39,047 nucleotides of DNA from Bacteroidaceae bacterium (GTDB lineage Bacteria > Bacteroidota > Bacteroidia > Bacteroidales > Bacteroidaceae), in NCBI GenBank assembly GCA_017526905.1, contig JAFXQT010000037.1, positions 1 through 39,047 on the forward strand, given 5' to 3'. The translations under genes were made by a program, and so were the position numbers. The notes under the pieces are model-generated. The model was not told the origin of the DNA. It ran no database searches and saw only the letters and a list, made by a program, of their open reading frames with translations. The first letter of the stretch is position 1. Every line of letters begins with the position of its first letter. Below, piece after piece: positions 1 to 39,047 of this stretch.

Positions 1-536
1 ATCCACTGTGTCTTGTAGTGCTGATGAGCGGTGGCGCTGTTGAGGTAGAACTTGGCGGGCTTGCTGGCGTCCTTCGAGCGGAACAGCACCTCCTTGTTCA
101 CATCCTTGTCCTTGCCGATGTGGCCGCGGCCGATGTACAGGGCCTCTTTCGGTGCCAGCGCATATTCCTTGCCATCAACGATGACCACGCCGTCGCCCTG
201 GCCGCAGTTCACCACGCCGAGCTCGCGGTTGTACAGGAAGTACTTGTCCTTGATGCCTGGGTCAACGTCCAGACCCAGTTCCAGGAAGTTCTCCAGCTTC
301 AGGGTCTTGGTTACGGGCATGGCACCGCCGAAGATGAAGCGGTCGTAGTGCGAGTAGGTAAGGTTGATCTCGTCGGCCACCATGACCTTCTCCATGACGA
401 AGCGTTCGCGCAGGGTCTTGGTGTCATAGTGCTTCACGTCCTCGGGGTGGCACGCGGTTTGGAAGTTCACTTTCTGCTGAGCGCCCGACACAGATGCCAT
501 GGCCAGCAGGCTTAGGGAAATGAATAGTTTTTTCAT
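1..536 (-). CDS. kduI: 5-keto-4-deoxyuronate isomerase (KduI family), 5' part only, with signal peptide
   Basis: The gene enters from the left edge, so only the N-terminal 178 residues are visible. They match the KduI family: DVKHYDT, REFVMEKV-like, [38 protein letters not shown] and [12 protein letters not shown] follow the family order. KduI converts 5-keto-4-deoxyuronate to 3-deoxy-D-glycero-2,5-hexodiulosonate in breakdown of pectin, alginate-like or glycosaminoglycan uronides. The zinc-binding half lies outside the window. The start at 536 is the only ATG in frame before the conserved region. It produces [20 protein letters not shown], which looks like a cleavable Sec signal peptide and is unusual for an enzyme known as cytoplasmic. 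It lies 50 bases downstream of the EIIC gene on the same strand, so the two are probably co-transcribed and act on uronate products. Confidence 0.9.
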
Positions 537-586
537 CCTTGTATGATTAGATAAGTAGGTTTGTATCTTTGTTAATCCTCACTGTC

Positions 587-1975
587 TTACTTTGCGGTGG
601 CGCTTGCCTTCTCGTCGGCCACGATGTGCTTGCGGTTGATGAACATCATAACCACGGTGAAGCCGGCCAGCAGGCCCATGCCGATGTAGTCGAGGCTCTT
701 GCAGGCTCGGAAGATGACCCAACCGAAGAGCGACGAGCAGAAGTCAAGGGCTCCGGCCAGGAAGCCTTCGGGCACCTTGGCGGCAGCGTCCTGCGTGGCA
801 GCATAGACCGAGTTGGCGGCCGAGGTGAAGTCGGCGCTCATGTCCGTCACGAAGTAAAGGCCGAATATGAGGGCCACCAGTCCGATGATGAAGGTCTTGA
901 CCACGTTGTTCTTAGTGATGGGCAGTACCAGGGGGAACAGGTAGAACATGCCGGCCAGCGAGGCCAGGGGCAGGAACTGGTTGCCAGGCAGCACCACGGC
1001 CAGGAACAGCACCGTGGGGATGAGCAGCAGCGACACCACAAGCGTGGTGGGGTGGCCGATGACCAGGGCGGGGCTCATGCCGATGTGCACCTTCTTGCCG
1101 TTGAACTTCTGTTCGACCACCTCCTTCGTCTTTTGGCTGATGGGCATCAGACCATCGATGAACAGTTTGGTGATGCGGGGAATAAGTTCCATGATGGCAC
1201 CCATGATGACACCCAGCGAGAGGATGGTCTTGGCGGCATCGCTGTTCCACTCCTTCACGCTGAGGGCTCCGATGAGGGCACCTACGATGACGCCGAGGAT
1301 GAGGGGCTCGCCCAGCACGCCGAACTTTTTCTTCAGGCCTTCGGCATCGATATCCAACTTCGAGAAGCCGGGAATCTTGTCAAGTAACCAGTTGATGGCG
1401 ATGGCAAAGGGCACGAAGCTCTGGCAGAAGGGCTGCGGAATGCTGATGCCCTCCAGGTCGTAGTGCTTCTGGAACCGCTCGGCTGTGAGGTCGGCCATGA
1501 CGAGCGTGAACATGTAGCATACGATGGCGGCAAAATAACCCCAGGCCAAGCTCTCGCCCTTGACAAAATACACCACGGCGCCGATGAAGGCAAAGTGCCA
1601 GTAGTTCCACAGATCGATGTTCACCGTGCGCGTGGTCTTGGTCAGCACCATCAGTGCGTTCACGCCCAGACAGATAGGGATGATCAGCGCGCCTACAGCA
1701 GTGTTGTAGGCTACGGCTGCTGCAGCGGGCCAGCCCATGTCGAAGATGTTCAGCTGCAGATGGTAGATGTCCGAGATGTTCGTGAGTGGCCCGTTGAAGT
1801 TGGTGGTCAGCAGTGCCGTGACAATGCCCAAGCCTACGAAACCGACGCCCACAAAGAGGCCGCTTTGGAGGGCTTTGCCGAACTTGAGTCCGATGCACAG
1901 ACCGATGATGGTGAACAGGATGGGCATCATGACCGATGCGCCAAGCGAGATGATGTAGGAAAAAACTGCTTCCAT
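587..1975 (-). CDS. Galactitol-type PTS permease, EIIC component (orphan)
   Basis: A 462-residue polytopic membrane protein of the GatC/EIIC-Gat family. Visible marks are many hydrophobic segments, the N-terminal FSYIISLGASVMMPILFTIIGL block, GNxFxDMGWPAAAA-type segment (FDMGWPAAAAVAYNTAVGAL), and conserved LDKIPG and GEPLILGVIVGALIGA stretches. In Proteobacteria and Firmicutes EIIC carries galactitol and needs EIIA, EIIB, HPr and EI. None of these is encoded in this window. Its neighbour downstream is kduI, so I infer it moves a uronate or related product, perhaps without phosphorylation. The 68 bases upstream hold an imperfect palindrome of the repeat family described elsewhere in this window. 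No clear promoter is seen there, so it may be read from the gene at 2922. Confidence 0.88.
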   Translation of the reverse strand: MEAVFSYIISLGASVMMPILFTIIGLCIGLKFGKALQSGLFVGVGFVGLGIVTALLTTNFNGPLTNISDIYHLQLNIFDMGWPAAAAVAYNTAVGALIIPICLGVNALMVLTKTTRTVNIDLWNYWHFAFIGAVVYFVKGESLAWGYFAAIVCYMFTLVMADLTAERFQKHYDLEGISIPQPFCQSFVPFAIAINWLLDKIPGFSKLDIDAEGLKKKFGVLGEPLILGVIVGALIGALSVKEWNSDAAKTILSLGVIMGAIMELIPRITKLFIDGLMPISQKTKEVVEQKFNGKKVHIGMSPALVIGHPTTLVVSLLLIPTVLFLAVVLPGNQFLPLASLAGMFYLFPLVLPITKNNVVKTFIIGLVALIFGLYFVTDMSADFTSAANSVYAATQDAAAKVPEGFLAGALDFCSSLFGWVIFRACKSLDYIGMGLLAGFTVVMMFINRKHIVADEKASATAK

Positions 1976-1983
1976 GATAATTG

Positions 1984-2018
1984 AGGCCCACCCCTATCCC
2001 TTTCATGAGGGGGACTCT
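1984..2018 (-). repeat. Imperfect C-rich/G-rich palindrome in intergenic gap
   Basis: Read on the minus strand, a C-rich arm (CCCCCTCATG) is followed by a G-rich arm (GGGATAGGGG) and then TGGGCCTC. The same arrangement occurs in coding DNA at 30841-30870 and in a shorter form at 34803-34825. It lies between the coiled-coil gene and the EIIC gene, where it could act as a hairpin in the transcript. Confidence 0.5.
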
Positions 2019-2043
2019 TCCGTGGGCTGGGAGTCGGGATTCG

Positions 2044-2922
2044 TTATTTGTCAAAACTGATACTGCCGCCGCCTATGTTGTTGCCGTCGGCAAAGATGGC
2101 CACGCGGTACTGGCCGGCCACGAGCATCTCCGTCACGTCCCAATAGACGGTGACGGGCGTCTCCTCGCCGTTGTACTCGATGTCCTTGCGTATGGAGTAC
2201 TCCAGCGTGCGGTTCTCATAGTGGAAGGTGCCGCCGCCGTTCAGCACTTCGCCCGTGGGCTTGGTGATGCGCACGTAGATGGTGCGGTTGCCGGCCGCAG
2301 CGGTCACGTTGCGGGCTATGTTGAACGAGATCTGGAACTTCTTCACGTCGGCCACTTTCTTGGCCTCCTTGCCCTTCTTGTTCTTGGCCTGGATGCTGAT
2401 GGCGGTGGCGTCCAGCTGGGCGGCGATGGCCACCTTGTCAGAGAGCGATTCCTTCTCCGTGGACAGGTCAGTTATTTGCTGTTGCGCCTGGGCGTTGCTC
2501 TGCCGCAGGCCTTCGTTCTCCGAGGCCAGTTGCGTGTTCAGGCGGTTCAGCGAGTCAATCTCTGCCACGAAACTCTTCAGCACCTGGCGCATGGTGGCCA
2601 GTTCCTTCTTCAGACGTGCTATCTCGGCTGCATCGTTGGCCTTGGTGCGTTGCAGTTCCTCCAGCAGTTCCTGCGTGCGCTGCTGCTCGCGCTCCAACTG
2701 GGCCATGAGCGAGTCATTGTTGATTTGCGTCTTCATTTCGTTGTACTGGCGAGCGAAGTCAGCGTACTCGTTCTCCATCTCACGCTTGTCCATCTCGGCC
2801 AGTTTCACCATCTCCTCGTTCACCTGCTTCTGCTCCCTCAGATTGTAGGTGAGGTAGGCCACACCGGCGGTGAGCAGAACCAGGATGATGGCCAGGATTG
2901 CAATGATTGTTTTTTTGTTCAT
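2044..2922 (-). CDS. Membrane-anchored coiled-coil protein with C-terminal beta domain, function unknown
   Basis: A 292-residue protein. Residues 1-27 (MNKKTIIAILAIILVLLTAGVAYLTYN) form one N-terminal membrane segment with a short positively charged start. Residues about 28-170 are rich in E, K, Q, L with heptad spacing and are almost certainly coiled coil. Residues about 185-292 form a beta-rich domain (FQISFNIARN, TIYVRITKPTGEVLNG, PVTVYWDVTEMLVAGQYRVAIF). I recognise the type as a conserved Bacteroidales hypothetical, but not a function. The C-terminal domain would lie outside the cytoplasm if the helix is an uncleaved anchor. It is divergent from the SusC gene, with a candidate promoter element about 26 bases upstream of the start. 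Confidence 0.85.
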   Translation of the reverse strand: MNKKTIIAILAIILVLLTAGVAYLTYNLREQKQVNEEMVKLAEMDKREMENEYADFARQYNEMKTQINNDSLMAQLEREQQRTQELLEELQRTKANDAAEIARLKKELATMRQVLKSFVAEIDSLNRLNTQLASENEGLRQSNAQAQQQITDLSTEKESLSDKVAIAAQLDATAISIQAKNKKGKEAKKVADVKKFQISFNIARNVTAAAGNRTIYVRITKPTGEVLNGGGTFHYENRTLEYSIRKDIEYNGEETPVTVYWDVTEMLVAGQYRVAIFADGNNIGGGSISFDK

Positions 2923-2948
2923 CTGTGGTAGTTCCTAATAATGCGGTG

Positions 2949-2956
2949 CAAATATA
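2949..2956 (-). promoter_or_regulatory. Candidate -7 element for the coiled-coil gene
   Basis: On the minus strand the sequence is TATATTTG, matching the Bacteroidota -7 consensus TAnnTTTG. A matching TTTG at the usual distance upstream is not obvious, so this is weaker than the other promoters listed. Confidence 0.4.
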
Positions 2957-3000
2957 CAGCAAAAGAGGCGAAAAAATGAAAAGAAAGAGGCTAAAAGTTC

Positions 3001-3028
3001 TTGACATGTGGATTTTTTGCTACCTTTG
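3001..3028 (+). promoter_or_regulatory. Candidate promoter of the SusC/SusD operon
   Basis: TACCTTTG at 3021-3028 fits the Bacteroidota -7 element exactly. TTG at 3001-3003 is a possible upstream element with a 17-base spacer, a little shorter than the 20 bases seen at other promoters here. The SusC start codon is 37 bases further on. Confidence 0.6.
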
Positions 3029-3064
3029 CCCGCACCAAACATTCCTTAATGAAGGCATTTCTGA

Positions 3065-6000
3065 ATGGCTAACACAACACCAATGCGCTTTTTGCAAGTG
3101 CTAATGCTTGCTTGGGGAGGGCTCCTGACGGGAGCGGCTACAGCCCAAGCCCAAGATTCCCAGACAGAACAGAAGGCCACGTCCGTGCCCATGCAGGCGG
3201 TGAAACCCGTGCCTGCCGCGGCGGCACAGAACGATGTGTATATTAAAGGTACCATACGCGATGCGCTGGGCGAGACGCTGCCCGGTGCCAATGTGCGTGT
3301 GCGCGAGACCAAGGCCGGTGCCGTGGCCGATGCCAACGGCGAGTTCACCATTGCCGTGCAGCGCGGGACACCCGTCACCATCGACTTCTCGTTCGTGGGC
3401 ATGAAGCCTCTGTCCAAGCGCTACGACGGTAAGAAAAGCTACCTGAAGGAGCAAATCGTGCTGCAGGAGAGCGGCGACATGGAGGAGGTGGTGGTGACCG
3501 GCCTGTTCGATTACAAGAGCTCCACCTTCACGGGCTCGGCCGTCAGCTACACACAGGAGGACCTGAAGATGATTGGCAACAGCAACGTGCTGAAGATCAT
3601 CCAGAGCATCGACCCCTCGTTCGTGGTGGATATGAACAGCGTGATGGGCTCCAACCCCAACTACATGGCCGACATCACCATCCGTGGCAACGCCTCGTTC
3701 GGCGGTCTGCAGGGCGAGTACAGCGGCAACCCCAATGCCCCGCTGTTCATCCTGGATGGCTTCGAGGCCACGCAGCAGCAGATATTCGACCTGGACATGA
3801 ACCGCGTGAAGAGCGTGACCATACTGAAGGACGGCGCAGCTAAGGCCATCTATGGCTCCAAGGCCAGCAACGGCGTCATCGTGGTGGAGACCATCCTGCC
3901 CGAGGCCGGACGCCTGCGCATCACCTACACGGGCGACGTGAACGTGGAACTGCCCGACCTGACCAGCTACAACCTGTGCGATGCCAGCGAGAAACTGTGG
4001 GTGGAGCAGCAGTCGGGCCGGTACACTTCCGGCGCGCCCTACTACCAGGCCCTGCTCGACGAACAGTACAATGCCATTGCAGCCAACATAGCCCGCGGCG
4101 TGGATACCTATTGGCTGTCGCAGCCGCTGCGCTCGGGCGTGGGCAACAAACACACGGCCTATATCGAGGGTGGCACGGACGAGATGCGCTACTCGGCCAA
4201 CCTTATGTATAATAATGTGGCGGGCGTGATGAAGGCTTCCGACCGCCAGACGCTGCAGGGCAACGTGAGCCTTTCCTACCGCTACAAGCAGTGGATGTTT
4301 CGCAACTCGCTCTCCGTGACAGGCAACACGGCCGATGACAGCCCCTACGGCACCTTCTCCGACTACGTCTCGGTGAACCCTTACTTCACACCCTACGATG
4401 CGAACGGCAATGTGCAGAAAGTGTTGGGCACTTATACCTCGCCAGGGGCCAACGGCAGCACCATCACCTACTATAACCCCCTGTACAACGCCAGCCTCGG
4501 CACGAAGAACCTGAGCAAGTACACCGAAGTGGTGGAGAACTTCTATCTGGAATACCGTCCGGTGGACGACCTGCGCTTCACGGCCCGACTGGGCTTCACC
4601 CACCAGAACAACAAGCGCGAGGACTTCTATCCTGGCGACCACACCCGCTTCTACGACTGGACGGGCGACCGCTACTTCCAGCGTGGCAGTTACTATATCA
4701 ACAACGGCGAGACCAACAGCCTTTCGGTGGACATCACCGGCAACTACTCACACACATGGGACAAGCACCTGCTGCTGGCCAACGCCGCCTATTCGCTGCA
4801 GAACGCCAACTTCGTAAGCGAGGGTATGACTGCCTGGGGCTTCCTGAACAACCACGTGGATTACATCACCTTTGCCAAGCAGTATGCTGAGGGCGGCAAG
4901 CCGTCGGGCACGGAGAGTCGTACACGCTCGCTGGGCTTCACGGGCGCTGCCAACTACTCCTTCGACGAGCGCTACCTCTTCGATGCCAGCATCCGCCTGA
5001 ACGGCTCGTCGGTGTTCGGCTCGGACAACCGTTGGGGCACCTTCTGGAGTGCCGGTGTGGGCTGGAACCTGCACAAGGAGCATTTCATCGATGCCCGCTG
5101 GCTCAACCTCTGCAAGTTCCGCCTCACCTACGGTCTCACCGGCAACCAGAACTTCTCGCCCTATCAGGCCAAGGCCACGTATAAGTTCTACGATAACATC
5201 ATCTACGACAACATCTCCGGTGCCTACCTCATGGGCATGCCCAATCCCAACCTGAAATGGCAGCAGACGGGCGACTTCACCGTGGGCTTGGACCTGGGTC
5301 TGTGGAAACGGCTGAACCTGCGCTTCGACTACTACAACAGCCGCACGCGCGACGCGCTCATCGCCATGTCCATACCCACCTCCACCGGCTTCACCTCCTA
5401 CATGGAGAACCTGGGCAACGTGGAGAACCGCGGTGTGGAGGCCACAGCCAACTGGCGCTTCTACCAGAAGGGACAGTCGTACATGACCCTCACTGGGAGC
5501 ATTGCACACAACAAGAACCGCGTCACCGAGATCAATGAGGCACTCAGCACCTTCAATCGTGAGCAGGATGCCGAGAACACCACCTCGCCCATCATACGCT
5601 ATGAGGAAGGGCAGAGCATGAGTGCCATCTGGGCCGTGCAGTCGCTGGGCATCGACCCCGCCACCGGCCGTGAGATGTTCCTGAAGAAGGACGGCACCAC
5701 CACCTACACCTATACCACCGACGATTATATCATCGCCGGCGACTCCAACCCCAAGGTGCACGGCACGCTGGGCCTGAACGGCGAGTACAAAGGCATCGGC
5801 CTGAGCCTGCTGCTCAGCTACCAGATGGGCGGCGACTACTACAACCAGACGCTGGTGGACCGTGTGGAGAACGTGAACATTGCTTACAATGTGGACCGCC
5901 GTGTGTTCTCCGACACCTGGAACCAAGTGGGCGATGTGTCCTTCTACAAGCACATCTCAAGTACCCCCACCACCACCTACGCCTCCACCCGCTTCGTGCA

Positions 6001-6205
6001 GCGCAACAACATGCTCGACCTCACCTCGCTTTCGGCTTACTACGACTTCAAGTACTGCTCGTGGTTGCGCAAGGCAGGCCTGGAACGCCTGCGCGTCACG
6101 GCCTACATGAACGATGTGTTCCACCTCTCCACCATCCGTGCCGAGCGCGGTCTTGGATACCCCTACGCCCGCACCTTCTCGCTCTCCGTCACCGCCACCT
6201 TCTAA
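3065..6205 (+). CDS. SusC/RagA-family TonB-dependent outer membrane transporter
   Basis: A 1046-residue outer membrane importer, typical length for SusC. A signal peptide ends near ATAQAQ. The ATG at 3083 (MRFLQVLML) would give a cleaner signal peptide than the one at 3065. After it comes a carboxypeptidase-like regulatory domain (VYIKGTIRDALGETLPGANVRV), then the TonB plug (MEEVVVTGLFDYKSSTFTGS, IRGNASFGG, PLFILDGF, ILKDGAAKAIYGSKASNGVIVVET) and a C-terminal barrel ending in a typical terminal strand (RTFSLSVTATF). It opens a five-gene operon with SusD, two further surface lipoproteins and a thioredoxin-fold protein. No glycoside hydrolase follows directly, so the substrate may be a peptide or other oligomer rather than a glycan. 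That is inference only. Confidence 0.95.
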   Translation: MANTTPMRFLQVLMLAWGGLLTGAATAQAQDSQTEQKATSVPMQAVKPVPAAAAQNDVYIKGTIRDALGETLPGANVRVRETKAGAVADANGEFTIAVQRGTPVTIDFSFVGMKPLSKRYDGKKSYLKEQIVLQESGDMEEVVVTGLFDYKSSTFTGSAVSYTQEDLKMIGNSNVLKIIQSIDPSFVVDMNSVMGSNPNYMADITIRGNASFGGLQGEYSGNPNAPLFILDGFEATQQQIFDLDMNRVKSVTILKDGAAKAIYGSKASNGVIVVETILPEAGRLRITYTGDVNVELPDLTSYNLCDASEKLWVEQQSGRYTSGAPYYQALLDEQYNAIAANIARGVDTYWLSQPLRSGVGNKHTAYIEGGTDEMRYSANLMYNNVAGVMKASDRQTLQGNVSLSYRYKQWMFRNSLSVTGNTADDSPYGTFSDYVSVNPYFTPYDANGNVQKVLGTYTSPGANGSTITYYNPLYNASLGTKNLSKYTEVVENFYLEYRPVDDLRFTARLGFTHQNNKREDFYPGDHTRFYDWTGDRYFQRGSYYINNGETNSLSVDITGNYSHTWDKHLLLANAAYSLQNANFVSEGMTAWGFLNNHVDYITFAKQYAEGGKPSGTESRTRSLGFTGAANYSFDERYLFDASIRLNGSSVFGSDNRWGTFWSAGVGWNLHKEHFIDARWLNLCKFRLTYGLTGNQNFSPYQAKATYKFYDNIIYDNISGAYLMGMPNPNLKWQQTGDFTVGLDLGLWKRLNLRFDYYNSRTRDALIAMSIPTSTGFTSYMENLGNVENRGVEATANWRFYQKGQSYMTLTGSIAHNKNRVTEINEALSTFNREQDAENTTSPIIRYEEGQSMSAIWAVQSLGIDPATGREMFLKKDGTTTYTYTTDDYIIAGDSNPKVHGTLGLNGEYKGIGLSLLLSYQMGGDYYNQTLVDRVENVNIAYNVDRRVFSDTWNQVGDVSFYKHISSTPTTTYASTRFVQRNNMLDLTSLSAYYDFKYCSWLRKAGLERLRVTAYMNDVFHLSTIRAERGLGYPYARTFSLSVTATF

Positions 6206-6221
6206 GGAGGCAAGGAAAGAA

Positions 6222-6268
6222 AAGCGTTAAGAGATAAAAGATAGATTAAAGATAAGCGTTAAGAGATA
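6222..6268 (+). repeat. Direct repeat between susC and susD
   Basis: AAGCGTTAAGAGATA occurs at 6222-6236 and again at 6254-6268, and the AT-rich bases after each copy are also similar. It fills most of the 79-base gap between the SusC and SusD genes. No function is evident. It may be a small duplication in the transcript between the two genes. Confidence 0.6.
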
Positions 6269-6284
6269 TAAGATATACAAGCCT

Positions 6285-6395
6285 ATGACCACTATCATTC
6301 GCAAGTTGCTTAATACATTCTTCAGGTTTGAAGCGTCCCTTTGGGCCGAGCGTTGCTCCCTCCCAGGGAGGGCGGTGAGAGGGTCCTCCTTTCTT
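6285..6395 (+). repeat. Signal-peptide repeat cassette, copy 1 (in susD)
   Basis: The first 68 coding bases closely resemble those at 8734-8801; both contain AAGCGTCCCTTTGGGCCGAG. Then comes a perfect palindrome, CCCTCCC at 6358-6364 and GGGAGGG at 6366-6372, followed by GTCCTCC at 6383-6389, just before the hydrophobic core. Two other genes in the operon have related DNA at the same place. Confidence 0.65.
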
Positions 6396-7793
6396 CTCCT
6401 CCTCTTCCTCTTCACCTCCTGCAACGACTGGCTCAACGTGCAGCCGCGTTCGCAGGTAGAGGACACCGAACTCTTCACCACCGAGGGTGGCTTCAAGGAG
6501 GCATTGGCCGGTGTCTATTCGTCGATGGTGTCCAGCAGCACTTATGCCAAGGAAATGACTTACGGCTTCATGGCCGTCCTCGGGCATGAGTGGGACTACT
6601 ACTACTCCAGCCAGTACGATGATGTGGCCGCCTTCAATTATGACGCGTCATATCCCACCAACTACATCCGCCAGATATGGGCCAACAGCTACAGCGGTAT
6701 CGCCAATGTGAACAACCTGTTGGGGCATATCGACGAAAACCCGCGCCTCTTCTCTGCCGACAACCACGATGTCATCAAGGGCGAAGCCCTGGCACTGCGG
6801 GCGTTCCTGCACTTCGACCTGCTGCGTTGCTTCGGCGTGAGTTATGCCGTCAACCCCGACCAACCTTCTATCCCCTATAGCACGGCTCTGAGCTACCGCG
6901 TGTTCCCGCAGCTCACCGTTGCCGAGGCGGCCGGGCGTGTCCTTGCCGACCTTCAGGAGGCCGAGGCGCTGTTGCAGGGGGCCGACCCCATCGTCACTGG
7001 GCGGGAAGTTACCGAGAGCACGGACAACGGCTACCTGCTCAACCGTCAGCTGCACCTCAACTACTACGCCGTGAAGGGCCTCCAGGCCCGCGTGCTGATG
7101 TGGATGGGACGCTATGACGAAGCCCTGCAGGCCGCCAATGTGGTCATCCAGTCCGAGCAGTTCGCCTGGGCCGATGTGGCCAGCCTGCAGTCGGGTGCCG
7201 ACCGTTGCCTGGCCACCGAACACCTCTTCGCCCTGAACAACCTGACCATGCAGGCTGACGTGTCCGACCTCTACTTTGACGATGGCTCACAATACAGCTT
7301 TGCCGTGACGCGCGACCGCCTGCTGGACTACTTCGACAATGCCACGCAGGACTACCGCTACACTTTCCTCTTCAAGTCCGGAACGGCCACTCATGCCAAC
7401 AACCGCTACCTGATGAAGTACGATGCCCCCTCCGGCTCTGCTGTCTATTATAATTATAAGATGCCCCTGATCCGCCTGTCGGAGATGTACCTCATACGCA
7501 GTGAGGTGCAGTACCGCCAGGGCGATGCCGATGCCGCTCGTGCCACGCTGAACACGTTGCGTGTGGCGCGCAACCTGCCGGCACTCAACGAGCTGCCTGC
7601 CGACTACTACACCGAGCTTGTGCGTGAGTACCGCCGCGAGTTCATGGGCGAAGGCCAGCTCTTCTTCCTCTACAAGCGCCTGAACCGTTCCACCATCCTC
7701 TTTGCCGAGGTCGATGCGGTGGCCGAAAAGGTCTATACCTTCCCCCTGCCTATCACCGAGACCGAGGCCGCCCAGCGCGAGGCCAATAAATAA
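6285..7793 (+). CDS. SusD/RagB-family surface lipoprotein
   Basis: A 502-residue partner lid of the SusC transporter. SusD marks are CNDWLNVQPRSQVEDTELFTTEGGFKEALAGVYS after the lipobox, the helical TPR-like core (RQIWANSYSGIANVNNLLGHID, IKGEALALRAFLHFDLLRCFG) and the late RLSEMYLIRSEVQYRQGDADAARATLNTLRVARN block. The lipid-attachment cysteine would be C46 (LFLFTSC). The 35 residues before the hydrophobic core are odd for a signal peptide: they include EASLWAER and a perfect palindrome of DNA. An in-frame GTG at 6374 would give a short, normal lipoprotein signal, so the true start is uncertain. Confidence 0.93.
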   Translation: MTTIIRKLLNTFFRFEASLWAERCSLPGRAVRGSSFLLLLFLFTSCNDWLNVQPRSQVEDTELFTTEGGFKEALAGVYSSMVSSSTYAKEMTYGFMAVLGHEWDYYYSSQYDDVAAFNYDASYPTNYIRQIWANSYSGIANVNNLLGHIDENPRLFSADNHDVIKGEALALRAFLHFDLLRCFGVSYAVNPDQPSIPYSTALSYRVFPQLTVAEAAGRVLADLQEAEALLQGADPIVTGREVTESTDNGYLLNRQLHLNYYAVKGLQARVLMWMGRYDEALQAANVVIQSEQFAWADVASLQSGADRCLATEHLFALNNLTMQADVSDLYFDDGSQYSFAVTRDRLLDYFDNATQDYRYTFLFKSGTATHANNRYLMKYDAPSGSAVYYNYKMPLIRLSEMYLIRSEVQYRQGDADAARATLNTLRVARNLPALNELPADYYTELVREYRREFMGEGQLFFLYKRLNRSTILFAEVDAVAEKVYTFPLPITETEAAQREANK

Positions 7794-7809
7794 CCAATCA
7801 TTCAGTGCC

Positions 7810-7826
7810 CTACGGTTCGGCCGTAG
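7810..7826 (+). other. Small hairpin between susD and the DUF4843 gene
   Basis: CTACGG, a five-base loop, then CCGTAG form a perfect six-pair stem in the 52-base gap after the SusD stop. There is no T run, so it is not a standard terminator. It could mark processing or stability control of the operon transcript. Confidence 0.4.
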
Positions 7827-7845
7827 AGCCAGCAACTCCAAGCAT

Positions 7846-8661
7846 ATGCAGTTACAACACAAATGGCTTAATACCTTTAGCCCTCTCTCTTTGAGGAAGG
7901 GCACATGGAGAGTCCTCTACCTATGTGTCATGCTCCTGCCCTGCGCCTGCTCGCACGAGGAGGTGCCTACCTACGATACCGCCCAAACGGGACTGGATAT
8001 CTGGGTGGGCAATCCTGCCGGCGTGGTGTATGAGTCCACCACCTACAACTACTCCTATGCCTACGAAGAGGGAGCCGTTACCTTTTATGCCCAGATCAGT
8101 GGTGTGCCCACTGCCCACGACCGCACTTTCCGCATCGAGCCCTTTGGCGGCGACTCGGCCCTGATGGCCAATACCGTCCGCACCGAGGACTACGTCATCC
8201 CGGCCGGGCAGATAGGCGGCACCTACCAGGTCTATTTCAACACCCAGCGCTTGAACAGCCCAGACCTCTTCACCAAGACCGACGGCACCATCCACTTCCG
8301 TGTAGTGCCCACCGACGCCTTTGCCCTCGGTTCGGAGAACCACCAGCAGTTCACCGTGGTGCTGAAGAACTACCTGGCCAAGCCCGACAACTGGGACAAT
8401 GCCAACTACCCTCGCGTGCCGCTGTCCAAGTTCTTCGGCACCTACAGCCGCGTCAAGTACCAGTTCATGATCGAGCACCTGGGGCTCATCGACTTCGAGA
8501 TCAACTACAACATACAAACCTCCTACGATGAGGAGCGCAACATGGTGTCGGCCGTTTATGCTGTCTATCTGCAACAGGTGATGCAGCGTGCCCTGGCCGA
8601 GTACAACGCCACCCACGACACGCCCCTTACCGACGAGCTGGGCAATCCCGTCCTGTTCTGA
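7846..8661 (+). CDS. DUF4843-like surface lipoprotein
   Basis: Starting at 7846 (MQLQHKWLNTF) the protein has 271 residues. A hydrophobic segment leads to C35 (LLPCAC), a probable lipid-attachment site with an atypical proline at -3. After it, EEVPTYDTAQTGLDIWV, YNYSYAYEEGAVTFYAQISG, DRTFRIEP, VIPAGQIGGTYQVYFNTQRL and FRVVPTDAFALGSENHQQFTVVLKNYLAKPDNWD resemble the DUF4843 family, known as lipoproteins encoded after SusD in Bacteroides. The open frame runs upstream into susD but no earlier start makes a signal peptide. The segment between the start and the hydrophobic core contains a weak form of the palindromic repeat, and an in-frame TTG at 7891 could give a shorter signal. Likely part of the SusCD surface complex. 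Confidence 0.82.
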   Translation: MQLQHKWLNTFSPLSLRKGTWRVLYLCVMLLPCACSHEEVPTYDTAQTGLDIWVGNPAGVVYESTTYNYSYAYEEGAVTFYAQISGVPTAHDRTFRIEPFGGDSALMANTVRTEDYVIPAGQIGGTYQVYFNTQRLNSPDLFTKTDGTIHFRVVPTDAFALGSENHQQFTVVLKNYLAKPDNWDNANYPRVPLSKFFGTYSRVKYQFMIEHLGLIDFEINYNIQTSYDEERNMVSAVYAVYLQQVMQRALAEYNATHDTPLTDELGNPVLF

Positions 8662-8733
8662 TGTCCTCGCTTCACGCCACACCACCACAAGAAACAACGT
8701 CTCAAGACGCCCGGCATTAAATTCCACAACATT

Positions 8734-8840
8734 ATGACCACTATCATCCGCCATCTGCTGAATACATTCTTCAAGGTTGAAGCGTCCCTTTGGGCCGAGC
8801 GACGGAAGGCTGGGGGAGCGTCCTCTTGGGGAGCGTCCTC
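8734..8840 (+). repeat. Signal-peptide repeat cassette, copy 2 (in the PKD-like gene)
   Basis: Bases 8734-8801 closely match 6285-6352, with about eight differences. GGGGAGCGTCCTC then occurs twice, at 8813-8825 and 8828-8840, a 15-base tandem duplication that keeps the reading frame. The hydrophobic core of the signal peptide starts straight after it. Confidence 0.65.
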
Positions 8841-10452
8841 CCTTCTCCTCTCGCTTTTCTTCCTCCTCTCCCTTACCGCCTGCTATGACGACCTGGGCAA
8901 CTACGACTACCACGAACTCGAGGCCGTGGCCATCGACACCGCCGGTGCCGGCATTCAGCCCGAGTACGCCATCATGCGCTTTGACACACTGCGGCTTCAG
9001 CCCAAGGTGTATTTCCAAGGGCAGGAAGTGACCGATGCCAGCCAGGCCCCGCTGGACTACCAGTGGACCATTTTCAGCGCCACTTCGGGTGTGGGAGCCA
9101 ATGCCGTGGTCGATACCATCGGGCACCAGCGTCAACTCGACGCCGTCATTGCCCGCACGGGCGGCAACTATTTCGTGCAGCTGGTGGTTACCAACCGCAA
9201 CGATGGCATCCGCCAGTTCTGGCGTGTGCCTGTGGCTGTGAGCGAGGTGTTCGATGGTGGCTGGATGGTGTTCTACGAACGTGCCGATGAGCCGGGCTAC
9301 TCCGACGTGGCCCTCATCTATAATCCCTGGACCAAGCTCAACGCAAACTATAACCGCCACTACCTCAACCTCTACGAAACCACCAACGGCGAGCTGCTGC
9401 CTGGCCATCCCATCCGCTGCCTGGACATAGCCGTGTCGCTGGCATCGGGCAACAACTACGTGGGGCTCTGCACCGACTACACGCTGGTGGGCGTGTCGGA
9501 GAACGGCATTGAGAAGGCGTTGGAGTTTGCCGACTTCTTCCACGAGCCACCCTCCACCATGCAGCCCATCTGGTACGGGCAGCACGGCTCGGGCGTGATG
9601 AGCGGCCAGAGTTCCGAAGTGCTCATCAACGACAACCACATCTACACCAACACCTATTCCTACAGCGCCACCGAGGGGCGCACCACCCGTTTCGGCGTGC
9701 CTAAGTTCGACGAGGGCATCGGCCAGTTGGCCGCCTGGAATGCCGAGGTGCCGCAGACACTCAACTACGGCATTGTGGTGTACGACCAGACCTACCACCG
9801 CTTCCGCTACGCCGCCTACAACTCGGCCCAGTTGGAGGAGTTCGCCCCGCAGGATCCTGCCGTGGCCGCCTTCGACGTGAACAACACCGGCATGGAACTG
9901 CTCATGGCCGATTGGGGCCGGGGCAACAGCGCCGGTGCCGCCCTGCGGCCGTTCGACTACCTGCTCATGAGCCGTGGCGACGAGCGCTTCCTGGCGGTGA
10001 CCAACTTCTCTAGCAGCACGCCGCAGGACAACAACATCGGCGTGGGACTTTATCCCATGAGCGCCCTCTGTCCCGACATAGCCCAGGCCACCACCCTGTC
10101 GGCCAGCCACGTGGGCAGCTTCGTCTATTACGGCGCCGGCAACAAGGTATATACCTTTGCCTACGATTCCGGCCAGCCCGCCTCTGTGGCTTGGACGGCA
10201 CCCACCGAGGGCGAGGAGGTCACGTGTGTGCGTATTATGAAGTACTACCACGGCACCATCTACGCCTATGGCCTCGTGCCTCGTGCCGACAACCTGGTGC
10301 ACATAGCCACCTGGGACGAGCAGCGCCAACAGGGCCATCTCTACCAGTACCTCATCAACCCCGCCAGCGGCATCCTCGACACCAACCAGTGCTACGACTA
10401 CCCCATACCTGGCCGCGTCAAGGACATGGCCTGGAAATTCTCCATGCAGTAG
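8734..10452 (+). CDS. PKD-like surface lipoprotein of the SusCD operon
   Basis: A 572-residue protein with a lipobox at LSLTAC (C50). After it, YDDLGNYDYHELEAV and an Ig/PKD-type region (LDYQWTIFSATSG, NYFVQLVVTNRNDGIRQFWRVPVAVSEVFDGGWMVF) lead into a long C-terminal region that looks like a repeat-rich beta structure (LLMSRGDERFLAVTNFSS, VGSFVYYGAGNKVYTFAYDSGQPA, GTIYAYGLV). This resembles the PKD-like lipoproteins that follow DUF4843 proteins in Bacteroides SusCD operons, so a role in surface ligand capture is likely. Its first 22 residues nearly repeat those of the SusD protein, including EASLWAER, and are followed by a 15-base tandem duplication. Confidence 0.83.
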   Translation: MTTIIRHLLNTFFKVEASLWAERRKAGGASSWGASSLLLSLFFLLSLTACYDDLGNYDYHELEAVAIDTAGAGIQPEYAIMRFDTLRLQPKVYFQGQEVTDASQAPLDYQWTIFSATSGVGANAVVDTIGHQRQLDAVIARTGGNYFVQLVVTNRNDGIRQFWRVPVAVSEVFDGGWMVFYERADEPGYSDVALIYNPWTKLNANYNRHYLNLYETTNGELLPGHPIRCLDIAVSLASGNNYVGLCTDYTLVGVSENGIEKALEFADFFHEPPSTMQPIWYGQHGSGVMSGQSSEVLINDNHIYTNTYSYSATEGRTTRFGVPKFDEGIGQLAAWNAEVPQTLNYGIVVYDQTYHRFRYAAYNSAQLEEFAPQDPAVAAFDVNNTGMELLMADWGRGNSAGAALRPFDYLLMSRGDERFLAVTNFSSSTPQDNNIGVGLYPMSALCPDIAQATTLSASHVGSFVYYGAGNKVYTFAYDSGQPASVAWTAPTEGEEVTCVRIMKYYHGTIYAYGLVPRADNLVHIATWDEQRQQGHLYQYLINPASGILDTNQCYDYPIPGRVKDMAWKFSMQ

Positions 10453-10465
10453 GCTTACGGCTTAT

Positions 10466-10528
10466 AGTTTAAAGTTTAAGGTTTAAAGTTGAATGTTTAA
10501 AGTTGAATGTTTAAGGTTTAAAGTTTAA
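10466..10528 (+). repeat. Nine tandem heptamers, NGTTTAA type
   Basis: Nine units of seven bases follow one another without gaps: AGTTTAA twice, then GGTTTAA, AGTTGAA, TGTTTAA, AGTTGAA, TGTTTAA, GGTTTAA and AGTTTAA. They fill most of the 92-base gap between the PKD-like gene and the thioredoxin gene. The short unit is likely to vary in copy number by slippage. No promoter consensus is clear in it. Confidence 0.85.
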
Positions 10529-10544
10529 TGCAAATACCTATAAG

Positions 10545-11696
10545 ATGAAACGTATCACCACAACACTTTTTGCCATGATGGCCGCACTGACCATGATGGC
10601 CCAGATGACCTTCGAGCCCGAAGGCACCACGCTCGAACAGGCTTCGGCCAAAGCCAAGGCCGAAAACAAGCTCATCTTCCTGGACTGCTTCACCACATGG
10701 TGCGGTCCGTGCAAGATGATGGCACGCGACGTGTTCACACAACCCAAGGTGGGCGACTTCATGAACCCGCGCTTCGTCAACATCAAGATCGACATGGAGA
10801 GCGCCTACGGAGCCCCGCTGGCCAAGAAGCTGCAGGTCACGGCATTCCCCACTTTCATCATCTTCAATGCCGATGCACAGGAGATAGCCCGTTTCCTGGG
10901 CAGCAGTCCGGCCGATGAGTTCATCCAGACCGTCGGGGAGAAGAGCAAGGACACCGGCTCGTCCGACCTTCAGAAGCGGTGGGAGCAGGGCGACCGCGAC
11001 CCGCAGTTCCTCCTGCAGTACCTGCAAACCCTCACTGCAGCCTATAAGGCCGACGATGCCAACCTCGTGGCTGAGGCCCTGCTCGAGGGCAAGGAAGCCA
11101 CCTTTGCTGCCGACAGCACCCTGCGTGCCGTGTTCATGCGCAACATCACCAATCCCTTTGCCAAGAGCTTCGTCCACACCGCCAAACATCCCGAGGCTCT
11201 CACCGAAGCCATCGGACAGATGCCCGTGAACATGAAGATCCAGAACGTGCTGGCCAACTTCCAGCGCCAGCTCATCAGCGAGCAGGAGGACGGCACCGTC
11301 AAGTTCGACCAGGCACGCTTTGACCAGTTCCAGGCACTGCTCAAGGAACTGAAAATCCCCAGTGCCGAACACTATCGCCTGCAAACCCTCATCACGCTGG
11401 CCGAGAAGCAGAAGGATCTGGATGCCTACCTGGGCTACGTGCGCGAGTACCTGGCCAATCCCGCCCTCGATGCCGACGACATGCAGCTGGCACGCTGGGC
11501 AAAGCCCTTCACTCCGCAGACCGACAAAAAGTATGTAACACAGATGCAGGACATCCTGCGCCAGCGTCTGGCCGACATCAAGGCCGGCAAGCGCAAGGCA
11601 CAGACCCAAGTGGGCAACATGCGTCTGAGCCGCCCCACCGACGACCTGCTGCGCATGGTTATTGATGCCATGGACGGCAAGATGCCCAACCAGTAA
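10545..11696 (+). CDS. Secreted thioredoxin-fold protein
   Basis: A 383-residue protein with a signal peptide (MKRITTTLFAMMAALTMMAQ). Residues about 22-135 form a thioredoxin domain with the active site WCGPC (C53, C56) and the cis-proline region AFPTFIIFNADAQEIARFLGS. Residues 140-383 are helical, with alternating charged and hydrophobic residues, and I do not recognise them. The ending KPFTPQTDKKYVTQMQDILRQRLADIKAGKRKAQ is strongly basic. It is the last gene of the SusCD operon and probably handles disulphide exchange in the periplasm for the transported substrate or for the lipoproteins. A strong terminator follows 24 bases after the stop. Confidence 0.85.
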   Translation: MKRITTTLFAMMAALTMMAQMTFEPEGTTLEQASAKAKAENKLIFLDCFTTWCGPCKMMARDVFTQPKVGDFMNPRFVNIKIDMESAYGAPLAKKLQVTAFPTFIIFNADAQEIARFLGSSPADEFIQTVGEKSKDTGSSDLQKRWEQGDRDPQFLLQYLQTLTAAYKADDANLVAEALLEGKEATFAADSTLRAVFMRNITNPFAKSFVHTAKHPEALTEAIGQMPVNMKIQNVLANFQRQLISEQEDGTVKFDQARFDQFQALLKELKIPSAEHYRLQTLITLAEKQKDLDAYLGYVREYLANPALDADDMQLARWAKPFTPQTDKKYVTQMQDILRQRLADIKAGKRKAQTQVGNMRLSRPTDDLLRMVIDAMDGKMPNQ

Positions 11697-11719
11697 GCCC
11701 TCGCATTAACCCAAACCAC

Positions 11720-11771
11720 AGGGCGGACGGACAATTCCCGAAACTGGGAACTGTCCGTCCGCCCTCGTTTT
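11720..11771 (+). terminator. Strong intrinsic terminator of the SusCD operon
   Basis: AGGGCGGACGGACA at 11720-11733 pairs perfectly with TGTCCGTCCGCCCT at 11752-11765, and TTCCC/GGGAA extend the stem inside. CGTTTTC follows. The 14-pair stem marks the end of the five-gene operon. Confidence 0.85.
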
Positions 11772-12000
11772 CTTCCTTCTCACCCTCGCCTTGCTCTTTG
11801 GCCATCCTCCCTCTCGTCGGAAATAGCCACCGTGCTGACCTCACGCGTCTGCGGCAGTAAGGTCGGCTGTAGGCAGCGGCCCTGCGGCAGAGTCTGTGCC
11901 AGAGTGGTAAGGGTCGCGATGGTGCCGATGCCCTGTGTGGATAGTACAGGGAGTGGTGTTACCATGACAAGTGTCGCTTGCGGTTAACCCCGACGGGGTA
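11772..12000. other. Gene-free gap with a small hairpin
   Basis: Between the operon terminator and the minus-strand terminator I see no credible gene. The only ORF, 61 codons on the minus strand (11780-11965), lacks a signal or recognisable domain. TTAACCCC-GA-CGGGGTAA at 11984-12001 is a near-perfect palindrome of unknown role. Confidence 0.4.
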
Positions 12001-12002
12001 AA

Positions 12003-12047
12003 AGAAGCCCCCCGGCCGTGGCGAACATAGTCGACATGACCGGGGGG
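12003..12047 (-). terminator. Intrinsic terminator for the SusE/F-like gene
   Basis: On the minus strand CCCCCCGG (12047-12040) pairs with CCGGGGGG (12015-12008) across a loop of about 24 bases. CTTCTTTTA follows in the direction of transcription. It lies about 60 bases after the stop codon of the minus-strand gene. Confidence 0.65.
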
Positions 12048-12108
12048 GGGATGTTGCGCTTTAATAATGACGCAGGCGCCTGTTGGCTTAACGGGGAAGA
12101 GGGGGGAT

Positions 12109-14040
12109 TTATTTACCCACGAATACAGTCTTGTAGCCCTTCTTGCCCCACACCACGTTCAGGCCGCGGCGGGGCTTGTTCACACGCTGGCCCTTCAGGT
12201 TGTAGGCGGGCTTCTGCGTGTAGTCGGTCAGCACCTCGTCCACATGGCTGGACATGTTCTCCTTGATTTCGTAGGCCATGGTGGTGGGATTGATGGTCAC
12301 TGTGTAGGACTCGATGCCCTCTTTCTGCTCGAAAGCCCACGAGCCCAGTCCGTCGCCCAGCAGCATCGTGCCGGTGGTGGCGTTGTCGCCGTCGGCGGGT
12401 GCGCACAGCATCATGGCCCAGTTGATGGTGCCGTCGGCTCCGATAGCGTCGGCCGTGGCAATCTTGAACCAGCACTTGTTGCTGTCCTGGTCATACACGG
12501 GTGCGAAGGTGATGGTGTAGGTGCCGTTGTCCTGTGCCTGGAACACATACTTCGCATCGTACTGCCAGCCAGTGGGCGTGCCCACCAGGTAGAACGGGGG
12601 CTGCGGCACATAAGGCTTCTCGTTCTCCGTCACGGTGATGGCGTAGGCCATTTCCGAGGGCACGATGCTGATGGTGTATTCCTTGGCGTTGGGCACGTTG
12701 AGGCGCCATGCGCCGCCGTTCACCACCATGCTGCCGCTCAGATCGGTGCAGCCGTCCTGTGGCGCGCAGAGAAGCAGGTTCCAGAAGTTGGCCTGGTCGG
12801 CATAGGCCGATGCCGGTGCAATCTTGAAATAGATAGCCTTGTCGCCCGGGATGGTGATGGTCCATGTCTTGCCGTCGTCCTGCTTCTGGAAGGCGTAGGT
12901 CTGGTCGGTGGTGCTCCATGTGTTCAGCTCGCTCACCAGGTAGTAGCCCGTTTCCTCCTGCGGCTCAGCCTGCTGTTCCAGCCATTCGGCATAGGCCTCC
13001 TGGCTCAGGAAGTGCATGGTGGCGTTCACGCGCACCATCTTCTGGTTGGCAATGATGGCGAAGCTGGCTTTGTAGTCCTGCCCCTCGTCCACGCGGTAGT
13101 TGCGGGTGTACTTGGTAGTGGTGCCGTCGCCGTTGTCCCAGTCCCACACAATGCGGTTGTAGTGTGTGTCGGGTGCGCGGCGGGGTGCTTGCTGCACGAT
13201 GGTGCCGCCGCCGATCGAATCGTTCTCGTTGGGGTCGTACTCGCGCCAGTAGTCATAGAAGAAGTAGCTCACCGTGTCGGCCGTCTCGTTCAGCTTGATG
13301 CAATACACGGCCGGGTAGGCGTTGTGCCCCAGTTGCGAGAAGGCATTGCCGCCCCACACGGTGTACTCGCCGTCGGCATCGCGCCAGCCGTCGAACGGGT
13401 CGCGGAAGTAGGGGTTGTAGGAGCCGTTCACGTTCAGCCCCCACACGGCGGCCTCGCTGATACTGCTGATGCCCAGCAGCGAGCACACCTCCTTGGTGTC
13501 GATGAGCGAGTAGGTCAGGTCGTAGTCCTGGCTGGTGATGCTCAGCGACATGGAACTCTCCACGTCGATGGTCTTGACCAGCTCGGGGCCTTTGATCTCG
13601 AAGGAGATGGAGTAGGAGGTGTTGTCGGTGGAGAGGGTGTCGGTGCTGTAGGTGGCCAGGTCGACCGGCACCACCTGCACCAAAGCGGCGCCTGTGGTAA
13701 CGATGCGGTACCTGTGGCCTTCAACATACTGGTCGGCGTGCTTGCCGGTGAAACTGACCGTGGTGCTGCCATGTCCGGAAGCACTGTCCTTGATGGGCTC
13801 AGTGGCATCGTCCACATACAGGTCGTAGCTTACGGGGATGGCGTTGAAGAACGTAAGCGTGAAGTTCGAAGGGTTGGGGTAGGTGAGGGTGATGCCTGCC
13901 TGCTTCAGGTCGTCGATGCTCTGAAACACGGTGCCATCCTCAAAGTTCCAAGTGGCGGTGCCCCATTGGAAGGTGGTTTGTGCGCTGGCTTGGCAGAGGG
14001 CCGTCAGTGCAACGATAAGAGTGAGTAGATGTCTTTTCAT
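12109..14040 (-). CDS. Secreted protein with two SusE/SusF-like binding repeats
   Basis: A 643-residue secreted protein. The start at 14040 gives a clean signal peptide (MKRHLLTLIVALTALCQASAQ); the longer frame to 14154 only adds upstream untranslated sequence. Residues about 22-330 show a DUF4859-like pattern (SMSLSITSQDYDLTYSL, VCSLLGISSISEAAVWGLNV, DADGEYTVWGGNAF), a tentative call. Two repeats follow, YYLVSELNTW...NLLLCAP and FYLVGTPTGW...AMMLCAP, each like the carbohydrate-binding units of SusE and SusF. The C-terminus (YNLKGQRVNKPRRGLNVV) is a variant of the terminal motif found in three other secreted proteins of this window. It diverges from the GH31 gene and likely helps bind the same glycan. 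Confidence 0.8.
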   Translation of the reverse strand: MKRHLLTLIVALTALCQASAQTTFQWGTATWNFEDGTVFQSIDDLKQAGITLTYPNPSNFTLTFFNAIPVSYDLYVDDATEPIKDSASGHGSTTVSFTGKHADQYVEGHRYRIVTTGAALVQVVPVDLATYSTDTLSTDNTSYSISFEIKGPELVKTIDVESSMSLSITSQDYDLTYSLIDTKEVCSLLGISSISEAAVWGLNVNGSYNPYFRDPFDGWRDADGEYTVWGGNAFSQLGHNAYPAVYCIKLNETADTVSYFFYDYWREYDPNENDSIGGGTIVQQAPRRAPDTHYNRIVWDWDNGDGTTTKYTRNYRVDEGQDYKASFAIIANQKMVRVNATMHFLSQEAYAEWLEQQAEPQEETGYYLVSELNTWSTTDQTYAFQKQDDGKTWTITIPGDKAIYFKIAPASAYADQANFWNLLLCAPQDGCTDLSGSMVVNGGAWRLNVPNAKEYTISIVPSEMAYAITVTENEKPYVPQPPFYLVGTPTGWQYDAKYVFQAQDNGTYTITFAPVYDQDSNKCWFKIATADAIGADGTINWAMMLCAPADGDNATTGTMLLGDGLGSWAFEQKEGIESYTVTINPTTMAYEIKENMSSHVDEVLTDYTQKPAYNLKGQRVNKPRRGLNVVWGKKGYKTVFVGK

Positions 14041-14111
14041 AGGCTGATATGTTAAAGTGCTTTGCTCTGTTGTGGGTGCGCAGGGCGTGTCCTTGGGCAC
14101 CTTTTTCGGGG

Positions 14112-14119
14112 CGAAGTTA
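14112..14119 (-). promoter_or_regulatory. Candidate -7 element for the SusE/F-like gene
   Basis: On the minus strand TAACTTCG differs by one base from TAnnTTTG. It lies about 72 bases upstream of the start at 14040 and back to back with the GH31 promoter. Confidence 0.4.
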
Positions 14120-14133
14120 CAAAAAAGCGCCGA

Positions 14134-14161
14134 TTGTCCATACAATTTCAGCATAAATTTG
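14134..14161 (+). promoter_or_regulatory. Candidate promoter of the GH31 gene
   Basis: TAAATTTG at 14154-14161 matches the -7 consensus and TTG at 14134-14136 lies 17 bases upstream, the same spacing as at the SusC gene. A second near match, TACCTTCG, follows at 14162-14169. Confidence 0.55.
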
Positions 14162-14224
14162 TACCTTCGTGGCCGAAATCATGACCGAAAACGGCGAAAG
14201 CCGGCATCTATTACCTCTGTTAGA

Positions 14225-17200
14225 ATGAAGAAACTGCTTTTCCTTGTGGCTTTGTGCATGGCCGCTGTGCAAGCCACCTCAGCGTTGCCTTACACCAAGA
14301 CCAGCTCCACGGCCGTGCAGTTTGCATTGGACAACGGGCTGCAACTCACCCTCGATTTCTACGGCCCCAACATCGTGCGCGTGTTCTGCGACCCCGCTGG
14401 TGGCGCCGTGCGCGACCCGCAAGCCACCCCGCCTGCGCAGATCCTGGACGCCCAGCCCCGCCGTGCGCCAGGGGCCATCGAGGTGAAGGAGGAGGACGGC
14501 CTGACGCAGCTGCTCACCAGTCGGCTCATTGTGGCCGTCACATCGGCCGGCCGCCTGTCCTTCGTGGATCGTGCTTCCGGGCGTTCGGTCAACTCATTGC
14601 CGGCAACAGAGGGTTCGGCCTTCCTGTTCGAACCGGGCAGCACCACGCTGAAGCTCACGGCGGCAAAGGATGCCTGGTTCTATGGCGGCGGTGTGCAGAA
14701 CGGACGCTTCTCCCATCGCGGCAAGCGCATCGCCATCGTCAATACCAACAGCTGGGTGGACGGCGGTGTGGCCAGCCCGACCCCCTTCTACTGGAGCACC
14801 GAGGGCTACGGCCTGCTGTGGCACACCTTCACGCCGGGCTCGTATGACTTCGGCACCACCGACCCGCAGGTGGTGACCCTGAGCCACCAGACCCCCTACC
14901 TGGACGTGTTCTTCATGTTCGATGCCCAGCCCGTGGCACTGCTCAACGACTACTACCAACTCACCGGCCACCCTGTGCTGCTGCCCAAGTTCGGCTTCTA
15001 CGAAGGGCACCTCAACGCCTACAACCGCGACTACTGGAAGGCAATCGACGACACGGCCGCCGACACCCTTGCCAGCCCTGCCGGAACCCCTGCCTCTGCC
15101 ACAGCGGCCGATGGCTTCCCCACCGGCACCACCCCCGCCTCCACAGCCTCGATGGCAGGCCCCGACGGCTCGGTGCTGTTCGAGAACGGCCGCTATTATA
15201 AGGAGAGCCAGACCGACAACGGAGGCACCCGCGAGAGCCTGAACGGCGAGGCGGAAGGCAGTTACCGCTTCTCGGCGCGCGCTGTCATAGACCGCTACAA
15301 TGCCGCCAACATGCCGCTGGGATGGGTGCTGCCCAACGATGGCTACGGTGCTGGCTACGGCCAGACCGGCACGCTGGACGGCAACATAGAGAACCTGCGC
15401 CAGTTTGCCGACTATGCCCACCAGCATGGCGTGGAGGTGGGCCTGTGGACGCAGAGCGACCTGCACCCCAAAGAGGGCGTGGAACCGCTGCTGCAACGCG
15501 ACATCGTGAAGGAGGTGCGCGACGCTGGCGTGCGCGTGCTGAAGACCGATGTGGCCTGGGTGGGCGCCGGCTACAGCTTCGGCCTGAACGGCGTGGCCGA
15601 TATAGCTGCAATCATGCCGCGCGAGGGTAACAACGCCCGCCCCTTCATCATCAGCGTGGACGGCTGGGCCGGTACACAGCGCTATGCCGGCATCTGGACC
15701 GGCGATCAGACGGGCGGCGACTGGGAGTACATCCGTTTCCACATACCCACCTACATAGGTGCCGGTCTGAGCGGCCAGCCCAACATATCGTCGGACATGG
15801 ACGGCATCTTCGGAGGTCGCAACGTGCCCGTCAACGTGCGCGACTTCCAGTGGAAGACCTTCACGCCCATGCAACTGAACATGGACGGCTGGGGCCGTCA
15901 CCCCAAGTACCCCCAGGGCCTGGGCGAACCCGCCACCAGCGTCAACCGCACCTACCTGAAGCTCAGGTCCATGCTCATGCCCTACCTCTACACCCTGGCG
16001 CACGAGGCCATCGACGGCAAGCCCATGGTGCGCGCCATGTTCCTGGACGAGCCCAACGCCTTCACCCACGGCGTGCATACACGCTACCAGTTCCTGTGCG
16101 GCCCCAGCATCCTGGTGGCCCCTATCTATCAGGACACCGAGGCCGATGAGCAAGGCAACGACATCCGCAACGACATCTACCTGCCCGAGGGACAATGGAT
16201 AGACTTCTTCAGCGGCGAGTGCTACGAGGGCGGCCAGGTACTGAACGGCTTCCGCACCCCGCTGTGGAAACTGCCCGTGTTCATCCGTCGCGGTGCCATC
16301 ATCCCCATGATACATGCACACAACAACCCCAACCAGATCGACCGCCACACGCGCGCCTTCATCTTCTACCCGAAGGGACACACGGAGTTCACGCAGTATG
16401 ATGACGACGGCCGCACCGAGGCCTATCGCACCGGGGCCTTCGCCACGACACGCGTGGAGAGTCTGCTGGACGAGCGTAAGGGGCGCCTCACGCTGACCGT
16501 GCACCCCACCAAGGGCACGTTCCAAGGCTTCGAAGCCGAGAAATCGACCGAGCTGCTGGTCAACCTGCAGCAACAGCCCAAGAAGATTGTGGCGCGCATC
16601 AATGGCAAGAAGGTGCGGCTGGATCAGGCACGCGACCGCAAGGACTTTGCCGAGAACACCAACGTGTGGTTCTATGACCCCGCACCCGAGTACAACCGCT
16701 TTGCCACCGGCGGCACGCCCATGGCACAGATCGAGGTGAAGCACTCGCCACGCCTGTATGTGTGCATTGCCGACCAGGACATCACCGCCACCACCATCAC
16801 CCTGGAGGTGGAGGGCTACACCTTCGACACCTCCAACCACCACCTGCACAAGAGCGGCAGCATGCAGACACCTGTGCTGCGCCGCGAGGGCGAGCAGGGG
16901 GCCTATGCCGTGACGCCCTCATGGCAGGGTGTGACCGGAGCCGACTACTACGAGCTGCAGCTGGTGGACCACAGCCAGCCCGGACAGCCGCAGGAGTCGC
17001 CCGTCTATACGCAGGTGGGGGCCGACGCATCGGCCACCCAGGCGCTGCGCCCCACCAGCTTCACCTTTGCCGACCTGCAACCCGAAACCGACTATGAGGT
17101 GCGCATCCGTGCGGTGAACAGCGACGGCGCCACCCCCTGGGCATCGGCCACCTACCGCACCATCGCCGACCCGCTGCGCGAGGCCCTGCGTGGCATCATG

Positions 17201-18247
17201 GCCCAGACCTCGTGCGAGAACCAGCCTGGACAGGGCATCGACCACCTTACCGACTTTGACGAGAAAACCACGTGGCACACCTCCTGGAGCCAGACAGCAG
17301 TGCCCTTCGACATCACCATCGACCTGCACGCCATCGCCCAGCTGGACAAGCTGCTGTATGTGCCGCGCACGGATGCAGGCAACGGCACCATCACCCGCGG
17401 CACCGTGTGCATGAGCATGGACCGCGTGCACTGGTCGCAGCCCGTGCCCTTCCAATGGCAGCCCAACAGCCAGCCCAAGGAACTCTCCCTCCGTCCCGTC
17501 TCTTCTGCTGCGATTCCATCGCAGTCCGCCCCCGGCGGTACCACCTCCGCCCTTCCCGCCACCGCCCGCTACCTGCGTATCCATGTGGATGAGGCCCGCG
17601 GCGGCTTCGGCAGCGGCCAGCAGCTGTACGTGTTCAAGCAGGCCGGCACCGACAGCTATCTGCCCGGCGACCTGAACCAGGACGGACGCCTGGACGAGAA
17701 CGACCTCACCTCCTACATGAACTACAACGGCCTGCGCCAAGGCGATGCCGACTTCGAGGGCTACATCTCCAAAGGCGACCTGAACCAGAACGGCCTCATC
17801 GATGCCTACGACATCTCCGCCGTGGCCGTCGAACTGGAGGGCGGCGTTGCAGCCAGTCCTGCAGAGCCCGTGGCCGGAACCATCACCGTGAAGGCCGACA
17901 GGCAAGTGGCCAACGCCGGCGACCTGATCACCCTCACCGTGAGCGGCAAGGGGCTGGTCAGCGTGAACGCCCTGAGCATGGCCATCCCCTACGATGCCTC
18001 CCAACTGGAATATGTGGGCACGCAGGCCCTGGGCATGCAGCAGATGCGCAACCTCACCACCGACCGCCTGCACTCCAACGGCCAGAAAGCCCTCTATCCC
18101 ACCTTCGTGAACTGCGGTAACCACCCCAGCCTCACTGACGGCACCCTGCTCAGCATCCAGTTCCGTGCCAAGCGCAAGGGCAAAGTCACCTTCGACGTGC
18201 GCGACGGTCTCCTGGTGGATAAGAACCTGAACACAATCAGCTGGTAA
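14225..18247 (+). CDS. Secreted GH31 glycosidase with FN3, discoidin-like, dockerin-like and cohesin-like modules
   Basis: The start at 14225 (MKKLLFLVALCMAAVQATSA) gives a signal peptide and 1340 residues. The GH31 catalytic part spans about residues 25-770: WTQSDLHP, VLKTDVAWVG with likely nucleophile D442, and TGDQTGGDWEYIRFH with likely acid/base D494. Then come an FN3 domain (YYELQLVDHS, TDYEVRIRAVNSDG), a discoidin-like domain (about 985-1140), a dockerin-like pair of calcium loops (GDLNQDGRLDENDL and GDLNQNGLIDAYDI) and a C-terminal cohesin-like beta domain. GH31 enzymes cleave alpha-glucosides or alpha-xylosides; which one is not readable here. An Ala/Thr/Pro-rich insertion (about 280-320) interrupts the catalytic domain. 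The next gene starts three bases after the stop. Confidence 0.9.
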   Translation: MKKLLFLVALCMAAVQATSALPYTKTSSTAVQFALDNGLQLTLDFYGPNIVRVFCDPAGGAVRDPQATPPAQILDAQPRRAPGAIEVKEEDGLTQLLTSRLIVAVTSAGRLSFVDRASGRSVNSLPATEGSAFLFEPGSTTLKLTAAKDAWFYGGGVQNGRFSHRGKRIAIVNTNSWVDGGVASPTPFYWSTEGYGLLWHTFTPGSYDFGTTDPQVVTLSHQTPYLDVFFMFDAQPVALLNDYYQLTGHPVLLPKFGFYEGHLNAYNRDYWKAIDDTAADTLASPAGTPASATAADGFPTGTTPASTASMAGPDGSVLFENGRYYKESQTDNGGTRESLNGEAEGSYRFSARAVIDRYNAANMPLGWVLPNDGYGAGYGQTGTLDGNIENLRQFADYAHQHGVEVGLWTQSDLHPKEGVEPLLQRDIVKEVRDAGVRVLKTDVAWVGAGYSFGLNGVADIAAIMPREGNNARPFIISVDGWAGTQRYAGIWTGDQTGGDWEYIRFHIPTYIGAGLSGQPNISSDMDGIFGGRNVPVNVRDFQWKTFTPMQLNMDGWGRHPKYPQGLGEPATSVNRTYLKLRSMLMPYLYTLAHEAIDGKPMVRAMFLDEPNAFTHGVHTRYQFLCGPSILVAPIYQDTEADEQGNDIRNDIYLPEGQWIDFFSGECYEGGQVLNGFRTPLWKLPVFIRRGAIIPMIHAHNNPNQIDRHTRAFIFYPKGHTEFTQYDDDGRTEAYRTGAFATTRVESLLDERKGRLTLTVHPTKGTFQGFEAEKSTELLVNLQQQPKKIVARINGKKVRLDQARDRKDFAENTNVWFYDPAPEYNRFATGGTPMAQIEVKHSPRLYVCIADQDITATTITLEVEGYTFDTSNHHLHKSGSMQTPVLRREGEQGAYAVTPSWQGVTGADYYELQLVDHSQPGQPQESPVYTQVGADASATQALRPTSFTFADLQPETDYEVRIRAVNSDGATPWASATYRTIADPLREALRGIMAQTSCENQPGQGIDHLTDFDEKTTWHTSWSQTAVPFDITIDLHAIAQLDKLLYVPRTDAGNGTITRGTVCMSMDRVHWSQPVPFQWQPNSQPKELSLRPVSSAAIPSQSAPGGTTSALPATARYLRIHVDEARGGFGSGQQLYVFKQAGTDSYLPGDLNQDGRLDENDLTSYMNYNGLRQGDADFEGYISKGDLNQNGLIDAYDISAVAVELEGGVAASPAEPVAGTITVKADRQVANAGDLITLTVSGKGLVSVNALSMAIPYDASQLEYVGTQALGMQQMRNLTTDRLHSNGQKALYPTFVNCGNHPSLTDGTLLSIQFRAKRKGKVTFDVRDGLLVDKNLNTISW
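17508..17524 (+). repeat. Perfect palindrome inside a linker of the GH31 gene
   Basis: CTGCGAT-TCC-ATCGCAG forms a perfect seven-pair stem within a stretch coding SSAAIPSQSAPGGTT, a low-complexity insertion inside the discoidin-like domain. It is one of several palindromes found in coding insertions in this window. Confidence 0.55.
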
Positions 18248-18250
18248 TAT

Positions 18251-19825
18251 ATGGCAAAGGACAAACTGATGTATGTGTGCGACCACTGCGGTCAGGAATC
18301 GGCCAAGTGGTTGGGCAAGTGCCCCTCGTGCGGGCAGTGGAACACGTTCAAGGAAATAAGGGTGCAGGCCAGCGCCGCGGCCACCTCAGCCCAGGGTGGG
18401 CGAGGAGCACGCCCTGTGGGCGGTGTTGGCAGCAACTCGGCCGCACGCCCCATACCCATTGCGCAGATACGGGCCGAGGCCGAGCCGCGCATGGACATGC
18501 ACGACGACGAACTGAACCGCGTGCTGGGCGGAGGCCTGGTGCCCGGCAGCCTGGTGCTGCTGGGTGGCGAACCGGGCATCGGCAAGAGTACGCTGGTGTT
18601 GCAAACCGTGCTGGGGCTGACCGACAAGAAGGTGCTTTATGTGAGCGGCGAGGAGAGCGCACGGCAACTGAAACTCAGGGCCGACAGGCTCACAGCCATG
18701 CAGCAAGGTCCTACTTCCGGTTCCTCCACGCGGAGAGGCACGAAGGCAGACAGCGGACAGGTTGTGGTTGACGGCGGCCGTGAAGCGGTCGGGACGGACG
18801 AGACCTCGCAGGGTCTCCTCGTGGTGTGCGACACCTCGCTCGAGACCATCTTCACCCACATCGAGAACGAACGGCCCGACATCGTCATCATCGACTCCAT
18901 CCAGACCATCTACACCGAAGGGGTGGAGTCCTCGGCCGGCTCGCTTGCGCAGATCCGTGAGTGCGCCCAACAACTGCTCAAGTACGTCAAGACCCAGCAC
19001 CACGCTGCCCTGGCCTCAGCACCGGACTCCGCAGACGCCCCCCTCCGTGAGGGCATAGGTGGCCAGGGCCTGCCTCCCAGCATCATCCTCATCGGCCATA
19101 TCAACAAGGAAGGCACCATTGCCGGGCCGAAGGTGCTGGAGCACATCGTGGACACCGTGCTGCAGTTTGAGGGCGACCAACACTATGTGTATCGTATCCT
19201 GCGCGCGCAGAAGAACCGCTTCGGCTCCACCTCGGAGTTAGGCATCTATGAGATGCGGCAGGACGGACTGCGGCAAGTGTCCAACCCCTCGGAACTGCTC
19301 ATGACCGACAACCACGAAGGCCTCTCCGGCGTGGCTATCTGTGCCGCCATCGAGGGCGTTCGGCCTTTCCTCATCGAGACGCAGGCGCTGGTCAGCACCG
19401 CCGCCTATGGCACGGCACAGCGTCAGGCCACGGGCTTCGACTACCGCCGTCTGAACATGCTGCTGGCTGTGCTGGAACGCCGGGTGGGCTTTAAGATTGC
19501 GGCCAAGGATGTGTTTGTGAACATCGCCGGTGGTCTGCGCGCCACCGACCCGGCCATGGATCTGGCTGTGATTGCTGCCATACAGAGCAGCACGGTGGAT
19601 ATTCCCATCGATGCCGACACGTGCGTGTGTGGCGAGGTGGGCCTGTCGGGCGAGATTCGCCCCGTGGCACGTATCGAACAGCGCGTGGCCGAGGCCCAGA
19701 AGCTGGGCTTCCGCCGCATCCTGATTCCGGCCTACAACCTCAAGGCTATCAACCCCAAGAACTACGACATCCAGATTGTGCCCGTGCGCAAGGTGCACGA
19801 TGCCGTGCGCGAGTTGTTTGGCTGA
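18251..19825 (+). CDS. radA: DNA repair protein RadA with two insertions
   Basis: RadA is a hexameric RecA-like motor that assists branch migration in recombinational repair. Visible are the zinc finger (C10, C13, C24, C27), Walker A GEPGIGKST (residues 106-114), the RadA signature QKNRFGSTSELGIYEM and the C-terminal Lon-like domain (ATGFDYRRLNMLLAVLERRVGF, GEVGLSGEIRPV). Length is 524 residues against roughly 455 for family members as I remember them. Two low-complexity insertions account for the difference: about 36 residues after RADRLTAM (DNA about 18700-18810) and about 25 residues after KTQHHAAL (DNA about 19010-19080). Both keep the frame and lie between conserved blocks. It starts three bases after the GH31 stop, perhaps translationally coupled by chance. 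Confidence 0.95.
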   Translation: MAKDKLMYVCDHCGQESAKWLGKCPSCGQWNTFKEIRVQASAAATSAQGGRGARPVGGVGSNSAARPIPIAQIRAEAEPRMDMHDDELNRVLGGGLVPGSLVLLGGEPGIGKSTLVLQTVLGLTDKKVLYVSGEESARQLKLRADRLTAMQQGPTSGSSTRRGTKADSGQVVVDGGREAVGTDETSQGLLVVCDTSLETIFTHIENERPDIVIIDSIQTIYTEGVESSAGSLAQIRECAQQLLKYVKTQHHAALASAPDSADAPLREGIGGQGLPPSIILIGHINKEGTIAGPKVLEHIVDTVLQFEGDQHYVYRILRAQKNRFGSTSELGIYEMRQDGLRQVSNPSELLMTDNHEGLSGVAICAAIEGVRPFLIETQALVSTAAYGTAQRQATGFDYRRLNMLLAVLERRVGFKIAAKDVFVNIAGGLRATDPAMDLAVIAAIQSSTVDIPIDADTCVCGEVGLSGEIRPVARIEQRVAEAQKLGFRRILIPAYNLKAINPKNYDIQIVPVRKVHDAVRELFG

Positions 19826-19859
19826 CCGGCACCCGCCACTTTCTTGCCCCCCCTACAAC

Positions 19860-19896
19860 GCAGCCCGATACCGTGTGCAAAACGATATCGGGCTGC
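19860..19896. terminator. Bidirectional terminator between radA and the GH43 gene
   Basis: GCAGCCCGATA at 19860-19870 pairs perfectly with TATCGGGCTGC at 19886-19896. It sits between two convergent genes and can serve both strands, although no long T run follows on either side. Confidence 0.65.
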
Positions 19897-19939
19897 GCTT
19901 GTCACAGGTTGAGGCTGCTCGGAGCCCCAGCCTGCGTGG

Positions 19940-22891
19940 CTATTTCACGACTACCTTGCGGCCGTTCACGATGTAGATACCCTTGTGCGGCAGCTTGTTG
20001 GCGATGCGGCGTCCGTTCAGGTCGAATGCACCGGCGCCCCAGTCGGCCACCTTCCAGCGGTCGTCTTCAATCTGCCAGATGCCGGTGCCCGTGCCTTGGC
20101 CGAAGTCGGTGACGCGGTTGGCCAGCAGGTTCAGCGTGCGTGCCTCGGCGATGCTGAGTGCGCGTGCATGCACGATGACATCATCGTACCACGCCTCGGG
20201 CGAGCCTTCGCCCTTCACGCCGATGCCCAGCTGCATGTATTCGGCAGCGGTGACCATGTCCAGCACCTTCTGGTAGGGGAACAGGGACGCGCTCTTGGCC
20301 GCGGTGTTAGCCTCGCCGGCGGTGCTGGTGAAGCTCTTCAGCGTCTTCTTTGTGCCGTTCACGTAGATGGCGATGCCCTCCGTGTCGCAGGTCACGCTCA
20401 CGAAGGCCCACTCGCCCACGGGCAGATAGCCCGTTCCGGTGGTGGCGCCTTCGGCCGGTTGGTTGGCATCGAAGCTGTCGGTGCCGTTGTCAAAGCCCAA
20501 GTGGGCATTGCCTGTGAAGAAGAGGCGCTGCTTCACGGCGCTCATGTTGCCGCGCTTGTCGGTGATGCTCCACAGGGGGGCGGTCAGGTTCTCGTCGGCC
20601 CGCTTCACCCAGAACGACACGGTGAAGCCCTCCAGCCCTTCCATGCCGGCCAGCGGGTTGGGCATGAACAAGTAGGAGCTGCTGGCGCTGCTGCCGGCAT
20701 AGGTGTGGGCCACCAGCCCGTCGCGCTCGGGGTCAGACTCTGCTGTGGGCTTGGTGCCGTTGGTGCCGCCCTTCACAGCCGTGGTGTGCTGACTCTCGTC
20801 GTAGCGGTTGGTGCAACTCAGTTCGTCCATGTCGTAGAAGGCGGCCAGCGGGCTGAGTGTGGCCACGCGGGTGCTGTCGTCGATGGTGTTGCGGGCGGCC
20901 TTCACCGTGAAGGTCTGGTCGTAGTAGCAGTTGCCGTCGCTGATGTGGCAGGTCAGCGTCACGTCAGTAGTGGCGTCGGGCGCGTTGTACCGGCCCGTGT
21001 TGGAAATGATGTCGGGCTCGGACGACGTCCATTCCACCGTGGCACCATACAGGCGCTCGGCATAGAGCGGCAGGTTGCGGCTCACGCTGGCGTTGTTCTT
21101 GATGGGCACTTCGTATTGCTTGGCTGCGTAGGCCACGGCATACTCGGACTTCATCTTATAGGCCCACACGGGCTGGCCGGTGGCCTGGCAGAGGGCGCTG
21201 ATGCAGATGGCTTTGGCCACGCGGTTCTCGATGGTCTGCTCGGTCACTACGCCGCGGTAGGTCTGGTTGTTCAGCGTCAGCACGATATAGGAGGTGCCGG
21301 CCGTGCGTTTCCAGGTGCCGGTCATGTCGCCCGTCACCTTTCCGCCGTCGTTGAGCTGTACGGTCACCGGTGTTGCGCATTCGAGGTTTTCATGGTTCAG
21401 GTTGTAGCGGTGCAGCAACAGGCTGTACTCGCCGCATAGCTCCTCGTCGGTGAAGGAGCATCCACTCTTGATGTCCTCGTCGGTCACGGTCTCGCCGTTG
21501 AATTCGAACGGGGCGGCCACCAGCCAGCCCTGATCATTCACGAAGAGCTGTTGAACACGATCCTGGAACCACTCGTTGCCGCCATTGTAGCGGGTGTGGT
21601 ACACGACGAAGGCGCGGCCCTTGTCATCGACGAATGCCGAGTTGTGGCCCTGTGCCACGCGTCCCTGGCCAGTGCCTTGGAAGCCCCAGTCCTTGTAGGC
21701 GCTCATCAGCAGGAAGCCACGGTTGTTGCCGCCGGGGCCAAAGTTCAGTTGCCAGCCCTTGAATTCGGCCGAGGTGCCTTGCGAGTCCACGTAGGGTCCG
21801 TCGGGGTTCTTGCTGCGGAACAGTCGCATCACGTAGCCCTCCTTGGCCGATAGCCCGCCATAGCTCATAAACAGATAGTAGTACTCGCCTATCTTCTGGA
21901 TGTACGAACCTTCGCCGCTCACGTAGTAGCCGCCGGCTACGTGCTTGCCATAGTAGGGGTCGCTGGAAGCGTGGTCGCCCGAGGCGGGCGAGAGCGGGTA
22001 GGTGACGGTGTAGTCGCGCAGACCTGTCTCGTTGTCCAGCTTCAGCATGTAGATGCCGCCGCTCCACGAGCCGTAGCTCATCCACAGCTGCCCGTCGCTG
22101 TCGTAGAACACGCAGGGGTCGATGTCGTTGGGCCAGTGGTTGCCCCAGTCTCTGCCTCGGTTGTAGCGGGCGGGCAGGGAGTTCTGCGTGCCGATGGCCA
22201 GCTCCAGGTCCGTCTTCTTCCACGAGATGGCAGGGTCGGTGCCGTTCAAGAAGCCGCTGATCGTCACAGGCCCTTGATACACGAACTCGCCCTCGATGGT
22301 GTTGCTGGTCAGCAGCACGATGCTGGAGTTCCATGTGGGGCCGTTCACGCTCATGTACATGCACCACTTCTTCATGGTGGGGTTATAGATGATGTCGGGA
22401 GCCCAAAAGTTGCCGTTTACATTATAATTGCCGCCGTAGGCATGCGCCCACGCCTCGGCATTGAAGGCGGGGAAATCCACCTCCTTGACAGTGCCGTTTA
22501 CCAGCGCCTTAACCTTTTTCACTTGCGGAACACTGAATGCCTGGTCGGCCGCGCAGCTACTCACGCTGCCGTTGGAGTTCACGCGGGCAAAGCGCATGCC
22601 AAGTCCGCTCCAGTTAATCAGGTCGGCAGAGCGCGCAAAGCCGAGGTGCGTGCCCATGATATAGAATGTCTTTCCGTTTTGCACGATGGACGGGTCGTGA
22701 ATGCCCGCCAGCGATCGCTGCGTGGTGCGGGTGTATTCGCTAATCTGGGCCAAGGTAATCGGCGTGGCTGATTCCTGTGCCTGCATGGACTGTACCTGCA
22801 TCGTGGCGACCAGCAGCAACAGACTGTGGCCTAAGGCGCGCAGGCATCGGCTGGCAGTGTGGTCCTTGGTGGTAAAGATGCTCTGTTTCAT
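19940..22891 (-). CDS. Secreted GH43 glycosidase (arabinan-type) with LamG-like domain
   Basis: A 983-residue secreted enzyme. A signal peptide lies in the first 39 residues (LGHSLLLLVATMQVQSMQAQ). The GH43 five-bladed propeller spans about residues 55-460, with the expected acidic residues D66 (AGIHDPSIV), D258 (WPNDIDPCVF) and E327 (YYVSGEGSYIQ). This pattern fits endo-arabinanase or arabinofuranosidase members, so arabinan is a likely but unproven substrate. A middle region (about 480-680) carries an atypical beta-sandwich region and an Ig-like segment (WTSSEPDIISNTGRYNAP), followed by a LamG-type domain (about 700-910: GFTVSFWVKRADENL, EWAFVSVTCDTEGIAIYVNGTKKTL). The C-terminus is FDLNGRRIANKLPHKGIYIV plus NGRKVVVK, a possible sorting tail. 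Confidence 0.9.
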   Translation of the reverse strand: MKQSIFTTKDHTASRCLRALGHSLLLLVATMQVQSMQAQESATPITLAQISEYTRTTQRSLAGIHDPSIVQNGKTFYIMGTHLGFARSADLINWSGLGMRFARVNSNGSVSSCAADQAFSVPQVKKVKALVNGTVKEVDFPAFNAEAWAHAYGGNYNVNGNFWAPDIIYNPTMKKWCMYMSVNGPTWNSSIVLLTSNTIEGEFVYQGPVTISGFLNGTDPAISWKKTDLELAIGTQNSLPARYNRGRDWGNHWPNDIDPCVFYDSDGQLWMSYGSWSGGIYMLKLDNETGLRDYTVTYPLSPASGDHASSDPYYGKHVAGGYYVSGEGSYIQKIGEYYYLFMSYGGLSAKEGYVMRLFRSKNPDGPYVDSQGTSAEFKGWQLNFGPGGNNRGFLLMSAYKDWGFQGTGQGRVAQGHNSAFVDDKGRAFVVYHTRYNGGNEWFQDRVQQLFVNDQGWLVAAPFEFNGETVTDEDIKSGCSFTDEELCGEYSLLLHRYNLNHENLECATPVTVQLNDGGKVTGDMTGTWKRTAGTSYIVLTLNNQTYRGVVTEQTIENRVAKAICISALCQATGQPVWAYKMKSEYAVAYAAKQYEVPIKNNASVSRNLPLYAERLYGATVEWTSSEPDIISNTGRYNAPDATTDVTLTCHISDGNCYYDQTFTVKAARNTIDDSTRVATLSPLAAFYDMDELSCTNRYDESQHTTAVKGGTNGTKPTAESDPERDGLVAHTYAGSSASSSYLFMPNPLAGMEGLEGFTVSFWVKRADENLTAPLWSITDKRGNMSAVKQRLFFTGNAHLGFDNGTDSFDANQPAEGATTGTGYLPVGEWAFVSVTCDTEGIAIYVNGTKKTLKSFTSTAGEANTAAKSASLFPYQKVLDMVTAAEYMQLGIGVKGEGSPEAWYDDVIVHARALSIAEARTLNLLANRVTDFGQGTGTGIWQIEDDRWKVADWGAGAFDLNGRRIANKLPHKGIYIVNGRKVVVK

Positions 22892-22924
22892 TGTTGGTAG
22901 GTGTGTTGTGTGTTAAAAACTGTC

Positions 22925-22932
22925 CAAAGATA
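22925..22932 (-). promoter_or_regulatory. Candidate -7 element of the GH43 gene
   Basis: On the minus strand the bases read TATCTTTG, an exact TAnnTTTG match, 33 bases upstream of the start. No good upstream TTTG is seen. Confidence 0.5.
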
Positions 22933-22951
22933 TAACTTTTTATTGAACGTG

Positions 22952-22972
22952 AGGCCCGCTTTGCGGCCTTTT
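22952..22972. other. Hairpin in the GH43/OmpA divergent gap
   Basis: AGGCCCGC-TTT-GCGGCCT pairs with one mismatch or bulge and is followed on the plus strand by TTTAACACTTTT. It looks terminator-like but sits upstream of two divergent genes, so its role is unclear; it may block spurious transcripts from the left. Confidence 0.3.
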
Positions 22973-23003
22973 AACACTTTTAAGTATAAAAGAAGTATAA
23001 GTT

Positions 23004-23035
23004 TTTGGCCAGTTCGTCGGAAAAGTGTTCCTTTG
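23004..23035 (+). promoter_or_regulatory. Candidate promoter of the OmpA-family gene
   Basis: TTTG at 23004-23007, a 20-base spacer, then TTCCTTTG at 23028-23035. The last element misses the A of TAnnTTTG but the spacing is the same as at other promoters here. Confidence 0.45.
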
Positions 23036-23090
23036 CCGCGTCCATTCAGGACAAATACAAACACGGAACAATCACTTAACACCAACCGTT

Positions 23091-23954
23091 ATGAAGAAGA
23101 TTTTCATCATCTGCGCCGCAGGTCTTTTGCTCACCTCCTGCGCATCGAAGAAGAAGTACATGGAGCTGCAGAACAACTACGCTGCCCTCCAAACCACCTA
23201 TGACGGGCTGAAGAATCAATACCAGACCGCACAGATCGACCAGGCCAGTGCCGCTGCCACCATCAAGAGTCTGGAGGAACAACTGGCCGAGGCCCGCCGG
23301 ACCAATGCCGAGCTCAAGGAGTCCTACCGCACGCTGCAGGGTTCGCTGGACCAGAGCCTGAAGCAGAACAGCGAGGGCAACATCAACATCTCGAAACTGG
23401 TGGACGAGATCAACGCCTCCAACCGCTTCATCAAACAACTGGTCGAGGCCAAGGACAAGAGCGACAGCCTGAATGTGGTGCTGACCAACAACCTGACCCG
23501 CAGCCTCTCCAAGGAGGAACTCCAGGAAGTGGACGTGCAGGTGCTGAAGGGCGTGGTCTATATCTCCCTGGCCGACAACATGCTCTACGAGAGCGGCTCC
23601 TACAAGATCAATTCGCGCGCATCGGAGACTCTCTCCAAGATTGCCAAGATCATCAAGGACTACCGCGACTACGACGTTCTCATCGAGGGCAACACCGACG
23701 ATGTGCCCATCAACCAGCCCAACATCCGCAACAACTGGGATCTGAGCTGCTTGCGCGCATCCAGCGTGGTGCAGGAACTGCAGAACACCTATGGCGTTGA
23801 CCCCAAGCGCCTCACCGCCGGCGGCCGTGGCGAGTACAATCCCATCGCCACCAACGACACCGCCCTGGGCCGTCAGCGTAACCGCCGCACCCAGATCATC
23901 ATCACGCCGAAGCTCGACGAGTTCATGGACCTGATCGAACAGGCTCCGGAGTAA
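23091..23954 (+). CDS. OmpA-family peptidoglycan-binding lipoprotein
   Basis: The start at 23091 gives MKKIFIICAAGLLLTSC, a classic lipoprotein signal with C17, and 287 residues; the frame extends upstream without a better start. Residues about 20-140 are a coiled coil (YMELQNNYAALQTTYDGLKN, LEEQLAEARRTNAEL). Residues about 160-287 form an OmpA C-terminal-like domain, with the expected order of conserved blocks: NMLYESGSYKINSRA, IEGNTDDVPI, NNWDLSCLRASSVVQEL, RLTAGGRGEYNPIATND and GRQRNRRTQIII. Such proteins link the outer membrane to peptidoglycan. It is monocistronic, bounded by a strong terminator. Confidence 0.92.
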   Translation: MKKIFIICAAGLLLTSCASKKKYMELQNNYAALQTTYDGLKNQYQTAQIDQASAAATIKSLEEQLAEARRTNAELKESYRTLQGSLDQSLKQNSEGNINISKLVDEINASNRFIKQLVEAKDKSDSLNVVLTNNLTRSLSKEELQEVDVQVLKGVVYISLADNMLYESGSYKINSRASETLSKIAKIIKDYRDYDVLIEGNTDDVPINQPNIRNNWDLSCLRASSVVQELQNTYGVDPKRLTAGGRGEYNPIATNDTALGRQRNRRTQIIITPKLDEFMDLIEQAPE

Positions 23955-23978
23955 GCGTCGGCTTCAGCCCGAACCACA

Positions 23979-24032
23979 GAAGGCACGGAAACCACCCACT
24001 TCATCAGGCGTGGCTTCCGTGCCTTCCTTTTT
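23979..24032 (+). terminator. Intrinsic terminator of the OmpA-family gene
   Basis: GAAGGCACGGAAACCAC at 23979-23995 pairs with GTGGCTTCCGTGCCTTC at 24010-24026 with one mismatch or bulge. CTTTTT follows at 24027-24032. Confidence 0.85.
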
Positions 24033-24291
24033 CCTTGTCTGTCGTTGCCTCCTTCGCGCACGCGTGTACGCACGTCTCCCTCCCCCTAACAGGGGAATAC
24101 CAGTAGAGCGTAGCTCGATCTCAACCATGAAGCACACCCCCTCAAGCCCGAGCGCAGCCCTCGTCATTCATTACGAGTGCCATTTTCCCGACTCGTGGCC
24201 TGGGGCAGGGAAGCCCTTTTGAGGGCGCGGAGGCCCTTCGTGCCGACCAGAACGTCAAACATCTTTGTGCAGCAGCAGATAGGAATCGCAA
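24033..24291. other. Gene-free gap with small palindromes
   Basis: No credible gene is seen. CCCCTAACAGGGG near 24082-24094 and GCCCT-TTTG-AGGGC at 24213-24226 are short palindromes of the same C-rich/G-rich style found elsewhere. The minus-strand ORFs here (for example 24142-24375) have no recognisable features. Confidence 0.4.
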
Positions 24292-24311
24292 GAACAAAAA
24301 AACAGAAAAAG

Positions 24312-24344
24312 TTTTGGCGGGAGCAGAATAAACCCATATCTTTG
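24312..24344 (+). promoter_or_regulatory. Promoter of the rhuM-family gene (copy 1 of a duplicated promoter)
   Basis: TTTTG at 24312-24316, 20 bases, then TATCTTTG at 24337-24344, an ideal Bacteroidota promoter. Bases 24292-24349 align without gaps to 25576-25633, with about 48 of 58 positions identical. Confidence 0.75.
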
Positions 24345-24459
24345 CGGCGAAGCAAGACAGCTCACTGCTATTCATGCTCCATCGTGCCGAATGCCAAGGA
24401 ATTCAGATGGTATGACAACTGAAGAAATGATACAAGCCATTGCCGAGTGATTCACGGTT

Positions 24460-25485
24460 ATGATAACTATGTCCGACCAGCCCTCAAATATCATCATTTA
24501 CAAAACCGCCGACGGGAAAGCGTCGGTGGCGCTGTTTGCCAAAGACGGAAGGATTTGGCTGAACCAGCAACAGATGGCAGAACTTTTTGGAACCTCAAAG
24601 CCAAATATCAGTATGCATATCGCAGGAGTGCTGAGAGATAAAGAGTTAACTAAAGATTCAGTTGTTCAGAATTACTTAACAACTGCCGCCGATGGCAAGC
24701 AATACAATGTCGTATTCTACGCTTTAGAGATGATCTTGGCAGTGGGCTATCGTGTACGTGGCGTGCGCGGCACACAGTTCCGGCAATGGGCCACGCGACA
24801 TCTGGCCGAATACCTAGTCAAGGGCTTCACGATGGATGACGAGCGGTTGAAGAACCCAGACGGCAGGCCTGATTATTTCGATGAGTTGCTGGAACGCATC
24901 CGCGACATACGCGCCTCAGAAAAACGCTTCTATCAGAAACTGCGCGATCTGTTTAGGCTGAGCAGCGACTATGAGGCACGCGAAAGAGCCACGCAGATGT
25001 TCTTTGCCGAAACACAGAACAAATTGCTCTTTGCTGTTACCCACCACACTGCGGCAGAAATCATCATGGAACGTGCTGATGACGAGAAACCCAACATGGG
25101 ATTGACGGCATGGAAGGGAAGTATCGTGCGCAAGGGTGACATTGTGATTGCTAAGAACTACCTCCAGGCCGATGAAATAGACCTGCTGAACCGGCTTGTC
25201 AACCTCTTCCTTGAGTCGGCAGAACTGAGAGTCAAAGGGCGGCAAGACTTGACCCTCGACTTCTGGCGCCAGAATGTTAAGACGCTGTTGGTTTTTCAAG
25301 GCATGGATGTGCTGGATGGAAACGGCCGTGTGTCTAATCAGGAAATGGAAGAATATGTACGTAGCGTATATGCCAAGTTTGACTCCAAGCGCAAGGCATA
25401 CGATGCGGTCTTGGCTGATGAGGAGGACATGAAACTGCTGGATGACCTTGAGAGCGAAATCAAGATCCATAAGTCCGAGACCTGA
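24460..25485 (+). CDS. RhuM-family protein
   Basis: A 341-residue protein (338 if the ATG at 24469 is used) of the virulence-factor RhuM family. It shows IIIYKTADGKASVALFAKDG, WLNQQQMAELFGTSKPNISMHI (a helix-turn-helix-like DNA-binding segment), the family block EMILAVGYRVRGVRGTQFRQWATRHL, and LFFAETQNKLLFAVTHHTAAEI. RhuM proteins are widespread in genomic islands. Their biochemical role is not settled, although DNA binding is likely from the N-terminal motif. Just upstream, in the same frame, a 12-codon reading frame from ATG 24412 ends at TGA 24448-24450. It has a strong duplicated-type promoter and no obvious terminator after it. Confidence 0.88.
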   Translation: MITMSDQPSNIIIYKTADGKASVALFAKDGRIWLNQQQMAELFGTSKPNISMHIAGVLRDKELTKDSVVQNYLTTAADGKQYNVVFYALEMILAVGYRVRGVRGTQFRQWATRHLAEYLVKGFTMDDERLKNPDGRPDYFDELLERIRDIRASEKRFYQKLRDLFRLSSDYEARERATQMFFAETQNKLLFAVTHHTAAEIIMERADDEKPNMGLTAWKGSIVRKGDIVIAKNYLQADEIDLLNRLVNLFLESAELRVKGRQDLTLDFWRQNVKTLLVFQGMDVLDGNGRVSNQEMEEYVRSVYAKFDSKRKAYDAVLADEEDMKLLDDLESEIKIHKSET

Positions 25486-25575
25486 TCATCCGTTCTCTTA
25501 CTCTCCTGTGTGCTACCTGCTGCCCTCCATCCCTCATCACCTTCCTACCCTTTTTGATGCCCTTGACGAGCGGAA

Positions 25576-25628
25576 GAACAAAAAAAGGTGAAAAGTTTTG
25601 GTGGGTGCAAAAGAAATCCATATATTTG
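25576..25628 (+). promoter_or_regulatory. Second copy of the duplicated promoter
   Basis: TTTTG at 25596-25600, 20 bases, then TATATTTG at 25621-25628. It is the ungapped relative of the promoter at 24312-24344. It points into the candidate structured RNA and, beyond it, the FRG gene. Confidence 0.75.
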
Positions 25629-25634
25629 CGGCGC

Positions 25635-25904
25635 TGCTAGTTAGCCCAAAGGAGGGCGGCGGGCAGTCTTATATATAAGAAAGACGTTTTCGAACGTCTG
25701 TCGTTGTGAGCCAAGAACTTCGCAAACTCTAACATCACAGCAGACAGATGACAACCGAGACGTCTGCGTGGTGCGTTTATATAATCCTTAGTAATTATAT
25801 GCGTGCTGGCGTGGGCTAACTGCGTTGTCTATCCTGTGTGATGTGGGCAATGCGAAGGCCTTTGGCTCCAGGATGGGCAAGAGAACAGCACCTACGCCTT
25901 TTTT
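25635..25904 (+). ncRNA. Candidate structured RNA upstream of the FRG gene
   Basis: No convincing ORF lies in this gap, yet it has a strong promoter and many pairing segments: GCCC/GGGC around 25644-25657; AGACGTT-TTCG-AACGTCT at 25682-25699; CTGTCGTTGTGA (25698-25709) with TCACAGCAGACAG (25735-25747), one bulge; an AT-rich hairpin at 25779-25801; GCGTTGTCTAT (25822-25832) with ATGTGGGCAATGC (25841-25853), using G-U pairs; and GGCGTGGG (25808-25815) with CCTACGCC (25891-25898), followed by six Ts. The loop of the AT-rich hairpin (ATCCTTAGTA, 25784-25793) is perfectly complementary to TACTAAGGAT at 25908-25917. It does not resemble the RNase P, tmRNA or riboswitch cores I know. It could also be a long structured leader of the FRG gene. 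Confidence 0.4.
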
Positions 25905-25999
25905 ATATACTAAGGATAATAGGTAATCATTTTACTGCTTACTCTTGGGTGTTGAGAAGCATTATCAAAGTTGTCATGTGTTTTATTAAGCGTATGTTG

Positions 26000-26722
26000 A
26001 TGAAACTAGAATTGTCGCCTTCTGGTGTTATAAACAAACGTGATGAAGAAAAGTCAGTTTCAACGCTTGAAGAATTCTTAAACTGCGTTGAGCATACGAA
26101 TGATGGTGCAGTATATTTATATCGAGGGCACAGCCGTTTGTGCTATAAGTTAACTCCTAGTGTCGGCAGGGATGATTTATCCCTGCAGAATGAAAAGCAA
26201 ATGTTTCTTGAGTTCAAGCGGAGGTACTATCTTTATACAGACCATAGGCCTAAAACTGATATTGATTTATTGTTCTTGGCTCAGCACTACGGTGTCCCGA
26301 CACGTTTGTTAGATTGGAGCTATAACCCATTGGTTGCTTTATATTTTGCTTGCTGTTCCAACATAAGCTGTGAGGGTAATGTTTATGTTCACAAAATTTC
26401 AGGCCATCCTTGTTGCGTAAAAGAAGGGCATCAACTGGATAATGATATTTTCTCTACTTCCTTTGAACATGCCCATCATTTTATAATTCCTGATTACACT
26501 GATAGACGTTTTGTCAATCAACAGGGTATGTTTTTATGGTTTAGAGATCCTAAGGAAGAATATAAGTCTATACACAAGAACATTATAATCAATAATAAAG
26601 TGGACATTCTGCAAAGCTTACAGGCAATAGGTATCACGGAATCTTTCATTTATCCAACGCTTGATAGTCTCGGTCGTGAAATTAAAGATAAATATATGAA
26701 TAACCCTATCAATAGTAAATAA
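26000..26722 (+). CDS. FRG-domain protein
   Basis: From the ATG at 26000 (MKLELSPSGVINK) the protein has 240 residues; 25976 and 25994 are alternative starts. It carries the FRG-domain pattern: VYLYRGHSRLCYKLTPSVGR, then FLAQHYGVPTRLLDWSYNPLVALYFACCSN, with a conserved Arg in YRGH and the H/G/PTRLLDW core. FRG proteins are often found in accessory and defence islands, and their activity is not well defined. There is no signal peptide, so it is cytoplasmic. The gene is much richer in A and T than the operons on its left, a sign of transfer. The secreted subtilisin gene begins only seven bases after its stop, so the two are likely in one transcript, an odd pairing. Confidence 0.85.
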   Translation: MKLELSPSGVINKRDEEKSVSTLEEFLNCVEHTNDGAVYLYRGHSRLCYKLTPSVGRDDLSLQNEKQMFLEFKRRYYLYTDHRPKTDIDLLFLAQHYGVPTRLLDWSYNPLVALYFACCSNISCEGNVYVHKISGHPCCVKEGHQLDNDIFSTSFEHAHHFIIPDYTDRRFVNQQGMFLWFRDPKEEYKSIHKNIIINNKVDILQSLQAIGITESFIYPTLDSLGREIKDKYMNNPINSK

Positions 26723-26729
26723 AGAGAGC

Positions 26730-29700
26730 ATGAAAAAGCCGTTATTATTATGCAATGTTCTGCTGATTGCAGGGGCATTGTCAACATCCGCCCAAGTTGT
26801 CTCAAATGACAACGAGGATGGTGTGTACAAGATAGATGGGCGGGCTGGAGCCAATGACTTCGTGCCCGGTCAAGTCTTGGTCAAGTTTAAAGATGAAAGC
26901 ACGATAAAGGTGCGTAGTAATGAACGTGGCAAGTTCCGTGCTGCCAGCATCAATGCCGTAGATAGGCTACTTAGGAGCTATGGTGTTGATGAGATGGAAA
27001 AGCTGTATCCCAGTGAGGTTGCCAAACCAAAATCGCAGCTAAGAAAGAGAAAGGCACCAAACGGAACTGTCGTGCAAGAAAAGAATTTGGATAAGGTGTA
27101 TTGGGTGAAGACCAAGGTACAGAGTTCAGATTCAACGTTACAACTCATTGAGCAACTGCAGAGTATGCCAGAAGTTGAATATGCGGAGCCCAATTACCGT
27201 GTTTACATTACAGCCGATGTGCCTACTGATGGCTCGGATGTACGCCAGCGTCAGCCCAAAGACATCAGATTGGCTCCGGTTCGTACAGAAACAGATGCCA
27301 GCGTTATCTGCGCCCATCCAGAGAACAATCCGCTCTATTCACAGCAGTATGGAATCACACAGCAGAACATCCATACGCTCTGGGACAAGCCCATCATCAA
27401 CAACAAGCGCCCAGTTATCGCTATTCTTGACACGGGCATAGATCTCACCCATCCCGATTTGCAGGACAATATCTGGCAGAACACAAAAGAGGTGACGGGC
27501 GAGAAGGCCTTTGATGACGATGGAAATGGCATTGTTGATGATAAATATGGTTGGAACTTCGTAGAGGACTATTACGACTTGACGGATTACAATGGACACG
27601 GCACCCACGTAGCTGGTATAGCTGCTGCATCAGATAACTCAGTGGGTGTGGTCGGCGCCAATCCACTGGCTTTGATCATGCCGCTGAAAGTTATTAATGA
27701 CAAAGGAAACGGCGATATAGCAACAGTCTGCCGTGGTATTCATTATGCTGCCGAAAACGGAGCTGATATTATCAATATGAGCTTTGGACATACTGGGGAG
27801 GCTATGGCACTAACAGAAATAGAAGCTATCACACAAGCATATCAGACTTGCATATTAGTGGCTTCTGCTGGAAATAATGGGGCGAGTGTTTACGATACAA
27901 AGCCAAATAAAGGGCCTTTATGGCCCGCAGCTTATTATTTAGTATTAGGTGTTCAGGCAAGTGACAGTAACGGGCAGTTAGCGGGATTTAGCAACTACGA
28001 CCCAGATGGCCCAATATTTAGCGAAGATGGTGTCAATGGCAGGAACCATGAGATTATGGTGGCTGGCGTGGGAATCTATTCAACCTATCTAAACGGCAAC
28101 TACAAAGCGCTAAGTGGCACTTCAATGTCTGCCCCACTCTTTGCCGGTGCTGTCTCTGCATTACAGATGGTTAAGGAATACCCGTCGAAGGACGTGCTGT
28201 TTGGCGATCTCATACATCTCAATGCAGACTTCGCTCAGATTTACAGCGATGACACCCCACGTTACCCAGATATTGGGGTCGTGGCTATGCTGGTTGATGA
28301 TTCGGCGAACGGCAATGGTGATGGTCAGGTAGATGCAGGTGAGGTGGTCGATTTCTCTGTCGTGCTACGTAACACATGGGCTGACGCAACAGATATCAGG
28401 CTAAAACTTGCCGCCGATGATGAGTACTGGGAGTTTGTGAATATAAAGAATCCCAATGTTGATTTTGGATATAGCATGTCTGCTTATGGACGCGAAACAT
28501 CTCAAACACCTATCAACGTAAAGTTTGCCAATAATATCGGGGACAATACGCGTATTAAATTTACTATGGAAATCATTTGTGCAGAGAGCAATCGGACAAT
28601 CAGACAAGATATATATGTTACTGTGCATAATATGATAAAGTTAGGAGGGATACTCTCTTCAGACATGACTTTGGCAGCTGGAAAAAAGTATTTCGTTTCT
28701 TCAAGTCTGGCTATACCTGAAGGTGTAACGCTTACCATTGAGCCAGGTACAACTATTGAATTTGCAGAGGGTACGACACTCTCCTCATCTGGTAAGATAC
28801 AGGCCTGTGGAACGCCTCAAAAACCAATCAGATTCATTGGTCATAACGGTGCCAAATGGACTGGAATAAGTGCAAAACGTGATACCTTAAGGTATTGTCA
28901 GTTAGAAGATTTGCATGTAATACCAGGGTCTGGCCTTTACTTAAAAGACTGCATAGTACGTTTCTCTTTCAAGAGTACAGTCCAGCTGGACGTTAGCCTC
29001 GATAATTGTTTATATGGTGAGAGAATAAACTTTATTAATCATATGGGACCAATTGAACTGAAACCAAGAAATGTCGTATATAGCAACATAGTTAATAATG
29101 AATGTTTAAAGGACGGGGGGGGTGGACTGATTAAAACGTCTGGAGACCTTTCGTTTTTGCCTTCCTATAGTTCCATTCAGTACTGCAATTACTTTAATAA
29201 CTTTACACATAAAACTGATAATGGACTAACTGGAGTGCCTTTTTATGAGTATTTTAATTGTGAGCCTTATTCCATACGTTGCATAGCTGGGTCACCATAT
29301 ATAGAAAGATCAGAGAAACCTTCTTATTTAGGTACCGCTCGTGAAAGTGTTATTCGCCCATTGATTTATGAGATGGGACCCGGACATAATGATACGTTTG
29401 GGCAAGTTGATTTAAGTAATATGCCTTCTCGCCCATACGCAGAGGCCCATGGCATCGTTTGGAAAGTCGTTGTCGATGGCTATGATGCACAGGATGAATT
29501 TGATGAATTGGCGCCGCTCGGCGTTGGTCGTCATAAGTTTGAAGTCTATTTCAACAGACCGATGAACAAAGACAAAGCGCCTCAAATATCCTATGGCGTT
29601 CGTGAACCATTCACGCAGCATTCGGTAAATGAAGATGGAAGCTGGAATGAGGAAGGAACAATATACACAGTCTATCATACGATAACAGGCAGAACCATGA

Positions 29701-30782
29701 CCGATGGCTTGAACCGCATTTATGTTGATGGGGCTGAGGATAATGAGTATTTCCCCATCCCATACGAAAAAACTCGCTTCAATATCAATATTCAGGCGGC
29801 AGGTTCAATGGCCACGGGCTTTATGGCTGAAGCCGGAATGGGCAAGGTTGACTTGACATGGAATAACGATGAGAATGACTTCGAGGATGCCATGGGATTC
29901 AATATCTATCGCTATACCATGGATGATGCTGGCAATGCTGATACCGTCCGCGTCAATCAGGAAATCGTTGACATCGCAACCACGGCATATACGGACTATG
30001 ACGTTGTGCCGGGCAACACCTATTATTATATGTATAAGGTGTTGTCAACGGATCTGGAGGAATACGATATGTCCAATGTCGTAGCTGTGACGCCGCTGAC
30101 CTCCACGCTTGGCGATGCCAATGGCAGCGGCGACGTGGATGTGGCCGATGTCATCACGACCGTGAACTATGCCGCCGGTCAGCAGCCTAAGCCCTTCATC
30201 TATGAGGCGGCAGATATGAATGCAGACCTCAATATCGATATCCTTGACGTGATTGGTATTATAAAGAAGATCATGAATCCTGATGCAGACGTGAACTCCT
30301 TGGCATTAGCTACTGCTACCTATACGGTAGAGGACGGCACGCTGTATGTGGAAAGCCCCGTTGAACTGGCAGGCGTACAGGTGCAAATAGCCATGAGCAA
30401 CAGCCAGACTGCAAAGGAAAATGAAGGGATTAAGGTTGCCGCAGACTTGAATGGGTTTGAGCATACTTCTGCATGGCTCAGCGATAACGACTATCTCTTC
30501 CTGGCCTACAACATGAACGGCAAGACGCTTACAGCAGGCAAACATGCCTTGTTGCACATAGGCGATGCCAAGATAGCAGCCATCCGCTTCTCCGATGCCA
30601 ACGGACACAATGTGGAGGCGCTCGGCAATGAGGTAACACGTGTGAACCGTATGGCTACTGATGTGCTTACCGTCAGAGGTATCTATGACATGCAAGGACG
30701 CAAACTGACAGGCGACTTCAATAAGGAAGTGCAGCTGCCCAAGGGCGTGTATATTATCAACGGTAAGAAGGTGGTTCGCTGA
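26730..30782 (+). CDS. Large secreted subtilisin-like (S8) serine protease with FN3, dockerin-like and cohesin-like C-terminal modules
   Basis: A 1350-residue secreted protease. After a signal peptide (MKKPLLLCNVLLIAGALSTSAQ) comes a propeptide of the I9/fervidolysin type (FVPGQVLVKFKDEST, MPEVEYAEPNYRVY). The S8 triad is D234 (AILDTGIDLTHPD), H290 (NGHGTHVAGIAAA) and S465 (SGTSMSAPLFAGA), with oxyanion residue N in ASAGNNGAS. A beta-rich region follows (about 500-1000, including TLTIEPGTTIEFAEGTTL, a beta-helix-like start), an FN3 domain (about 1030-1125), a dockerin-like pair (GDANGSGDVDVADVIT and DMNADLNIDILDVI) and a cohesin-like segment. The C-terminus is IYDMQGRKL...LPKGVYIINGKKVVR. The catalytic half uses mixed base composition and the middle (28.5-29.4 kb) is AT-rich. 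Confidence 0.9.
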   Translation: MKKPLLLCNVLLIAGALSTSAQVVSNDNEDGVYKIDGRAGANDFVPGQVLVKFKDESTIKVRSNERGKFRAASINAVDRLLRSYGVDEMEKLYPSEVAKPKSQLRKRKAPNGTVVQEKNLDKVYWVKTKVQSSDSTLQLIEQLQSMPEVEYAEPNYRVYITADVPTDGSDVRQRQPKDIRLAPVRTETDASVICAHPENNPLYSQQYGITQQNIHTLWDKPIINNKRPVIAILDTGIDLTHPDLQDNIWQNTKEVTGEKAFDDDGNGIVDDKYGWNFVEDYYDLTDYNGHGTHVAGIAAASDNSVGVVGANPLALIMPLKVINDKGNGDIATVCRGIHYAAENGADIINMSFGHTGEAMALTEIEAITQAYQTCILVASAGNNGASVYDTKPNKGPLWPAAYYLVLGVQASDSNGQLAGFSNYDPDGPIFSEDGVNGRNHEIMVAGVGIYSTYLNGNYKALSGTSMSAPLFAGAVSALQMVKEYPSKDVLFGDLIHLNADFAQIYSDDTPRYPDIGVVAMLVDDSANGNGDGQVDAGEVVDFSVVLRNTWADATDIRLKLAADDEYWEFVNIKNPNVDFGYSMSAYGRETSQTPINVKFANNIGDNTRIKFTMEIICAESNRTIRQDIYVTVHNMIKLGGILSSDMTLAAGKKYFVSSSLAIPEGVTLTIEPGTTIEFAEGTTLSSSGKIQACGTPQKPIRFIGHNGAKWTGISAKRDTLRYCQLEDLHVIPGSGLYLKDCIVRFSFKSTVQLDVSLDNCLYGERINFINHMGPIELKPRNVVYSNIVNNECLKDGGGGLIKTSGDLSFLPSYSSIQYCNYFNNFTHKTDNGLTGVPFYEYFNCEPYSIRCIAGSPYIERSEKPSYLGTARESVIRPLIYEMGPGHNDTFGQVDLSNMPSRPYAEAHGIVWKVVVDGYDAQDEFDELAPLGVGRHKFEVYFNRPMNKDKAPQISYGVREPFTQHSVNEDGSWNEEGTIYTVYHTITGRTMTDGLNRIYVDGAEDNEYFPIPYEKTRFNINIQAAGSMATGFMAEAGMGKVDLTWNNDENDFEDAMGFNIYRYTMDDAGNADTVRVNQEIVDIATTAYTDYDVVPGNTYYYMYKVLSTDLEEYDMSNVVAVTPLTSTLGDANGSGDVDVADVITTVNYAAGQQPKPFIYEAADMNADLNIDILDVIGIIKKIMNPDADVNSLALATATYTVEDGTLYVESPVELAGVQVQIAMSNSQTAKENEGIKVAADLNGFEHTSAWLSDNDYLFLAYNMNGKTLTAGKHALLHIGDAKIAAIRFSDANGHNVEALGNEVTRVNRMATDVLTVRGIYDMQGRKLTGDFNKEVQLPKGVYIINGKKVVR

Positions 30783-30808
30783 GGTGCAAGCGTAAATGAT
30801 TCAGAAAG

Positions 30809-32917
30809 ATGAACAATAATAGAAACCAAGTGCCCATTTCTCCCCTCCCGCATGGGAGGGGGTGGGCCTTCTTCCTTCTCTTTCTATGTTTCGGCATAGG
30901 AGCGAGGGCTGGCAATATCGTCACGATAGGCACAGCCAGCAGTACGCCTGATACTGATGTGACGGTGAGCGTGGCGCTGACCAATACAGATGTCGTATCC
31001 TCGCTGCAGGTGAGTATTCCCCTGGACGAGCAATTGGCATTTGTTGATGGCTCGGCAGAACTGAGCAGCCGCTGTACAAGTCACAGCGTGACGGCTGGCG
31101 TGAAAGATGGCGCGCTGAACATCATGGTTTATTCCATGAGCTTTGCAGCAATCAGCGGTAATGAGGGCGAAATAGTATCGTTTCGGTTGAGACTTGGCGA
31201 CCAGCCAACTGATATACCACTAACGGCATCAAAGGTCATCCTGACAGATACCGAGGGGAGCAGTATTGAGGGGGCAACAGCTGTGAATGGAAGCGTGAGC
31301 ATACGCTGTGCCAAAGCACAATACGGTGCCATGACCATCGACTTCGGCAGCGTGCCTATCCGCAGCACCTACACACGGACACTGGCAGTGAGCAATGTGG
31401 GCAACGAGCCTCTGACGTTGACAGGGCTTCAGTTTGCCAACTATCAGACACGCTTCTCATCAACCACGTCGTTTCCTCTGACCATAGCCGCAGGTGGCAG
31501 TGGCAGCATCAATATCACTTATGCGCCGGATACCAGAGGCATGGTGAGCGAAACCGTGAAGGTGGTGTGCAACAGTATATCCAAGTTGAACAATATCACG
31601 CTAAAGGCACAGCCTTTTGCCGTGAACGAGCTGCATATCCAGCCAACCACGGGCGTTGCAGATGAAACGGTGACCGTGGGCATGACCATGAATAATATGG
31701 ATGGCATCAGCGGATTCCAGTTTGAGTTCACGCTGCCGTCGCAGTTTGAATATGTAGCCAATAGTTTCCAGCTCTCTGCCCGACGGGTTGACCACACCGT
31801 CGTTTCGTCGGTCACCGACGGTGTGCTTCGTATCATCTGCTATTCTCCTACCGACAAGCCTTTCACGGGCGAGGATGGAGAACTGGCTACGATGCAACTG
31901 AAGCTGACGGGGCGGAATGGCACGACCCTGAAGGCGTCGAAGTGCCTGCTGACGGCTACCATAGATAACCAAGTGACCAATGTATGCTCTGCCGACTATG
32001 GTGCAACCATTACCATCAGAAGCCCGCATATAAGCGCGGCCAACACATTGGCTATGGGGGCCACTCCTATAACGGAGGATGCCGTGAAGACGCTGACCGT
32101 TCGCAACAGCGGCAACGCGCCATTGACCATCAGCCGCGTCCTGTTTGACAATGAGGAGTTCAGCATCCGTGAGACGCTGCCGATAACGATTAACGGTTCC
32201 AGCAGTCAGACGCTGACGGTTGTCTATCCGAGCATAGAAGAAGGTGACTACAATACGACCATGCAAATCTACTCCAACGACCCCGAGCAGCGCCTGTGGA
32301 ACGTCGGCGTGACAGGTAACCGTTTTGCCCCCAACTATCTTTCGATCTCTGCAAATGATGTGCTGACGGGTAAGGATGTGAGCGTAGATGTAAGCATGGA
32401 CAACTATGATGCCATCAATGGCTTGCAGTTCGACTTGGAATATTCTTCGGAATACTATGAGCCTACAGACGAACTGACAACAACGGCACGCGCCGCAGGG
32501 TTCAGTGTGTCTCAGCGTTCTGTCAGCACGAGTGTAGTCCGTTACTTCTTCTACTCTCTTAATGATGCCCTGATCAATAGGGGGGAAGGCCGGATCCTGT
32601 CCTTCAAGCTTAGAGCGAAGGCTGATGCCCCGACAGGTGCTTATAGCCTGAAGATAACGAACATCAAGCTTGGAACTGCCGACATGCAGAACAAGTATGC
32701 AGGCTCCGATCTGAACGGAACCTTCAACGTGGTGGAGCAGTTGCAAGGAGATGTGAATCTGGACGGCGCTGTTGACAGCGGTGATGTCATGGCAATATAT
32801 ACAGCTATGGCAGGCAATGCAGACGCAGGACTACAGCTTCGTGCCGATGTCAATGACGACGGACAGATTGATAGTGGCGACGTAATGGCTATCTATAGCA
32901 TTATGGCGGATAATTGA
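30809..32917 (+). CDS. Secreted protein with three cohesin-like modules and a C-terminal dockerin-like module
   Basis: A 702-residue exported protein that looks like a small scaffoldin. After a signal peptide (hydrophobic core AFFLLFLCFGIGARA) there are three related beta domains beginning near NIVTIGTASSTPDTDVTVSV, NELHIQPTTGVADETVTVGM and NYLSISANDVLTGKDVSVDV, each continuing as ...LQFxFxxPxxxEYV and ...GELxxxxLxLxG, the cohesin layout. Between them lie ASH/Ig-like domains (FGSVPIRSTYTRTLAVSNVGNEPLTLTGL). The C-terminus is a dockerin-like pair (GDVNLDGAVDSGDVMAIYTAMAG and ADVNDDGQIDSGDVMAIYSIMA). It starts 26 bases after the protease gene, four bases before the next gene. Cohesin calls are from pattern only, without a profile search. 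Confidence 0.75.
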   Translation: MNNNRNQVPISPLPHGRGWAFFLLFLCFGIGARAGNIVTIGTASSTPDTDVTVSVALTNTDVVSSLQVSIPLDEQLAFVDGSAELSSRCTSHSVTAGVKDGALNIMVYSMSFAAISGNEGEIVSFRLRLGDQPTDIPLTASKVILTDTEGSSIEGATAVNGSVSIRCAKAQYGAMTIDFGSVPIRSTYTRTLAVSNVGNEPLTLTGLQFANYQTRFSSTTSFPLTIAAGGSGSINITYAPDTRGMVSETVKVVCNSISKLNNITLKAQPFAVNELHIQPTTGVADETVTVGMTMNNMDGISGFQFEFTLPSQFEYVANSFQLSARRVDHTVVSSVTDGVLRIICYSPTDKPFTGEDGELATMQLKLTGRNGTTLKASKCLLTATIDNQVTNVCSADYGATITIRSPHISAANTLAMGATPITEDAVKTLTVRNSGNAPLTISRVLFDNEEFSIRETLPITINGSSSQTLTVVYPSIEEGDYNTTMQIYSNDPEQRLWNVGVTGNRFAPNYLSISANDVLTGKDVSVDVSMDNYDAINGLQFDLEYSSEYYEPTDELTTTARAAGFSVSQRSVSTSVVRYFFYSLNDALINRGEGRILSFKLRAKADAPTGAYSLKITNIKLGTADMQNKYAGSDLNGTFNVVEQLQGDVNLDGAVDSGDVMAIYTAMAGNADAGLQLRADVNDDGQIDSGDVMAIYSIMADN
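30842..30861 (+). repeat. Perfect palindrome in the signal-peptide region of the cohesin-like gene
   Basis: CCCCTCCC-GCAT-GGGAGGGG forms a perfect eight-pair stem that is translated as part of the signal peptide (SPLPHGRGW). It is followed by GGTGGGCCTTCTTCC. It belongs to the same repeat family as 6358-6372 and 1984-2018. Confidence 0.7.
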
Positions 32918-32921
32918 AACA

Positions 32922-34142
32922 ATGAACATTAAACACCCTATAATGAAACGAACAAAAATTGTGTTGCTGCTCTTCTCACTCATGGCGTGGGGAAGCAATA
33001 TTAAAGCCGACAATGTTATCACTGCCAACGACGTGAATATACGTCCTGGAGGCACAACGGAGCTGGTTGTGAGTTTGGAGAACGATGCCGACTTCAATGT
33101 CTATGCCTATGACTTCCGTTTGTATCTACCAGACGGCATAGAGGTGGCTAAGAAGGATAACGGATCGTATATTTACGAGCTGAAGGAGCGTAATGCTGAC
33201 CACGGAACCAATGTGCAGATGACTTCGGATGGCGCTGTACAGTTTGGCGTTAACAGTCCTGAGCTGTATCTTACCGGAACCTCTGGCCCTGTACTGGGCA
33301 TTACGCTTAAAGCTTCTGCTGAATTGGCCGAAGGAAACTATCAGGCATCCATCCAGCGCATAACGTATGCCAATAAAGAAGCACAGACCGTGCATCCGGC
33401 TGACATAACCTTTAATATCGTTGTTAAGGACTTGGTCGTGCTTGATGAAACTGCAACCGAAGCACCGGCCCCGACGGATGGACCGGTTAACGTGCAACTG
33501 AACCGGACAATTAAGGGCGGTGAGTGGAGCACGATTGTACTGCCGTTCGCAGCCACGGGCGATCAAGTAAAGGCAGCCTACGGAGATGATGTGCAGCTCT
33601 CGGCGTTCACTGATTGGAGCAAAGAGGAAGATGACAATGGCGCAATAATCGCCATCAACGTGAATTTCACGGAGGCTGCTGTGCAGGACGGCATTCCTGC
33701 CAATACGCCTATGCTCATCAAGGTGAGCGAGAACGTTACAGAAGCTACGTTCGACGGCGTGACGTTGGAGCCGGATGAGGAACCGATGGTGAGAGTAGGC
33801 AAGACGGCCTCGAAGCGCGGCTACTTCTATGGTACGTACGTTACGACACAAGTGCCGGAAGAGAACGTTTTCATCTGCGGAAATAAGTTCTACTATTCAA
33901 GAGGTGCTACAACGATTAAGGGCTACCGTGGCTACTTCTTGTTCCATGATGTGCTGGATGCTTATTATGCTGGTGCAGATGTGAAGTTCAACTTTAATAT
34001 TGGCGGGCATCCGACAGCTATTGAAGGCATCAGCACAGCAGAAGCCAAGGGTGCAGCCTATGACCTTGGCGGTCGCCGTATAGCAAGGCCGCAGCAGCGT
34101 GGCATCTATATCGTCGACGGCCGTAAGAAGCTTGTCTATTGA
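32922..34142 (+). CDS. Secreted cohesin-like protein with C-terminal sorting-like motif
   Basis: A 406-residue exported protein. The ATG at 32943 (MKRTKIVLLLFSLMAWGSNIKA) gives the better signal peptide; 32922 adds seven residues. Residues about 30-155 form one cohesin-like module (NVITANDVNIRPGGTTELVVSLENDADFNVYAYDFRLYLPDGIEV). Residues about 165-370 are a beta domain I have seen in Prevotella secreted proteins (KGGEWSTIVLPFAATGDQVKAAYGDDVQLSAFTDW, GIPANTPMLIKVSENV) whose function I do not know. The C-terminus is AYDLGGRRIARPQQRGIYIV plus DGRKKLVY. It is the last large gene of the FRG-protease-cohesin run and starts four bases after the previous stop. Confidence 0.8.
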   Translation: MNIKHPIMKRTKIVLLLFSLMAWGSNIKADNVITANDVNIRPGGTTELVVSLENDADFNVYAYDFRLYLPDGIEVAKKDNGSYIYELKERNADHGTNVQMTSDGAVQFGVNSPELYLTGTSGPVLGITLKASAELAEGNYQASIQRITYANKEAQTVHPADITFNIVVKDLVVLDETATEAPAPTDGPVNVQLNRTIKGGEWSTIVLPFAATGDQVKAAYGDDVQLSAFTDWSKEEDDNGAIIAINVNFTEAAVQDGIPANTPMLIKVSENVTEATFDGVTLEPDEEPMVRVGKTASKRGYFYGTYVTTQVPEENVFICGNKFYYSRGATTIKGYRGYFLFHDVLDAYYAGADVKFNFNIGGHPTAIEGISTAEAKGAAYDLGGRRIARPQQRGIYIVDGRKKLVY

Positions 34143-34173
34143 ACGGAAAAGTAGAACGCAAAAAAGCAATGCG

Positions 34174-34373
34174 ATGAAAAAAAGATATGTCATTCCTCAG
34201 ATTGATATTGTGCGGCTACAGAACGAGTCGCCACTGGCACCAGTGGCGTCACGGCAAACAATGGCATCGGCTATGGCGGCATTGACGAAGAAGGTGAACT
34301 GGAACCCAGTGTGAAACGCAACGACCCACATGTCCAATGGGAATCGTGGGAAGAGTGGGAGAAGAACCCATGA
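34174..34373 (+). pseudogene. Small peptide gene, frameshifted
   Basis: From ATG 34174 the frame reads MKKRYVIPQIDIVRLQNESPLAP and then shifts to an unconvincing tail ending at 34314. In the next frame, from about 34238, the sequence continues as SGVTANNGIGYGGIDEEGEL and PSVKRNDPHVQWESWEEWEKNP to a TGA at 34371-34373. Together they make a 66-residue peptide of a kind common in Bacteroidales (MKKxYxxPxIxxVxLQ start, Gly-rich middle, acidic Trp-rich end). One base is missing near 34235-34240, next to GGCACCAGTGGC. It is either a broken gene, a sequencing error or a frameshift site. It lies 31 bases after the cohesin-like gene. Confidence 0.65.
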
Positions 34374-34640
34374 GGCGACGTTGAGAACCGTTGCGACAAT
34401 ATCCTGATAAGTAGATATTCATAAATGGTTTCCTATCTCTCAGCGAATGAGCCGAATTGTGCAAGGACCTAAATCCACAAGGCATTCGTGCAATTCGTCT
34501 TATTCGTTGAGAAAGAAAAGGTCATTTAATTCGTTAGAGTCAGATGGCAGCTGTGACCTGTGTGGTTGCAGCTGCTGTTGTTAGTTCCGGTCCGTGTAGA
34601 TAAAAGAGGGGGTGATCAACAGTCCAAGCACTTCCGCCAA
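34374..34640. other. Gap with little visible structure
   Basis: No gene seen. CGAATTG at 34453-34459 and CAATTCG at 34491-34497 are an inverted repeat with a 31-base loop, a weak candidate for a terminator of the preceding operon. The motif TTCGT recurs near 34480-34540. Confidence 0.3.
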
Positions 34641-34728
34641 TAAGCCGTACGCGTGTAGCCCGCAAGCCGTACGCGTGTAGCCTGTAAGCCGTACGCGTGT
34701 AGCCTGTAAGCCGTACGCATGTCAGCGA
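34641..34728 (+). repeat. 22-base tandem array, type 1 (four copies)
   Basis: The core AAGCCGTACGCGTGTAG begins at 34642, 34664, 34686 and, with two changes, 34708: exactly 22 bases apart. GTACGCGT contains a short palindrome. The array is not coding, since 22 is not a multiple of three. Confidence 0.9.
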
Positions 34729-34802
34729 TAACTCCTTGAACTTACCCGCCGACCTCCTTGAACTGATTGCCTATCCACCTTGGTATGATTGCCCCGTCCA
34801 TT

Positions 34803-34955
34803 CCCCGAAAAAGGGTAGGGGTGATGGAAGCAATAGGGGCTTTTTGGAGAAAATGCCCACTTAAAATTGGTAATGCCACTGAAATGCCCACTTGCGCTAT
34901 GTGTTGACAGTCAGCTGTATAGATGTGTTTAAGTGGGCAAATGGGCATTTTTGCA
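34803..34955. repeat. C-rich/G-rich palindrome followed by a TGCCCACTT direct and inverted repeat
   Basis: CCCC at 34803-34806 and GGGTAGGGG at 34813-34821 resemble the palindromic repeat family. AAATGCCCACTT then occurs at 34851-34862 and 34882-34893, and its complement AAGTGGGC plus ATGGGCATTT at 34931-34950. The structure suggests a regulatory or mobile element remnant. A minus-strand ORF of 83 codons (34742-34993) spans it but has no signal or known motif. Confidence 0.5.
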
Positions 34956-35002
34956 AAAAATAATTTTGTGTGTAGTAACTGTGCCGCTCGCACACCGTCC
35001 GC

Positions 35003-35097
35003 CTTGCGGTAGGCGGGCGCTCACCCTGCGGTAGGCCGGCGCCCGCCTTGCGGTAGTTCAGCCCTCTGCTTGCGGCTGGTAGTCCTTTGCATGCGGA
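35003..35097 (+). repeat. 22-base periodic array, type 2 (TGCGG core)
   Basis: The core TGCGG starts at 35005, 35027, 35049 and 35071, each exactly 22 bases apart, and again at 35092 after 21. The flanking bases are similar in the first three units (GCCTTGCGGTAG type) and decay afterwards. It is the second of three arrays with this period in the same gap. Confidence 0.75.
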
Positions 35098-35120
35098 TGT
35101 CCAGCTCGTACACTACGTGA

Positions 35121-35168
35121 GTTAAAAGGGAAGTTAAAAGGGAAGTTAAAAGGGGAGTTAAAGGGGAA
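35121..35168 (+). repeat. 12-base tandem array, left arm (four copies)
   Basis: GTTAAAAGGGAA is repeated at 35121, 35133, 35145 and 35157, exactly 12 bases apart with one or two changes in the last copies. The same unit in reverse orientation forms the array at 35464-35547. Confidence 0.9.
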
Positions 35169-35197
35169 GTAACTCAAGTTTCGGAAGTACCTCACAG

Positions 35198-35445
35198 CCG
35201 ATGCCGAGACATCAGATATTGGTTCTTCGAAGTGTCGAAGCGACCAGAGGTCGATCCGATGCCGTAGGCATCAGATATTGGTAGCCAGCCATTCCTATGG
35301 CTGGTATGTAGGCCGTGAAAAAAGCGTGCCTTTAGGTACGCGACCGCAAATGATGTCGCGTACCTATGGCACGCTATCCTATAACATGCACATTAAACCA
35401 GCCATAGGAATGGCTGGCTACCAATGTCTGATGCCTACGGCATCG
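35198..35445. repeat. Hairpin chain and 48-base inverted repeat between the two 12-base arrays
   Basis: Perfect hairpins follow one another: GATG/CATC (35200-35213), CTTCGA-AGTG-TCGAAG (35225-35240), CGACC-AGA-GGTCG (35241-35253), GATGCC-GTA-GGCATC (35258-35272), CCAGCCAT-TCCT-ATGGCTGG (35285-35304), a long one made of AGCGTGCC/GGCACGCT and AGGTACGCGAC/GTCGCGTACCT (35323-35375), then CCAGCCAT-AGGA-ATGGCTGG (35398-35417) and GATGCC-TAC-GGCATC (35430-35444). Bases 35257-35304 and 35398-35445 are inverted copies with one mismatch. CATCAGATATTGGT also occurs twice directly. There is no ORF of note. Confidence 0.85.
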
Positions 35446-35463
35446 ACTGTTTACTTCCGGAAG

Positions 35464-35547
35464 TTTAACTTCCCCTTTAACTTCCTTTTTACTCTCCTTT
35501 TTACTCCCTTTTTTACTCCCCCTTTCACTTCCCCTTTTAACTTCCGA
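35464..35547 (-). repeat. 12-base tandem array, right arm (seven copies, inverted)
   Basis: Seven consecutive 12-base units (TTTAACTTCCCC type) start at 35464, 35476, 35488, 35500, 35512, 35524 and 35536. Read on the minus strand they are GGGGAAGTTAAA, the same unit family as the left array. The palindrome ACTTCCGGAAGT lies just before them at 35453-35464. Confidence 0.85.
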
Positions 35548-35565
35548 AAATTAATAAGCCCGTAA

Positions 35566-35645
35566 GCTCGAAGTGCATGGACTTATGGCTCGAAGTGCAT
35601 GGACTTATGGCCCGAAGTGCATGGTCTTATGGCCCGAAGTGCAGC
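35566..35645 (+). repeat. 22-base tandem array, type 3 (3.6 copies)
   Basis: CGAAGTGCATGGACTTATGG recurs with exact 22-base spacing from 35569, 35591 and 35613 (two changes), and a partial copy from 35635. Both this array and the one at 34641 are preceded by AATAAGCC followed by GTA. Confidence 0.9.
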
Positions 35646-35694
35646 GCGTCCGTTAGCTGCCGAGCGGGCTGAGAATGCGAAACTTGAGGCTTTT

Positions 35695-35726
35695 TTTGCT
35701 GATATGCAGAAAAAGGTGTACCTTTG
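35695..35726 (+). promoter_or_regulatory. Promoter of der
   Basis: TTTG at 35695-35698, a 20-base spacer, then TACCTTTG at 35719-35726. This is a full match to the Bacteroidota consensus, 45 bases before the der start codon. Confidence 0.75.
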
Positions 35727-35770
35727 CAGCCGCAGGCCGGCCCAACCACGGCGGCTGCCCGGAATGAACT

Positions 35771-37084
35771 ATGCCAAACCTCATCGCTATTGTAGGACGC
35801 CCCAACGTGGGTAAGTCCACACTCTTTAACCGCCTGACCAAAACCCGTCATGCCATCGTCTCAGACGAAGCAGGCACCACGCGCGACCGCCAGTACGGCA
35901 AGTGCGAGTGGGTGGGCCGCGAGTTCTCCGTGGTGGATACCGGCGGATGGGTGGTCAACTCGGACGACATCTTTGAGGAAGAGATACGCAAGCAGGTGAC
36001 GCTGGCCACGGAAGAGGCCGACGTGATCCTGTTCCTGGTGGATGTGAACACGGGCGTGACCGACCTTGACGAGGCTGTGGCGGCCATACTCCGCCGCACC
36101 GACAAGCCCGTGATACTGGTGGCCAACAAGACGGACAACGCCACGCAGCAGTGGCAGGCGGCCGAGTTCTACTCGCTCGGCCTGGGCGACCCCTTCTGTA
36201 TCTCGTCGGCCACCGGTAGCGGCACGGGCGACCTGCTGGACCTGATTATTGAGAAGCTGCCCAACGCCACCGACAGCCAGGAGGAACTGGACCTGCCGCG
36301 TATTGCCGTGGTGGGGCGCCCCAACGTGGGCAAGTCGAGCCTGACGAATGCCTTCATCGGCGAGGAACGACACATCGTGACGGACATTGCCGGCACCACG
36401 CGCGACAGCATCTACACCCGCTACCAGAAGTTCGGCTTCGACTTCCTGCTGGTGGACACGGCCGGCATACGCCGAAAAAACAAGGTCAGCGAGGACCTGG
36501 AGTTCTACAGCGTGATGCGCAGCATTCGGGCTATCGAGAACTCCGACGTGTGCATCCTCATGCTGGATGCTACGCGCGGCATCGAGGCGCAGGACCTGAA
36601 CATCTTCCAGCTCATCCAGCGCAACCAAAAGGGGCTTGTGGTGGTGGTGAACAAATGGGACCTGGCCGAGGACAAGAGCAACACGGCCATCCAGTTCTTC
36701 GAGGATGCCATTCGCCAACGCATGGCGCCGTTCACCGACTTCAGCATCATCTTTGCCTCGGCCCTGACCAAGCAGCGCATCTTCAAGGTGCTGGAAACGG
36801 CAGCCGAGGTGTATAAGCACCGCAAGGCCCGCGTGGGAACCACTCGCCTGAACGAGGAGATGCTGCCGCTCATCGAGGCATATCCGCCCCCATCGATGAA
36901 GGGCAAGTACATCAAAATCAAGTATTGCTCGCAGCTGCCGGACACACGCATCCCGTCGTTCGTGTTCTATGCCAACCTGCCGCAATATATCAAAGAGCCC
37001 TACAAGCGCTTCCTGGAGAACCAGATACGCGAACGGTGGGACTTCAGCGGCACACCCATCAACATCTTCGTCAGGCAGAAGTAA
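35771..37084 (+). CDS. der: Ribosome-assembly GTPase Der (EngA)
   Basis: A 437-residue protein, normal length for Der, an essential double GTPase needed for 50S subunit maturation. Two G domains are visible: the first with GRPNVGKST (from residue 9), [11 protein letters not shown] and NKTD; the second with [31 protein letters not shown] and NKWDL. A C-terminal KH-like domain follows ([44 protein letters not shown]). The start at 35771 ([14 protein letters not shown]) is the only one that keeps the first G domain intact. Its stop is 11 bases from the stop of the convergent lipoprotein gene, and no terminator hairpin is visible there. Confidence 0.98.
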
Positions 37085-37095
37085 GGGGCGTTCTC

Positions 37096-37503
37096 TTACT
37101 GCATTTTCCAATGCTTGCCCACCTTTACCATGGGCAAGCCAACCTCCTCCAGCGTGCTGTCGGCAAAGCATATCTGCAGGCTGACATGCGCCTGGTCGGC
37201 CACGATGGTATCGCCAACGGCCCGCACAAAGGCCCATCCGCCGTGTTGTGCCTGCTGGTTGGCCACAAACTCCTGCAGCAGCACCACCATCTGCTCCCTG
37301 TAGGCCTCGGGCATGGAGTCGGCGTAGGCAATCTCGTCGACAAACTTTTCGCACTCGCCCTTCTGCAGGTAGCCATAGCAGCGTTCGGCGGCTGCACGCA
37401 CCGCATGCCGTTCCTTGGAAAGGCCGTCGGAACAGGCGGAGAGCATTGTAACAACAGAGAATATCAGCAAAAACTGACGGAACAGGCGCTTCTTCGAGTT
37501 CAT
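37096..37503 (-). CDS. Small lipoprotein of unknown function
   Basis: A 135-residue protein with a lipoprotein signal (MNSKKRLFRQFLLIFSVVTMLSAC, lipid site C24). The mature part (ERHAVRAAAERCYGYLQKGECEKFVDEI, HVSLQICFADSTLEEVGLPMVKVGKHWKMQ) has an alpha-beta pattern ending in a strand with a conserved Trp, suggesting an NTF2-like fold as in DUF4878 lipoproteins. That is a tentative comparison. It is convergent with der and divergent from dnaK, and has its own strong promoter. Confidence 0.85.
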   Translation of the reverse strand: MNSKKRLFRQFLLIFSVVTMLSACSDGLSKERHAVRAAAERCYGYLQKGECEKFVDEIAYADSMPEAYREQMVVLLQEFVANQQAQHGGWAFVRAVGDTIVADQAHVSLQICFADSTLEEVGLPMVKVGKHWKMQ

Positions 37504-37545
37504 GGGTGTGTCCTACTTATGCCATTTTGGCAGGTTTTATGCCGA

Positions 37546-37577
37546 CAAAGGTAATACATCCGGCGTTAACCGCCAAA
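37546..37577 (-). promoter_or_regulatory. Promoter of the small lipoprotein gene
   Basis: On the minus strand TTTG (37577-37574), exactly 20 bases, then TACCTTTG (37553-37546). A full match to consensus, 42 bases upstream of the start codon. Confidence 0.75.
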
Positions 37578-37630
37578 GATTCTGCCTTCTTTTATTTTAT
37601 ATAAGGAACACACGGGCGCGTGAGTGTGTT

Positions 37631-37647
37631 TTGGCACGTAGTTTGCA
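37631..37647 (+). promoter_or_regulatory. Sigma-54 (RpoN) promoter upstream of dnaK
   Basis: TTGGCACGTAGTTTGCA matches the -24/-12 consensus TTGGCACGnnnnTTGCA in every fixed position. The GG (37633-37634) and GC (37645-37646) pairs are ten bases apart, as sigma-54 requires. The predicted start site is about 37658, leaving a leader of about 59 bases before dnaK. No good TAnnTTTG housekeeping promoter is seen in this stretch. Confidence 0.65.
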
Positions 37648-37716
37648 CTTGTCGTGGTGTCGCATCATTTCATGGACAGAAACAACAAGATTACAAACAA
37701 ATAAAAGAATACAACT

Positions 37717-39047
37717 ATGGGAAAGATTATTGGAATTGACCTGGGTACCACCAACTCGTGCGTATCCGTTTTCGAGGGCAACGAGCCCGTCGTGATTGCT
37801 AACAGCGAAGGCAAGCGCACCACACCTTCTATCGTCGCCTTCATGAAGGACGGCGAGCGCAAGGTGGGCGACCCCGCCAAGCGTCAGGCCATCACCAACC
37901 CGAAGAACACCATCTTCTCCATCAAGCGCTTCATGGGCGAGACCTATGACCAGGTGCAGAAGGAGATCAGCCGCGTGCCCTATCAGGTGGACCGTGGCGA
38001 CAACAACACACCGCGCGTGAACATTGACGGACGTCTCTACACGCCGCAGGAAATCAGCGCCATGGTGCTGCAAAAGATGAAGAAGACTGCCGAGGACTAC
38101 CTGGGCCAGGAGGTGACGGAAGCCGTCATCACCGTGCCGGCCTACTTCTCCGACAGTCAGCGTCAGGCCACCAAGGAAGCCGGCCAGATTGCAGGCCTCG
38201 ATGTGAAGCGTATCGTCAATGAGCCCACCGCTGCCGCATTGGCCTATGGTGTGGACAAGGCCAACAAGGACATGAAGATTGCCGTGTTCGATCTGGGCGG
38301 TGGCACCTTCGATATCTCCATCCTGGAGTTCGGCGGCGGCGTGTTCGAGGAGCTCAGCACCAATGGCGACACGCACCTGGGCGGCGACGACTTCGACCAG
38401 GTCATCATCGACTGGATGGCTGGCGAGTTCCGCTCGCAGGAAGGCGTGGACCTGAAGCAGGATCCCATGGCTCTGCAGCGCCTGAAAGAGGCTGCCGAGA
38501 AGGCCAAGATCGAGCTGTCCAGCAGCACCTCCACCGAGATTAACCTGCCTTATATCACCGCTGTGGGCGGCGTGCCTAAGCACCTCGTCATGACACTGAC
38601 CCGCGCCAAGTTCGAGCAACTGGCCGACAGCCTCATCCAGGCTTGTAAGGTGCCCTGCCAGAAGGCTATGCAGGATGCCGGCCTGAGCAACAGCGACATC
38701 GATGAGGTGATCCTCGTGGGCGGTTCCAGCCGTATCCCCGCCATACAGAAGCTCGTCGAAGACTTCTTCGGCAAAGTGCCCAGCAAGGGTGTGAACCCCG
38801 ACGAGGTGGTGGCCGTAGGTGCCAGCATCCAGGGCGCCATCCTGAACAAGGAGAGCGGCGTGGGCGACATCGTACTGCTCGACGTGACTCCGCTGAGCAT
38901 GGGTATCGAGACTCTCGGCGGCGTGATGACAAAGCTCATCGATGCCAACACCACCATCCCCTGCAAGAAGAGCGAGACCTTCTCGACCGCAGCCGATAAC
39001 CAGACCGAAGTGACCATCCACGTGCTCCAGGGCGAGCGCCCCATGGC
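37717..39047 (+). CDS. dnaK: Chaperone DnaK (Hsp70), N-terminal part
   Basis: The gene runs off the right edge; 443 codons are visible. The ATPase domain is complete: [15 protein letters not shown] at the start, then [49 protein letters not shown], and [17 protein letters not shown]. The beginning of the substrate-binding domain follows ([32 protein letters not shown]). DnaK folds client proteins in the cytoplasm with DnaJ and GrpE; neither partner gene is in the window. The start at 37717 is fixed by the conserved N-terminus. It is preceded by an exact sigma-54 consensus promoter, which would place it under an enhancer-binding activator. Confidence 0.98.

Follow-up and report, generated by a model that had tools for sequence, protein, structure and literature searches.

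The intergenic element at 35120-35555 of the window (the whole 39,047-nt stretch of DNA that was analysed) is very probably a non-autonomous, MITE-like transposable element built in two layers, a gene-less Y1 hairpin cargo inside an ISPepr1-type shell. The cargo would be the paired, inverted, hairpin-rich ends of a Y1 (IS200/IS605-type, RAYT-like) transposon that lacks its central transposase gene, and the shell a pair of inverted ends of about 15 bp, of the ISPepr1 type within the IS4 family, with tandem 12-nt arrays adjoining. An ISPepr1-type transposase acting in trans would have cut and pasted many of the copies, a Y1 transposase would have produced the hairpin cargo or also moved it, and the arrays would have grown from end-proximal sequence. 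Since gene-less hairpin ends are framed here by the ends of a foreign transposon, the element probably spread by means of enzymes from elsewhere. Among the possibilities raised by an earlier, sequence-only reading of this DNA, it is the non-autonomous mobile element that gained support, from a dispersed family, target duplications, kept palindromes and related transposons that still have their gene.

Layout of the element and its setting

The host genome (G000; 2.8 Mb in 104 contigs, 79% complete) carries the element in a 1.6-kb intergenic stretch without convincing genes, between an ORF ending at 34142, for which no Pfam family was found, and a der/EngA-type gene (35771-37084). The element was first described as encoding no gene, and indeed its sole ORF of at least 80 aa is an unconvincing TTG-start frame of 95 aa. 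The same intergenic stretch also holds three different 22-nt tandem arrays (34641-34722, 35005-35056 and 35569-35643), and sequence resembling the third 22-nt unit recurs in G000 at C1, C23, C35, C66 and C72. Elsewhere in the window (10462-10528), a tandem array of the 7-nt unit TTAAAGT, 9.6 copies long, lies in what is apparently another intergenic region.

From left to right, the element comprises a 12-nt array, a motif that resembles a transposon end, a hairpin chain whose dyad symmetry is near-perfect, and a second array in the opposed orientation. The left array (35120..35170, + strand) has four units of AGTTAAAAGGGA, which TRF counts as 4.2 copies at 92% match. The four copies of GTTAAAAGGGAA originally noted there do stand at 12-nt spacing, but only two are exact, and two carry one change. 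Next comes the left terminal inverted repeat, CTCAAGTTTCGGAAG (35173..35187, +), identified by pattern scans as an ISPepr1-type end that fits YT-AA-YTT---A. The chain opens with an extra module, a degenerate outer GATGCC hairpin (35200..35213, +; arm 4), and with two optional hairpins, CTTCGAAGTGTCGAAG and CGACCAGAGGTCG (35225..35253, +), a module that recurs in other copies. Hairpin A, GATGCC-GTA-GGCATC (35258..35272, +), occupies a position that holds a hairpin in the aligned family. It is followed by a REP-like unit (35281..35304, +) evident in the alignment of 18 elements and made of a GTAG tag and hairpin B, CCAGCCATTCCTATGGCTGG; the first eight stem pairs of hairpin B are formed in all 18.

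At the centre (35324..35374, +), DNA folding joins two half-hairpins (35324-35341 and 35358-35374) in a stem that pairs 8 + 12 bases across a 10-nt loop, with the small internal loop noted at first reading. A covariance model of the half-chain is placed in the window at 35256-35341 (+) and 35358-35446 (-), leaving 16 nt between the half-chains (35342-35357), the site that a Y1 transposase gene occupies in relatives. The inverted repeat and the family alignment then give a mirror REP-like unit, hairpin B plus CTAC (35398..35421, -). The bases after mirror hairpin B are CTACC in 11 of the 18 aligned elements, CTATC in 3, CTAAC in 1 and CCGCT in 3. Mirror hairpin A, GATGCC-TAC-GGCATC (35430..35444, -), is likewise found in the family alignment.

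Beyond it lies a degenerate inner right end, CTTCCGGAAGTTTAA (35454..35468, -), with 1 mismatch in the end scan (L088), and then the right 12-nt array (35464..35545, -). Repeat finding and unit comparison show the latter to be less regular than the seven copies at exact 12-nt spacing once ascribed to it: it has about 6.8 imperfect units, with 81% match and 4% indels, one spacing is 11 nt, and compared with the left unit its units carry 1-4 changes. The degenerate outer right end, CTTCCGAAAATTAAT (35541..35555, -), was read directly and has 2 mismatches to the end pattern.

The long inverted repeat with one mismatch is real (35257-35305 against 35397-35445; 49 nt, 98% complementary). The count of at least eight perfect hairpins between 35173 and 35468 depends on the arm required, as 9 have arms of at least 4 bp but only 7 have arms of at least 5 bp; mononucleotide shuffles produce a mean of 1.5 of the latter, with a maximum of 5 in 200. 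The stability of the folded element is far beyond chance (DNA folding: -140 kcal/mol, z = -19.8; 0 of 100 dinucleotide shuffles equally stable).

A dispersed family

Nucleotide and covariance-model searches across relatives, the check proposed at the outset, found a multi-locus family with kept hairpins. The nucleotide search gave 107 matching segments in the element's own genome (E <= 0.001), a number that includes the self-match, palindromes matched on both strands, and the 22-nt arrays nearby. Several of these matches are cut by contig ends, as expected of repeats, which break assemblies. The half-chain covariance model, built from 17 sequences and 21 pairs, had matches (E <= 0.001) in 20 of the 121 genomes of the same genus. 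When at most 36 candidates per genome were scored under stricter filters, five genomes had at least 18 matches: G000 (at least 35), G045 (at least 24), G071 and G126 (at least 36 each) and G136 (at least 18). The GTAG-CCAGCC hairpin pattern was found in at least 115 stretches of named genomes; among the matches listed, most come from metagenome-assembled genomes of Prevotella, Prevotellaceae, Bacteroidaceae or Bacteroidales, many of them from ruminant stomachs, and a few from elsewhere (Pantoea, Pectobacterium, Microbacterium, Verrucomicrobia and others).

The position beside der is not shared. A search of 61 genomes, own included, gave 57 matching relatives, and in the 24 of these that were retrieved (two flanks being cut by contig ends), no element or end motif lies within about 1.5 kb of der. 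In those relatives whose flank was viewed, the upstream neighbours of der differ, so the absence shows only that the insertion is not conserved and is weak evidence.

Shell ends and their transposase

The end motif, [CT]TCAAGTTTCG[CG]AAG, fits the consensus published for the ISPepr1 subgroup of the IS4 family, which has ends YT-AA-YTT---A, direct repeats of 7-8 bp and a size of 1500-1600 bp (PMC2266710). The window's left end fits that consensus as well, and its right ends have 1-2 mismatches. The end pattern TYAAGTTTCGSAAG occurs in 54 of the 121 genomes; in the own genome it occurs 28 times, and the backwards-read pattern 0 times. G136, G134, G118 and G125 have IS copies, about 1.58-1.59 kb long, that carry ends of this kind, with a transposase frame that is intact in the first two, seemingly frameshifted in G118 and interrupted by one stop in G125. 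The transposase scores 395 and 401 bits with the NCBIfam IS4 model NF049925 (cut-off 250) and has the Y(2)R(3)E(6)K motif. Its D-D-E spacing, assuming that the second D of DDTD is catalytic, is 113 and 117 residues, of which 113 is just above the range published for the IS4 family, D(60~110)D(100~150)E (PMC2266710).

This IS4 transposase was found at 1e-10 in 8 of the 121 genomes, far fewer than have the end motif, and none was found in G000, 79% complete as that genome is. G136 has an IS4 gene and a Y1 gene as well as two-ended elements, and so unites all three parts. The IS copies, inspected by eye, show no clear target duplications of their own. In four own-genome copies (L066, L076, L079, L095), a shell end is adjoined by sequences that end in or near AAGTGGGCTC; these are probably ends of another mobile element.

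Target duplications

Two samples were examined for target duplications. The first comprised 50 convergent end pairs 25-700 nt apart, 47 of them with flanks. Exact adjacent repeats of 7-9 bp, standing in register with the shell ends, flank 22 of these 47 (14 of 7 bp, 7 of 8 bp and 1 of 9 bp), against 0.56 expected from shuffled right flanks. Sorted by origin, pairs that came from the hairpin search have duplications in 15 of 26 cases, those from the genus end search in 2 of 8, the two-ended copies located by end motif in the own genome in 1 of 7, and pairs from other sources in 4 of 9. Own-genome support is accordingly thin.

The second sample started from the hairpins: 40 places yielded 25 chains with two paired hairpins. 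Allowing up to 3 mismatches per end, 18 of the 25 have both shell ends, 2 have one and 5 have none; with at most 1 mismatch per end, 11 have both. The reversed end pattern, applied to the same chains, gave both ends in 0 and one end in 6. Exact repeats of 7-10 bp flank 10 of the 18 two-ended copies, with 0.59 expected, and 9 of 17 when the one copy common to the two samples is set aside. The five chains that have no recognisable ISPepr1-type end (four in G045, one in G054) indicate that the shell is not obligatory. Near three hairpin chains of G045 (L401, L403, L404) and near L264 there is a different short end-like motif, CTGTTGGATGAATTAA, found at both ends in L403 only and at one end in others; this motif is possibly the end of a second shell.

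Interiors of the shell

What lies between the ends varies. The 50 end pairs enclose nine interior groups, between which BLAST shows no similarity at 1e-3. With 37 members, the window-type chain is the largest group, a share biased by the many pairs that were retrieved by that very hairpin; four groups are single elements, one of them with a run of N. Folding is common to most of the interiors, with z below -3 in 43 of 48. In four loci (L169, L310, L130, L135), the contents of the shell ends include hairpin chains of CCCCGAAGGGGT / GCAGGGGT and inverted minisatellites (AGGTTGTAAGG and ACAGAT types).

The hairpin cargo and the Y1 transposase

The origin of the cargo is suggested by relatives that have a gene in it. 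Six of the at least 115 stretches found by hairpin carry a Y1 (IS200-like) transposase gene (L242, L249, L262, L286, L312, L329), and in four genomes such a gene stands in the middle of a window-type chain: G071 (L312 = L356), G136 (L329 = L357), G126 (L358) and RUG13423 (L262). The order there is an outer hairpin, GTAG, the CCAGCC hairpin, a GCGTGCC/GGTACGC hairpin, the gene, and the mirror image, with ATAG in place of GTAG in G136 and a longer CCAGCC hairpin in L262. The half-chains lie close to the matched Y1 region, 26 + 20 nt away in G136 and 20 + 18 nt in G126. In the genus sample, family hairpins stand on both sides of each of the five Y1 genes closest to L312 (51-100% identity). The four relatives with a gene in mid-chain thus indicate that the window chain is probably a Y1 (IS200/IS605-type, RAYT-like) transposon without its gene, and REPIN-like. 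PATEs, palindrome-associated non-autonomous IS200/IS605 elements known from haloarchaea, are also gene-less Y1 derivatives, though they are likened to the present chains by description only.

The Y1_Tnp domain is found in these Y1 proteins. The protein of the window type scores 82 bits with the NCBIfam IS200 model NF033573 (cut-off 55) and 25 bits with the RAYT model NF047646 (cut-off 80), hence it lies outside the RAYT clade as that model defines it and is termed here RAYT-like. A Y1 gene of at least 76% identity is present in 3 of the 5 genomes with at least 18 half-chain matches, and none was found in the 79% complete G000. Around a more distant Y1 gene (G013, L106) lies a different chain, of GCCCAGGGCATCGCCCTGGG and GCCCTTTCAGGGC types, and by eye this G013-type chain occurs without a gene, within ISPepr1-type ends, in L139 and L154. 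A related hairpin subfamily accompanies the G022-type gene and can be seen by eye also in the own genome (C97, C82, C104). No Y1 gene was seen within an ISPepr1-type shell among 26 loci; an ORF was called in 15 of these, of which 14 have no end within 900 bp and one has a single site with 2 mismatches.

Perhaps two unrelated transposases are able to mobilise the chimera, a DDE enzyme by way of the shell and an HUH Y1 enzyme by way of the cargo. The shell would be a container shared across the genus, and its palindromic contents, two different gene-less Y1 chains among them, would pass from one species to another. This extension of the two-layer account is tentative.

Alternatively, a Y1 (RAYT-like) transposase alone might move the element as a REPIN or BIME, by way of single-stranded DNA, the ISPepr1-type ends being incidental. 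The position of the gene at the centre of the chain in relatives is what one would expect in that case, as are the GTAG tag at the foot of the palindrome in 17 of 18 aligned elements, the single close Y1 gene per genome in G071, G126, G136 and G022 alongside many hairpin copies in three of them, and the copies in G045 and G054 that do without ISPepr1-type ends. But the exact 7-9 bp duplications stand in register with those ends, and the same ends enclose unrelated interiors. Target duplication is not known for Y1 transposition of the IS200/IS605 type, and the duplications therefore demote this explanation to an unlikely one.

Conservation of the palindromes

The pairing of the chain is well kept, among 18 aligned sequences that are related to one another. 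Their local hairpins are paired in 93.5% of cells, with 19 cells changed on both sides against 7.6 in shuffles, and the long dyad is paired in 94.0%, with 36 double-changed cells against 15.4. Counted by pair, the local hairpins are not clearly above chance, either in how many pairs carry double changes (6 against 4.1, with at least 6 in 46 of 500 shuffles) or in further pair types (382 of 500 shuffles reach the observed number). Where the local hairpins and the long fold-back stem compete, the result is mixed as far as the aligned sequences can tell: at columns 73 and 115 the local pair survives in sequences that have lost the long one (four at each column), whereas at columns 74/77 and 216/219, by the loops, and 167/176, at the centre, the long pair is kept in most or all of the sequences where the local one breaks (7, 7 and 18). 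The alignment speaks for palindromes that have been kept, and not for selection at the RNA level.

A structured regulatory RNA or transcript-processing element, its hairpins maintained by selection, would indeed be consistent with palindromes kept through changes on both sides, but recognition of the hairpins by a transposase, or concerted evolution of repeats, would give equal covariation. Moreover, no Rfam family scores above its gathering threshold (0 in the window), no such element accompanies der in the 24 relatives, and the interiors are interchangeable. A role as RNA is thus highly improbable, and this possibility, like that of a protein-organising site, both raised by the sequence-only reading, found no direct support. 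An Rfam hit to MIR6201 (window 35270-35432; 51 bits against a threshold of 69) seems to reflect a long stem matching by chance. Least credible of all are a protein-organising site, a terminator-like site or the mere decay of local repeats, for which symmetry and intergenic place might speak: the family is dispersed and has target duplications, neither a unique locus nor unconserved hairpins, the signs proposed for decay, were found, and by comparison with its relatives the element is not local repeat decay.

The 12-nt arrays and the window copy

G000 has further arrays of this kind, of which two, at C28:3.0 kb and C76:17.0 kb, are closed by a good copy of the shell end, CTCCCGAAACTTAAA, better kept than the window's right end. 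Similar arrays lie within shell ends in G069 and G081. The 12-nt unit matches the sequence just inside one IS end (L199) at 11 of 12 bases, and in three other IS loci it has no match within one mismatch. The arrays may have arisen by tandem growth of end-proximal sequence, the weakest step of the proposed mechanism.

The window copy has a good left end, 1 mismatch in its inner right end and 2 in its outer right end, and it has no target duplication; the inner right end was compared with the left for this. The degenerate right end and the missing duplication suggest that this copy is probably rearranged and possibly immobile. Insertion of the chain into an element that bore arrays may account for this, as may loss of the right end through recombination between similar TTCCG sequences.

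Relation to known systems

The remark that no described element has this plan holds for the combination only, of which no prior description was found in the literature searched, itself partial in coverage. REPINs and REPtrons, and MITEs with similar ends and different interiors, have been published (PMC3116915, PMC3733652, PMC4596501). The former resemble the present family in their inverted pairs of GTAG-tagged palindromes, their many gene-less copies and a transposase gene flanked by the same palindromes (PMC3116915, PMC3733652). They differ in that each half here strings at least three different hairpins together in order, that many copies lie inside DDE-type ends with target duplications, and that the Y1 protein falls below the NCBIfam RAYT cut-off. 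In the distribution given in one of these accounts, GTAG families are assigned to Proteobacteria, Cyanobacteria, Chloroflexi and PVC, and Bacteroidetes are listed only for CGTC repeats (PMC3733652).

The likeness to the ISPepr1 subgroup and the MITEs derived from it extends to the end consensus and the 7-8 bp duplications, and, in the IS of relatives, to a length of about 1.6 kb, the YREK motif and a transposase of a single ORF (PMC2266710). Unlike those MITEs, the short elements carry foreign palindromic interiors, and no IS remnant was seen in them by eye. BrickBuilt and other MITEs of P. gingivalis also have similar ends with unrelated interiors, interior tandem repeats, intergenic positions and about 10-20 copies; they differ in their IS5-type ends and their minisatellites of 23 or 41 nt, and the main text describing them does not use the word "hairpin" (PMC4596501).

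REPIN-type palindromes, associated with Y1 enzymes, and MITEs, associated with DDE enzymes, are usually treated apart; here they are joined in one repeat family of Bacteroidales, whose hosts include many ruminant-gut genomes. With gene-bearing and gene-less chains at hand, and an IS that has the same ends, the mover of such palindromes becomes testable. The family also carries two warnings, that what passes for "structured non-coding elements" here can turn out to be the ends of transposons, and that covariation of hairpins in such elements does not prove a function as RNA.
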